Positions 1-64,000 of a stretch of 64,000 nucleotides of DNA are shown here, one piece after another. Each line of letters starts with the position of its first letter. Position 1 is the first letter of the stretch. The translations under genes were made by a program, and so were the position numbers. Origin of the DNA: Grifola frondosa (taxonomy: Eukaryota > Basidiomycota > Agaricomycetes > Polyporales > Grifolaceae); assembly GCA_001683735.1 (NCBI GenBank), contig LUGG01000013.1:1459594-1523593 (forward strand), given 5' to 3'. The notes beneath the pieces were generated by a model. The model did no database searches. It had not been told where the DNA came from and saw only the letters and a list, made by a program, of their open reading frames with translations.

Positions 1-2060
1 AACAGCCAAATCGGGCTTGACGCGTCAAGTTCGTGCTCTGCTGGCACTTTGAATACTGCTTCTTCAAACCTCTCTATCTCCCCGGCGCTTGACTTTTGTT
101 TATTTCGTATCTGCCTATCCGGACGACGTTCGTCTTTTGCAACCACGGGACGCGCAACTGCGTCCGCACTTCGACTTCGTCGTGGAAGACCGTCCCGGTG
201 AGTACACGTATACCTTATTCTTATTGTTATTTTCTGCCGCGTGGTTTCTCTTTCACAGGTCTCTTCACCGCGTCGACAGCGGACCCTTCAGTGGGTCTGC
301 CACGGGGACTCCTGCACGACGCCGCGTGGGTTCTCTGCGTACCGGCCACTGTCCTGCTTTATTCCATTTCTCGCGGGTCCTTACTTCCTCGAATCCTCTT
401 CCTGATGCTGTCTGTCAATCACAGCACTTCATCTACTACCTCTCTGGGTCGCGTCACCGCAGCCTGTCCGATACTTTTCTCTGGTTCGCGCTCGTCTGGA
501 CCTTGTCAACACGATGCCGCTATCCGCGCGGTCTCTCTGCCCGCGCTGCGTCCTTCTCAGCTGCTTGTGACTCGATCTCTCTGTCTGATGAACCTTTTGA
601 CGACATCAGGCTGTGCGTCCCGCGTAGTGCGCGCGCTCTGCGCTCGTCGTCTCGTCCACCATACCCTGCCGGTTTCTTCTGACTTCTTCCTGTCCTCGTG
701 TGCTTCTGGCTTCGACGCGCTCGATGCCGTCTCTGTGTCGGGGAGTTCTGGGATCGATCTCGCGTCTCGTGCCCTGTCGGCCATCTCCTGGTCATCCACC
801 TCACTTCTAAGTAAGTCCAATCTCGTCGTGTTTCCTCAACTCATAGGCCGCGCTCGATCCCGACGCGTCACTCGAGGGGTGACGCGTCGCGATCAGCGCG
901 GGCACGTTCTTGGTCCCTTCTGACGCGTCTCTCTTCGATGCTAACACTTCTCGTCCCTTCCAAGAACTTCTTGTGCTCGCGGGGCATGCCTATGCATGCC
1001 TCCCTTCAATTCTTCCCTGTCTGTGCCCTCGGGCTGCGCTCACTCGTTGAGCACCCTCAAACCCGTGAGCCTTCTCGTTTCTTCTCGTAACACCTCGTCA
1101 GCTGATCACGGTGCCGACGCGTCGCGATGCAGACGCGTCGTGCTGTGTCACGCCTGTTCTTGGGTCATCCTGCAAGGCAGTGACGCGTCGCGTTCAGTGC
1201 TGACGCGTCCCTTCGGACTACTGATGCGTTCTCTCCGCTGTCTCTTCACAGACTCATCTTCATCGTTTCATCGTCTCCGAGGTATGTCCACGCGTTGCCC
1301 TCCCGCACACATTTGAGTAGTACTAATACCTCTTGCAGCGCTGGTACGTCTCGCAAGGGCTAGCATGATGGTACGGGAGCGCGTCGGGTGAGTTCCTCGT
1401 CCCTTAAATACCTTTTCTCTATTTGCTGAATCCAAATAGATCCTTTCTCGAACCTCCGAGCAACATGTCGATCAGCCGATCGTGTTCTCGTGAGTACCAC
1501 CTCAATCTCGTGACAGGGCTGACGCGTCGTTCAAGGGCTGACGCGTCGCGTCGCGTACGTTCTGGTACGCGCACGTCACAGCTTGCACGTAAGGTTATTC
1601 CGGTATGTTCTTCCTGTTTCTCGGTGATCGAGATCCTGCTGACCCCTTTTCTGTAAGTAGGGTCCTCTCCCATGACCTCGTGACGAACGCGACGTGTCAG
1701 ACGCGTCGCATCGCGAACGTTCCACTACGACGCGCGTCGCGTCTTCCGGTACATCCTCGCGGCCACGGGATCCTTCCATCCGCTTCTTCGTCCTTCGCAC
1801 CCTTGGGCTGCACTGACCGCGCGCCCTCGATCATTTCTGAAGGTGCGTTTTCCATAACCTTCTCCTCATTTCGTGAACCATCTGACTCTTTCTCGTGCTG
1901 ACGCGTCGCGTCTGGGACGCGTCATGCAGTCTCATGACATCGATCCTCTCGGGGAGGCTGTGTCCGCGCCCTCAGCTGACCGTCCTCGACGTCCCCGAAC
2001 CTTCTCGCGCGTTCGGGCGCATACGCGTCGGGTGCGCTCTCCCCATTTCTATCCCATTCT
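1..2060. other. GACGCGTC-rich, intron-studded sequence of unknown nature
   Basis: No reading frame here looks like a protein: the long open frames are serine/arginine/cysteine-rich and overlap each other, as expected of CT-rich sequence. The palindrome GACGCGTC occurs 13 times (starts at 19, 862, 881, 922, 1116, 1132, 1182, 1202, 1521, 1540, 1700, 1900 and 1916), often inside GCTGACGCGTCGCG. Intron-like stretches are frequent, for example GTGAGT at 198 to CAG near 258 and GTAAGT near 811 to TAG near 845. It may be a non-coding transcribed repeat or a decayed element. The core ACGCGT equals the fungal MluI cell-cycle box, but function is only inferred. Confidence 0.4.
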
Positions 2061-2096
2061 GTACTGATCTGGTGCCTTCTCGGACAACGTTCGCGT

Positions 2097-2107
2097 GGTA
2101 TAAAAGC
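2097..2107 (+). promoter_or_regulatory. Candidate TATA box
   Basis: GGTATAAAAGC is followed by CT-rich sequence, the usual setting of a fungal transcription start. What it would drive is unclear because no coding frame follows. Confidence 0.4.
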
Positions 2108-3100
2108 TCGCGAATGTTCGTCCGCCTCTGCAGCTTCTCGTCTCCTATCTTGACCTCCTACCTCTCGGAGAGCGCATACACTCGGCCATGCGCTCGCCGC
2201 TGCGCTCAACGACGTTCATGCATGCATGGGCAGCGCGCTCGACTTCGTCCTCAACTGCGCTGGGTCGTCATGCGGGTATGCATCCTGCTTCATCAACACC
2301 CGTCGCGCACCATCCGTGATGCGTCGTCGTCGGGGTGCTGGCTGGCCTAGGTGCGTATGTTCCTGCTTCTTCCTTCTGCTTATGTTAATCTCCTCACTCA
2401 TTAGGCACGGCGCGTCGGCCGTCGAGTGCTGTGTGTTCAGCTCTCGAGACGATCGCTTTGATGGCCTGCGGCTTCCCGCCGCTATCCCATGCTCGTTCGC
2501 AACTGTGGGCGCGTGTGCGACACGCTGCGGGTCACAGGTATGCGCGTCATGTTCTTCGTCACTTCTCTCCATGCTAGAACTGATCCTTGTCTTGGTGTAC
2601 AGTCTGCAGATATCCGTGCTCAGTCTGCGCAGTCTGCAGCACTCGTCCCACTGTTCCCTTCCTTCGTCGTCGTCTCTACTTGCTGGGCAAGCATTCGGCC
2701 TGCTCCACCTCGTCGCGTCACCACGCTTCGGGTCCTAGTGCGCTTTCCGCGTTCAACGACGCCCGAGTGGGTGCATCCGATGCATAACCAGCTAAGTATC
2801 TTCTTCTTCCACCTGCCTACCATCTCGTAACTGATCCTTCCTGACAGTGCCCTACGCACTGTGCACTATCTGCCGTCGGGCATGCATACTGCATCCGCGG
2901 CACCTGCGACGTTCATCTCGTCGGCACGCCTACGTTGCCCGACTGGCCTTCGCCCCACAGTTAGAATAAACGAACTGTTGGGGCACCTACTCAGTTCGTC
3001 TTCCTTCTTCGTTACTCTGCCTCCTGAATTTGCTGACTTAATTTCTCTCGAAATTAACAGCAATATTCATCTTCATTTTCCCGACGGCTCGCTTATCTTT
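2108..3100 (+). other. Candidate spliced, non-coding transcription unit
   Basis: Downstream of the TATA-like site there are three plausible introns: GTGCGT at 2351 to TTAG at 2404, GTATGC at 2538 to ACAG at 2602, and one ending in CTGACAG near 2848. They have branch-like CTGAT/CTAAC motifs. The intervening exons do not join into a convincing protein. I do not recognise a product. Confidence 0.3.
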
Positions 3101-3571
3101 CCTTGTCCGTAGTTGTAACTTCGTATCGGGACTGTAGACTCTATTCCTGTATTCTCGGATAGTCTTCCCGGATGCGAACCAACTGAAATCTTGCAATTCA
3201 CCGTATGATATCAAGCCATTCGTCTGCCTAATTCGTTCGTGGTATTTCTGCGAAACGACTCCTTCCATGTTGGCTTGGTCAAATACCCATCTTCATCCGG
3301 CAGCCACTTCAGCAAATTGTCCTATTCCTCATATCAATACTTAAGTGACCATCCGATCGGAACTATCCTCGATCGTGTCACTGCTCGCTTGCTTGTCCAT
3401 GACGTTTCGGCTTGATAAGTCAAATTAATGACTCGTCCATAATGCTTGCCACGTTAAACTTCGATTCCTTTGAAGGCTAGATCTCTGGATGATCTCGAAT
3501 CTCATATATCAAACCCCGCTCTTCAGGGTGCCTAGTTCCCTTGTTTTGGTGCTCATCATGCACCTCCGGAA
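3101..3571. other. No feature seen
   Basis: AT-balanced sequence without a credible reading frame or repeat, other than the left target-site copy CTCCGGAA (3564-3571) of the hAT-like element that follows. Confidence 0.5.
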
Positions 3572-4174
3572 TAGTGTTGTGCGGGCCCGGCTTCAGGCCG
3601 TCAAGCCGGCCAAGCCAAGCCCTAAGTAGGCCGAGCTGAGCCGAGCCATGAAGGACGGCTTGTGAGGGCTTGTGGCCTGGCCTAAGGGTCAAGCCGGCCA
3701 AAGCCAAGCCGTCAGGCCGGGGCTTTTAGTATGTAGTAATTCACCTCACTGAAAAACATTTACATTAATTTTGGAACCTCAAGATGAAGTTTCGCTGCAG
3801 GTTTTCGCAATAAACCCGAAAACTTGTTGATTCTCGGTCACAATTCCCAATTTGGCTGCATACCTTCCTAATTAGGGTCTGCAGCAAGGTGATATTGCGA
3901 TTTTCGAAACATTTTCGCCATTTTTTCACTACATTTTCACTAGCTATATCTACAGGTTATTACATCCAATATTGTAATACCACTGCAGGACATTTTTGGA
4001 TTGGATACTGAAGAAAAGAAGTTGTACAAAAAAGCCGGGGCCTGAGCCAAAGCCAAGCCCCGGCTTAGGCTTTCGACGGCTCATGGCCCGGCCTGACATT
4101 CAAACGAAGCCGGAGCCGTCTGAAGCCGGGCCAAAGCCGTGGCTTTCAAGCCAAGCCGGGCCCACACAACACTA
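3572..4174. mobile_element. Complete 603-bp non-autonomous hAT-like element
   Basis: The ends are TAGTGTTGTGYGGGCCCGGC in inverted orientation, with one mismatch over about 22 bp. A perfect 8-bp duplication CTCCGGAA flanks it at 3564-3571 and 4175-4182. TAGTGTTG ends plus an 8-bp duplication are typical of the hAT superfamily. The subterminal 150 bp at each end is dense in AAGCC/GGCTT repeats, the kind of sequence hAT transposases bind. The AT-rich centre has no coding capacity, so it needs a transposase from elsewhere. Confidence 0.88.
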
Positions 4175-4605
4175 CTCCGGAATTCTTGGTGTATCCTTGT
4201 TCTGCTATCCTAAATCGGTACTGGCCAACCATCAGCAAAAACTCGCCCCGCAGGTACCCAATGTAGGCGCCTGCAAGATACCGCATGTGGGCAAGAGGCG
4301 ACAAGCGACTACACGAGGCTACCAGACGCCTGCATATGGCCGGAGGCTACAAGAGGCTGCACGCGTCCAGTGCGGCCATTGTAATCCCTGTAGATACATT
4401 ACCATAGCTTATATATGTATATTTATTATAAAAGTGTGAATGCGAATAAGCCCCAATATTTTTTGCTGCGAAGATGTGAGCCAGTTCCCTCCTATTTGCC
4501 AAATCGGGGCATGGACCTTCCGAATTCGGTGATTACCTTCTCTAATCGGCGACGGTTTCTTCTCAAGTGCTTTCCCTTTGACGTCACGCTCTCTTTCGAT
4601 CTTGG

Positions 4606-4622
4606 GAGTTATATAAAAGGCA
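4606..4622 (+). promoter_or_regulatory. TATA-box promoter inside the shared end of element L
   Basis: GTTATATAAAAGG lies in the block that L shares with R, 155 bp upstream of the cargo ATG at 4773. R has GAATAAAAGG at the matching place, and the loose end at 47.4-47.8 kb has TTATATAAG. The conserved end therefore appears to supply a promoter to whatever gene is carried. Confidence 0.5.
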
Positions 4623-4772
4623 TCTCTTTCGGGACGTGCATACATCGACCCAACTCCCACTCTTCTCCCTGCCATACCACTCCAAATAGATTTTCTCATA
4701 TACACTGACAGGTCCCCGGGCATGTAAAATGCTCGCGACTGCTTTCTTCTTCCCTCATTTCCTCTCCCAGAC

Positions 4773-6692
4773 ATGTCGCAGAACGAGCTGGAGAGCATCA
4801 ACGCGCAGGAGAAGGACGGCGTTCTCGTGGAGCATGTTGAGCCGAAATCATCGCCGTCGGCAGACCCGGTCATGATGGAGGACCGCGAGCTGCTCGCGGT
4901 GGACGTGAGGCTCCGGCCTTGTGCGAGAGGGACTCACGATTATACCTAGCGAACGGCAGTCACGTCTGCGAAGTTGAAAGGTCTGACGCAGGATCTAGGA
5001 TTGACTGGTGAGTGTTGTCGCCGATGCTACTTGTATCGTGTGTTCACGCGTCGCTGCGGATATACAATGCGCGACCGTTCTGGCGGCGCTTTACGCATCC
5101 TACGTGCCCGTGCAAATTCCGTCCAACATGGTAAGTTCTCGCACGCACGCGTGAAACACTCATCTCATTTGTGCGCGTCCAGATACTAAATCGCATTTCG
5201 AGGTATCTGGCATTCCCTCTCACTGCAAGTTATATACTAATCTTGTTCATACGCAGGCCATCCTACTATCCCGGCGCGATATACTTGCTTTTGCGGTGGT
5301 ACACACGCAAGGTAAGCATTTCAGCCTCAACATGACACGTATTCAGGTATTGAACTATGGCAGGAACTTGCATTCCGATCGGCGATACTGTACGGGGTCT
5401 GCTGATCTCCAATGCACTTGGAAGCGTGAGGTCATGCCTTTTGGTTGTTTGCGCGGTCTGATCTTCCGTCAGCTTATGGCTGCTGGAATTCTGTCGGGAA
5501 TGGAAGGTAAGCTAGGTATACGAGCCTAGAGATGGTAAGAACAACGATAATAAGCCTCCGCACTACTCTAAATACTCACTATTCTTTCGTTTCTAGGTTG
5601 TTCTACATAGAGGTATCCTCCATAATATCACATCGCCTGTGCAATCGTTCTCTTAGATTGCATTCATCAGGGATCCATCACCGTCTGTCTTGGTTTCCTC
5701 AACGTGTATGTAATGTCGAGCTGTGTCATCCTGCCTTAAAACTGATCCCTGTACCAGCTTCCTATTGCCCGACTACGTTCGTCTAACCTCTCAGCCAGTG
5801 TCTGTATATACTGACGGGTAGACTGCAGCCCCACAACACGTGCTGGCTCACGCCTGCACAGCGGAGACTCGTGCAAGTCCGGCTCGCAGAGGACGCAGGC
5901 GAGGCCGGCGAGGATAGCTCCACCGAATCGTAAATAACGCATTTTCGTCCTGCGTGGTCTCATTTCTGACAATGCAACTACACAGGGCATTCACGGGGCT
6001 GATCATGGCTCTGAAGGACCCGAAAGTGCCAATATTTGCAGTCATGACCTGCGCACAGCTTCTGGGACTGGGTTTCGTCAACTTCTTCCCAACGTAGATC
6101 GATATCTGGTTACTTTCATTCGATACTCACTAAAATTTACTTTCAGGATCGCTGGCACGCTCAGTTTCTCTACAACCATCACACTCCTCCTTGCAGCGTG
6201 AGCACCACACACTCCAACACATGCACCTTGTCACTCACTTTCTCTTCCCCAGACCCCCGTGGATCGTCACCATGTTCGTCTGTTGTCTGAATGTCTGGCA
6301 TGCAGGTACGCTTTTCCCGCTCTCTCCACTCACTCGCCACTCATGCTCTCGTGAACAGACAAGACTGGTGAGCGCTACTTCCATATCTGCGTCCGTGGTG
6401 AGGCGTCATCGTCAGCTACATCATCGGCGTCATCACGATGTCCACCGGCGGCCGCTATGTCGCCATGTTCCTCATGGCATCCGGGTACGCCGGTGAGTCG
6501 AGACACTGTCCTTCTTTCTGAGTGAGACACTCACTCGGTCACTCAGACAGGCTTTGCGCTGACCCTGGTGTGGGTATTAAATGTGGTGCCGTGCCCACCT
6601 GCCAAATGCTCAGCGGCGATCAGCATCGGAGTCGAGCGTCGCGTCGCTGTGCAATGCCGAAGCTGCCGCCCCTGGACTGGATGAGGGAGCAT
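4773..6692 (+). pseudogene. MFS transporter (allantoate permease-like), decayed cargo of element L
   Basis: The ATG at 4773 opens a hydrophilic N-terminus beginning MSQNELESINAQEKDG. Recognisable pieces of a Dal5/allantoate-permease-type major facilitator follow in order: LTQDLGLTG (about 4983), a piece with VPVQIPSNM (near 5110), HPYYPG, FRQLMAAGILSGMEG (about 5468), ALKDPKVPIFAVM (about 6008), IAGTLSFSTTITLLL (about 6152) and FALTLVWVLN (about 6554). Some are separated by plausible short introns. An in-frame TAG at about 4947 removes the first membrane segment, and conserved residues are missing between pieces. The 3' end (signature NGFGNLGN) is lost where the shared right block of the element begins. 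The membrane-transport role is from family knowledge, and this copy is surely non-functional. Confidence 0.7.
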
Positions 6693-7171
6693 ATCTTGGT
6701 GGCGTGTAGCACTTCAGCCCATTCAACCCGAGGAGCGGACAGCACTAGGGATGGTGAGAGGCAGAGGGCTGCAGAATGTATTTAAATCATGCGTGCAATA
6801 CAATTTTAATGTTTTAAAGTTGAATTCAAAATTGGTAATCTAAATAAGATGAGACAAGAGATTATCAGTGGTGCTCATCTTGTATGCACTTGTAATCTCT
6901 GGCCAGGAGTACGACTAACCCTGGCATGCTCCGGTAGGATTGGCATTCTGGCCAATGCTCAAGGGTCCCGTATATTTCCCGGCAGGTAAAATAAATCTGG
7001 TATTCTCTTATTTAGCATTATATTATATTACATTCTCTGGTACGCAAGGGGGGATTTTGCTGATGACCTCCTCCCGATATTTCTTTATCCCTGAGTGTGC
7101 ACCGGAGACATGGTTCTTGACCTCATGTACACGTGTTCTGACTTCCTTACTAATCCTGTTCCATCCACAGA

Positions 7172-7962
7172 CGGACTTCCAGCATCCCATGCCTCCTTGG
7201 CTATGTCCTGGTAAGATCCTCCAAATCTGTGCAATGGCTAAACTTGCTAACTTCCTAAATCGTGTACTTCTTTGAGTGTCCCATGTTCGTCCCTGCCACT
7301 GGATACCATATCGGTGGGTCCCAAATCCTTCTTCATCTGCTATCTTGACACCGGAACATTCCGAATTTAAACTTTCCAAACTTCTTTTCCGATAGGCTTC
7401 TCGAGCATCTATCGGACCGGTTTACGTCATTGTCCTTGATGTGAGTATACATCAAAATAAATGATGTAAAGACGTCATCCAGGATTTCTTTTATAGCTGG
7501 GCACAAGCCTTGATCGCCGTTTAGTCTTCTTCTTTCCTTTCCATCACCACCAATGCCTATAGAGGTGGGACTTCCAATTACGCATTTCCCCCTTCCCGCA
7601 TTATTAACCTGACTTGTTCCTAGTTGAACAGTACTGTTGGTTACCTAGATGAGACGGGAACGGTTACTGGGAAAGTGATCGAGGTGGAAATTGTGGATGT
7701 AAGCTTCTTCTTCATATCTGCTGTGATCCTATCCGTGCTGAAATGTGCCGTAGGGTATGAAACGTGTTACCATCCAGGTTGATGGTAAACCAGTTCCCAT
7801 GAAACTTCCGTAAGTCGAATTTCGCCCTTGAATAAATACTGCTTATCCTTCGCTTCCATTGTGCTGCAACGGTGTTTCCCGTCCATCGCACGTGAGAATG
7901 ATGTACCTAGAATTAGATGGATACGTCATTGAACCTGATCGATTGTCCATTTGCCTGATTTA
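7172..7962 (+). pseudogene. Unrecognised multi-exon gene remnant
   Basis: Several short segments read as exons between good splice signals: DFQHPMPPWLCP (after CACAG at about 7171), CPMFVPATGYHI (about 7275), STVGYLDETGTVTGKVIE (about 7628), MKRVTIQVDGKPVPMKLP (about 7756) and a final exon with YLELDGYVIEPDRLS ending in a stop at about 7962. They run convergently toward the LTR element at 8017. I do not recognise the protein. It may be a host gene cut by element L, or an accessory gene of the LTR element. Exon joins are uncertain. Confidence 0.3.
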
Positions 7963-8016
7963 ACCTGTTCAAATTCTTTCCAAACACAATATCACTTTGA
8001 ATTGGAGAGGAAGAAT

Positions 8017-11000
8017 TTAGGCCGAGTGGTCTGACTCGATGTCGGACTGATTGTCTAGAGTGCGACACTCTATGGGTCCACAGTAATCTATGACTTCATA
8101 CCATTTCCCATTCGGATATCGGTTATACCGTGCATTCACTTTCAGCTTGCGCTTCCGACGAGGTGCCATGACCACATTGGATTTATCTGCCAGAGCCGGC
8201 TCGTGATTATCTGATGCCTGAGAATCGGAGGGTAAGGGATATGTATCCTCAAATTTTCCTTCCTGAATTTCATTCCTCAGAAACAATATTTTCGCTGTCT
8301 CAGGTAGGGGCCCTGACATTTCTTCAGGTATGTCTGGTTCGCTGTCTGAATCCCATATTTCTAGAGCTTTGTGACCACCTCTATCGGAATATCTGGTAAA
8401 AATCACTTTCTCAGATGATCTATGCCTTTTCTGTGATGTGACTGCTGTCTTCGATTTTTCAGCCTTCAATGACTCCCTCTTTCTCCATATGTCCCATGCT
8501 GGATTATCGGCGAGTTTTCCAACCCGTTCGACCGGTACATCTTTATTCGTATGCCAGATGATGTCCGGGTCCAGCATGATAGGCGTAATGTATTCATCTG
8601 CATATTCATTCCGAATACAAATTCCATATTTGTTGCTCATCCTTATGGCAGTAGTGTGACAAGGAGCAACAGGGGGAGATCCTGGTGTAGTCACAGGTTC
8701 CAATATGTCCTCATCAATTGGTACCCATAGCTGCTGTCCATTGACAATCTCACATCGGTGAGTAGCTTCTGCGGGAATCTTCTGGATTGATTTCGGTGCG
8801 TCCATATCGGAGAGTAAAGGCTGATCTTTAATTTGATCTTCCTTTTCCTTCAACTCTCTTCCCTTCAATTCCCTTTCCCTGGCCTTCCTTTCCTCAAGTC
8901 TCTGTGTCGCCAATTCTTTTTTCTTGGCTATCCTTGCTATGTCTGCCCTCATCCAATCCCATACTTTCTTTTCAATGAGTTTGCCTACCCGAGTGAGTGG
9001 TTCATTCTTATCCGAAACCCATGTTATGTCTGGATCCAGATCGAGTGGAGTAATCCAATCGTCTGCAACTTCCCGGTCAACACATACTCCATGATCATCA
9101 TCTAGCCTAATGGCTGTCGAATAACATTCCAAGCATGGTGGAGATCCTGGACCATTCATGGGTTTAAAGTTATTTTGATCCAGTGGTATCCAGATTCGCT
9201 GACCAAGTACCATGCCACATTTATGAGTGGCTTCAGCTGGGATCCTTCGAACAATCTTTGGCACTTCGGGTTTTGAGATCTGAATATCTGCACATAATCC
9301 TTCATTCTTTTTCTCCAATTCTCTGGTTCCTGATTTTGGCATATCAGTTTCTATAGTCTGAGTCTCAACTTCGACTGTAGAAGGTGGGGGCTTATCTGCC
9401 TCAGGCAAATAAATCATCTGAAATATGCCATGACCACTTTTCTCGACTCCATCAATGGATACTTTGACGTCACGTAACAAGAACAAGTCTTCTTGGATTC
9501 CTATATTTGTACTCCAATTATCTCTCATTATGAGATAATCAGATTCACAAGATGAGATGAAACCTAAGATAGGCTGAAGTGGTCCACGAGCATGACCATA
9601 TTGGGCACAATATTTGAGCAACAAGTGCTCATACAAGGTGCGTGATATGTAATCGTGGATATTCACAGCCTGCTGATGACCTAGAGCATGATTATTCTTA
9701 TAACGTAGACCATCCCAGTGAACTGCATTCCAATTATTTGGAGATACTGGTTCAGTCGGAACCTCTGGGCTTTCTTGGATTTGAGATTCCTGATGATTCA
9801 GCAAATTCTGTACATTGCCTGCCTCCATTAAGGATTGTATACCTTTTGAGTCGCTGAAATTTAGAACAGGTAAAGGATCCTTGCATTCCTTCATGGCTTG
9901 AATGCTGGCACATAATGGAGCCTTCTTTGATAGGGCTGCAGTTTGCGCCTCCATACTGGTAACAAGCATTCCAAAACTCTTCTTTCCATCTTCTGAGCTT
10001 ATCTCCACATAGACTCCATCTGGGCTATTCCGTATGAGAAGGTTGTTGCGCCTTTGCCATGGCTGACCAAATAATGCTGGTACTGCCAAACCTTCGACAA
10101 CATAAAGATCGGCATGGGTTACTACTGATCCAAGCGAAATTTGCACTGGCCATATTCCATAATATGACAGTGGCTTTCCAGATACATCTGATAACTTCAT
10201 CGGAATTGCCTTCTCCTTGCTTCCTCCCAAGGTTTTCCAAATATCGGCTGAGATACAATCGAGTTGTGAACCTGTATCAATAAGGAATGGGATTACACAA
10301 TCGTTAAGTCGCACTGAAACTGTAATGAGTGGGGGTAGGGTAGACATAAACCATTTCGCCATTTGATCTGGGAAGGTATGTGGCTTTGCAACTTCAGCTC
10401 GGAGCATCGTGATTAGTCCTGGTTGATCCATTTGAATGCAACAATTCTCGAGATTGGTAGAAGAAGTTGGTAGCATCTTAACAATTGCTTGACCGTATAC
10501 TCCTCCTTTCTTATCAAAGAATTGTACATCCCTTAACAAGAAGGTTCGCCCATATGGTCCTAGCTGATAATCCTGAAATTCAAGGCCATGTTCTGCCAAA
10601 AGCATACATGGGCCTGATGATATTGGCTTCAGGTTATGGTTCTGAATCTTCAACTTCTGGGCTAGACTATTGTATAAGGCTTCATCCAGATCATTATCTG
10701 ATGAATCATCCACATGGCTTGAGCTCGGAATTGTACTTCGTCTCTTTGAGTACAATTTAAATGCTTCCTTTGCCTGTAGAGTTTCCATATCTTCTGCTTC
10801 ATCAATATCGGCATTATTTCCTTCTGAAGACTCTGACGATGTAGAGTTCGCTTTGTCACTATCTGCATCATCAGGAAATTCTACCTCCTCTGTTGAGTCA
10901 GTGTCCTCCTCAGATGAGGTATCGCTGATATCTGCCAATTCAGGAAGGTCCAAATCATCCTCCTCAATTTCTTCAACCTTTGCATATGGCTCTGTCTTGT

Positions 11001-11099
11001 TCCATTCCTTCACAACTGTAGCATATACTGCTGAGTCTGCAGAGGTTGATGGGGAGACTAGTAACTCTGATTCCGGGTATCCATTTTGGCCTCGGAATG
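8017..11099 (-). CDS. Second retropepsin and duplicated modules (second half of Y polyprotein)
   Basis: An open frame of about 1,020 codons continues the gag-protease frame after the frameshift near 11100. The 998-codon part from 11013 starts at GTG, so it is not an independent gene start. After an acidic segment there is a second retropepsin (FLIDTGSQLDCIS, then ALFGQPWQ). A module of about 105 residues then occurs twice. Copy 1 contains RRIPAEATHKCGMVLGQRIW and copy 2 QKIPAEATHRCEIVNGQQLW, with GSPP, TAIR, ITP and VGKL conserved in register. A charged K/E-rich linker separates them. A shorter FLLRDV-containing module is also repeated. No RT motif is present. The function of the repeated module is unknown to me. 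Confidence 0.6.
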
Positions 11100-13364
11100 T
11101 TAATATGTTCCATCATCTCTTTCAGCAATTCCAACACCATTATCCTGCTGCCAAGGTCTTCCTAATAGGCCATCAAATGGGGGATCAAATGCAACATATG
11201 CATTGATATTGGTCTCAATATGACCAATCTTTAGCGGTATGTTCTCCACTAATCCTAGTAATTCGCCTCGGCCTCCATTTGCATCACTCATAGATATCGC
11301 TTTCCTTTTATTCATCGGCAAATGAACTGTAGATTTCCAGACCTTCTCACTGATAATATTCAGCTGAGAACCAGTGTCCACAATAAATGACACAGGTTTT
11401 CGGTTACATTCCATGAAAAGCCGAATCAGTGATCCACAGGTCGCAGTGACCAAATTCGAAGTTGGCGCTGGAATTACGTCTGTCTTCTTAACCCGAAGAA
11501 TATTCTGCAACTGCTGAGCAACTTCCTTGGATACTCCAACAACCTCTCCCACAGATAAGGTGAGTTGAGTGTTAAGTATCTTGTTAAGAACCGATGCAGG
11601 ATCCACTTCTCTGCTGATCACAGAAGTACGTGCTGCTGATCGAGCATGTTCTGTCACTTGCTCCCTGTTAGGCTCATTATTGGACATAGCTGGGTCATCC
11701 AATATCTCCACATCATTGTCTGGATTGAAATTCCTCGTCTGTACATCAATTGGAGTTAATTTCTGCATTGGTACCTGAGGTACTGCAGAAATCTCGGGCC
11801 GACTTGTTGAAGCAAGGTGAGGTGGTGGACCCTTTTGCTGTGGCAACACCTCTCTTTGCTTTCCCTTATATTCTGTGCTTCCCTGATATCCATCTCTGAT
11901 TTGATTGTGGTAGGAACGAGTTTCCCGAGGGACCTTCTCTACGGGGAAGACCAAAACGTCGGACTCGTCTTCCTCATCCATTTCTTCATCATCAGAGACC
12001 TCATCACATACAAGGTAATTCACCTCTGGGGCTATCCGCTTAATTGCCTGCATCCAATTCTCATCTGGGTTTCGAAAAACTGGTATACCATTCTTCATGG
12101 TAAACCTTCCTCGATAGTCCTTTAGGAGAAGACCCTTTGTCATCATTTCCTGTAGGCGAGGACAGTTGCCCATAATGTGACCAGATTCTCCACATCCAAA
12201 GCATCCTATTGAAGGTGGTCGAGATGAGAGAAAGCGATTTGGATCTGGCCTGCTGAACTGAGTCGGTGGAGGAGGTATGTCAACTCTATTAATCCGAGGT
12301 CGTGGCAGACATTCTGCAGCTAAAGGATTTAGCTGTGAAGCCTGAAGGTATAATAATCCATACTTCGGATCCTCCACGGACAAATTCTTCATTTGCATGA
12401 TTAGTTTGTCCATTTCGTCCTTGAGCTTATTTGGGTGTGGTCCTTTCATCACCTTTCCCAAAGGTTTACCCAATTTGCTAGACTCTCTCCGGGGTGTTCC
12501 ATGACTAATAGGAACTTCATCTTCATCATCATCATCATCATCATCATCATGTGCAGACCTTGCCTGGAATCGGACCTTCTTTCCACCTTTGGCTCTGGCT
12601 GCACATCTCCTTGTATCTGCAATCCTTTCATTTCCATAATCTTCATCATCTGAATCATCATCGTCAACCAGATCATGATCATAGATGTCTTCAGATCCTA
12701 ATCTCTCTGTATCGAATCTGTCAGATCCTAACAGATTCTCTGCAGCACTTGAGATTGCTTCTGGCTCAAATGGTTGTGACATATCATGAAGTGGTTCTGT
12801 CAAAATAATCCTAGCCTCCAGCTGCTTGCGGAACAGGGTGTAAATTCCAGTCCACAGGTAGTAGGCATAGTCGAAATCACTGATTTTCCTTTGCCCTTTC
12901 AACCATCCAGCAATGCGGATAAACTTCCTTAAGTATCTCCACCAATCCTTCAGATCGTATATCTTTTCTCGCCTAAATTGGGCAACAAAGGCCTGAAGAT
13001 CCTTCAAGCGGAACCTCTTTGACTCGAGGTCAGCATTGAAGTATATCTCGATATTCGCCTTTAATTGATCCCAATTTCCATTCCTGAAACTGGAGAAACC
13101 CTCAATAGTTTCTCGTACCGTACGAGAACAGTAATCTGTGACTGTTTCGCATTTCTCCTCTGCCGTAAGCCTGTGTAGCGTGGCCAACTTCTCAAAGTGG
13201 CGAAGGAAGGGCCTGACTTCTGCAGAATCTCCCTTAAAATGCGTAGGTGCAGTCTTGGTGCCTTCGACTGGCATGTCCATGACTGACCTGGTGTTTGAAA
13301 CTGATGTGAACTGGCTATCCATCATAGGACTGCCTATATTCGAATTCTGGGTTCCGGTATACAT
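11100..13364 (-). CDS. Gag with CCHC zinc knuckle and retropepsin (first half of Y polyprotein)
   Basis: The first ATG of the long frame is at 13364 (MYTGTQN), and the frame is open upstream to 13448 without an ATG. The order is a helical capsid-like region (PFLRHFEKL to about FRKQLEARI), an acidic stretch with a run of eight Asp encoded by (ATC)n at about 12520-12550, and a zinc knuckle CFGCGESGHIMGNC (about 12200). A retropepsin follows with the active site FIVDTGSQL and the later LLGRPWQ motif. The frame stops just after DDGTY at 11100. Continuing one base out of register gives LTFRGQNGYPESELLV, the expected continuation in this family, so a single-base indel splits what was one polyprotein of about 1,800 residues. 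The product would package RNA and process the polyprotein. Confidence 0.7.
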   Translation of the reverse strand: MYTGTQNSNIGSPMMDSQFTSVSNTRSVMDMPVEGTKTAPTHFKGDSAEVRPFLRHFEKLATLHRLTAEEKCETVTDYCSRTVRETIEGFSSFRNGNWDQLKANIEIYFNADLESKRFRLKDLQAFVAQFRREKIYDLKDWWRYLRKFIRIAGWLKGQRKISDFDYAYYLWTGIYTLFRKQLEARIILTEPLHDMSQPFEPEAISSAAENLLGSDRFDTERLGSEDIYDHDLVDDDDSDDEDYGNERIADTRRCAARAKGGKKVRFQARSAHDDDDDDDDEDEVPISHGTPRRESSKLGKPLGKVMKGPHPNKLKDEMDKLIMQMKNLSVEDPKYGLLYLQASQLNPLAAECLPRPRINRVDIPPPPTQFSRPDPNRFLSSRPPSIGCFGCGESGHIMGNCPRLQEMMTKGLLLKDYRGRFTMKNGIPVFRNPDENWMQAIKRIAPEVNYLVCDEVSDDEEMDEEDESDVLVFPVEKVPRETRSYHNQIRDGYQGSTEYKGKQREVLPQQKGPPPHLASTSRPEISAVPQVPMQKLTPIDVQTRNFNPDNDVEILDDPAMSNNEPNREQVTEHARSAARTSVISREVDPASVLNKILNTQLTLSVGEVVGVSKEVAQQLQNILRVKKTDVIPAPTSNLVTATCGSLIRLFMECNRKPVSFIVDTGSQLNIISEKVWKSTVHLPMNKRKAISMSDANGGRGELLGLVENIPLKIGHIETNINAYVAFDPPFDGLLGRPWQQDNGVGIAERDDGTY

Positions 13365-13462
13365 GACTCCTGAACACGTATAACCGTGGGTGTGATCACA
13401 GAGATATACCACTCGTGTGATGACGTATGCTTGACAACTTTTCTTCAATAACTATCTTTCCT

Positions 13463-13481
13463 CCCCTCGCGGTGGGCTCCA
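13463..13481 (-). other. Candidate primer-binding site of element Y
   Basis: On the minus strand, TGGAGCCCACCGCGAGGGG begins 8 nt after the LTR. It is complementary to a tRNA 3' end of the form ...GGTGGGCTCCA. The same 19-nt string follows the LTR of el.2 (40229-40247). A U at the discriminator position would suggest tRNA-Cys, which is inference. Confidence 0.55.
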
Positions 13482-13489
13482 ACTCTTCT

Positions 13490-13842
13490 TGTCGTATTCT
13501 TCCGGCGATCGGTATGAAACAACACACTTTTCACCAAACAACCAAAAGGCTATCTGACTAGAGTAATATTTGTTTTATAGTCGAGGGGTTATTTCCCGGA
13601 TAGGACGGGTGCACCGAGCGTAACGGGGTTTCCTACTTTTCCGGATAGAGGCTCAGTCGAGTCCGGTTGTGCGAAGATATGCTATATCACAGGAGACTCT
13701 GAAGATGCTCTGTGAAGTATCCTACGGTACTTGGTTACTCACAGTATACCTGTGGGGAACAAGAAAAAGACTAGGCTAGACTCAAATAGTCTGCCTCGTT
13801 AGTATGCTTCTAACTTCTTTTCAAAGTTACTGCCTTCTTGCA
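13490..13842 (-). repeat. 353-bp LTR of element Y
   Basis: A TG...CA-bounded repeat (plus strand TGTCGTATTC ... CTTCTTGCA) with a TATA-like GACTATAAAAC near 13580 on the minus strand. A second copy of exactly the same length lies at 14399-14751 and differs at three positions, all of them CG versus CA/TG. Confidence 0.75.
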
Positions 13843-14398
13843 GTCTGTCTACCAGACATCGCTATCACAACTTAGTCCGCTCACATCAGTTCCATCTTTC
13901 ATCACGTCGCAGTCATCTCCACCAGAATTACAACTACCTCCAGTAGCAGACGATATTCCAGCCCGGTCGCAATGGCCTGAATCTTCCACTCCAGCTTCCA
14001 CACACACTCACGCATCACTTCCACTTCGTTCGGGTCTAAGACTAGGTGAAGATACTTCTATTCTCGATCACGCGACAGAGCTGCACGAGAAATTAGAAGA
14101 AGAATCGCCTATCATTGCGGAACCATCTCAGTTGCAAACCATGGTAGGACCTTGACATCTTCCGCGACCTATCACTCGCAACTACATGAGACAACAGCAG
14201 CGTTGTTCGCAATCAACATCTTCAGTAAACCCTGACACACCTGTATCGTGACCATTTCAGTGAGCGTCACGTCCTCCAGTAGCACCTAGACCAGTCCCAC
14301 CTGTGACAACACAGAACATACCACCTCAGCCTCCTATTCCTCAGCCACCTCCTGTAAATCCACCAGCTCCTATCATGGCAACAGCAATGCCCACGTGC
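13843..14398 (+). pseudogene. el.1 gag N-terminal leader fragment
   Basis: The proline/serine-rich reading (SQLSPLTS..., PPVNPPAPIMATAMPT) matches the corresponding el.2 leader (LSLLSPLTEL..., NPPAPILAAKMTT). Stops interrupt it. Upstream sequence is cut by the Y LTR at 13842. Downstream it is cut by the insertion at 14399 and continues at 16161 as TTARTSYC, matching the el.2 reading MTTNMPARGYHTAP. Confidence 0.55.
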
Positions 14399-14751
14399 TG
14401 TCATATTCTTCCGGCGATCGGTATGAAACAACACACTTTTCACCAAACAACCAAAAGGCTATCTGACTAGAGTAATATTTGTTTTATAGTCGAGGGGTTA
14501 TTTCCCGGATAGGACGGGTGCACCGAGCGTAACGGGGTTTCCTACTTTTCCGGATAGAGGCTCAGTCGAGTCCGGTTGTGCGAAGATACGCTATATCACA
14601 GGAGACTCTGAAGATGCTCTGTGAAGTATCCTACGGTACTTGGTTACTCGCAGTATACCTGTGGGGAACAAGAAAAAGACTAGGCTAGACTCAAATAGTC
14701 TGCCTCGTTAGTATGCTTCTAACTTCTTTTCAAAGTTACTGCCTTCTTGCA
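14399..14751 (-). repeat. Second 353-bp Y-type LTR
   Basis: Same length and nearly the same sequence as 13490-13842. It is followed at 14752 by unrelated sequence rather than by a primer-binding site. It is therefore not a simple partner LTR of the gag-protease element. Confidence 0.7.
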
Positions 14752-16156
14752 GTACTTTGACTTCAATACTGATTCCGCTTGCTGATTAGGAATGCTCCTG
14801 GACTTCTTTCCAGAGACTTATACTCCGTAATCACTTACAAGACGGACTTCCCAAACCCAATACAAACAACCAATTTCTCAAACTGACGGTGCGTACCTGA
14901 TGTCCTTTATGACAGGATTGCCTCCACTGTCCTAACAAAAGTCTACCAATCTTCCTACCTAACCTTGTGCTTCCAGAATCTCTTGCCTGGACAGTTGACA
15001 ATTTAGGGAAGTGATATGCCCCTTTTGTGACAGGATTACTTCACTGTCCTAATAAAGGTCCAATATTTCCTGCCTGAACTTGTGCTTCCAGAATCTCTTG
15101 CCTGGACAGTTGACAATTCAGGGAATACTTTACAAACAGGTAAGCCTAGACCACACACTCAAGTGGGCCTCAAAGTTAGAGAAAGAAAATCTGATTCAAA
15201 GCTAAGGTTGGCTGAGGAACGAGAGCTTTGGGGGGGGATCCAAGAGATAAAGAAAAAGGATGGATAATCAAAAGATGGATGGATAAAAGATGGATGATGA
15301 AAAGATGGATGATGGGGCCCCTCGTTCGCTCCAGCTTATATACTCTACAGAATGTTTCTGGAAAGTTCTATTCTATGGCTGACTAATGCTCCTTCTGCTT
15401 ACCAATCCACTCCAAATGCTTACCAATCCACTAAGTTTTCTGCTGACGAATTGCATTTGGAAGTTGCTGGAAGCTTCCTTGACCTGCTAGCACATTCTAC
15501 ACAGGTCTCTCTCCTTCTGGAGAATTCTCCCAGGTTCCATGAGTTTCTAGGGTGTTCTTCATGATTCTATGATACTCTGGAGTCTACTGAAATATTCTAG
15601 CAGATTCTCCAGGTTTCTGTATTCTTCCAGGACAATCTGGAAGGGGAATTTTCGATTAAAGTCTTCTTTTAAGACTATAATCTTCTGGGAAATTCCAGGA
15701 CCTTCTGTCCTTCCAGGATATTCCAGGATATTCATCAGCAAGGGGCCACAAGTCTGCTCAACTAAGCAGAAATGACCACAGTACGTCTTTGCTGACACAA
15801 TTCTGATTACAAGAGGTGAACTGAGCGAAGTGCAATATGTGATGGGAGATGAATGTGACGGATAAGGAAAGGGAAGAAAGGGGATAAGCCGTGATGTATT
15901 ATGACCTTGACCTTCTTGACTGTCCCTAGACTCCCTGCAACTGCTGCTGCCACAATCGAATGTCTCCTGGGAAAATGACTGTGTTTGATTGGAATGTGAC
16001 ATAGTCATTATCCGGCTTCAATGCTCCTGTCATCCAGCGCGCTGTCTGGGCTGCCCAATTCCATGCTATCGTTCCATTCCCTGCATGCTTTCACATGTGT
16101 GGGTAGTGCAGACACTGGTCAATGAAATTGCCATGTCCGAGTACCAATCCAGATTG
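14399..16156. mobile_element. 1.76-kb insertion beginning with a 353-bp LTR, splitting el.1 gag
   Basis: GTGC occurs on both sides (14395-14398 and 16157-16160), and removing 14399-16156 plus one GTGC rejoins el.1 gag in register. The first 353 bp is a Y-type LTR (99% identical to 13490-13842). The remaining 1.4 kb has no recognisable coding sequence and no second LTR. It contains a duplicated segment of about 100 bp (14909-15006 and 15026-15125, both with CTTGCCTGGACAGTTGACAA). It also has heat-shock-element-like sequence at about 15354 (TTCTGGAAAGTTC) and 15476 (GGAAGCTTCC). It may be a damaged LTR element or a composite. Confidence 0.5.
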
Positions 16157-16160
16157 GTGC

Positions 16161-17390
16161 ACGACAGCGCGGACATCATACTGCACCAGTTTTCGATCCA
16201 AAGGAACCGTGAACGCTTTTGCGATTCTTTGAAGATCTAGAATATCTCTTTACCATGCTCATGACCACACTGACCAATGAATTGAAGAAGAGACATGCTG
16301 TATGGTATGCACCCATCGACATTGCAGATATGTGGAATCAATTACCTTCATATGCGGATGCGACAAAGACGTACGAAGAATGGTGTGAGGAGGTCAAAGT
16401 GTTTTATCCTACTGCCAATGCAAACAGGAAATATACATTGCAGGATCTTGATTTACTTATAGGAGAACGATTGTGATTGGGCATTTCTACAGCGACAGAT
16501 CTAGGAGACTATTACAGGGAGTTTTTCAAGATCACAGAGTTCCTTCGCAGTTGACAGAGACTTTCGACAAGCGAAATTGTGAGGACGTTTTATAAGCCTT
16601 TCATGCCAACTCTCTGGCAGTCTGTACACTCGCGACTCCAACTTAAGTACCCTGACCACAATCCCGATGACTTCTGGCCATTAAGACATATTCTAGATGC
16701 CGCACACTATGTCCTACATGGCACGCAAGTCGACACACCAGTGCAGGGTACACCTGCAGCTGCGACCACATCCACAGCATTACTGCCAGGCACTATCAAG
16801 ATGGAAGACTTCACTTCCCTCATCGAAACCATCACTCGCACCATCGCACAAGCCTTCGCAACATCAGCAAACATGGCCTATGCTAATGCACAACCACAGA
16901 CGTCACGAGTCTCCAATATTGCGAACACGAATCCAAACATGTCATCAGGAGGTTGTCACTACTATGGAGAATTTGGGCATGTAATAGGAGGGTGTCCGAG
17001 AGTCCAAGAAGATATTGACATGGGTCGCATCCGTCGCAACATCGAGAACAAGGTAGTCCTACCTTCGGGAGCCTTCGTTCCTCGCAATGTAACTGGTGCC
17101 ACCATGTGCGATTGCATCCTCGAATGACATCACATGCACCCAAACAATCTCGCGCAAGGACAACTTAGCTCGAATGCGAACCCACCAGCAGGGCAAATGA
17201 TTTTTGAGATCACTTCTAATCCCAGTGTCGCATCATCGTACCAACTCACGAGAGAAGATCACATCACAGCCTTGGAGAGAGAAATCTTCACACTCAGAAA
17301 GGAAAAGAGACCTTTGATGGTGAGAAATCCCTAGGCACCTTCCAGCGCGACCTCAAGTACTGCCTCCAGTCAATCGCATCGATAATCCTC
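16161..17390 (+). pseudogene. el.1 gag with CCHC zinc knuckle
   Basis: FFEDLEYLFTML at about 16222 begins the capsid region, parallel to YFEDLEYLFGNL in el.2. IADMWNQLPSYADA and YTLQDLDLLIG follow. After a frameshift the C-terminal half (16579-17127) contains the nucleocapsid knuckle CHYYGEFGHVIGGC, where the second Cys of C-x2-C is replaced by Tyr. In el.2 the same site reads CHYCGTVGHVIGTC. A TGA at about 17125 interrupts the line that continues as HHMHPNNLAQGQLSSNANPP. This would be the RNA-binding structural protein, but here it is non-functional. Confidence 0.7.
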
Positions 17391-17392
17391 CT

Positions 17393-18403
17393 ATGCATGA
17401 GCCCACAGAGGCATCGCAGGTTACCAATCCTCCTAGTGTATCAGCACCCGCACCTGTGGCATCATCGACACTGTCACCTGCAATGGTTCCAGCACCTATT
17501 CATCCATATTTACAAGCTCACAATGCGACGTACACTCCGCTGCAGGATCGCAACCTGGGAGTACTACCCAAGCCTCCCAAGGACAAAAATGCAGCTTACA
17601 AAACATCTGCGCCTGTTCAAGATTCTAGAATAGCGAAGGATGTCTTCAATAGGTCCATGAAAGCCCTGCTACTTATGCTGACACCTGAAGAACTGCTATC
17701 CATCTCTTCAGAAGTTCACGTGAAATATTGCAATGCAGTAACTCCTCATCACATCCAAACCACGGACAAATCAGTCGCGAGCTATGCAGATATAATCGAG
17801 GATGATACAGATGAGCTTCCAGATGTCGCAAATTCCTCATCGCACATTCCTCCTGCATTGCAACTAGTCTCGAATGGCCAGCCTCTTCAACCAGGTGTCA
17901 TGGTCATACCAGATCCCTATGAGACGTACTTGCACAGCCTCAAACCTGGCGAAACACCGGAGGTTTTGACGGTCGCAAAGGAGTCGCATGCCTTGCAATC
18001 CATCAATGGTCTCGTAGACAACAAAGAAGACGTCGAAGGGATTATAGACCCAGGATCGCAGATCATCTCCATGTCAGAGGAAGTCTGTCACGTGTTAGGA
18101 CTCATATATGACCCTATCATATGCCTTAACATGCAGTCAGCTAACGGCAAAGTTGATCAGTCTCTTGGACTTGTTTGCGACGTCCCTTTCCAGGTCTCTG
18201 ACATCGTCCTTTACCTTCAGATCCACGTCATTCGACAGGCAGCATACGACATCCTATTGGGGCGACCATTCAATGTTCTAACAGAGAGTGTTGTTCGCAA
18301 CTTCGTGAACAAAGACCAGACAATCACTATATACTGCCCGAATACCTATCAGACAGTAACAGTCCTGACATTGCGACGAGGGCCCCCACGATTCAAAAGG
18401 TGA
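17393..18403 (+). pseudogene. el.1 retropepsin region
   Basis: A 336-codon open segment holds a proline-rich linker, RIAKDVFNRSMKALLLMLTPEELLSIS, and a retropepsin core with active-site context GIIDPGSQIISMSEEVC and the flap/C-terminal motif YDILLGRPFNVLTES. The catalytic triplet is D-P-G rather than D-S/T-G. el.2 has the same DPGSQ, so it is a lineage feature and not decay. The polyprotein-processing role comes from the family. Flanking frames are broken. Confidence 0.7.
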
Positions 18404-18462
18404 TCACAACCATTGTGACACCACGAGACCCATGACCGAAATTTTACAGCGAACTCGAGGAT

Positions 18463-19748
18463 TTGATTCACGATCAAGGAGAGTTGGCTCTAGTTTTGGA
18501 TTATGATACCCAGTTGGTGCATCCCATTATTTCGTCTTTTTCTGTGATTGTATCCGTTTCTGATATAGAAAACATAAAAAGCACATATCTTTCAGCTTGC
18601 AACTTTGCCTTTGCTTCAGAATCCATTTCTTCTTCACAGATTCAAGATACCACTGGTGCAACAATATTGATTCAAGAAATACAAAACATATCAAGATTTG
18701 CAGTTCCCTACCCTTCGCGATTTTGCACTCTCTCCCATTCCCCAGATAATTGAACTCACTTCCCTCCACGACAAGATTCAACATCTGTGTTCATTACACA
18801 GAAGAAGAAATACAAACCAGTCGCACTCAAAGTGCAACCAGTACTTGCAACACTGCCCAATTGCTTTTGCATCGTATGCAACATTCAAGGAGACCCACTC
18901 GCAGACATGCCACCCCTTGATCCGAATCCACCTACCTTCGAACCCACAGGAAGATATACACAAGCATGTCACGACATGTTTCGCAAAGCACACAATACAG
19001 GATTTCTCTGGCCAGCAGAACTTGATCTCATCGATAATTTCATGTGCAAACAGCACAAAGGCTTCGCATGGGATGACATGGAATGAGGTCGATTTAGGCA
19101 GGACTTCTTCCCTCCAGTCAAAATTCCTGTCATCGAACACAAGCCCTGGGTTCACGTAACATCCCCATCCCACCTGGGATTTTCAACGAAGTCTGTCGCA
19201 TCATCAGGAAGAAAATCGAGGCAGGAGTCTATGAGCCATCCAACTCATCCTACTGATTGCAGTGGTTCTGCATCCACAAAAAGGATGGCAAAGCGTTGTG
19301 ACTCATACACAGTCTTGAGCCATTAAACGCAGTTACAATCCAACATTCGGGAGTCCCACCAATTCCTGAACACATCACAGAGAAATTTGGCAATCGTGCG
19401 TGCAGCAGTATGCTAGATCTTTATGTTGGATATGACGAGCAAGAAATTGCAAAGTCATTGCGAGACCTCACATCCTTTCAGACACCCTATGGCATGTTGC
19501 GACTGGTGACCCTTCCGATGGGATGGACAAATGCAGTACCCATCTTCTACGATGATGTCACATACATCCTACAGCCCGAAATTCCACATATCACAATTCC
19601 ATACATTGACAATGTCCCAGTTCGCAGTTCTGAGACACGCTATGAGCTACCAGATGGAGGCTACGAAGTCATCATGACAAATCCGGGCATTCATAGATTT
19701 GTCTGGGAGCACATGCATAGCATCAGCAGGATTGTACAGCATATGTGA
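18463..19748 (+). pseudogene. el.1 reverse transcriptase, broken
   Basis: KKKYKPVALKVQPVLATLP and NTGFLWPAELDLID match the pre-RT and RT start of el.2. Later pieces are LDLYVGYDEQEIA, FQTPYGMLRLVTLPMGWTNAVP (RT motif B region) and PYIDNVPVR at the catalytic site. The active-site box is YIDN where el.2 has YIDD, so this RT would be dead even without the stops (for example the TGA at about 19084). Confidence 0.7.
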
Positions 19749-21330
19749 TACTGTGGTGGTACATTCTCTGGCATGAAATCCCTCCTAGTCGCAGAGGAGA
19801 CACTCATCATTGGTCATTGCTGCACCTACAAAGGCAGACTTCCAGAAGAATCGCGAGTCAAAGCGATCGAAAATTGGGGCCCTTGCAAAGACTTGTCGGA
19901 GGTCAGGGCTTTTCTAGGTACCATAGGGGTTGTTCGCATCTTCATTCACAATTTCTCACAATGCACACATCCACTTGTCTATCTTATGTGCAAAGATATC
20001 CCATTCGAATTCAGTCCACGACAAATCCAAGTGCAAGAGGATCTAAAACAAGCACTCCTCGAGTCCCCAGCCTTGTGCACAATCGACTACACGTCTGACT
20101 CTAGTTATCCTAGCAGTTGACACCTCATACATCGCAGTCGGATTCCATCTATGTCAATGTGACCTTGAGAACCTGCGAATTCAATACTACAACCGATTCT
20201 CATCCATCACACTCAATAATCGCGAGTCGCGATTCTCGCAACCCAAGCTCGAGATCTATGGACTCTTTCACACACTACATGCGTTGTGACTGTATTCATA
20301 GGTGTTCGAAACCTAGTCATAGAAGTCGACGCACGCTATATCAAAGGCATGCTACAGAACCCAGACATTGCACCATCCGCAAGCATCAATCGATGGATTG
20401 TTGCAATCTCATATTTCACTTCACCCTTGTTCATGTTCCCGGCACCAATCATGGACCAGACAGACTCTTGCAGAGACCTAGGCAACCAGATGATGAAGAC
20501 AAACCTGAGGATGATTTCAAGGACTGGATAGATCGCATACACGGTTTCGCACACCTCGTTAATCCTCATCTAGTGTTGCTGCAGCTAAGTCAGGCCTAAA
20601 TGATATATGACTCATAACTTTGGCAGATGTTCAGATATAATAGTGATCTTACATTTATTTCGTAGCCTATATATATCCGCATACTTTTGCCAAATATCAA
20701 AATGTTATACCTCGTATTGATGGAGATATAGCCAAAAAGCCGATTGCAAAGTCTGACTTTTTAGTCAGCTTTTTTACCAATGTAACTGAAATTGAAACAT
20801 ATTAAAGATAATTATGCAAATGGTGGTGTTACATTCAAATACATATGCATCTTAGCTATTAATTTCAATTAAGATCATGTCATTATCTGCAAAATTCATG
20901 TCATAATATCTAAAAAGCTGAAACAGGTGTGACTAAGCCATGGCAACACTATCCTCATCCTACACAGAAAGTCACCCGTGACTCACTTGTTTCCATATAT
21001 GCCCTCGATGAACCACAACCAGACTTGCGACAGTCATTGCAAGTAACAGAAGAAGAAGGAGAATCGCAGGACCCATCCACAGATTCCTATGACATTGTAC
21101 CCCCAGTATTCAAGCCATCGTACTCGACCAAAGGCTTCTACTTGTCTGCAACTGGCATAAAACACTCAAGCAACCAGCACAATTCACAGATGCAGACTAT
21201 GAGACTTTTGTTAAGTTCGCAGTACAATTCTTCATCAACTCTGACAGACTTTGGAAGCGTGATCCACACGAAGCACACAAACTCGTCAACATGCCTGAAG
21301 GACGTCTCAATATTCTGTGAGCTTGTCACG
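19749..21330 (+). pseudogene. el.1 RNase H and connection region, split by a MITE
   Basis: Pieces read WGPCKDLSEVRAFLGTIGVVRIF (connection), ARYIKGMLQNPDIAPSASINRW (RNase H end) and FKDWIDRIHGFAH, then the 381-bp MITE (20571-20951), then SLVSIYALDEPQ. All have clear el.2 counterparts. Frames change several times. Confidence 0.6.
20571..20951 (+). mobile_element. 381-bp hAT-like MITE, copy 1
   Basis: Ends TAGTGTTGC ... GCAACACTA are flanked by the perfect 8-bp duplication TCCTCATC (20563-20570, 20952-20959). Two further copies of exactly 381 bp lie at 25313-25693 (reverse) and 27086-27466. The centre (about 20733-20775) is an imperfect palindrome built on AAAGTC/GACTTT that could fold as a hairpin. 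No coding capacity. Confidence 0.92.
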
Positions 21331-22523
21331 ATGAAATAGGCCATCGAGGAGTCTATGCAATGTGAGTATCTATCTGTGAACGATTCTGGTGGCCTCATAT
21401 GCTGAAGGACATCGTGTGGTTTGTTCGCACATGTCTAATTTGCCAACAGCGACAGTCGCGACAGGTTTTCATTCCCCCAGTTGTCGCAATGCCAGCATCT
21501 CTATTCATGAAAGTTCACCTCGACACAATGCACCTCCCTCCATCAGGTGGTTACAAATATCTCATCCAAGGTCACGACTCCCTCACATTCTATCCCGAAT
21601 TTCGAGCACTTCGTGCAGAGACAGCAAAAACTCTTGACGATTTCATCTTCGAAGATATCTTTTGCAGATGGGGTGCAATCAGTGAGATTGTCACAGACAA
21701 TGGCACTGCATTCGTGAAGGCAACCAAGTACCTTGCGAAGAAATATCACATCCACCACATTCGCATTAGCGGATACAATTCATGTGCAAATGGCATCGTC
21801 GAGTGATCACACTACGATATTCGAGGAGCACTCTTCAAGGCTGCAGATGGAGACCAAAAGCGATGGTTGCAAGTGGTTCACTCAGTATTCTGGGCAGAAA
21901 GAATCACGGTGCGCAAATGCATGGGTTGTTCACCTTACTTCGCAGCGACAGGAACACATCCTATCATTCCTCTCAACATCTCTGAAGTGACATACCTACA
22001 ACCACCTCCCGATTCCATCATGACGACCACAGACCTTATCGCCAGATGCACGATCGCACTTCAGAAGAGACACAAACAGGTCACATGACTCAATTCCAAA
22101 GTCTTCGAAGCATGTGTTGCAGCAGCAGTTCGATTCGAGTGCGAACACAAGACCACAATATGTGATTTCGATTTCAAACATGGCGATCTAGTGCTCATGC
22201 GACACACGCAGATCGAGAAGTCACTCAATTGCAAGATGCGATCACGGTATCTTGGACCGCTAGTTGTCTTAGCAAGAAATCGTGGAGGAGCCTACATCCT
22301 TGCAGAGCTCGACGGCACAGTATTTGACAGGCCTGTCGCAGCATTCAGAGTCATTCCATTCTTCGTGCGAAAATTGATCGCAGTCCCACAGGCACTACTA
22401 GATATCGATGAACAGCATCTGCGAGAAATGTGCAAAGTCACATCGCAAGGAGATGATGAAGATATACAAGATGATATGGAGCACGTTGAGGCAGAGGATG
22501 AAGAATATCTTCCTCAAGAATGA
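21331..22523 (+). pseudogene. el.1 integrase
   Basis: The HHCC zinc region ends in WFVRTCLICQQRQSRQV. The catalytic core shows HLDTMHLPPSGGYKYLIQGH, then IVTDNGTAFVKA, then YNSCANGIVE, giving the D, D, E residues of a retroviral-type integrase. TGA follows NGIVE where el.2 has the Arg codon CGA. The C-terminal segment resumes at 22180 with HGDLVLMRHTQIEKSL and ends in an acidic tail at 22523. Non-functional. Confidence 0.75.
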
Positions 22524-22797
22524 ACTTGCGATTCACATACTTTCCACTTATCTATCAGACGTTTTGCATATGCTTATTATTTTTATACTTATAGTGTTTC
22601 ATGTAAGTCGCGATAGTCACTGTAACAGTCACGCAAAGGATCACAGGGGTTTTACGGCAATGAAGATCAACTGAGCCTTTCCCCTTGTAACATATTTCTT
22701 GTTGAGTTCACTCATTTACTTGCGATGATTATAATCGCATCACGACTATGATTCTTACTCAGCACTGAGACGATGACTGGGGACAGTCAGAATTTCA

Positions 22798-22812
22798 GTG
22801 AGGAGGAGAAGG
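22798..22812 (+). other. Polypurine tract of el.1
   Basis: GTGAGGAGGAGAAGG lies shortly downstream of pol. It matches the el.2 tracts (minus strand, at 26005 and 28703). Second-strand synthesis would start here. Between it and the antisense gene at 23174 I see only AT-rich sequence. Confidence 0.55.
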
Positions 22813-23173
22813 TTTCAATGCAATGCAATATAAGCAAGTTATGCGGCTTAATTTGTGATTTTTCCTTTACTTATTGCAAGCAGATATTCGTCTAAGGATT
22901 CATTTTCATTTTAAATATATCCTACAAATGTACAGAATCAAGGAGACTACGACAACAGACTAAGAAAAATCAAGATACTACATATCATACGATGGTTAAA
23001 GACGATGCCAAGGAGATGCATAAAGGGGTAACCAAGACACGATACATATGGCAAATTGCAGAAATGAAGAAACATGGTCCAAATATCCATGCGACATTGT
23101 CGCGAATGCATCTTCAGATCCTTACTTGTGACTTCCCTCAGATGGCTTCTTCGAACGACCTAGGGACAGGTCA

Positions 23174-24482
23174 TCACACGTCACTTGGAAGCCAAAGTGT
23201 ATACTCACTGAGGCGAGCAGAACCAGGCCAAGCATCAGGATCCCCACCAGCGTCTTCAATGATGTGACACAATTCCTGGTTGATGTGAAACACCTCGGTG
23301 TCGCACACATTTATCTCCATGTCAAGAACGTATCTGTGCTCACTCAGCATGCAATACCGAGTTGCAGCCAAAGGGTCGAGGACAAATAATGGAGGAGCAT
23401 GCAGATCAGCAATAGGAGGCTTGCAACGAGGAGCGGGCACTTGCGATGGACCAGCCCTACTCGTCGATGGCACAGTAGAGGACGCAGGAGACTCGAAAAA
23501 GAGCAGGTTGATGTCGGGAGATGGGAGAAATGGCTCCTCAATGAATGGCTCCTCAACAGGTTCAACAGGAGAGGAAGGCCTAGGCGTCACAGCAGGTGGG
23601 GCTGTCTTCTTTCCTTTCCCCTTTACAGCATGCTGGGTTTTCTTGGAGGCTGTTTTTGACAGCAACAATGACTTAGCAGGAGTCTCCGTGACCGGAGCAC
23701 TTGCAATGACTGGGGGTTTTGCAGTTGATAGATGTGTCGCGCAATGAATTACTGGAGCCTTTGGAGGCAACGTCTCTATCATCACCATTGGAAGAGGTGG
23801 GAGAGTTCTCACCACAGCAGCAGCAGCAGCAGCAGTCAATGGTGATGGAATTGAGGTACCAGCTGGCTTGTGAGCTGGGATACAAATCGAACCAGGTGAT
23901 GCACTACTATGAGTGGTAGAAAAGCGGACACCTTGGTGACGGCGAGCACGAGCTGCCAAAATACAAGTCCTTCAAGTAAAAGAATCAAAGAATGGCTGAC
24001 AAAATGTACCCGCAAGTGCATCGCGAGTCAATCCCTTCCACATACAGCCCTTCTTGTCGCATTTGCACCATTCACAAAGCCAATCCAAAGGACGAATTGC
24101 ACACAGCAAAGGATGCTGAAGATCATAACAGCAGTCACACTAATCAAGGAGTCAGTGCAATCCCAAGGATACTAACAGATGAACTCACTGGTCCAACCAC
24201 ATCTCCGACGTTGACTCCCTGCTTGTTGTGCTTACCAGCACCTCCAGTGATGAGCACATGCTCAATGTGACCATTGTCATCCTCATTGGCCAGCAGCATG
24301 AACCCTTTGTCCTCCACGATCACTCGGCGATGCTTGGAAGGTGATTCCCCCAGTGGGTCCAGTGGTGCCTCGGGTGATCGCGAATCTAACTCATAGCCAG
24401 GTAAGTCTGAAAATACCCCGTCATCATCACTGTTCACGACAAAGGCTGGCACTATGCTGGATGCATACTTGCTCGAGTGCAC
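23174..24482 (-). pseudogene. el.1 antisense gene with six-cysteine zinc-cluster-like exon
   Basis: Predicted minus-strand exons are 24482-24189, 24139-24010 and 23951-23174. Exon 1 is acidic (VVNSDDDG, then RRVIVED) and ends GDVVGP. Exon 2 starts directly with CDCC and has Cys spacing C-x2-C-x8-C-x8-C-x2-C-x6-C followed by MWKGLTRD. Exon 3 is Pro/Ser/Lys-rich, with poly-Ala from (CAG)n at 23815, then SPDIN, and a C-terminal segment YVLDMEINVCDTEV. el.2 has a homologue with the same exon layout, also antisense to pol. The first exon is cut at 24482 by the el.2 LTR. DNA or RNA binding is only inferred from the Cys pattern, which resembles Zn2Cys6. The function is unknown. Confidence 0.55.
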
Positions 24483-26004
24483 TGATAAGACTCGAACGGG
24501 ATCCGGACTAAAACCTAGATAATAAACCCACACACACACACACTCTGTATGTAAGGAGGTCGTAGCACGGATCGGAAGTTACGAGGTATGTCGCGAGTGG
24601 GCCTAACGGCTTCTCGTTTTGGTTCCGAGCTCGAAGTGTGAACATGAATGTAAATACGAAGGGATGGAAAATGGAACTCGGAAGAGGGGACGCAAGGATA
24701 ACTCAGCTCTATTCGCGACGGTGTGAGGCCGAATGCGAGACTCGCACGAACTCCTTGTGCTTCTCGGAAATGCAGTCGCAGTGCTTCGGAAACGTAGTCG
24801 CAGTCGCAGTGTAAAAGCTCAATCGCAAAGGGAAACACAGTGAAATGCAATTGCAGTATAACTTGGGGTAGACGCAGCGTGAGACGAGGGTGCGATCTGA
24901 AGGCGATCACGATGAGTTGCAGTGCTGGAACTGAGCTCTCAACTCGAGGGGGAAAACTTGTCTGAATTCAGTAAAGTAATTACAGGGTATTTATCGACGA
25001 GTCCGAGTCCGAATCATGTGAAAAATGACCATGGACGATGCTCGGAAGCCCGAAGTAGACGTAGCCAAATGCGAAGAAGAGGGTAATGATATGATGAGGA
25101 AAGGGTAGGATTGGGATATATTGAGGAGGCAGGGGAGGGACCAAACGTGCATGAGCTCGTATGAAACGTAGCAACTGCGGTTGAACTACTAGGCTTGCCT
25201 TATCCGGAAGGGAAATGATTGCGATAGCCTCGGGGGTTGCAGTGCGAATCCGATCGCCAATACGATCTCGCCCTGGCCATGCGGACATACCTGAAACGGG
25301 TCCAAGTCTATCTAGTGTTGCCATGACTTAGTCACACCTGTTTCAGCTTTTTAGATATTCTGACATGAGTTTTACAGATAATGACATGATATTAATTAAA
25401 ATTAATAGATAAGATGTATATGTATTTGAATGTAACACCACCATTTGCATAATGATCTTGAATGGATTTCAATTTCAGTTACATTGATAAAAAAGCTGAC
25501 TACAAAGTCGGACTTTGCAATCGGCTTTTTGGCCATATCTCCATCAATACAAGGTATAACATTCTGATATGTGGCAAGATTATGCGGCTATATATAAGCT
25601 ACACAATGAGTATAAGAGCGCTGTGATATATGAAAAACTGCACAAGTTATGAGTCATATATCATTTAGCCCTGACTTAGCTGCAGCAACACTAAGTCTAT
25701 CGGGCTATTTCGGAGCGATGCCGAAAGGTCCTGATGTCGTACGATGCGGTCTCCATGCGGATCCGGCGAGATCGGACCGTCCGATCGGACTGTCCCGACA
25801 GTCTGGCTCGGTCGATCGCAGATGCGTGCAGTGCGCGTGTGCTCAGCGCGAGGATACTCCGGCGTCTGAGAAGGGCTTCGGCTCGATTAGGAAAGCCGAT
25901 CCCGATGGTGCGTGCGGTAGGTGGAAGTGTGGGCTCGCATTCGCATTCGATTGGCCACAATCGCGAAGAGAGTCGGAGATGCGGTAGATGTTGCGTGCGT
26001 ATCA
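24483..26004 (-). repeat. Left (3') LTR of el.2, interrupted by a MITE
   Basis: Starts TGATAAGACTCG and ends GTATCA. It contains a (CA)n run near 24529. The MITE at 25313-25693 and a second AGTCTATC interrupt it. The right LTR has the undisturbed site at about 41077. Confidence 0.88.
25313..25693 (-). mobile_element. 381-bp hAT-like MITE, copy 2 (inside an LTR)
   Basis: Same family as 20571-20951 in reverse orientation, with the perfect duplication AGTCTATC at 25305-25312 and 25694-25701. The empty site survives in the partner LTR, so the insertion is proven by direct comparison. Confidence 0.95.
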
Positions 26005-26020
26005 TCTCCTCCCCACTAAA
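26005..26020 (-). other. Terminal polypurine tract of el.2
   Basis: The minus strand reads TTTAGTGGGGAGGAGA immediately before the LTR start TGATA, the expected place for plus-strand priming. A second copy of the motif is at 28703-28721. Confidence 0.65.
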
Positions 26021-26256
26021 ATCTGGACCGTCCCTGGTCCTCGTGTAGGGATGAAGGAAGATCGCGAGTGGCGGGAATTCGGTTGCGAGACATGAGGATG
26101 CGCGGGGAAAGAAGTCGGACATGTGTTGATGGGATACTGATCGCGTGGTGGCCAGAAGGCGTGCGCTTGTTCCACTTAAATGCGAGGAGCCTTGTATCGC
26201 GTTCTCACGCTCCTTTCTCCCTCTCCTTCTCTCTTTCCACTCCTCTGCTTATCATC
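26021..26256 (+). promoter_or_regulatory. Probable promoter region of the el.2 antisense gene
   Basis: A TTAAAT motif at 26176-26181 and the CT-rich stretch 26210-26250 precede the ATG at 26257, which is a typical fungal promoter arrangement. The region is internal to the element, so the gene would not depend on the LTR. Confidence 0.35.
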
Positions 26257-28478
26257 ATGTCGTCCTCTCTTCCTGCTGAGGTCCCATTCGACGTGCACGC
26301 CGCCTACATGGCGTTCGATCCCGCCGAACGCGAGGCATTCTTGGCCGGCTACCGCGAAGAGCTTGAGGAGGGCGTCCAATTAATCCTGGATGCGCAGACG
26401 AAAGGCGACCTCGAGATAGCTGGGCAAGCATTCATGGGGGCAATCGTAAGTTTGTTGGCTGATTCTTCTGAGAATACAATGGCGAGTAATCTGTGCAGGG
26501 TGACCTTCATCATCTCCAAGCTTCCGAGGCTAATGCAATCGCAGCGGAGGTGCTGGAGATCGTTCGCCCCTCCTTCGCCCATATCTGGGACGCGTCGTGG
26601 ATGTCGTGGGGTGCGGAGCTCCTCCCTCAAGCTCCTACGCCAGTTAATCCTGTTCATGCACTTCGCGCGCGACTCGCTGCGACCAGTGCTTCATTGGTAC
26701 AGGGATCGGCTTCGTGTTCAGCCTCCGTCCACCCTCCTCCTGCCCTTGACTTGTCCGACATGGCTCCTATACGGGTAAAGGTTGAGCCTGGTGAGGAAGA
26801 GCGATCACTCACTGAAGCCGCTTCATGCATTGCGGGCGCCGTGATCGAGCTGACAGATAGCGAGGCCGATGCGATGGGGGATGATCCCGAGTCTGAGGAG
26901 GACGAACTCATGTCCTCGACGCCTCCTGTGACCGCTCCGAACGTGCATACTAGGAGCGCTAAGTCCGCGAAGACTGCGAGGGTCGCGAAGGAGACGAAGG
27001 TGGTTGGGCCGCTGTCTGGAAGCGAGCTGATGGTGAAGCGGGCGGAACACGAGGCTGAGGGTTACTTTCCGCTCGAGGGCTGGGATAGTGTTGCTGCAGC
27101 TAAGTCAGGGCTAAATGATATATGACTCATAACTTGTGCAGTTTTTCATATATCACAGCGCTCTTATACTCATTGTGTAGCTTATATATAGCCGCATAAT
27201 CTTGCCACATATCAGAATGTTATACCTTGTATTGATGGAGATATGGCCAAAAAGCCGATTGCAAAGTCCGACTTTGTAGTCAGCTTTTTTATCAATGTAA
27301 CTGAAATTGAAATCCATTCAAGATCATTATGCAAATGGTGGTGTTACATTCAAATACATATACATCTTATCTATTAATTTTAATTAATATCATGTCATTA
27401 TCTGTAAAACTCATGTCAGAATATCTAAAAAGCTGAAACAGGTGTGACTAAGTCATGGCAACACTAGGCTGGGACAGCCAAGGCAATCGGGTTGCGCTCG
27501 CCAACAGGGGTGGTGTTGGTCTTCGTGGTAAGATTCCGACGGAGCTCGGGGCAGTGCGCGGTGCAGTAAATATCATTTTCTTCCTCATGTTCGTCCCTGC
27601 TGACTTCGTATCTAGTGCACCCGTTGCCAGCTCGATCAGAGGCCCCTTGAGTGCTTCATCAACTCTTCGTCTCGGCTCTGCGTCGTGTGCTTCGAGAAAA
27701 GCCTTGGGTGTCGCTGGAACGGGCTGACTCGCGACAAAATTGGTGCGTCACTTTCCCCATGTCGTTTCTGCCACCGCTGACCTGCAATCATCGCTGTAGT
27801 GCAGTTTCCTGAGGAGCCGACGATCGCTTCGAACAGTGCTGCAACTAGTGAGGCCACTATGACTGCCTTGACAGCAGCATGTCGTTCCTCTCGCACTAAT
27901 ACTCACACGATGACGAAGGCAGCCTCCGTGCGCTCGACGGCTACTGACAAAAAAGGGAAGGGCGTGGATCGCAGTGGAGCTCATGCCAGTCCCCCGACAT
28001 CAACGTCGACTCCGTTCCTTCCATCGCCGGCACCTCTACCTCCGATTTTGACGTGCGGAGCATCGGCTCCTCTTCGCGAGTGACTGGGTACGTGGGGACT
28101 CCTCGTCTGGGTGCTGTGCCCATGGCTAAGTCAGCTTCTACCAGGTCCGTTGCTGGCGACGCGACCTTCGCCGCTCCATTCCATCGTGCGGGTAGCCCAT
28201 ACTCTGTTGCGAACACAGATGTCCGCACACACCTTCGGTCCATGTGCAACTGCCAGGTCACGGTGGAGACGGACCTCGTGCTCGGCATCGATGAGCTTTC
28301 GCGCCTTGAGAGCAGGATGCGCAAGGAAGCAGCTAACGCGAGTGAGGACATGAGGGGGTGGATCGCTGCGTCTCATCCTTCGGATGCTGTCGCTATCGGT
28401 GCATATTCTGCTTTGTCCGTGGAGGTCGCTCGGCAATGCGAGGAGATTGGAGGCTCACAAAGGAGCTCGAGGACTTGA
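26257..28478 (+). CDS. el.2 antisense gene with six-cysteine zinc-cluster-like exon (MITE-disrupted)
   Basis: Exon 1 is 26257-26445 (MSSSLPAEVPFDVH..., 63 codons). Exon 2 begins at 26499 and runs to 27565 once the MITE at 27086-27466 and one GGCTGGGA are removed. It holds a leucine-rich segment and an acidic region (VKVEPGEEE, DSEADAMGDDPESEEDE). Exon 3 (27616-27742) opens CTRCQLDQRPLEC and keeps C-x2-C-x8-C-x8-C-x2-C-x6-C-x-W-x-GLTRD, identical in spacing to el.1. The last exon from 27800 is Ser/Thr/Lys-rich. A frame change near 27985 leads into SPDIN, then a helical C-terminus ending at 28478. It is transcribed opposite to gag-pol. A nuclear or nucleic-acid-binding role is a guess from the Cys pattern. 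The MITE and the frame change make this copy non-functional. Confidence 0.55.
27086..27466 (+). mobile_element. 381-bp hAT-like MITE, copy 3
   Basis: Same ends and length as the other two copies, with the perfect duplication GGCTGGGA at 27078-27085 and 27467-27474. Removing it restores an open frame across the junction (EGWDSQGNRV) in the antisense gene. Confidence 0.93.
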
Positions 28479-29004
28479 GGCAGAAGTAGGCGACGGAGGG
28501 GATGTCTCGTTCGCGGCAGAAATGGACTGCCTGGCTCTTTTCCCTTCGCTGTAGCTGTATCTCTGCGTGATCACGATGCAATGTATCTCCCTGTATGCGA
28601 AGTCATCTTAGTGTGTGTTTGGAAATGAAAATGGCTTTTTTTTTTAGACGATGTTCGTATGCGATAAAATCGAAAAATATCGTCAAAATATAGGCGGTAT
28701 ATTATCCTCCTCCCCACTAAAATCCTAACTGTCCCCAGTCAACATTAGAGTGGGTCGGATTCAATCAGATCAAGTGCGGAGAAGAGAATATATAGAAAGG
28801 AAGAAAATTCAAAAACTTAGCGAAAATATATATATGGGGAAAGGCTCAGTACATCATCACTGCCTGAAAACCCGAAAAGTCTTGCACGAACGTCCGAGGA
28901 GTATCGTGACTTATGTCGTACACTATAAAATTATCATATGAGCATAAGGTGCGAGCGATTGAGTGGAGAGTGAAATTGAAAACGTGTCCGTGAGTATGCG
29001 AGTG
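28479..29004. other. Inner polypurine tract and 3' untranslated sequence of el.2
   Basis: The minus strand reads TTTTAGTGGGGAGGAGG at 28703-28721, a near copy of the terminal tract at 26005. It is the counterpart of the tract that follows pol in el.1. The rest is AT-rich with an 11-T run near 28637 and shows no gene. Confidence 0.45.
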
Positions 29005-30075
29005 TTACTCGGGTGGAGCATCATCTTCTTCGTCGACTTCCTCTAGTCCTGGGTCATCGGGTATGTCTTCATCGTCACCTTGGGAATCAGATTGAAGGAG
29101 TTCGCGAAGTCGTTCATCGTCGATATCGAGGAGTTCGTTCGGGATGACGATCGCTTTGCGAGCGAAGTAGGGAATGACTCGGAATGCTGCGACTGGTTTG
29201 TCAAAGACTGAACTGTCGAGTTCCGAGAGGATGTATGCGCCTCCCTTGTTGCGCAAAACCACTACGAGGGGTCCTAAGTATTACGCGCGCATCTTGCGAT
29301 TAAGAGACTTCTCGATCTGCGTGTGTCGCATTAGTACGAGGTCGCCACGCTTGAAGTCGAAGTCCTTAATGGTCCTCGCGTGCTCGCGTTCGAATCGGAT
29401 TGCAGCTGTTACTCGTGCTTCGTAGACCTTCGATCGGAGGGTTTGGACTTGGTCGAATCACTTTTGCAACGCGATCGCGTGGCATGCGATAAGGTCAGCA
29501 GTCGAGAGGATGGATTCTGGAGCGGGCTGCAAATACGTTGCCTCAGAGATGTCTAGGGGAATGATGGGGTGGGTGCCTGTGACTGCGAAGTATGGTGAGC
29601 AACCCATGCGATGGCGGACGGTGATGCGCTCAGCCCAGAATACTGAAAACACTACTTCTGCCCATCGCTTCTGATCTCCGTCAGCTGCTTTGAAGAGTGC
29701 GCCTTGGATGTCGTAATGCGATCGCTCTACAATGCCATTCGTGCGAGAGTTGTAACCACTGATGCAAATGTGATTGATGTGATACTTCTTCGCGAGGTAT
29801 TCGATGGCTTTGACGAACGCGGGGCCATTGTCAGTGACAATCTCGCTGAGTGCGCCCCAACGACAGAGACATTCTCGAATACGAAGTCGCTGAGAGTCTT
29901 CGAGGTCTCTTTGCATAGTGCTCGAAACTCGGGATAGAATGTGAGCGAACAACGACCTTGGATGAGGTAATGATAACCGCCCGATGGTGGGAGGTGCATC
30001 GTGTCGAGATGGATTTTCGCGAAGAGTGGTGCGGGGTCACGATGACTGGAGGGATTAGGACCTGTCGCGATTGAC
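29005..30075 (-). pseudogene. el.2 integrase core and C-terminal region
   Basis: The catalytic core reads HLDTMHLPPSGGYHYLIQGR, IVTDNGPAFVKA and YNSRTNGIVERSHYD, giving D, D and E at the expected spacing. A frame change lies between the first and second motifs, and a stop follows CHAIALQK. The C-terminal part (VLRNKGGAYILSELD...) ends in an acidic tail at 29005. The N-terminal HHCC region is separated by the foldback insertion and lies at 34562-34770. Confidence 0.72.
30044..30075. repeat. 32-bp target duplication, left copy
   Basis: This 32-bp stretch of integrase coding sequence recurs perfectly at 34562-34593 on the other side of the foldback element. Both copies begin and end with GAC. 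Confidence 0.85.
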
Positions 30076-33000
30076 AATATAGCATCAACCTGCTACAACC
30101 GTTGTGAGTTAGCTGGTCAGGTTGTCAAAAATGCCGTAGTACAATACTGGGCAGATTGTAATATATATTGTATTACAATAGCAGCATTGTAATACAGCTA
30201 GGCCGCATTTTTTTACAATTAGGGCTGCTTGTAATATTTTTATAGTACAATCTGACCTGATTGTAATACTAGATAATACAATCAGACCAGGTTGTAATTT
30301 TCGATAAAACAATCAGGTCAGATTGTAATATTCAGTAGTACAATCAGGTCAAATTGTAATATTCAATAAAACAACCAGGCCAGGTTGTAATTGTCGATAA
30401 AACAATCTGGTCAGGTTGTAATACTAGATAAAACAATCTGGTCAGATTGTAATATTGAATAGTACAATCTGACCTGGTTGTAATACTAGATAATACAATC
30501 AGGCCAGGTTGTAATTTTCGATAAAAACAACCTGGTCAGATTGTAATATTGAATAGTACAATCTGACCTGGTTGTAATTGTCGATAAAACAATCTGGTCA
30601 GGTTGTAATACTAGATAAAACAATCAGGCCAGGTTGTAATTTTCGATAAAACAATCTGGTCAGGTTGTAATATTGAATAGTACAATCAGGTCAGGTTGTA
30701 ATACTAGATAATACAATCAGGCCAGATTGTAATACTACTGGTAATACAATCTGACCTGATTGTAATTTTCCATAAAACAATCTGGTCAGATTGTAATATT
30801 CAGTAGTACAATCTGACCTGGTTGTAATTTTCAATAAAACAATCTGGTCAGGTTGTAATACTAGATAATACAATCAGGCCAGATTGTAATTTTCGATAAA
30901 ACAATCTGGTCAGGTTGTAATATTGAATAGTACAATCAGGTCAGGTTGTAATACTAGATAATACAATCAGGCCAGATTGTAATTTTCGATAAAAACAACC
31001 TGGTCAGGTTGTAATATTGAATAGTACAATCAGGTCAGGTTGTAATACTAGATAATACAATCAGGCCAGATTGTAATTTTTGATAAAACAACCTGGTCAG
31101 ATTGTAATACTACTGGTAATACAATCTGGTCTGATTGTAATATTCAGTAGTACAATCAGGTCAGGTTGTAATACTAGATAATACAATCAGGCCAGATTGT
31201 AATTGTCGATAAAACAACCAGGTCAGGTTGTAATACTTCATTATTACAATCCCACCTGCTTGTATTATCCATATCAGGATAATAGAGCTCGGGGTAAATA
31301 CAGGATTTGTCACATGTTGCGGAAACATACCACATTTGGTATGTTTTAAACATAGCCACCATATATTTTTTCCTCCACTACTCCCTCAATTCTGCACGGA
31401 TTTTCTTCATTTTAGGTTCGTCTGAAAGCGGTCGTCGAGTATAATTATATTATGTATATCTTTGTATGATATTAAAATAAAAACATACCATTCTGGGCAA
31501 CCACCCCAGATGTTCTGCTGCATTGCTCCCTCAAATGTTCACCAAATTTCTTGATTCCTTCATCCCTTTTGCATTTATATCCTATTTATTATTCTGGCAT
31601 TTGTTTGGTAGAATATGTGACGGAAAACATACCATTTCTGGTAGGTGCAGGCTCAGCCACACCAGAATTCCTCCCCCTCCCCTTCCCTCAATACTTCATG
31701 TATTCCCTTAGTTTAAAGTTCCCCTTAGTCCTACATATGTGTAATGTAATAATATGTACAGTATAGCCACAAATAACGATAATATTTCGTCTCCTCCTGC
31801 TTTGCTGGCAGGGATCCCTCCTAATTTGGGAAATGAATATCGGACGGAATCTGGAGCGAATGGCACCGTCTGAAAGGTGTATTTTATCCTAATAAGACGA
31901 TGTTTACGGCGAAACATTCCGTCCAGTACTCGCTTCAGAGCACACAAAACAGTATTCAGGGGTGGCTGAAACATTTCCTCCATCCTTCCTGAATGGGATT
32001 TGCCCCTAATTTCAAGGGGTCTTTTGGAGTGTATTACATTGTATTCTGGCATCATTGTGAACCATACATCACGCTTATCGGAGATGATCCCATGTGGTGG
32101 AATCCTTATCAGCTTCCCCTCTAGATTATACAATTGTACTACTACATGAAATATAATAAAAGATCGGATTGCAGGATAGGTAAGGGAATATAACAGCTTA
32201 AAAACAAGTCCAAAATCATAAAGATTGATGTGGAATTGAGGGAGTAATGAGGAATCAGTGTACTTGCCCCTGATTCACTGTAACAGGTGACTTGAGCCCG
32301 GTACAGCAGTATTGAGGTTTCAGCCACAATTGAGTATTTTCCTCATAGCTCCCTCACTTCCTCATGTATTCTTGTAATCTTTGTTGTATATTGTAGAGCT
32401 GTATTAGTATTATATTTATGGAACTTTTTATGTTTTTAAAGCAGCCAGAAAAATGCCTATCAGGGGGATATTACATTTCAGTGTTTGGGATTCAGCATTA
32501 TCAAATATGCATCAAACAGTGAAATAGAAGCATTTTATGAGAGCTATATACTATGGGAGATATATACCAAAGAGGTTATAAAAAAAGAGCAAATGGGGGA
32601 AGGATATTGGGTGATCAGTGTGGCAACTGCCACCCAAGGTTGTTGTGTGTGCTCTAAAGCGAGTACTGGACGGAATGTTTCGCCGTAAACATCGTCTTAT
32701 TAGGATAAAATACACCTTTCAGACGGTGCCATTCGCTCCAGATTCCGTCCGATATTCATTTCCCAAATTAGGAGGGATCCTGCCAGCAAAGCAGGAGGAG
32801 ACGAAATATTATCGTTATTTGTGGCTGTATACTGTACATATTATTACATTACACATATGTAGGACTAAGGGGAACTTTAAACTAAGGGAATACATGAAGT
32901 ATTGAGGGAAGAGGGAGGGGAGGAATTCTGGTGTGGCTGAGCCTGCACCTACCAGAAATGGTATGTTTTCCGTCACATATTCTACCAAACAAATGCCAGA

Positions 33001-34561
33001 ATAATAAATAGGATATAAATGCGACCAAGGGGATGAAGGAATCAAGAAATTTGGTGAACATTTGAGGGAGCAATGCAGCAGAACATTCTGGGGTGGTTGC
33101 CCAGAATGGTATGTTTTTATTTTAATATCATACAAAGATATGTACATAATATAATTATACTCGACGACCGCTTTCAGACGAACCTAAAATGAAGAAAATC
33201 CGTGCAGAATTGAGGGAGTAGTGGAGGAAAAAATATATGGTGGCTATGTTTAAAACATACCAAATGTGGTATGTTTCCGCAACATGTGACAAATCCTGTA
33301 TTTACCCCGAGCTCTATTATCCTGATATGGATAATACAAGCAGGTGGGATTGTAATAATGAAGTATTACAACCTGACCTGGTTGTTTTATCGACAATTAC
33401 AATCTGGCCTGATTGTATTATCTAGTATTACAACCTGACCTGATTGTACTACTGAATATTACAATCAGACCAGATTGTATTACCAGTAGTATTACAATCT
33501 GACCAGGTTGTTTTATCAAAAATTACAATCTGGCCTGATTGTATTATCTAGTATTACAACCTGACCTGATTGTACTATTCAATATTACAACCTGACCAGG
33601 TTGTTTTTATCGAAAATTACAATCTGGCCTGATTGTATTATCTAGTATTACAACCTGACCTGATTGTACTATTCAATATTACAACCTGACCAGATTGTTT
33701 TATCGAAAATTACAATCTGGCCTGATTGTATTATCTAGTATTACAACCTGACCAGATTGTTTTATTGAAAATTACAACCAGGTCAGATTGTACTACTGAA
33801 TATTACAATCTGACCAGATTGTTTTATGGAAAATTACAATCAGGTCAGATTGTATTACCAGTAGTATTACAATCTGGCCTGATTGTATTATCTAGTATTA
33901 CAACCTGACCTGATTGTACTATTCAATATTACAACCTGACCAGATTGTTTTATCGAAAATTACAACCTGGCCTGATTGTTTTATCTAGTATTACAACCTG
34001 ACCAGATTGTTTTATCGACAATTACAAACCAGGTCAGATTGTAAAATTAAATCTCATTATTATTTACAATGACCAGGTTGTTTTTATCGAAAATTACAAC
34101 CTGGCCTGATTGTTTATCTAGTATTACAACCGTCAGATTGTACTATTCGAATATTACAATCTGACCGATTGTTTTATCTAGTATTACAACCTGACACGTT
34201 CATGCCTTTGTTTATCGAAATTACAACCTGGCTGATTGTTTATTAGAATATTACAATGACCTGATTGCTCACTACTGAAATATTACAATTGACCTGATTG
34301 TTTTATCGAAAATTACAACCTGGTCTGATTGTATTATCTAGTATTACAATCAGGTCAGATTGTACTATAAAAATATTACAAGCAGCCCTAATTGTAAAAA
34401 AATGCGGCCTAGCTGTATTACAATGCTGCTATTGTAATACAATATATATTACAATCTGCCCAGTATTGTACTACGGCATTTTTGACAACCTGACCAGCTA
34501 ACTCACAACGGTTGTAGCAGGTTGATGCTATATTGTATTACAATACAGGTAGCCAGTAGTG
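30076..34561. mobile_element. Giant foldback element (4.5 kb, arms of about 1.9 kb)
   Basis: Two arms of about 1.9 kb (30076-31973 and 32620-34540) are near-perfect inverted repeats around a loop of about 650 bp. Each arm carries an outer tandem array of about 1 kb with a period near 31 bp. Its units are imperfect 18-bp palindromes of the form ACAATCTGGYCAGRTTGT alternating with spacers such as AATACTAGATAAT and AATTTTCGATAAA. Inner arm sequence includes paired AACATACCA/TGGTATGTT motifs. The right end extends about 30 bp further and finishes CACTACTGGC when read inward, while the left end lacks this. No protein is encoded. The structure recalls foldback/Galileo-type transposons. Family assignment is open. 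Confidence 0.82.
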
Positions 34562-35305
34562 GACTGGAGGGATTAGGACCTGTCGCGATTGACGTTGCTG
34601 ACAGATAAGGCAGGTCTTTACAAACCATGCGACATCCTGCGCTACGTGCGGCCACCAAAACCGTTTGCATACGGCAGATCAGGTCGTGTAGGCTCCGTGA
34701 TGGCCTATATCATCGTGAGAAGCCTTGAGTACTCGGAGATGGTCAGAGGTCACGACTACGAGCTTATGTGCTCCGAGGGGATCGTGCTTCCAGAGGCGGT
34801 GGTCATCGCAGAAGAACCCGACCGCGAACTTGACGAAGGCTTCGTAGTCAGCATCAGAGAAGTGTTGTGGTCGTGCTAGTGTCTGCTGCCATTCACAGAT
34901 AAGTTCTACGTGTGTGTCAAGTGCTTGGGCTTGAATGGAACGTGGAACGATATTGTAGGACTCGGAGTGTGTTTCCTCGTCCGGTGGGTCTGCGGGTGGT
35001 TCGTACTCGTGCTGGGACTCCTGGTCTGCATTGTCCAGAGCAAATGTAGCTACGGTGAATTGTCGCGATGTGCGATTGAGAATTGGGGGATATAGGAAAT
35101 GGGGGAAGCCGTGAATGCGATCGATCCAGTCTTCGAAGTCGTCCTCGAGTTCTTCAGGATCGCCTGGCTGTCGCGGTCTTCTGGAGAGTCCATCGGGTCC
35201 GTGGTTGCTACCTGGGACATGAACGAGCTCGAAGTGGAATGTGAGGATAGAAACGATCCATTGATTGATGCTGGCGGAAGGGGATATGTCGGGATTGCAA
35301 AGCAT
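34562..35305 (-). pseudogene. el.2 RNase H end and integrase HHCC region
   Basis: Reading on the minus strand: MLCNPDISPSASINQWIV, VHVPGSNHGPDGLSRRP (the RNase H to integrase link), FEDWIDRIHGFPH, then the integrase zinc region HDDIGHHGAYTT, a TGA, and WFVKTCLICQQRQ. The first 32 bp of this interval is the right target copy of the foldback insertion. The domain continues at 30075. Confidence 0.7.
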
Positions 35306-36295
35306 GCCTTTGATGTATCGTGCGTCAACTTCAACGACGAGATTGCGGACTCCGAGAAGAGTTTTGGTTGAGAGAATCGCGACTCGCGATCATTGAGAGT
35401 GATGGATCCGAAGCGACTGTAGTAACGAACTCTCGAATTTGCTTCATCGCACTGACAGAGATAGAATCTGACCGCTATGTAGGAGGTATCGACTGCAAGG
35501 ATGACATTCGCAGATGAGTTGTAATTGATTGCACGAAGGGCAGGAGATTCGATAAGGGCCTGCTTCAAGTCCTCTTGCGCTTGGATCTGCTTCGGACCGA
35601 ATTTGAAGGGTATACCCTTCCGAGTGAGGTAGACGAGGGGTGTGCACGTTTCGCGAAGTTCTGATAAAGATTCGAATGACTCCGATGGTGCCCAAGAATG
35701 CGCAAACTTCAGAGAGGTCCTTGCAGGGCCCCCAGTTCTTGATGACTGCGACTCGTGAATCTTCGGGTCTGCATCCTTCATGCATGCAGCGATGTCCAAC
35801 CACGACGATTTCTTCGCTGCACAACATGGACTTGACTCCTGAGAAGGTGCCATTGCAGTATTGCATTCGCTGTACGATGTGATTGAGGTTATGGAGGTGC
35901 TCCCAGATGAATCGTCGGACGCTCGGGTTTTTGCGAATGGTCTCGAAGGTGCCTTCGAAAAGAAGGTATCGACTCGCAGGGCCCCGGACAGGGACGTCGT
36001 CGATGTATGGAATCGTGATGTGTGGAATCTTGGGCTGAAGAATGTGGGTGACGTCGTCGTGGAAGATGGGGACCGCATTTGTCCAACCCATGGGAAGCAT
36101 AACAAGTCGATGCGTGCCGTATGGGGACTGGAAGGTGGTAAGGTCGTGCGAGGATTCTGCGATCTCGCGTTCATCATACCCGACGTAGAGATCAAGCATG
36201 CCGCCGCACGCTCGCCCCCCGAATTGTTCTGCGAGGTGCTCAGGGATTGGTGTAACGCCGGAATGCTGAATTGTGACAGCGTTGAGAGGCTCTAG
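35306..36295 (-). pseudogene. el.2 reverse transcriptase palm to RNase H
   Basis: GMLDLYVGYDEREIA and FQSPYGTHRLVMLPMGWTNAVP lead to the catalytic PYIDDVPVRG (about 36000). The connection NWGPCKDLSEVCAFLGTIGVIRIF and the RNase H start follow with frame changes near 35600 and 35450. The YIDD box is intact. The polymerase would make element cDNA in the particle, but the frame changes make this copy inactive. Confidence 0.72.
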
Positions 36296-37167
36296 ACTGT
36301 GTACGATGTGAAGCGATTTGCTGTCTTTCTTGAGTACGCAGAACCATCGCGAGCGATAGGATGAGTTAGAGGGCTCGTAAACGCCAGCCTGGATCTTCTT
36401 CTGAATGATCCCGCAGACCTCGTTGTAGATACCTGGTGGAATCGGAATGTTCTTCTGTACCAGGGCTTATGCTTGATGACGGGGAACTTGATTGGGGGGA
36501 AGAAGTTGGCTCGGAAACGTCCTCGTTCGGTGTCATTCCATGCGAAGGCCTCATTTTGATTACACATGAAGTCGTCGATGAGGTCGAGCTCGGCTGGCCA
36601 CAGGAATCCGGTGTCGTGTAATTTTCGGAATGCATCATGTTGCTCCTGAGTGTAGCGGCCAGTCGGAGAGAATGGTGGGGGATTAGCATTGAGCGGCAGC
36701 ATGGATGCGAGTGGATCGCCTTGAATATTTCGAATAATGCGAAACTTGTCAGGAAGTGTCGCGAGTACCGGTCGGACTTTAAGTGCGATGGGCTTGTACT
36801 TCTTCTTGGCCGATACGAATACAGCGGCGGAAAGTGAAGGGAAACGGGAAAGAAGTCGATTGTCTAAGGAAGGGGAAAGATGGCGAAAACGATAGGAAAA
36901 TGGAACCGGAAACGGAGGAAGGATAGAAATTTCTTGATAGGCAAGTGAGGAGTCTATAGTGCGTCGGCTTAAAGGAGGCCGACTGGGTTGCACAGGCGAG
37001 GAATCCGAGTCCTTCGCAAATGCGAACTGGCAAGCAGAAAGATAAGTGGCTTTAATGTTTTCCGAATTAGTTTTCGTTACAAGATGAGAATACGAAAGAA
37101 TGGCGGGACTAGCGGACTGGGTATCATATTCAATGGTGATGGCCAACTCTCCTTGATTGCAAATCAA
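36292..37167 (-). pseudogene. el.2 pre-RT and RT fingers
   Basis: KKKYKPIALKVRPVLATLPDKFRII, PTGRYTQEQHDAFRKLH and FLWPAELDLIDDFMC match el.1. Near 36460 the frame shifts: KPW continues in another frame as NIPIPPGIYNEVCGII and EPSNSSYRSRWFCVLKKD. A single-base indel explains this. Confidence 0.65.
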
Positions 37168-37850
37168 GTCCTCGAGTTCTCCGTAAAATTTACGGCTTGA
37201 CTGTCATGGTAGTGGTGGTGATCGGGTGGAAACGACTTGCGAATAAAGCGAGGTGGACCGCAGGGAATCGTCGGGACTGTCGCAGTCTGCAGAGTGTTCG
37301 GACAGCGAATCGTGATTGTCTGATCTTCATTCGTGAAGTTACGAACCACGCTCTGCGTTAGAACATCAAAGGGACGTCCAAGGAGAATATCGTATGCGGC
37401 TTGTCGGATAACATGAACCTGGAGATACAAAACGATGTCGGAGACCTGGAACGAGATATTGCGAACGAGGCCGAGGGACTGATCGACTTCACCGTTGGCG
37501 GACTGCATATTGACGCGAATAGAGGGATCGTAAATGAGTCCGAGCGAGTGGCAAACTTCTTCGGACATCGCGATGATTTGCGAGCCTGGATCTATGATAC
37601 TTTCGACTTCCTCCTTGCTGTCAATGAGACCTTTAATTGATCTAAGAGCATGCGATTCTTTTGCGACGGTGAGGACCTCGGGTACTTCGCCTGGTCGAAG
37701 GCTGCGAAGATAGGTTTCGTAGGGATCGGGGATGACAAGGACTCCCGGACGCGTCGAAACCCCGTTAACGACTAGCTGTGAGACAGGTGGAATCTGCAAA
37801 GGCTCGGGTGATGCTACTTCCTCTGCAAGCTCGATGTACGCTCAGTGATG
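37164..37850 (-). pseudogene. el.2 retropepsin
   Basis: SIIDPGSQIIAMSEEVCHSLGL with the unusual DPGSQ triplet, QSANGEVDQSLGLVRN, and YDILLGRPFDVLTQS. The segment overlaps the start of the RT frame. Length and motif order match el.1 17393-18403. Processing role by family. Confidence 0.7.
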
Positions 37851-37894
37851 CGATCTGTGGTGCGCTTCGGTGTGACTGCTTCGCGATACTTGGC

Positions 37895-39627
37895 TCAGAC
37901 CTCAGGTGAGATTGAGAGTAGCTCTTCTGGGGTAAGCCTAAGCATCGGGGACTTCATTGAGCATGCAAAGACATCTTCCGCGATCCTCGGGTCTTGTACC
38001 GGTGCCATAGTGCGATACGCGGGCTCTTTGTCCTTGGGTGCTTTGAATGGGGCCCCCAGATTCCGATCGTGAGGGGGTGCATAGGTCGCATCTTGAGCTT
38101 GCGCATAGGGATGCTGCGGCATCAGATTTGCAGGTGCAGAGTTTACGACAGGTTGGGTTGGATTCGGAGCTTTGTTGGGTGGTGCAGCTGGCGCGATTGC
38201 AGACGAAGCTGTGGCTGGGACTTGGGATGGTTGCGCTGCAGGCTCATGAATTGTCGCAGATGGAATGTGATCAGAAACGTGAGGGGGCGGAGTCGGTGCG
38301 TGATAATTTGGGTTCGCAGCTGGCGGACGTGGGGGAGCGTGACGGGGAACTTCTACTCCATCGAAGGTCTCCTTGCCTCGACGCAGTGCGAGAATTTTGC
38401 GCTCGAGTGCAGCGATACGATCCATGGTCGCGAGTTGGTATGAGGCTGTGGTGGTGTTAGCAGCGGTTGGTGCAATTTCCAGTAGCATCTGAGCGGCCGG
38501 GGGGTTCGCGTTGGAAGTGAGTTGTCCTTTCGCGAGCTGGTTTGGGTTACGCGAGTGCCATTCGAGGATGCATTTGCGCATGGTTGCTCCAGGAATTGTG
38601 CGGGGAACAAATGCGCCCGTGGACAATACAACCTTGTTCTCGTAGTTGCGATGGATCCAACCTGCCTCGATGTCCTGCTGCACAAGCGGGCACGTCCCGA
38701 TAACGTGTCCAACGGTACCACAGTAATGACAACCTCCTCCTGCCATACCTCCTGGGACTCCCCACGGTCGCTTGATTTGTGCGAGGAGCTTGCTGTGGCT
38801 GGTACACGGCTGTGGAGGCTGTGAATGCTTGCGTGATGGATCGCGCAAACGCCTCGAGGATGGTCGCGATGTCTTCGGACTTGACCGAGGTCTGCGCAGG
38901 GGCTGTCGGAGTTGTGGTGGTAGCTGCGGGAGTAGCGGTCGGGTCGGTCGACCATAGTGCCGTGAAAGACATATTGCGCGGCAGCGTATTCGTCTGCGAG
39001 AGGCCAATGGTCTTCAGGATTGTGACGAGGGTTGAGCAGTTGCAGGCGCGACTCGACGTCGCGACGTTGCTGAGCAGGAAAGGTCGAAGGAACATGCGAG
39101 ATGCCTCGCTTTCGGACATGCACTGTTTACTAATGAGGAATCGGATAATCTTGAAGAGTTCTCGATAGAATTCACCGACGTCTGCTGCAGTGGTGATCCC
39201 GAGTCGCGATCGCTCTCAGACAAGACGATCGAGGTCCTGCATCGTGAACTTGCGATCCTTATCCTCGGTTGGATACATCTTCTTGACTTCATCACGCCAG
39301 TCAGCATAGGTAATGGCTGCGTCTGCGTATGAGGGAAGCTGGTCCCACATATCCGCGGTGTCAACCGGAACATAGCGAATCACGTGCTTCTTCTTTTCGG
39401 CTTCTGAGGGCGCATTCGTGAGATTTCCGAAGAGGTATTCGAGGTCCTCGAAATATCGCCCGAGCGTGCGCGGTTCGCTCGGCTTGAATGTGGGTGCGGT
39501 GTGATAACCGCGAGCAGGCATGTTCGTTGTCATCTTTGCTGCTAAGATGGGGGCTGGAGGATTCGGAATAGGATTTGATGAGGTGGCTGCCTGTGGAGTC
39601 GGATTGCTTGGGGGTACAGACGGGCAT
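37895..39627 (-). pseudogene. el.2 gag with CCHC zinc knuckle
   Basis: YFEDLEYLFGNLTNAPSEAEKK begins the capsid region (near 39455), with ADMWDQLPSYADAAITYADW and KFTMQDLDRLV, then a TGA. It continues ITTAADVGEFYRELFKI and SEDIATILEAFARSITQAF. The knuckle CHYCGTVGHVIGTC at about 38735 is complete (C-x2-C-x4-H-x4-C). A long proline-rich tail links to the protease. Frame changes occur near 38730 and 39230, so gag is broken. Confidence 0.7.
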
Positions 39628-40228
39628 GAGGGAACGCGAATCGGAATACGAGAGAAGGTAGGTTGAGTAGGATCAGAAGGCGCTCGGGGACGTCTTGGAA
39701 CCTGGTCGAGATTGATGAAAGGTGTCTGACTGGGGACGCGATTGGAAGGTGAAGTAGAAGGGATAAGTTCGGACTCGCGCTCGGGTGCGTGATCAGGTGC
39801 AGGGTCAAGGTACTCGAGTGAGGAAGCTGTCGAAGACTCGCGCTTGACGACGACCTCCTCCTCAACGTCTGGTGTGGTGGAAAGAGAGCGAACGACTTCC
39901 GATGCGTCTTGACCTAAACGAAGGCCAGAGGGAAGCAGAAGTGAAGGTCATGACGACACAGGGTTCGGAGTAGGGGAAAGTGGGGATGGGGGATGTAATG
40001 GAGATTCTTCGGGTAACGGGGGAATCCCAAGATCGGGAGTGGATGATCGGCGACGTCTCTGTAAGCTCGGTGAGGGGGCTCAACAGAGAGAGAGACACCC
40101 TCGACGATTGGTCCGCTATTTTGAAAGGGCTGTACGAGGGACTAGAGAACGGGGCTCGGAAACGCAACTAGAAAGGCTTGGATCTGAAATAAAAACTCCG
40201 GGAACCGCGACGAAGGATGCGAAAGAAG

Positions 40229-40247
40229 CCCCTCGCGGTGGGCTCCA
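40229..40247 (-). other. Primer-binding site of el.2
   Basis: TGGAGCCCACCGCGAGGGG on the minus strand, 3 nt from the LTR. It is identical over 19 nt to the site of the unrelated element Y at 13463-13481, so both would use the same primer tRNA. Confidence 0.65.
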
Positions 40248-40250
40248 AAA

Positions 40251-41384
40251 TGATAAGACTCGAACGGGATCTGGACTAAAACCTAGATAATAAACCCACA
40301 CACACACACACTCTGTATGTAAGGAGGTCGTAGCACGGATCAGAAGTTACGAGGTATGTCGCGAGTGGGCCTAACGGCTTCTCGTCTTGGTTCCGAGCTC
40401 GAAGTGTGAACACGAATGTAAATACGAAGGGATGGAAAATGGAACTCGGAAGAGGGGACGCAAGGATAACTCAGCTCTATTCGCGATGGTGTGAGGCCGA
40501 ACGCGAGACTCGCACGAACTCCTTGTGCTTCTCGGAAATGCAGTCGCAGTGCTTCGGAAACGTAGTCGCAGTCGCAGTGTAAAAGCTCAATCGCAAAGGG
40601 AAACGCAGTGAAACGCAATTGCAGTATAACTTGGGGTAGACGCAGCGTGAGACGAGGGTGCGATCCGAAGGCGATCACGATGAGTTGCAGTGCTGGAACT
40701 GAGCTCTCAACTCGAGGGGGAAAACTTGTCTGAATTCAGTAAAGTAATTACAGGGTATTTATCGACGAGTCCGAGTCCGAATCATGTGAAAAATGACCAT
40801 GGACGATGCTCGGAAGCCCGAAGTAGACGTAGCCAAATGCGAAGAAGAGGGTAATGATATGATGAGGAAAGAGGTACGGATTGGGATATATTGAGGAGGC
40901 AGGGGAGGGACCAAACGTGCATGAGCTCGTATGAAACGTAGCAACTGCGGTTGAACTACTAGGCTTGCCTTATCCGGAAGGGAAATGATTGCGATAGCCT
41001 CGGGGGTTGCAGTGCGAATCCGATCGCCAATACGATCTCGCCCTGGCCATGCGGACATACCTGAAACGGGTCCAAGTCTATCGGGCTATTTCAGAGCGAT
41101 GCCGAAAGGTCCTGATGTCATACGATGCAGTCTCCATGCGGATCCGGCGAGATCGGACCGTCCGATCGGACTGTCCTGACAGTCTGGCTTGGTCGATCGC
41201 AGATGCGTGCAGTGCGCGTGTGCTCAGCGCGAGGATACTCCGGCTCTGAGAAGGGCTTCGGCTCGATTAGGAAAGCCGATCCCGATGGTGCGCGCGGTAG
41301 GTGGAAGTGTGGGCTCGCATTCACATTCGATTGGCCGCAATCGCGAAGAGAGTCGGAGATGCGGTAGATGTTGCGTGCATATCA
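40251..41384 (-). repeat. Right (5') LTR of el.2, 1,134 bp
   Basis: TGATAAGACTCG ... GTGCATATCA, uninterrupted. Compared with the left LTR I listed 18 substitutions, 17 of them CG versus TG/CA, plus a few small indels. Confidence 0.88.
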
Positions 41385-41493
41385 GCGCATCATAGAATTG
41401 TTGACATATTTGAGTATTGCCCAGATGCCGACTCAATTGACTACTATGGGTGAAGGTCCTCGCACAGCTGGCACAGTGAGAATGGTGGGCCAT
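41385..41493 (-). pseudogene. C2H2 zinc-finger exon cut by el.2
   Basis: The ATG at 41493 opens MAHHSHCASCARTFTHSSQLSRH and continues LGNTQICQQFYDA to the LTR edge. C-x2-C and H spacing resemble the N-terminal finger of Plavaka-type transposase proteins of mushrooms. Removing el.2 and one GCGC joins YDA in frame to HSSKYASS at 24482, the acidic exon assigned to the el.1 antisense gene. So either that gene begins with this finger or el.2 joined two genes by chance (one in three for frame). Confidence 0.5.
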
Positions 41494-41731
41494 TGCGGAG
41501 GTATGTTGATTTTGTGTCGCTTTGCAGAAGAGACATACTGAACTTGGGGGCCCTAGGCAAACATATTCGGAGGTGCACCACATCTTGGCCTTGCATTCGC
41601 CCAGTTCATCCCCTCTCTTGGAAGAGATTGCGTAAGCTGATCTCACTCAAAGTTTTCAGTTTGACTCTAACCCTCCCTCCCAAGCATACCCACAATCCTC
41701 GAGCAAACCCTCAAGGACTCATCAGCCCCTC

Positions 41732-44054
41732 ATGACCACACTGCACCCTCCTAGCACTCGCATGCATCGACCATCCGAATGCATGCAATACATGGGTAAG
41801 TTCTCAATTTCATTCGACACAACAAATCTCATTGCCGACATACTTCCAGACTCAGAGCTGACCGAACACACGTGCAAGAAGGTGCCCCATCAAGAAAATC
41901 AGGAAAATAATGGTAGGACTGTCTTACCCCAGTGAATGACATGCTCACCACTGCGTTTTGCAGCTCCTGGCGTTGCCCAGCCCAACGAGTTCACCACGCA
42001 AACTCTCTCGTCCAATCGCGCTTCAGTCAATGTGAACTCTATTAATCTCAATGCTTGCACTGCCAATGTCACCCCTAAGACACCGCTCCAACTGCACAAC
42101 AACGGCAGTCAGCCCGGTTCAAACTTCCACAGTACTGGCAGTCAGCCCAGTGTGAAGTTGCCTTCTGCTAAGTCAGCCTCAGTGAGTGTCTCACTCATAT
42201 TCAATCCCATCATCAATGACATTCTGTACTAGGTGACCAGCCACAAGCTCACGGCTGAGAATGCTGCCAAGCTTGCTCAGCTTCGCAACCCCTTCAATGC
42301 AGTCCCAACTGGCCAGTCTTCACCGAAAAATGTCTGCAAGAGCACTGGTATGTCTTGTGCACAGATTTTGTGGTACACACATCCTTTTTCTGATTGTGTT
42401 CAGGTCATGGTGGGCATCACAAACATGCCATGCACAAGCACACAAGTGCACGTCAAGGTGCTCTTGATCGATTCGAAGATGGAGAATCGGATGGCGAGCC
42501 TGGGTCTCACCACAAGCATCACGGTGCGAGCACATTCTCTCACCGTCTAAATATGCTGATCCTCTCACAGTGGACTTTGCACCTCGTGCCACCATCCGTG
42601 ATGCTGTGGACATGTCCAATGAGGATGAACAGGATAACCTACACTGGAGTGGGGTGAAGCCCTTCGTCGATGGAGATGACGATGCCTCCAGCGATGATGG
42701 AGAGCGTGGCATACGTACTTATGCTGGCCGCAGGACCGCGGAGGAACATTTGATGCTGGATGACTGCGACGAGGCTTGCCTGGCATCGGATGCTAGCAAC
42801 TACGGATTGGCTGAGCCTCGGAAGCACGGATGGTCTTCTTCTCTCGACAACGATTTACAACCCACGCAGCGCACTCGTAGCAACCCTTTGAATCATCCAA
42901 ATGACCCAGCAGCCGCACTCATAAACCAGTCGCCCATGTGCAAGACATGCAAAATCAATGAGAGCAATGGGAAACCGAAAGCTGCTGACTATGAGCCGAC
43001 TGCTCAGCAAGTGCTCAGGACTGTCATCAAAATCCATGTGGGCTTGTTAAGTACTGAGAATCCATACCCGGACAGAATGCAGGAGCTCGTGTTCGCAAAG
43101 CAGGCATGGGCTGAGGCATGTGAAGCTACGAAGATCTACATTGAAGTTAACACCGAGCTGGCTCGAATGGTATGGATTATTCCTGTCTCAATACTAAGCT
43201 CACCCGTTTGTCGAAATAGGTGGCCTCATATAGCTGGCACTTGCAAGGCGAAATGAAGACCGCCACCAAGACGCTCGTGGAGGTCGTGTATGGCTTCGAA
43301 GTGAGCAGCAAGACATCAATTCAAAAGCATAACCGTGCGATTGCGAAAACCTTGAAGACGAATGATACGTTTGTGTACCATGTACGTCTTCGACAAGTGT
43401 ATTGCCTTTATGGAGCCCATGATGAATCATCAAATTCTTTTAGAAATTTAGCGGCAGTGATCAAGAATGAAGCGGTCTCTACCAGAATGTGGTCATCCAG
43501 AAGATGGTAAATAAGATCTATTTCAAAAATAGGCACGACGACGGTATCATCCTGGTAGATACATATCGACCCTTCCCCATTTGTGCACTGGCTCTGATCC
43601 TGACCATGGCAAGTTAATATTCTTGATGCACATACTATAGCTTGCTAACGAATTGACGCAGATCGAGTGTGCTATCGACAAGTGGATCCTGGGTATGAGG
43701 GGTGATGTGACATTCTCCGTCGAGACATACCGGGAGATATACGATCATCATTTGCATGAGCTGCAAAATTTTGATGAGGCGTCAAAGGAGCTGGGCATAC
43801 TGATGAAGATTCGCACATGCATCACTGACGATGGACGGTGCGGTGTTTCATTGATTCATGATACCAATTTTGCTGTGACTGATTGGTCTTCTAGCATTCA
43901 TGCCAAGGTTGATCCGGTGAACACCCGTGTGCCATGTTCACTCGGGTCGGACACATTCAAGAAAGCCATCACCGAGTATAGTAGCCGCAACGGTCACCTG
44001 AGTGATTCGGAGTCGGACAGAGAAGATGGAGATGTGGTGGGTGAGACTGATTAA
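41732..44054 (+). pseudogene. DUF6532-domain protein gene with one nonsense codon
   Basis: Predicted exons start at the ATG 41732 (MTTLHPPSTRMHRP). They continue through Ser/Asn-rich pieces and a His-rich piece (GGHHKHAMHKH, about 42415) to the DUF6532 domain: EPTAQQVLRTVIKIHVGLLS (about 42996), VVYGFEVSSKTSIQKHNRAI, QKMVNKIYFKNRHDDGI and IECAIDKWILGMRGDVTFSV. The tail is acidic and stops at 44054. TGA at 43468-43470 lies between DQE and SGLYQN, where an Arg CGA is likely ancestral. One intron appears to use GC-AG (donor about 43611). DUF6532 proteins are abundant in Agaricomycetes and of unknown function. It is otherwise complete, so it could be recently inactivated. Confidence 0.65.
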
Positions 44055-44211
44055 TTGGACATATGCAAAACATGTAGTTGCTTGAATGAATTGATTGTCG
44101 TGTCCATGCTGAATATGTGGGTGTGATCATGGATGATTGCTGGCAACATATGGACATGCAAAGAGATATTGTCCTACATAGTTTGGTAGAGTGGGTAGTC
44201 CACATTGCCTA

Positions 44212-44425
44212 CATCAGCAAAACGTCGATTTGACTTATGGCTCTTAAATAACCCTTATGAACTTACTTTTAAGTCTTATTTCTCTTTTTTTTTCTTAATT
44301 AAGACCAATAAGAGCGATTAAGATGTAAAAGAGGTCTCATAAGGGTTTTTAGCCGCCCAAATAAGTGCATTTAAGTACATTTAAGACACAAAAGTATGGT
44401 AAGTCAAATTGACATTTTGCTGATG
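44212..44425. mobile_element. 214-bp MITE with CATCAGCAAAA termini
   Basis: TIRs CATCAGCAAAAYGTCRATTT extend for about 26 bp, flanked by TA on both sides (44210-44211, 44426-44427). It shares the terminal 11 bp with elements L and R but not their inner sequence. It could be a deletion derivative or a different family moved by a related transposase. Confidence 0.8.
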
Positions 44426-44427
44426 TA

Positions 44428-44591
44428 CCATGTATTCTATTGTAAAACATAGGAGCCATGCTATGCTACAGAGTGCTACAGAGGATATAGGGGCCGCTAC
44501 AGAGCACACCATTTCCGGGGGGTAGCAACACCCGCAACTGACTCAATATTAGCTACATAGTTCTACAGGTGTTTAAAAACTTTTGCTGATG
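44428..44591. repeat. Loose right end of a CATCAGCAAAA-family element
   Basis: This stretch ends TTTTTGCTGATG-like at 44591 (CTTTTGCTGATG). No matching left end was found. It follows the DUF6532 gene, which may be its cargo, as in L and R where the gene is transcribed toward this type of end. Confidence 0.4.
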
Positions 44592-44800
44592 CATTGTCAT
44601 ATGGTGCAAAGCGAGTGCATTATGTGGGAAGGGATCACTTATATGGAGAAGAGCAGACATTTGAGGCAGGTGGGTAGGACAGGGTGTGAGAGTCTGCTGA
44701 CAGTCTATATGTGCACATGAGAGCGAGAGAGTAGACTAGCATCGAAAGGCTCGTGGTGAGAGATCTGAGGAAAAAAGAGATTGCAAGTGGGAGGTACTTT
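44592..44800 (-). promoter_or_regulatory. Promoter remnant separated from its element by insertion R
   Basis: If R and one TT are removed, the minus strand reads CTTATATAAGTACC followed by CT-rich sequence, which is a TATA box with start region. It belongs to the loose element end at 47395-47774. Confidence 0.35.
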
Positions 44801-45212
44801 CATCAGCAAAATCCCCCCAGCGTACCAGAGAATGTAATATAATATAATGCAAAATAAGATAATACCAGATTTATTTTACCTGCCAGGAAATATACAGGAC
44901 CCTTGACCATTGGCCAGAATCCCAATCCTATCGGAGCGTGCCAGGGTTAGGTGTACTCCCAGCCAGAGATGACAAGTTCGTACAATCTCTGACAAGATAA
45001 GCATCACTGATAAGTTATGCTGGTGATAATCCCTGGTCTTATCTTACCTGGGTTACAATCACTTTGAAGTCTTCAATTTCTGAATTCGACTTTGGAACAT
45101 TAATATTATATTGCATGCATGATTTAAATACATTATACAGCCCGCTGCCTCCCCTTGTCCCCGGTGCCATCTGCTAGGAGGGTTGAATGTGAGGCTGAAG
45201 TGCTACACGCCA

Positions 45213-45760
45213 CCACCCAGCTCCAGTGTCTTCGTGTTAGCATCGTTGATATACCCTGTCAGCTGGAACACCATTCTGAGAGGTGCTGACAGACACACCG
45301 GGGACGCTAGATTCGCCGTTGATGGCATGGCACCCCACGCAGTGGTGTTCTGGAATCCCAGTCTGAGTAGCCTCAATAGCGGAGATGTCAGCAGCTTTGA
45401 CTTGATCTGGTTTACAACACCTGCCACACATAACATCAGCGCTCGTGCCACAGCACCATGAATGAAAATACCGCACACCGAACACCTAAGTCCACTTGGA
45501 ACCCAGCCATCTGCACCATGTCTTGCCCGAGCATGCCTGACGCCTGACCCATAACTGATTGAGAATGTCGCATTCAGGTCCTTGAACATTGACGACACTG
45601 CAAGAAGCATGAGAAAAAACCACAATCGAACTCCAAGGTGTACATACATGAGCTGTCAAACATCGAGATCCCCGACAGCACACTGCCAAAAGCAGAACTC
45701 GATGCTAGCCACAAGTTGCTGACATGCATTAGCTGAGAAACACGCTTGCGCACACAGCAA
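45213..45760 (-). pseudogene. A1-family aspartic protease fragment, cargo of element R
   Basis: SNLWLASSS (about 45715), then after an intron FKDLNATFSISYGSG, then QASGMLGQDMVQMAGFQV in a shifted frame. KLLTSPLLRLLRLGFQNT, FQLTGYINDANTKTLE and a Gly-rich end follow. These are the landmarks of secreted basidiomycete pepsin-type proteases (polyporopepsin group). The active-site DTGS before SNLW is replaced (VSQLMHVSNLW), and the second catalytic motif is absent because the cargo stops where the shared block begins. Not functional. Confidence 0.65.
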
Positions 45761-46136
45761 CCGAAATACTCATGCTGAACCAGTATCAAGAATGACATTA
45801 AAGACATGGCCAGCATGCCAACTGCTATCAAACTGTAACTGAAGGGTGTACTCGATGAGCACAACATGCATCAGAGTATGCATGATGCTCACCTGGAATC
45901 TGCCGCGGCTGCTTCTTGCCTTCCTTGGCCTTACGTGCCCAGTCCTCCTCTCAGTTCATGCTGTACATGTTGGTGCAGTCCCACGGATGCTGTTTGACAT
46001 CAATATCAGTATCAGTGTCCATCTCAGTGAACATGTCTGACTCGATACCTTTGGCACCCTCGACAACATTCCCGGACACATCGAACACAAAGTTGTGCTC
46101 CCTCTGAGGTCTGTTGCGATGTGCATCTAATGCTCA

Positions 46137-46905
46137 GTGCCAGGTAGCACAGCTACGGGCGGGATGGTGATGGTAGAGGATGGAGATAATGGTGCACTCA
46201 CAGCCTTGCTGACGTGCAACAGCATAATGGTAAGCTGTGCATTGGTAGGCACACTGGCGAGAAAGGTCCTGCGTGTATGTGCCCGACATCAGATATATGC
46301 ACTCGGAAAAGATGGAGATGTACCTCGTCAGCTTGAGGAGGTTGTGGGGGACGATGTGTGTGAGACAGTGTATGCATACTCAACAGCAAGTGCACACCGG
46401 TATGCACGCAGGCCCTCCTCATCTGCAGATTGGCGCTTCATGTATACCGCATGCTCACGCATCTTCTCAAGCGAGCTGATGAACTCAAAGATGCCCTTGC
46501 CCCTCATGCACAACTCTGCATGCATGTCCTCGGTGAGCCTGCTGTCCGGTGTGGGGCGCACGTCAATAACAAGGTAATTCGTGCCGAAGCACGGCTGCTC
46601 GAATTTCATCAACACCAGCAACGTGAGCAGGATCGAGAGTGACTCGAAGGCAGGCAGCTTCGCGCTGCTCGATACATCCGACACGAAAATCAGCTGCGAT
46701 CAGCGTGCAGGGAAAGAGTACAATCCTCAGTGTATGTTGTGCGGAGGGAACTGGAGAAGCGGGAGCACACTCGTTCATCGGTGAGCCAGAGCCGCCCATC
46801 TCTTTCAGTTTCTTGGTGCTGCCAGACCTGCCTGAGGTCAAGGAGCCAGCTGAGGGGGGGGGTCAGGGATGATGACAGTCAGTTCAGTGCCAGCATGAGT
46901 GTGCG
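46137..46905 (-). pseudogene. Unrecognised second cargo piece of element R
   Basis: A coherent minus-strand reading includes MKFEQPCFGTNYLVIDVR, DSRLTEDMHAELCMRGKGI, EFISSLEKMREHAVYMKR and ALAVEYAYTVSH. The series MGGSGSPMNECAPASP lies upstream, near the shared promoter block. I do not recognise the family. The piece may be an unrelated second captured fragment placed before the protease. Confidence 0.35.
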
Positions 46906-47394
46906 CAGGTACGAAATCGATCATCTGCTGGAGATGGCATGGCGGGGAGAAAAGCTGGGGATACGTCGATGTATGCGCATGGATCCTGGAAGAGATGCCT
47001 TTTATTCAATCCCGAGTGACTCCGAAGACCAAAAGAGAAGGTGATGTCAAAGAAAAAGCAGGCAGCCAATAAGAGAAGGTACTCACCGAATTTGGAAGGT
47101 CCGTGCCCCGATTTGGCAAAGGAGGGGAACTGGCTCACGTCTTCGCAAAAAAAAATTGGGCTTATTCACATTCACACTTTTAGAATAATATATACATGGT
47201 AATGTATCCACAGGGATTACAATGGCCGCACTGGACGCATGCAACCTCTGGCAGCCTCCGGCCATGTGCAGGCGTCTGGTAGCCTCATGCAGCCGCTTGC
47301 AGCCTCTTGCCCATATGCGGTATCTTGCAGGCGCCTACATTGGGCACCTGCGGGGCGAGTTTTTGCTGATGTTATATAAGCAGACTGCAGCTGG

Positions 47395-47774
47395 TCAAGA
47401 TCGAGAAAGTGATGTCATACTAAGAAAATGCCGAAAATGTTTAACACAATAAGAGAGGTAAGCATCAAATTTGGAAGGTCCATACCCCGATTTGGTAAAA
47501 TGTGAATCCCTCATCTTTGTAGCTAGATACAGCGAAAAAATATTTTACTACAATTGGATGCATGCTATACTCCAACATTACAAGGTACTTTATCTACTAT
47601 GTAAGCGGGAACCTGCATGTGCAGGACTGATGCGATCTGCTGCCTGCTCTGCTGGGCACTTGCCTTACCTGGCCAGACACGTGCAGTCTGGTAGCCTCGC
47701 GGCCACCTCTGCCAGATAGCGCGCATCTGGCCAGGTGCTGCAAAGACCACCGGACTTTTAAGTTTTTGCTGATG
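47395..47774 (-). repeat. Loose end (promoter side) of a CATCAGCAAAA-family element
   Basis: Reading on the minus strand from 47774: CATCAGCAAAAACTT, a GC-rich block with CACCTGGCCAGA, then GACCTTCCAAATTTG, TATGACATCAC and a TATA box at the R insertion point. The block with GACCTTCC is shared with L and R. The outer 250 bp matches 57880-58126 closely. Confidence 0.6.
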
Positions 47775-47856
47775 GCACATCATCTTGCATGCTCAAGTCA
47801 CCTTCCTCTCGCCCACTCTCTCACACATTCCCACGCCTTTCCTGAACATGGAATAG

Positions 47857-47939
47857 AGGGATCCACACTGACGTTGAATTTCGAATACATGGTGTACACG
47901 CTGGGTAGCCATCTGCGAGCGCCAATTGATTTGTGGGAG
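47857..47939 (+). pseudogene. AIF-like oxidoreductase gene, 5' piece
   Basis: After a likely acceptor AATAG at 47856 the frame reads GSTLTLNFEYMVYTLGSHL and RAPIDLWE up to the edge of the integrase element. FEYMVYxLGSHLxAPxxLW is characteristic of fungal AIF/FSP1-type FAD-dependent oxidoreductases. The gene continues at 56001. Its upstream exons are missing, and a transposon end abuts at 47774. Confidence 0.65.
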
Positions 47940-48007
47940 CCGGTTATGGCGTTCAATCTGTACAAATAAAAATCCGGGCGCACACGGCATATACGCGCGC
48001 ACACGGC
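47940..48007 (+). repeat. Left terminal inverted repeat of the integrase transposon
   Basis: Begins CCGGTTATGG and ends GCGCACACGG. The partner is 55929-56000. Confidence 0.75.
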
Positions 48008-48229
48008 AGTTAGACGCCCGAGCCGGCCGGCCGTTCCTCGTGGTGGTTGCCTAAGAAGGCAAGTAATATGGTTCATGTCGAGTGGAGATTAAGGGAGTTT
48101 GACACGTATGTGTTCTTCCACTCCTCTTTGTGTTCCCTCAAGTGCATGGGCGATGACCATGGGCAGTCTCGGCAAGGGTAAGTTGTCTTCTTGGCCATAA
48201 TCCGAATAATTGATTCATTCCTTCCTTAG

Positions 48230-48959
48230 GTTGAGTGCCAGTGGCTAGAGATCTTTGCGCGAGAACGTGCCAACGACTCGTCGATAGCGGCGCGGCTGGC
48301 AGTGGGATTAGGGCTGCATCCAATTCACTCGAACGAGTGGTTTCGGTACCAGTTTGCCCTCGCGGGGTACCAGCGGGAATCAGCGTTGCCGCTGAAGGCC
48401 GCCGTGCCACTCGCACTGCCGATCGATGCCATCGAGTATGCGGAGCGCGTCGCTGCGTTCTGGAAAATCTCTGCAGTGGACCGCTCGTGGTCTGTTGCAA
48501 CCGGTTTGCCTACAGCCTTGCGGGACGACGACCACCCCAGCGTGCGCATCGAGGCCATCTCCCCCATACCAATACCTGATACTCCCGTGAGTTGCATCTC
48601 TAATCGCAAGTGCGAAAGTTGACTTTGTACACGTATATACACGGACTGACATGTTCTTTTTGCTTGTTCAGTTGTACTACATACTCTTCTGTCTTGTTGC
48701 GCTCATACAGGGCCCTCTGTACGCGGGATTGCCATCGCAGAAGGAGATATTCTCGGTCTCGATCAGTACGTCTTGCTAACCCCAGTTCAATATGTGTATG
48801 TTTTACCATTAATCACTTTCTATAGGGCTTGAAACAGAGATCCTCATCAGTTGGTATGAGATGCCGCCCTCCGCCAACCCTACGAGCCTGCTCGCTCATC
48901 ACGAAGCTGGGCTCTTCGAGGAGCTGAGTGAAATCATCTCATCCATCCCGCACCACTGA
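48230..48959 (+). CDS. Unrecognised gene inside the integrase transposon
   Basis: Three exons join in phase: 48230-48586, 48711-48765 and 48826-48959 (546 nt, 181 residues plus stop), with consensus splice sites. The protein begins VECQWLEIFARERANDSS, has an alternation of hydrophobic and charged residues without membrane segments, and ends LFEELSEIISSIPHH. No in-frame start is found upstream of the acceptor at 48229, so the 5' exon is missing or the model is incomplete. I do not recognise the family. Third-position GC is higher than in the integrase gene, which hints at a separate origin. Confidence 0.45.
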
Positions 48960-49170
48960 AGCTCCGAAGTCAACTGCAGGATCTCCGATTCCTTGGGCCT
49001 CGCGACAATTCAAGTTCACATGGGTCGCGCGTCATCCTCAATTTCCACGGATAGCGAAAACGAGCAGCCAGTACGCCAATGCCGTGCTGTTCGTTGACGC
49101 TTCCGACGTGGCGGCCGGTTACATCTCGGTCGTCGTATCATCGACCATCGACCACCTTCACTAACTGCGT
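48960..49170. other. No feature seen
   Basis: A GC-rich stretch with an open plus frame (SRQFKFTWVARHPQFP...) but no recognisable domain and no splice context. Confidence 0.4.
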
Positions 49171-49560
49171 TCAGTCAGCGTTCCGAACACCAGTCGCTCT
49201 TCGACGAGACTGAGGACGATTCGGAGGCACAAGACCATGCTCAGAGACTAAACGAGCGATGGAAGTTTTATGCCCGCTGTCGGTCCTGGAGACGCTGATG
49301 AACAGGATCGTACTCTCATTGACGAGTACAGGCTGGGGCATGCTCGTCGTCCTGCCCATCGTCCATAACCGATCCAGCTCTTCAATCACGTCCAGCGCCT
49401 CACCCCATTGCCCTGCAGTGACTAGATTCCGCGCGACGCCCGTCATCTTCACCACCCCGCCCACGACGCGCATGCGCTCCCGCACTGCGCCCAAGTTCGG
49501 GAGCTTGCATTCTCTGCGCAAATTCTCGAGCTCGTGCTTCGCCCCGTGCTCGTCTCACCT
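49171..49560 (-). pseudogene. Coiled-coil vesicle-tether-like fragment (possibly Vps54-type)
   Basis: ELENLRRECKLPNLGAVRE and VVKMTGVARNLVTAGQWG, then EALDVIEELDRLW form amphipathic helices of the kind seen in GARP-complex tethers. A stop lies just upstream (near 49568). No ATG and no downstream domain are present, so this is a captured or decayed fragment. The family suggestion is weak. Confidence 0.25.
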
Positions 49561-49921
49561 CGTGCAGTAGTACCTCATGGTGCTCACCCCTACTAGCCGA
49601 ATATTCCATGTTGCACCAAGCCGATTTACGTCGATGCCATGCATGATATCCGTTCCTTGGCCCCAGTAAACCCAGCCCACCGGGGGCATGCTAGCACAAT
49701 GCATTGGGCAGAAGGCAGACCATGCACGCGCATACGGCGTGTCTGCGTTGGGCGCGATCTCGCCAGACGGGGATGAGGGCGCCGAAGTAACGTCCTTGCG
49801 GCGATGATCGTGAACGAGCTTGGCGACGCTCAGGCAGGTGGCTCACGCGGCTTTGGTAAATGCAACACTTTGTGCGTTGCAAGCTACATATTTCGTAGAT
49901 ACGCGTCTACAGCTCCGATCA
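49561..49921. other. No feature seen
   Basis: Intergenic sequence between the tether-like fragment and the 3' end of the Cys-rich gene. No repeat or coding pattern noticed. Confidence 0.4.
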
Positions 49922-51453
49922 TCAGAACTCGAAGAGTGTGCTACTCCCACCACTCCACGGGTCACGAACGATATCGAAGTAGTCCGGGGAGCTCTGGCTG
50001 ATAGGTTGGGGAGGGGCACCAACTTGCTGCGGGACAGGCGTCGGCTCTCGTTCACTATCTGAGAGCATGGTGAGGTCAATGTCCACATGGGGCACTGCAG
50101 TGGTGCTGTTCTCAGCAGTGAACACAGGTGAGTTGGCACAATCATTGTCATCTCCAACTTTAATTTTCTTCGTCTTTCTAATAGGGGAGGCCAAAGGCCC
50201 GCGCTCGATTTCCTCATCCGTAGTTGTGTCGTCGATGCTAGGGAGATTCGGCGAACGTTTATGTGTATTAATCTCGTGGTCGCGAGTGCATTTGGCTGTG
50301 GTGTTCGTGCCTGCCGTTAACGAAATGAGGCTTGATGAGTAAGTTGACCACTCACATCTCTGATCATCCCGAGTCTCGTCATCCGAGTTGTCGCTAACAT
50401 TGTTATCATCCTCCTGCTCAGACAACATCACATCACTCTGTTTCCAAGCATTGTAGACCTCTGGTGGGATTGTTTTGCGTGGAGCTAGAATACAAACAGG
50501 TGAGGACAGTGAAATTAGAATATCGAGGAACTCACGAACCGATATAGATGTGAGAATCTTTAGGCCCGGCGCCGTCACGGCCCTTGAACTCGTTAAAGTC
50601 GTCTCCGGTTGGATAATCAATCCCAGTCATTTCCACAGTGCCCTTGTTCGAATATAGGAGAATGTATGGCAGCTTGCGAGTTTCAATGCTGTCGACGTCA
50701 TCCTCCGTCTCGATGTCCATAATCCACGGAGCACTTTTCGCCATGTGCTTGAAAACATCGGGCAGGTGATCTCTCAGGAAGACATGCATCTGCACTGAAT
50801 TCCAGGATGCCATAAAGCAAAACCCGTCTCTGAGGTTAGAGACACCGAGTCCGGACTCTCGCAATTTGCGCAGTTTGAGCTTGTTCGGGAGAATTTTTTT
50901 CTCCAAGCTCGCCGTCTCTCGCTATGACAAAAGTTAACGTTTGATAATATAGGTATAATCTCCAATTTGCATACATCAATGCCCCATGGCCAGACCATTA
51001 TAGATGTAACTTTAACAGGCTTCTCTTCGACGGGCTTCTGTTCTTTGCGCGATGTGCCTTTTGCCTTCCCCTATGGATACATTTAAGGAGTTAGCAGCTT
51101 ATAATCAGCTGAACACATACCTTCGCCTTGTTTCCAATGGTCTTCGCTGTGACAGTTTTCCCCGACTTGCGAAAGTAAGCATTTGTTTCATTGCGAGCTT
51201 CCGCAACCTTAACAGGGTCTACTTGCAGGTCGCGAAGGATTTGTTGGACCCGAGATCCATGCGAAGATACGACAGCATGCCCATCACCATCGTGGTTGGA
51301 TTTGCCATGCGCGCACTCTCGACAAACAACACAGCGGCCAGGAATCAGATCGTCTGGGTCTTGGTACACCTTGCAGTCACAAGGCTTGCCCCTTTCATCA
51401 TCAAAGGCTGTGCAAAAGCCTGTTCCCGGAGCCACAGTGCTTAGCGGTGACAT
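49922..51453 (-). CDS. Cysteine-rich protein of unknown function, partner of the integrase gene
   Basis: ATG at 51453. Predicted exons 51453-51121, 51070-50975, 50921-50540 and 50484-49922 keep one frame (458 codons). A 45-nt in-frame intron may also be removed from the last exon. The N-terminus has CDCKVYQDPDDLIPGRCVVC followed by RECAHGKSNH, a probable zinc-binding motif of C-x-C...C-x2-C...C-x2-H type. The middle (LRESGLGVSNLRDGFCFMAS..., IMDIETEDDVDSIETRKLPY) looks folded. The C-terminal third is acidic and Ser/Pro-rich and ends GGSSTLFEF. It lies 109 bp downstream of the integrase stop, on the same strand. The donor of intron 3 (GTTCGT) is weak. A role with the integrase is inferred from position only. 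Confidence 0.6.
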
Positions 51454-51562
51454 TTTCGAGAGGAGTGAAGATCTGGTAAGCGCAAAATCGCAAATTTCTC
51501 GATGTCGTCTGACTCATACTTTCCCAAATCAGGTATGTCACCTTTGTGTGACGAAACATGCT

Positions 51563-53589
51563 TTAGGCCGCATTCTCGTCTACGGCGTACAAAATGTAGT
51601 TCATAAGGTGCAAAGCTTGGCCCCATAGCTCAACACGAGGACACCATACATGCTCAGGTAATTCCACCTCCAGCTCCCTACGTCCTCTACGCCCTGACCG
51701 AATTGTCTCGCACGCCTCGTAGCCATTTTCCTGCTCCTCTGGAAGAAGACCATATCCTGCTGGTAACGAGTGTTCGTGACGAAGAATATTCAATGCAGCG
51801 AAGTACTGCTGGCGAAGTTCCTCAGTAGCGAAGGGGTTAGAGTGGTTCGGCACGTCTATGGGTTCGTGACGAATATTAGGCTGTTGAGTATTGGCTATGT
51901 GTTGTGACAATTCGACCTCTGGGCTATCTGAACCTTCTGAATCCTCCTCCTCTTCAGGTGGATGGCCAGCACCAGTTGGACGATGTCCATGTTGCCTAGG
52001 ACTTGAGGTAGTACCGTAGAATTCGTGCAAAATATCGGGATGGACATCTGCGCCGTCGTCGACATAAATGCCGTTTGCTGTTTGTCCGAGAATACGCATA
52101 TCCTAATTAACTTATCAGATGAATGCTTGATTTTTAAACACGGAACACTTACATTAGGACTTTGATCATGAGTATCGGAGCCAGAGATAGGATGAGCATT
52201 CCAGTCAACTTGAAATGATTGGCAATCGGCATTGATGCTGTCCAGAAATAAGGAGTGTAATAGCCAGAGATGATGAGGATTTGTTCGATCCAGCTGATGC
52301 AAGCGTTCAAGCCGCGTAAAAAATACTCGCCATTCACGGCAGAACTGTCTGCCAACTTCTACCCACAAACGTTCAATCCGTGTGTTGTGTGTAGAACTAT
52401 TATTTGGTTATTAAATGTAGGATGAATCTATATTGATAGATGATCTTACCTGCCCCACATAAATGATGCTCTATTTGGACCTCTGCGGAGTATCATCCAG
52501 ACAGACACCGCAACATTTTCACCTCCGCGATCGCCACGAACACGCGACGGAACACCGTAATGTTCAACTGCTTCAATAAAAACATCTAGGACAGTTGATG
52601 CAGAATTATTTACACTTGCACGTAAGCCGGTAACCTAATAGCTTCTGGTGAGTAAATTGCTTTATGGAATAGTTAATACTCACAGTGCGACAGAACCCAT
52701 CTATGAAACCATGAATCACAATGCCCCATAAAATTAACTTATGGTGACCATCACAATGCCATAACGCATTTGGACGTGAGGATTGGTATTTGCGTCGCTG
52801 AATACTTCGGCGTTGACGTAGCACATGTCCGAGGCCGTCGACACGTCGAAGTGATTGATATAATCGAGTCTTCTGAATGCGGAATCCGTGACGCCGTAAA
52901 AAGCCCAGCAAATATCGGATACCAGAGTTAGGCTTTTTGCGCTTATATGTCTTGACTATGAGATCGAGTTCGTCATTGGAAATGGCTGAATAGTCCCGAG
53001 TGAGTCCATAGGTCTTCAAATTACGATGAATGGTGTGTCGGTGAGTGCCGAGGACCTTTGCAAGCTTGGACAGAGAGATATTCCGAGTTGGTGACATAAT
53101 TTCTTCAAGATATGTTTGATTGATCAACTTGCGAGGCCGCCCCCGATGTCCAGTTTGTCGGACAACAACTGGCTGTATACTTGCAATATTTGACTGATCT
53201 CTATCATGTCAGATGATTTTTGGGTAAGTTTGTCAATACACCAAATAGAAACTGAATACTTACGAGCCCTCTATGCCCTTAATTGCTGCTCCTAATGCAG
53301 CAATAAGTGTACCTACTGCAACAGCCGCACTGGTGAGCCACGGCCCAGGTAATGCAGGTCCATCATATGAATTTTGCCCCAGTGCAATGAGGATCGGAAC
53401 AGTCTCAGTGTTAAGCTTGTCTAGATGATATTGAAGCCGAAGAGGATCAGCATTATCAAGGTGAAGTAGTTCCAAAACTCGGTCATATGTGTCACTTATT
53501 GTTCTGTGTGCAACAGAAACATTGACAGACCAAACCAATTGACCAAGACCTTCAGGCAATGGTGGAAATTGAGCTGGGAGGTCATTCAT
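51563..53589 (-). CDS. Integrase-core (DDE) protein
   Basis: Exons 53589-53264, 53200-52684, 52634-52450, 52396-52153 and 52102-51563 join in frame to 603 residues. The ATG at 53589 is the first. The open frame extends to 53685 without one. A helix-turn-helix region (ISLSKLAKVLGTHRHTIHRN) precedes the integrase core. Catalytic residues are D in LWHCDGHHKL, D in VRGDRGGENV and E in STHNTRIERLW, at the usual D,D-35-E type spacing. Downstream are WLLHSLFLDSINADC, DWNAHPISG and an acidic C-terminus ending in VWCPRVELWGQ. No stops or frameshifts were found. Homologues with this layout are multicopy in Agaricomycetes. Strand transfer at the TIRs would be its expected activity. Confidence 0.8.
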
Positions 53590-53718
53590 TGCCAGCTGGC
53601 AAGTCAAGGTTGCCGGAAACGCAGCGATCACTTTAGCGGGTTCGCTCAACTTGTCAGCCACCACCCTTTCCGGCTTCAACGACAATCCGAGTGTTGCCCA
53701 AATATCCTTATCGGTAGC
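53590..53718. promoter_or_regulatory. Shared divergent promoter region (integrase / BTB genes)
   Basis: Only 129 bp separates the two ATGs. No TATA box is evident. The integrase frame is open through most of it, so the two transcripts may overlap. Confidence 0.35.
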
Positions 53719-54787
53719 ATGACTATCACATCTCCACTGTCTAGTTTAGTAAATCCACTCGAAGATCAAGCCCCAGTGAGGTCTAAAGACTATTACTTCG
53801 AAGATGGCACCCATGTTTTTCAAGTAAGTCCGATCTGTCTAATATCAGAGAATACCGGTCTTAATATGTTAAGGTGGAGAATGTCCTATATCGTTTACAT
53901 GAAGGCATCCTCCAAAAAAGGACAGATATGTGTGGAGGCATGTTTAAGTTGTCGGAAGGCCAGGAGTTGGATGGATTACCTGCAAAATTAGTGACCTGGC
54001 TTGATGGAAAGGATGATCAGTCTCCAATTCGGCCACCACAGGCCACCCGACAGGAGTTTGAGCACCTCCTTCATTACATCTATGGAGAGTGAGTCCGCCA
54101 TCATTTGTTGAGCTATACTTCGTGACAAGACTTACCACGAATCTAAGGTGGCAGAGTCCACCTTACCCACTTGACTATCTTATCGCTGTCTTGAAGTTGT
54201 CATCCCAATGGGATATGGCACAAGGGCGAGCATTTGCGGTCTATAATCTCAAGCAGATCGAGAAAGACTTGCCGCCTGCACTTCGGCTCAAGCTCGGACG
54301 AATCTACGACCTTGATGAATGGCTTCTTCCTGCATTCCATGCGCTCGTGTTTACCCCGTTGGTGAAGTTAACACCACAAGACCTTCATTGGCTGGGATTA
54401 TCAGCCTACTCGCTGGTTGCACGTGTTCGGGAGAAGGCAGAAGCGGAGCGCAAGACACTCGCATTCATCCCGCCATCAATGGATGATATCAAGATCCCCG
54501 AGTGCACTCGCCATGAACAGTGCATCAAAAATTGGAATGATCTTTGGGTGTCGAAAGTTGGCAAAAGGGTTTTGCACCCGAACCAAATCTTCGCACTCAA
54601 GTTCTGGCAAATCCCTCATGTCCTGGAGAAGTTAGACCTGTCGGGTATCTTCAAGAAATGTGGTGAAGCAGTGGTGGCGAAGGCATTGGCATCGGGAGCA
54701 TTTGAGAGGGAGGAACTACTAGTGGGTCAGGCCTTCCAGTATCTGTTGTTAAATGTTCCACTCGAGGACAAGCATATCATGTTATGA
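53719..54787 (+). CDS. BTB/POZ-domain protein
   Basis: ATG at 53719. Exons 53719-53823, 53874-54088 and 54148-54787 give 319 residues with no interruption. The N-terminal half is a fungal-type BTB fold: DYYFEDGTHVFQVENVLYRLHEGIL, then MFKLSEGQELDG, then TRQEFEHLLHYIYGE, and PYPLDYLIAVLKLSSQWDM at the end. The remainder is helical (DLPPALRLKLGRIYDLDEWL; LTPQDLHWLGL). Such proteins are very numerous in mushrooms and are thought to be protein-interaction or ubiquitin-ligase adaptor modules, though substrates are unknown. It is divergent from the integrase gene. Its intactness inside the transposon marks it as recent cargo or a component. Confidence 0.8.
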
Positions 54788-55060
54788 GTTAAATTAGGTC
54801 TAGTAGTACTATACATTCCACAAGGAGTAACAATGCTTTCATCAAATATGTCTGCGGCAAGTTCTCGTCTCCGCGCTGTCTTCGTGGCTGCCCGCCGCAG
54901 CTGCAGGTCAAACACTGTGTATATCCCCAGCTCCGACAGCATCACCCACCCTTTGTCATGGTCCAGCCAGTCCTGCGTGCAGTGCTGTCGGATCTTCAGC
55001 GCGAATCAGCGCCCGCATCTTTGCCTGCGCCGCATTCATCCACTCCGCCTTGTTCCTTGA
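54788..55060. other. Decayed continuation of the PPR fragment
   Basis: Minus-strand sequence continues the reading of the next feature with stops. Nothing else seen. Confidence 0.3.
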
Positions 55061-55640
55061 TCAGCAACCATTAGAACCGGAATGCCAGAACTGGGACGTC
55101 CGCCCGCAGTGCTGCCACCATGCAGTCCTGCCCCATGTGCATTGTCGGCACCAGCCCCACATCCAGTAGAGCGCTGTCACCCCGGCTTCCCATGCCTTGC
55201 GCATGAGAGACAACACCAGCGGAACATCGCCGTGTATGATCGCCCAGTGGATAACCGTCCCGAATGACACCGCATCGGGCTGCAGCCTATTCTCATGCAT
55301 GACACAGGCGAGAGGCTGCACGGGCTGAAGGGAGCGGGTGGAGCACGAGCAGCGGAGATGGCAGCAGTAACGAGGGTGGGTCACTCTGTCAGCAAACCAC
55401 ATCGTAGAGCACATATCACTCACCAGTGTCGGGGAGGAGCATCTCCTGCAGGCCAAGTAAGTGGTTCCAATACTACAGCTGGTAGCCGCATCATGCGTGA
55501 GATTGGAGTGCGTCCGGAGGTGCAGCCGACGAAGTGCATGATGGGAGACATGTATAGAGCACACAACAGCAGGTAGCGGTCGATGCTGTGGCCCACATGC
55601 AAGTCTGAAACCTTCTGGAGCAGTGAATGTGTACACGCCG
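55061..55640 (-). pseudogene. Pentatricopeptide-repeat-like fragment
   Basis: MHENRLQPDAVSFGTVIHWA and DVPLVLSLMRKAWEAGV read as one and a half PPR helical repeats (x-LxPDxVSFGTVIxWA). Upstream HVGHSIDRYLLLCALYMSP may belong too. Frame changes and stops surround it. PPR proteins bind organellar RNA. This piece is too short to act and is probably a captured fragment inside the transposon. Confidence 0.45.
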
Positions 55641-55928
55641 TGTGGGTGTCTGTGGGGCAACCGACACGTCAGAATGTTTCTCAAGTGACTGATTACATAC
55701 GGATGTTTCGGCATCGACCATAACGAACATGCAGCTGTCAGCGGTGAAGATGTGGATCACCTCCGTTTGGCCAGGAAGTGAAGTACACAAGTACACCTGC
55801 TATTCTAATCAGGCAGAAGACAAGTAGAGAAGTGAGAGGCTTGTGTTAGCTGAGGCTTGTGTTACTTGCTGCCAGGTGTCGTTCGAACGTTCGAATTGAC
55901 GGTAACATATGTGACAAGCTCTGTCACA

Positions 55929-56000
55929 CCGTGTGCGCGCGACCGAAATATGCCGCGTGCGCCCGGATTTTTATTTGTACAGATTGAACGCCATAGCCGG
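55929..56000 (-). repeat. Right terminal inverted repeat of the integrase transposon
   Basis: On the minus strand, CCGGCTATGG to GCGCACACGG, matching 47940-48007 with two substitutions and a 5-nt insertion. Confidence 0.75.
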
Positions 56001-57186
56001 TGGGGGACGAGCCTGTGGTTGATACAACCAGTGCCAAGCAGCGCAACGAAGTAGAGGCGCATGGGCAGTCGACTGTGCCCCGAACAGCACCCTCGGCACC
56101 CAAACAAGGAACGAAATCCGAGGCTATCCAAATGGTTGAAGCGCTTCCAGACGCGCATCGACTCCGTCTCGAGTGTGCTCGTGGTCGGCGGTGGCGCACT
56201 TGGCATTCGTACGTGCTTCTCTCCTTTGTGCAGCAGAGCTTGATGAGGGTGTCAGATTATGCCACGGACATAGCAGAGATATATGCGGCGATTCGATCAG
56301 AGCATGCATATAGAGAGTGAGTGGCTTGTATATATCGGACAATATGCTAAATAGGACCACGCTTGTTGCGCTAAATGTCAACACCATCCTTGGAGAACGC
56401 CTGGACCTCTCTTCTCTTTCCCCGTGCAAGACAGTTCGGATCGGTACAAGCGGGAAGGAGGAGCGTGTGGTATGCACGGAGGGAGGCTCGAGGTTCGCGC
56501 CGAGCTTGTGGTGAGTCTTCGTGACTTGCATAGCTTTGGATTACGTGACAGTGTTCCGTACCTCATAGATATAACTCTTGTGCACGGCACAGAAGCCAAA
56601 CACTCGCCCGTGCCCGAACCGGAGCGAGCGGTTTTACCGTCCGACAGCGCCGATGCACGCCCATCGGCTGCGGAGTCCCAGAGCGCAGGTGGATTACTCG
56701 GAGACGAGGAAGATGGTGAGGGGGAGCAGGAGGCGGAGGAAGACCCGACGCTGCGCATGCGCTATCCACACGTCTTCGCGATCAGTGATGTGGGCGTTGC
56801 AGTTGATGCGACCGACAGTATCACACCCTCGCTCCCATCTTGGCTGTCCTGGAAGGATGACTGTCTGTCCGGCGTGCCGCCGCCCGACACACAGAGCTGC
56901 AACGTCACGGCGGAAGTCCAGGTCTGTCGCTCGCTCTCATCCCTATATGCGTGCTTTTCTTACCGTCTTTTGGTTCATGCAAGACAGCAAAGAAGAGGTC
57001 CTCGTACACACCATCCACATTACAATCGCGCCCATGGCAAACATCGACTCCTCGTTCACTCCTTCATCACGGCGGCCATCCCTCGTCGGCGACATGCACA
57101 ATGCGTGCCGGATCCAGAATGACTCGATGCTATCACAGCCGCAACCGCCCCGTAGCGAGTGGGTCATTAACGGCACTGAGATGTGA
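56001..57186 (+). pseudogene. AIF-like FAD-dependent oxidoreductase gene, 3' piece
   Basis: Continues from 47939: GDEPVVDTTSAKQRNEVE, GTKSEAI, then (one-base frame change) WLKRFQTRIDSVSSVLVVGGG, ALGI, an intron, and YATDIAEIY. LNVNTILGERLDLSS and YPHVFAISDVG follow. VVGGGALGI is the NAD(P)H-binding Rossmann motif and the FAISD segment matches the conserved FAD-side GD motif (here SD). The family comprises NAD(P)H:quinone oxidoreductases/AIF homologues. The gene is broken by the 8-kb transposon and by at least one indel. Exons past 56925 are uncertain. It ends upstream of a transposon-like end at 57608. Confidence 0.65.
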
Positions 57187-57259
57187 CTTCGTCGACTGTG
57201 AGCACGTGCAGGGACTCTTTTGTCATACAATATTGCTCGTTTTAGTTCGTAACATGAAT

Positions 57260-57608
57260 AAAATATATTTGTTGAAGTAAGCAATATTGCAAGACCGGGC
57301 TAATATCCGGTAACGCCAGGCCAGGTAATGCCAGATAGGCACCGAGTCGTCTGATAGGATAGCAGGGCTGGCCCGATATGTATGGGTGGCTGGCCCTATC
57401 TTACCAGACGAATAGCGACAACTTGGACAGGCCGGCCTCCAGTTGCACGCCTCCGGGCACATGGTGCACGGTCTGGCACTGTCTGGTGACTCTTGCCAAG
57501 CGGCAAGTGTGCATTGCCAGCCAGGTAAGAAAATATATTTAGTGCCCCGGATTGGGGCTGGTGCACGCTCATGTATGGCCTGCTCAGCTTCCGGAGTTTT
57601 TGCTGATG
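57260..57608. repeat. Loose right end of a CATCAGCAAAA-family element
   Basis: Ends GAGTTTTTGCTGATG at 57608. It follows the AIF-like gene with an AATAAA-like signal at 57257, so the AIF gene may be its cargo, by analogy with L and R. Inner sequence has several GGCCAGG/CTGGC repeats. Confidence 0.45.
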
Positions 57609-57879
57609 GCTAAGGTCGGGATTGCGAGAACTTCCATGCATTAACCGGCACTCTGGAAATACAACCTATCTACGGCGGGATTTGGGGCGGATCCTTCAGG
57701 CACAAGATATCAGGATGAAATTTGGAGGCAAGATACAGAGACAATCCACGTTCAAGATATGAAAGCTAGCTCACGCGGATATGGACAGGATAGATGCCGG
57801 ATATGGTCCGGATCGGTGGATAATTCGTCAATCTTACTCAAATCCGGACTGGGGTAATTCTTGGGTTCCGCAGTGACTC

Positions 57880-58126
57880 GTCTTGATAGCCAGACACACT
57901 GAAAATTATTATTAATTGGGTGCACATATATCATAACATATTACAAGGTAATTTATCTACATGCAAGAGAGTACCAACCTGTGCATGACTGATGCATGTT
58001 CTGCTGGGCGCTTGCCCTATCTGGCCAGACACGCACAGTCTGGTAGCCTCGTGGCTGCCTCTGCCAGACAGCGCGCGTCTGGCCAGGTGCTGCAAAGACC
58101 ACCTGAGATTCAAGTTTTTGCTGATG
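57880..58126 (-). repeat. Loose promoter-side end of a CATCAGCAAAA-family element
   Basis: Terminus at 58126. Very similar over about 250 bp to 47525-47774, including CTGGCCAGGTGCTGCAAAGACCACC-type sequence next to the end. The partner end is not found. Confidence 0.55.
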
Positions 58127-58375
58127 CAAGTCGTCGACCTCACCCTTGCGAAGGTGAAGCATCCGGGTGAGGCAGAAGCGAGGGATCACCCCACCAAGAT
58201 CGACAAGGCTGTCGGCAATGATTTCGATGTGGGCGGCGAAGTTGCGCGGCAGAATGAGAAGGCGGCAATCGAGACTGCCGATGATGGACAGAAGGCCGCT
58301 GGCGATGTCGCCGGTGAAGGATTGGAGGGGACCGCCGAGAAAGCCGATGAAGCGTTTGCCGACTGGTGTCCGTGA
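58124..58375 (+). CDS. 3' coding fragment beginning inside a transposon end
   Basis: The ATG of CTGATG at the transposon tip opens an 83-codon frame starting MQVVDLTLAKVKHPGEAEAR. It is acidic and Ala/Gly-rich (AGDVAGEGLEGTAEKADEAF) and stops at 58375. Its composition resembles the acidic tails of the small-protein family further right. It is probably the last exon of a gene cut by the insertion. I do not recognise it. Confidence 0.35.
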   Translation: MQVVDLTLAKVKHPGEAEARDHPTKIDKAVGNDFDVGGEVARQNEKAAIETADDGQKAAGDVAGEGLEGTAEKADEAFADWCP

Positions 58376-58939
58376 TGGACTGCGTTTCCCTCGCGAACTT
58401 CACAAGCGCTGTGCTTAGATTCATTTGATGTAATTGCATTCAGCTGAGTTGAAATCTTACTCGCAAGGTTTCATCTTCTGGTCAAGCCCGGTGTCTGTGC
58501 TGGATGCGTTCGCGTGAGATCACGATAGGAAGATGGCCGTTCGTCGTATGGCCTGGGCGGATAATCGTCATATAAATAAGGAAATTGTAGATTATGTGGC
58601 AGAAGATCGCGGTCGGAAACACTGTGCTAGACTGCAGTGGTCCGGGCTGTTGGTTTGGACTTGGTCTAATTGGAATACTTCCGGGAAACTGTCCGCAACG
58701 TGTGACACCGGCAAACAAGATAGAAGCGTTCGCGCTTGCCGGGCCAACGGCGAATATCGTTTAACTTGCCATTATCGGTAAATATTGATGAGCCATCTGA
58801 TCACCGTTCTCATACGTTCTAAAGTTATCCGTGAGATGATTCTTCCGGTTGCCGCTCTGATCTGCTGCGTCACTTAGCCGTTCGCGCATATATACTGTAC
58901 TAGGTATTGTTCCCTGGCACCTCCCTACCTTCTACCCAG
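58376..58939. other. Intergenic, upstream of a small-protein gene
   Basis: CCGGCAA at 58708 and its complement at 58737. A TATATA motif at about 58890 lies 50 bp before the next ATG. Confidence 0.35.
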
Positions 58940-59459
58940 ATGAAAAACTATACCAATACCTTGAAATACTTGACGGACGACGACTTGGCCGCTGTGGTGC
59001 GTACATCCGTGATACAGATATTGAGGACCCAGTGAGTGTGAGATTGCATATGAATATTTCATGCACTTAGTTCATTCTGGCCAGCGGGGGCCCCTACCAC
59101 GACTGGTTTGTGGCAGGGATGAGGGACACTCCGCGATCGCAGCAGTTGATGAAAGACATCCTGGCTGACGCGCCCAACATCCTCCGTCACTACCAGGTGA
59201 TGCGGCAGTTTGCCGAGCAGGTGAAGAAAACCGGGAAGATCGCCGACGCCCACAGGGCGTTGTGGGATATGTACGTCGCCCTTGCAGTGGCGACCTCCTT
59301 CACCCTATGTTCCGGTGAGTCCGTCAATCTGGATGAATATCGGTATGCTAACAGACATCAGCTCGTTCCCTACGAGGGTGGGTCTGCAGAGGTGGAGGAC
59401 GTCACCGCGACGGGACGGGTTGGGGAGGAGCGTGGACGGGAGGAGGGCGGGCGTCATGA
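58940..59459 (+). CDS. GPYxxWF small-protein family, paralogue 1
   Basis: Exon 1 58940-59031 (MKNYTNTLKYLTDDDLAAVV..., exactly 92 nt) and exon 2 59085-59314. Exon 2 opens HGGPYHDWF and continues DTPRSQQLMKDILADAPNIL, RHYQVMRQFAEQV and WDMYVALAVATSF. The third exon is uncertain. With the consensus intron 59315-59361 the frame ends at 59459 and is Gly/Arg-rich. Read through, it gives an acidic tail to 59520. The 92-nt first exon, intron phase and motif order are the same in paralogue 2. Function unknown. The helical middle may be a protein-interaction module. Confidence 0.6.
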
Positions 59460-59520
59460 GGAGGACATCGGACCAGCCACGTCCACTCGTGTGTATGTCG
59501 GCAATCCTCTGCGTCACTAA

Positions 59521-61081
59521 TGTATTCTACAGTGTCAACTTGGTTTCCGCCGCCGGCAATTGAATTTTGTAAACATGATTATTTAATAGTCAATTCATTG
59601 TGCCAAATCGTCTCTCTGCGCTTTAAATCAGACCTTAGCCGGTATATCAACCGGGTTTCCCTGAAGTCAAGCTTCGTTGAATCCAGCTGATGTCCGGTCA
59701 AGACACACGTGTCGGCCATCAGCCTGAATCCTCCCGGGAAGTATGATATCTCCCATCCTGTATTTTCTATATGTATTTTCTTTCAGAATACATGTGATCT
59801 CTGTGATCCACCGGCAATTCAAATAATGATCATTATAATTTCCGGACTCCGGCTCACGCTCTCCGCTAGGAATGCGACCCTAGCGACTGTATATTCCTGC
59901 TGAGCTCAGTCATGGATGATATATTCCATAACGACCTCCTTATTTGTCCATCGATCCTATGGTCAATTCTTTGTTTGATCCATCTTTCGTTCTGCCCCGG
60001 ATGTGGATGTTCTCCACCTCGGCGAATGTTTTCCGTTTCACACATATTCACCATACACTAGCTGTCATGGATGTCCTGTGAACAGTGTCCTTTTGATTGA
60101 AGTATTTGTTTACTAGTCTCGCTGTCATGATCTTGACGTATATTCTCTTGTGAGTCGGGAAAGTACTTCCACCGGCAATTCATGTTTGCCGTCTTGACAA
60201 CCGCCGGTCAGACATTTGCCTCGCGCTAGAGTGGAATCCGGTTAGAATCATGGATATAATGTCATATAACATCCACATTCCATTTTACTAAGCGGTATAT
60301 TTCATGCTCCCCTGAGTCGCCAAGAAAGTATTCCAACATGGACAATATAAGGATAGTTTCAGCCGGCAATCTAGATGACCCAGACGAGATAGCCGGTAAA
60401 TCATTGGAGAACCCGTCTGTCAATCTTTCTACACCATCATCTCCGTTTTCTGCATATTTAGACCACAACTTACTCGGTCATTGTGACGAAATATCATGCT
60501 GAAAAACGCATATCCGATCTGATATAGCTGTGGTGAGTGCAACTTGCTTCGCTTACTTAATGGGTTGGTTCTTGATTTTGTCGATTGACACGCCTTCAGC
60601 TCCATTCCATATGATTGCGACTATGCAACCGTCTCACCATGCCCAGCCCAATTCGAGTGATCGTTTGCGCGCTGGTGCGAATGAAAAGATCGCCGTTGAT
60701 GCAGCCGACAAACGGAATAACTTCAAACCAAATGCGGTAATGCTTGATTAGTCCGCAGAAGGCCACTCAGGTGACGAAATATGGAATTGATTCCGGCATC
60801 CTTGTCTTCAGGCTTTTCCTCATCGGAGCCTGTTCCGGCAATCTCCCTGTGAATTGAGCCTGGACCAGAACCCATTCTGGAACGGAAGCATTCACTCATG
60901 CTCTATCGACGGCGAACATGACTTAGTTTCCCATTCAGGCTAAATGCCTTTCGACCATATGACCGTCCATCTGGCCAATTCTATAGTTAGCCGTGGGATG
61001 CGTTTTCCCGGGATACTTAGCCGGTTTGGCTTATATATTTCGCTAGCATTCGCGAGAGAGCGGAACCCCTCATCCTCCAGC
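59521..61081. other. Intergenic region with dispersed CCGGCAA motifs
   Basis: CCGGCAA occurs at 59553, 59811, 60172, 60363 and 60835. A minus-strand reading MWSKYAENGDDGVE (near 60465) and a plus-strand tail (ADKRNNFKPNAVMLD, ending 60751) may be remnants of further paralogues of the neighbouring small proteins. Not strong enough to call as genes. Confidence 0.3.
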
Positions 61082-61642
61082 ATGCGAAACTTCACGGACG
61101 AATACAAATTTTCCCCCTCACGACTATTCTGCATGACCTTCCGAGTCTCTGCGGGCATGCTCCTTCGTAAGCAGTAAGTACACAAGCCTCTGACGTATGA
61201 CCTCGCTAATATGATTACAGGGATGGACCATATCAAGACTGGTTCATTGGCCCCAAGATGGACACCATGTCCACGCGTCGCCTCCGCGAGCTTGTCATAA
61301 ATGATGCGATCGACGTGTTAGCCCACTTCGAGATCATGCGCCGATTTGCCGAAAGAATTGACAGCGACTACGACATGAAAGACCACGACGTTTGGTCCGA
61401 ATATGTCTCATTCGCCGTGGCAACGGCATTCGCTACACACGTCATGGTGAGTCTGTCGTTTTAAAACATAGCGACCGCCTTACGTTCGATAGATTCTCCC
61501 CTGAGAGGATGGAAATGCGGAGGATGCGGAGGAGGCGGTGGGCGGTGTAGCCGATTGGTCGGATGGACGTCCATGGAATGCAGAGCAAGCTGGCCCCTCC
61601 ACCCCAACTCCCTTTCGCTCCGGCAAAGCTGTCCGGAAGTAA
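61082..61642 (+). CDS. GPYxxWF small-protein family, paralogue 2
   Basis: Exons 61082-61173 (MRNFTDEYKFSPSRLF..., 92 nt), 61221-61446 and 61508-61642 sum to 453 nt, 150 residues. Exon 2 opens QDGPYQDWFIGPKMDTMSTR and continues LAHFEIMRRFAERI and VWSEYVSFAVATAF. Exon 3 is acidic (DGNAEDAEEAVGG) and ends SGKAVRK. The last acceptor (GAGAG) is weak, chosen because it keeps the frame. Homologous to 58940-59459 and 63175-63706. No domain that I recognise. Confidence 0.6.
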
Positions 61643-63174
61643 TTTCCGACGCCGTTGTTTTCCTTGTCGTAGTTGTATCTTAACTTGAGTGCAATGTGAT
61701 ACGTTGTATTTGTTCCATACTCCGGCTCTGTTTCAGCTAGTGGCCATGCCACTATTTCATGTTATAAAGAGTTTTGGAATTAGCTGTCATCCTGTGAAGA
61801 AACGCACGACCATCACAATTTTATATTGTACAATCATATCCCATGTCACAGGCTCTGTGCTGGACCTGTGTTTGTTGGAGCAGTCATTGTGAGCATTTTG
61901 CGCATGGTGTTAAATCAAAATTCCCTACATTATACACCGGCAATGCGTTGCCCGCCGGCTAATGGGGCGTGCGGCAAATCACTTTTCGCCGCATGATGTA
62001 CCGGCAATCCTCTCGCGGCTTAATGGCGAAATTGTTTTGGAAGGGAATACAACCGTGTTCAGTCTTAATACGGCTTTGATCAATCCCATCTTGTAACTCA
62101 TGCCATTCGTTCTTTGATACATCCCCACATGTTCCCAGGATGTGCATGTTATCAACCGTGCCTAATTCCCTCTGGACAAACCTTCTACAACGTCCATCCC
62201 AATAATTTCATTAAGTTGTTACAACTATATTTCGGGTCAAGGAGCTAGACAAGTAACAAGTTTTGAAATGCAGTCAAGAATGTGGTCATTGAAATGAAGA
62301 TGATTGCCACATGTCGTCGGATAAATCCGTTCCGCATATCATGCACACCACTTCGCGGAAGAATTTCAAAACTTTAATTTCAAGGAATAATCGAGACGGA
62401 AGCGTTGCTGTTAACCATGAGCGAAACCATCAATATGGCACAGAGCTCCTAGTTTCACCTCTTCCAAGGATGTCATTAAAATAAGCAGAAATCCGACCAC
62501 GCTACAAGCCCAGCAAAATGTTCCAAACAAAATACGCCCATGTCCTTCCAGAAAATGGTTCGAATAAAACACGGCAATGAAACAACTGCATGAGCTTGCA
62601 TTGTCACGGGGAGTATAATTCAGCAGAGAGTATATGTGATGATGCCTGTTCCTTAGTATAGAGTATATATACATAGGCTCAGGTATTTTGTAGCCAAATC
62701 TGTGCATATGCCGTGATGGAATGTGAGGGGGGACATCATACTGTCTTCCATTCAGATCCACCTGCAGAATGATCTTGTCGGCAAAGTTGCTTATCAGCTA
62801 TATTCTCCTGACACTCGCGGCAAGTATGTCGTCGGCGAAATGATTTGCCGGATACTTCTCCCGCCGGCTTTTACACCAAAGATGTCATCGGCGAACGAAT
62901 TTGCTGGAGTCAAAAATTGTCCGCAGGAATCAGCCGGGAAAGGGCCATGTTGTACAACACCAAAAATACAACGGCGCCAGATTTTACCAACTACAGAGAG
63001 AATACGTGATCACTGCTGCTTCCTTCCGGGCCTGTTCTCCAATGGAGAGCTGAAATAAGGAGGCGAGCTGCGATCCCACTCCTCTCTATGGAACGCCGAC
63101 GGTGCGAGATGATGACGATGAACGCTGCGTTCGAAGTAGTCCAATTCGGACCCCGGCGTACGATTGCCGATCGT
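61643..63174. other. Intergenic region, CCGGCAA motifs, no clear gene
   Basis: Motif copies at 61937 and 62001 and the complement at 62845. A 116-codon minus-strand frame at 62411-62761 has one hydrophobic stretch but no supporting signal, so I do not call it. Confidence 0.35.
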
Positions 63175-63706
63175 TCAGGGACTGCTCATGCCTTCTCCGG
63201 GAATCGTCGCCGGCGCATCCGGCGTTGTTCCTCGTGGTGTTTCACCATGGCCTTCTTCCGCAGGTTCTCCGCTTCCCGCGGCATGCTCTGCGGGTGGGCT
63301 GGATGCGTAGTCGAGGCCCAAGAAAGCGCCGATCGGCGTTTGCGTGGCGTCGGCGAATCCGGCTTGAGAGGGCGCGGGTGAATTGGCGCCGTGCTCGCTG
63401 GGGTCTGCATCATCGGTGTTCTGGAAATCAACGGTCATTTGAACTTTCGAATACCAGGCGAACTACTTACCTCGTCGAACAGCCGGAATACCCCGATCGC
63501 AGTGGCAAATGCCACATACTCCCGGAACAAGGCCTCATCTTCATCCGACATGACATGACAGAATGCCATGGCTTTGGCCAAGCCCTCCATGCGAGTGGAA
63601 GTTCGAAGGATACGAGTGACCTCCACATGGATTCGCTGGACACGTTGTTGGAGAATGGTTGTATCCACCGAAGCCGCATCAAACCACTCGGCATATGGGC
63701 CATCCC
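63175..63706 (-). pseudogene. GPYxxWF small-protein family, paralogue 3 (lacks first exon)
   Basis: Exon 63706-63471 opens DGPYAEWFDAASVDTTILQQ and continues RMEGLAKAMAFCHVM and LFREYVAFATAIGVF. Exon 63420-63175 is acidic then Pro/Gly-rich, starting NTDDADPSEHGAN and ending EGMSSP. The intron has GTAAGT and CCAG. The acceptor before DGPY is present, but no 92-nt first exon with an ATG is found upstream, where a transposon end lies at 63895. Probably truncated. Confidence 0.5.
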
Positions 63707-63894
63707 TCCTCAGGCTCAGTATGACACAAGGCAGTTGATCTCCAAGAGGACCCTTGCATTAATGGCATGGTCCTCACGGGGAAAGTGGATCGAGGACGGT
63801 TAAAGCTGTGTGGCATAGTACACGGCCAAATTGCGATATCATTATTATTACATATGGCGAATAAGATAATATAAATCTTATGAGAAGGGTAAAT

Positions 63895-64000
63895 CATCAG
63901 CAAATTCCCCCCGGGCTTGTCATAGCTTGTAACTAGATAGAATTACCACAATTGCTTGAAATATGAATTAAATATTACCATTACTTACATAGCAACCATA
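63895..64000 (+). repeat. Left end of a CATCAGCAAA-family element running off the window
   Basis: CATCAGCAAATTCCCCCC starts at 63895 and matches the left end of R (CATCAGCAAAATCCCCCC). The rest is beyond the window. Confidence 0.55.

Follow-up and report, generated by a model that had tools for sequence, protein, structure and literature searches.

In a 64,000-nt window of Grifola frondosa (GCA_001683735.1, LUGG01000013.1:1,459,594-1,523,593, forward strand), the end of which is also the end of the contig, positions 47945-55995 are occupied by a complete TIR DNA transposon that sits in an AIF-like oxidoreductase sequence. Models for a transposase, a Cys-rich protein and a BTB-like protein fill its centre, and its arms match host genes elsewhere (Table 1). 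All genomic comparisons refer to this one genome, in which contigs are named C2, C3, C4, C7 etc. and the present copy lies at C12.

Table 1. Features of the transposon and its target site (window positions)
Feature	Position	Strand	Basis
Whole transposon, TATGG...CCATA, 8051 bp	47945..55995	- (strand of transposase)	ends, TSD, empty site
Left target-site duplication (TSD), GCCGGT	47939..47944	.	terminal comparison, empty site
Right TSD, GCCGGT	55996..56001	.	terminal comparison, empty site
Left terminal inverted repeat (TIR), 62 bp	47945..48006	+	alignment of ends
Right TIR, 67 bp	55929..55995	-	alignment of ends
Truncated AIF-like paralogue, left part, carries target site	47776..47944	+	homology to C7
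Truncated AIF-like paralogue, right part	56002..56783	+	homology to C7
Transposase/integrase gene, 603 aa, 5 exons	51563..53589	-	inferred splice model; Pfam rva_4
Transposase exons	53589-53264, 53200-52684, 52634-52450, 52396-52153, 52102-51563	-	introns inferred from DNA alone
Cys-rich partner gene, 457 aa	49922..51453	-	predicted splice model; homologues at C3, C4, C22
Cys-rich exons	51453-51121, 51070-50975, 50921-50540, 50484-49922	-	one of 32 open splice combinations
BTB-like gene, 319 aa, open 3-exon model	53719..54787	+	predicted exons 53719-53823, 53874-54088, 54148-54787
Captured fragment, donor C4:1849791-1850135, Fungal_trans transcription factor gene, 89%	48276..48617	+	sequence match
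Captured fragment with intron-like stretch, donor C22:516579-516827, 87%	48722..48973	+	sequence match
Captured fragment, donor C2:2053958-2054317, 87%	48983..49330	+	sequence match
Captured fragment, donor C4:39333-39558, Vps54-like ORF on opposite strand, 89%	49346..49571	+	sequence match
Captured fragment, donor C17:171253-171788, PPR-like ORF on opposite strand	54873..55301	+	sequence match
Short match to C19:52659-52715, 86%, possible sixth donor	55322..55377	+	sequence match

Ends and target site

Alignment of the two ends gave 60 identical columns out of 67 and a score of 101; when the mononucleotides of both 400-bp ends were shuffled 200 times, no score exceeded 28. These inverted ends, the 603-residue transposase model and a perfect GCCGGT duplication confirm that, as originally predicted, the element is a TIR transposon which carries an integrase and duplicates 6 bp of its target. 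The predicted inverted ends of about 70 bp, starting at CCGGYTATGG, are likewise real, but the element begins at TATGG and the CCGG is part of the GCCGGT duplication. We placed the boundaries here because an AIF homologue at C7:389 kb aligns without a gap over the corrected junction and contains GCCGGT once. The letters of the version first proposed, an element CCGGY...RCCGG flanked by the imperfect duplication TGGGAG/TGGGGG, are indeed present in the sequence, and CCGG is self-complementary and therefore lengthens the inverted match by chance; however, the identical flanking 6-mers are GCCGGT, the C7 alignment favours the corrected cut and the three other complete copies start exactly at TATGC, without CCGG, leaving this version next to no probability.

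The two cuts also differ in their effect on the AIF-like frame, which had been described as continuous after excision. Excision at the ends first proposed gives LGSHLRAPIDLW(E or G)TSLWLIQ..., which then runs into a stop, whereas excision at the corrected ends gives LGSHLRAPIDLWEPVGDEPVVDTT. Comparison with an AIF homologue, suggested as a check of the join, refutes the earlier join and supports the corrected one. The locus itself had been taken for an AIF-like gene; comparison with C7 indicates instead a 5'-truncated, frame-broken paralogue, since the homologous stretch is confined to window positions 47776-56783, not counting the element, and lacks the 5' part of the gene, and a one-base length difference from the C7 homologue breaks the frame. 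The C7 site is a paralogous empty site for this insertion. The AIF-like paralogue is a gene fragment lying outside the element.

Related copies and the three genes

A genome-wide pattern scan for the ends, allowing up to 3 mismatches, returned ten matches, eight of which form four pairs while two are single. All four complete copies begin with TATG and end with CATA, and each is flanked by a perfect 6-bp TSD (GCCGGT, CCCGGC, CACGAA and GTCTGC). The family varies at the fifth terminal base, the other three copies reading TATGC..GCATA where the present one reads TATGG..CCATA. Isolated occurrence of the end block had been named as grounds for refutation, and two of the ten matches are indeed single, but both are explicable as damaged copies. 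One copy, on C2, is 5.1 kb long and transposase-less. A further match at C8:1525660 (76%) has neighbouring sequence that resembles the right arm as well, and may therefore be a family remnant instead of a donor. The pattern matched 14 times in viral contigs and 42 times in prokaryote contigs, and none of these matches was confirmed; these collections hold no fungi, and the negative therefore says nothing on fungi.

The transposase model has no internal stop, in agreement with the predicted uninterrupted DDE integrase, and matches Pfam rva_4 (E 1.7e-58, residues 247-426) with predicted catalytic residues D259, D316 and E351 in a D-56-D-34-E spacing. Upstream of this core the Pfam search yielded weak HTH matches only and no HHCC domain, and against PDB sequences the model gave a single match at E 0.55. 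Integrase matches occur at four loci in the genome (C12, C4, C3 and C22), the matched exon carries stops at the other three, and transposition activity of the family is a prediction. The start of the Cys-rich gene lies 109 bp downstream of the integrase gene on the same strand, as had been proposed, and its matches coincide with those of the integrase at all four loci, so within this genome it always accompanies the integrase. Its protein has no Pfam match at E<=10 and no match among PDB sequences, and single-sequence structure prediction of exon 3 gave a mean pLDDT of 37.9; an accessory DNA-binding or assembly role is proposed.

The BTB gene predicted as intact stands as an open model, but its assignment to the BTB family is weak, with a 97.4% hhalign result against host BTB proteins and no Pfam match at E<=10. 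The single PDB sequence match is sub-significant (E 0.35), and the mean pLDDT of exon 3, again from a single sequence, is 36.4. The gene is found at three of the four loci with integrase and Cys-rich genes, in the same divergent order, and its frame is open in the C2 copy. Over the 213 codons of exon 3 compared between the present and the C2 copy, 33 changes are synonymous and 16 nonsynonymous (Fisher 2.7e-12), giving an omega of 0.12 (NG86) or 0.27 (YN00), a pairwise value that is silent on selection since the transposase disappeared from the C2 copy; dN/dS for more distant copies is saturated or without a value in most comparisons. For the BTB-like protein, a role in host interaction is proposed.

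In many eukaryotic TIR transposons the transposase alone suffices, and the BTB-like and Cys-rich genes could be passengers without function for the element. Rust IS3EU elements have other partners (alpha-kinase, TET), as far as the available portions of PMC10045372 and PMC12730594 describe them, which would fit such a view. However, order and orientation of all three genes are kept in three diverged copies whose proteins are only 40-70% identical, and the BTB-like frame stays open where the transposase is missing. We therefore regard the passenger explanation as rather unlikely, while giving it more weight than the other alternatives discussed here.

Host-gene fragments in the arms

The arms contain pieces of five host loci with 84-92% identity and about 1.6 kb in total in this genome, which the original prediction had overlooked. 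Pfam named neither the donor gene at C22:516579-516827, which may be acyl-CoA-dehydrogenase-like, nor that at C2:2053958-2054317, possibly EPL1-like. The C17-derived fragment consists of two blocks (54873-55166 and 55168-55301; 84 and 92%). At two breakpoints in the element, 13 and 9 bases are not assigned to any piece. The transcription factor piece shows an omega of 0.29 against its donor, a value likely caused by the donor's own constraint. The direction of the exchange can be read from the other copies: C2, C3 and a remnant at C4:38 kb share sequence past element position 318-320 that the present copy lacks, and pieces of two host loci occupy its place. This one replacement is thus polarised, the present copy having lost DNA kept by other copies and gained host pieces. 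In the arms of the C4 copy, host capture is suggestive only, because the domain matches (zf-C2H2, E 0.0056; NAD_binding_4, E 0.018) are below the cut-off.

Alternatively, an element of a known superfamily without any habit of capture might have gathered these fragments after landing, by segmental duplication or nested insertion. A duplicated gene fragment, the AIF-like paralogue, surrounds the element, and the window lies at a contig end, possibly a fragment-rich place. However, pieces overlapping the C2:2053958 and C17:171253 fragments, and hence two of the five donor loci, also occur in the C2 copy at matching arm positions and were therefore acquired before the copies separated; that copy additionally bears a piece of another donor (C8:27510-28117, 82%). 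Post-landing accumulation is therefore improbable.

We propose, with a probability of about 0.87, a cut-and-paste-type IS3EU/GingerRoot transposon that carries its own three genes and in the arms of which host pieces have replaced element DNA, most likely through repair. Judging from its family, the DDE transposase would recognise the inverted ends of about 60 bp (TATGSCGTTCAANNTGTACA...) and join them to the target across a 6-bp stagger, giving rise to the 6-bp duplication, with the Cys-rich and BTB-like proteins as its presumed conserved travelling partners. Between core genes and ends, element DNA would have been exchanged for host-gene pieces copied at the DNA level; the replacement is observed, and its most likely route would be a switch of template during the repair of a break in or at the element.

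Superfamily placement and implications

Placement in IS3EU is suggested because termini, 6-bp TSD, long TIRs and the rva_4 DDE transposase all fit. According to the available text of PMC10045372, IS3EU entered Repbase in 2013; its elements end in TA..TA, usually have 6-bp TSDs, and encode a transposase without HHCC domain whose first D follows 100-300 residues after the N-terminus; the paired copies agree in termini and TSD, and the predicted first D at 259 and the Pfam result agree as well. Rust IS3EU elements are given there and in the accessible part of PMC12730594 a multigene layout with one gene divergent from the transposase, as here, and the TET-bearing families in the latter have TAYGG..CCRTA ends, TIRs >30 bp and 6-bp TSDs, into which the present ends and TIRs (62/67 bp) fit. 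A transposon of this kind with ends and TSD, thought to be undescribed, has thus been published with both. Unlike the rust elements in these texts, the present one has Cys-rich and BTB-like partners, without alpha-kinase or TET matches by Pfam, and host-gene fragments in its arms. IS3EU has also been annotated in the Agaricomycetes Ganoderma (PMC8955403) and Phlebopus (PMC12411881), the available passages giving copy counts without anatomy.

Other groups of rve type, namely Polinton/Maverick, Ginger1/2 and IS481EU, share the rve/rva_4 catalytic core, and Polintons likewise make 6-bp TSDs (PMC10045372, available text), but membership of any of them is very improbable given the TA..TA ends. The longest listed ATG/GTG/TTG ORF in the region has 232 aa, therefore no intact DNA polymerase B is present, as had been argued against a Polinton; this negative comes from the ORF listing and from the Pfam scan of the proteins examined (no polymerase match). 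The 6-bp TSD at all four copies contrasts with TSDs of 4 (Ginger1), 4 or 5 (Ginger2) and about 4, 15 or 25 (IS481EU) in the same source. Either TSD length or coding content led us to reject the Polinton, Ginger and IS481EU identities.

As in Pack-TIR/Pack-TYPE elements of animals and plants (PMC8277862 and PMC8903248, as far as available), TSD-flanked TIRs enclose host fragments with distant donors, here five loci, but unlike those elements, described as non-autonomous, the fragments sit beside a full transposase model. IS3EU is not named in the available main text of either paper. Pleurotus Helitrons are also fungal transposons with captured genes but, in the available text, rolling-circle elements without TIR or TSD (PMC4289320). 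Among the literature matches listed on partner genes (10 of 23), the one that contains IS3EU does not mention BTB, and among those listed on gene fragments or capture (8 of 8,339), none contains IS3EU, each a weak test of absence. On sequence grounds and for this one genome, we would place the element in a multigene, gene-capturing lineage within the known IS3EU superfamily.

If this is true, IS3EU would gain a lineage in fungi for which ends, TSD and empty site are defined and two partner genes are conserved, and host-gene capture would extend to a superfamily unnamed in the available text of PMC8277862 and PMC8903248. A transposase-carrying, capturing element in a haploid-culturable fungus would make the repair model of capture directly testable, and the C2 derivative raises the testable question of why a transposon conserves a BTB protein. 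More tentatively, and in our view doubtfully, this lineage could keep a three-gene core of transposase, a Cys-rich DNA-associated protein and a BTB protein hijacking the host ubiquitin or silencing machinery, could go on rewriting its arms with host-gene DNA while retaining the transposase, and could shed transposase-less, BTB-keeping derivatives, as at C2. Such elements would then feed gene shuffling in the genomes of mushroom-type fungi and some of the expansion of BTB genes there.

Boundaries of the element and the interrupted gene

The window (C12:1459594-1523593 of the 39-Mb genome, its end being the contig end) carries a DNA transposon whose two ends, each beginning TATGGCGTTCAATCTGTACAAATAAAAATCC, align as inverted repeats with identity in 60 of 67 columns (score 101; the maximum among 200 shuffles was 28). 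GCCGGT flanks the element on either side as a 6-bp target-site duplication (TSD). The original prediction had started the element at CCGG; these bases belong to the duplication, but the near self-complementarity of GCCGGT made them look like part of the element. From a search with the left flank, a single other place was obtained (C7:389484-389638, 89% identity), to which the joined flanks align gap-free at the junction, with GCCGGT present once, as in an empty site. The reading frame across the corrected cut is LGSHLRAPIDLWEPVGDEPVVDTT, while the cut proposed earlier leads to a stop.

The C7 stretch matches Pyr_redox_2 at E 5.3e-5, weaker than the curated cut-off; beyond this match, we take the interrupted gene to be AIF-like. 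The window paralogue matches C7 from 47776 to 56783 only, lacks the 5' part present in C7 and has a frame broken by a one-base length difference. The predicted insertion thus stands, but it lies in a truncated paralogue and not in an intact gene. Direct repeats at 47659-47774 and 58011-58126, with CTTGCCTTACCTGGCCAGACACG, CTGGCCAGGTGCTGCAAAG and GTTTTTGCTGATG common to both, bracket the paralogue, and since it begins immediately after the left repeat, another repeat may in turn have moved it.

Superfamily, copies and core genes

Every feature of the IS3EU superfamily that was tested is present in the C12 element. PMC10045372 describes TA..TA ends as invariable, TSDs as usually 6 bp and the transposase as lacking HHCC, with a first catalytic D that lies 100-300 residues into the protein. 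For TET-bearing rust IS3EU, passages of PMC12730594 give 6-bp TSDs, TIRs over 30 bp and ends TAYGG..CCRTA, and for rust IS3EU oppositely oriented transposase and alpha-kinase genes. Since IS3EU is already counted in Ganoderma (PMC8955403) and Phlebopus (PMC12411881) genomes, the element is of a known kind, as placed by its structural features. Neither a Cys-rich/BTB pair nor host-gene capture in IS3EU was found in the literature searches, which have little power on either point.

The genome holds several copies. Scanning for the end pattern TATGSCGTTCAANNTGTACAWWTAA with up to 3 mismatches yielded 10 matches (reversed-pattern control: 2), eight of which form four pairs with perfect TSDs, expected by chance with a probability near (1/4096)^4. 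The single end at C3:1941359 belongs to a copy interrupted close to its left end by a 6.04-kb insertion, which breaks the element between its positions 49 and 42 (an 8-bp repeat). This insertion is a nested transposon of another kind; its inverted ends (region C3:1940900-1950800) begin TTAGTCTCG/GAGACTA, with an apparent 8-bp target duplication GGCATATA. The single end at C12:1447013, 12.5 kb ahead of the window start, comprises 38 bp followed by unrelated DNA.

Copies, remnants and donor loci (host loci matching arm pieces); C numbers are contigs
Feature	Coordinates	Length or identity	Remarks
Element (C12 copy)	window 47945-55995	8051 bp	perfect 6-bp TSD
Paired copy	C2:89133-90084	952 bp	perfect 6-bp TSD
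Paired copy	C2:681902-687055	5154 bp	perfect 6-bp TSD
Paired copy	C4:1505267-1514261	8995 bp	perfect 6-bp TSD
Heavily decayed copy	C22:548702-549674		integrase and Cys-rich remnants
Family remnant	C4:37694-38819		
Donor	C4:1849791-1850135	89%	Fungal_trans, E 2.4e-16
Donor	C22:516579-516827	87%	reading frame unnamed by Pfam
Donor	C2:2053958-2054317	87%	reading frame unnamed by Pfam
Donor	C4:39333-39558	89%	Vps54_N, E 1.1e-3, under cut-off
Donor	C17:171253-171788	84 and 92%	PPR, E 1.5e-3, under cut-off

The gene trio is conserved. In genome searches the integrase (a DDE transposase, rva_4) matched four loci, on C12, C4, C3 and C22, its exon being stop-free in C12 only, and the Cys-rich gene matched the same four, confirming that it accompanies the integrase. 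The BTB-like gene matched C12, C2, C3, C4 and three weak host loci, with no match seen at C22. In the C12, C3 and C4 copies, integrase and Cys-rich gene share a strand, the integrase coming first, with a divergent BTB-like gene. One internal deletion (positions 2620-5831 of the C12 copy) has removed from the 5.1-kb C2 copy both the integrase and the first part of the Cys-rich gene; the BTB-like gene there is open, with another start. Between C12 and C2, exon 3 of the BTB-like gene has 33 synonymous and 16 nonsynonymous changes, for an omega of 0.12 with p 2.7e-12, which shows constraint in this pair, the pairwise figure leaving the branch unspecified.

Against Pfam, the BTB-like protein gave zero matches even at E<=10. 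Aligned with a profile of six host proteins, five of which come from loci whose PF00651 (BTB) matches exceed the cut-off, a profile of four element copies reached 97.4% probability; in an hmmsearch against these six proteins, five matched at E<=0.007 and one at 0.12, values computed for a database of six sequences. At least 44 PF00651 matches in the genome lie over the E 0.001 limit, and many cluster on C5 and C6. Relatives of the Cys-rich protein were absent from Pfam and PDB sequence searches.

Host DNA in the arms

Between core genes and ends, host DNA has replaced arm DNA. Three arm-sequence searches led from each of five stretches, amounting to 1596 of the 8051 bp, to one non-element place; further matches are weaker or shorter (C19:52659, 86%, 57 bp; C8:1525660, 76%). 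The C22-derived piece retains an intron-like stretch and the C4:1849k-derived piece a splice-donor-like one, which points to copying at the DNA level. The Vps54-like and PPR-like pieces carry, at least in part, stops or frame shifts.

Beyond element position 318-320 the C2 and C3 copies (90% identical over 42-532) and the C4:38 kb remnant share a sequence from which the C12 copy diverges at 318, continuing with 13 unassigned bases, the transcription-factor piece, the C22 piece, 9 bases and the C2:2053k piece. Since the other three keep the shared sequence, and the C2 copy has the last piece with more of its upstream part, it is the C12 copy in which older DNA was replaced, and with it part of a fragment captured earlier. 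Also common to the C12 and C2 copies is the C17 piece, and the C2 copy has an additional piece from C8:27510-28117 (82%).

Against gene capture by the element stands the AIF-like paralogue, which shows that fragments also occur outside elements; the fragment counts cover elements, and all copies and donors come from a single genome. In the model proposed here, the DDE enzyme would act by cut-and-paste, the Cys-rich and BTB-like partners have putative roles, and host DNA would be acquired by template switching during repair. Some 0.5 kb separates the donor at C4:39333 from the family remnant on C4, a single case of the closeness expected if capture uses nearby DNA.
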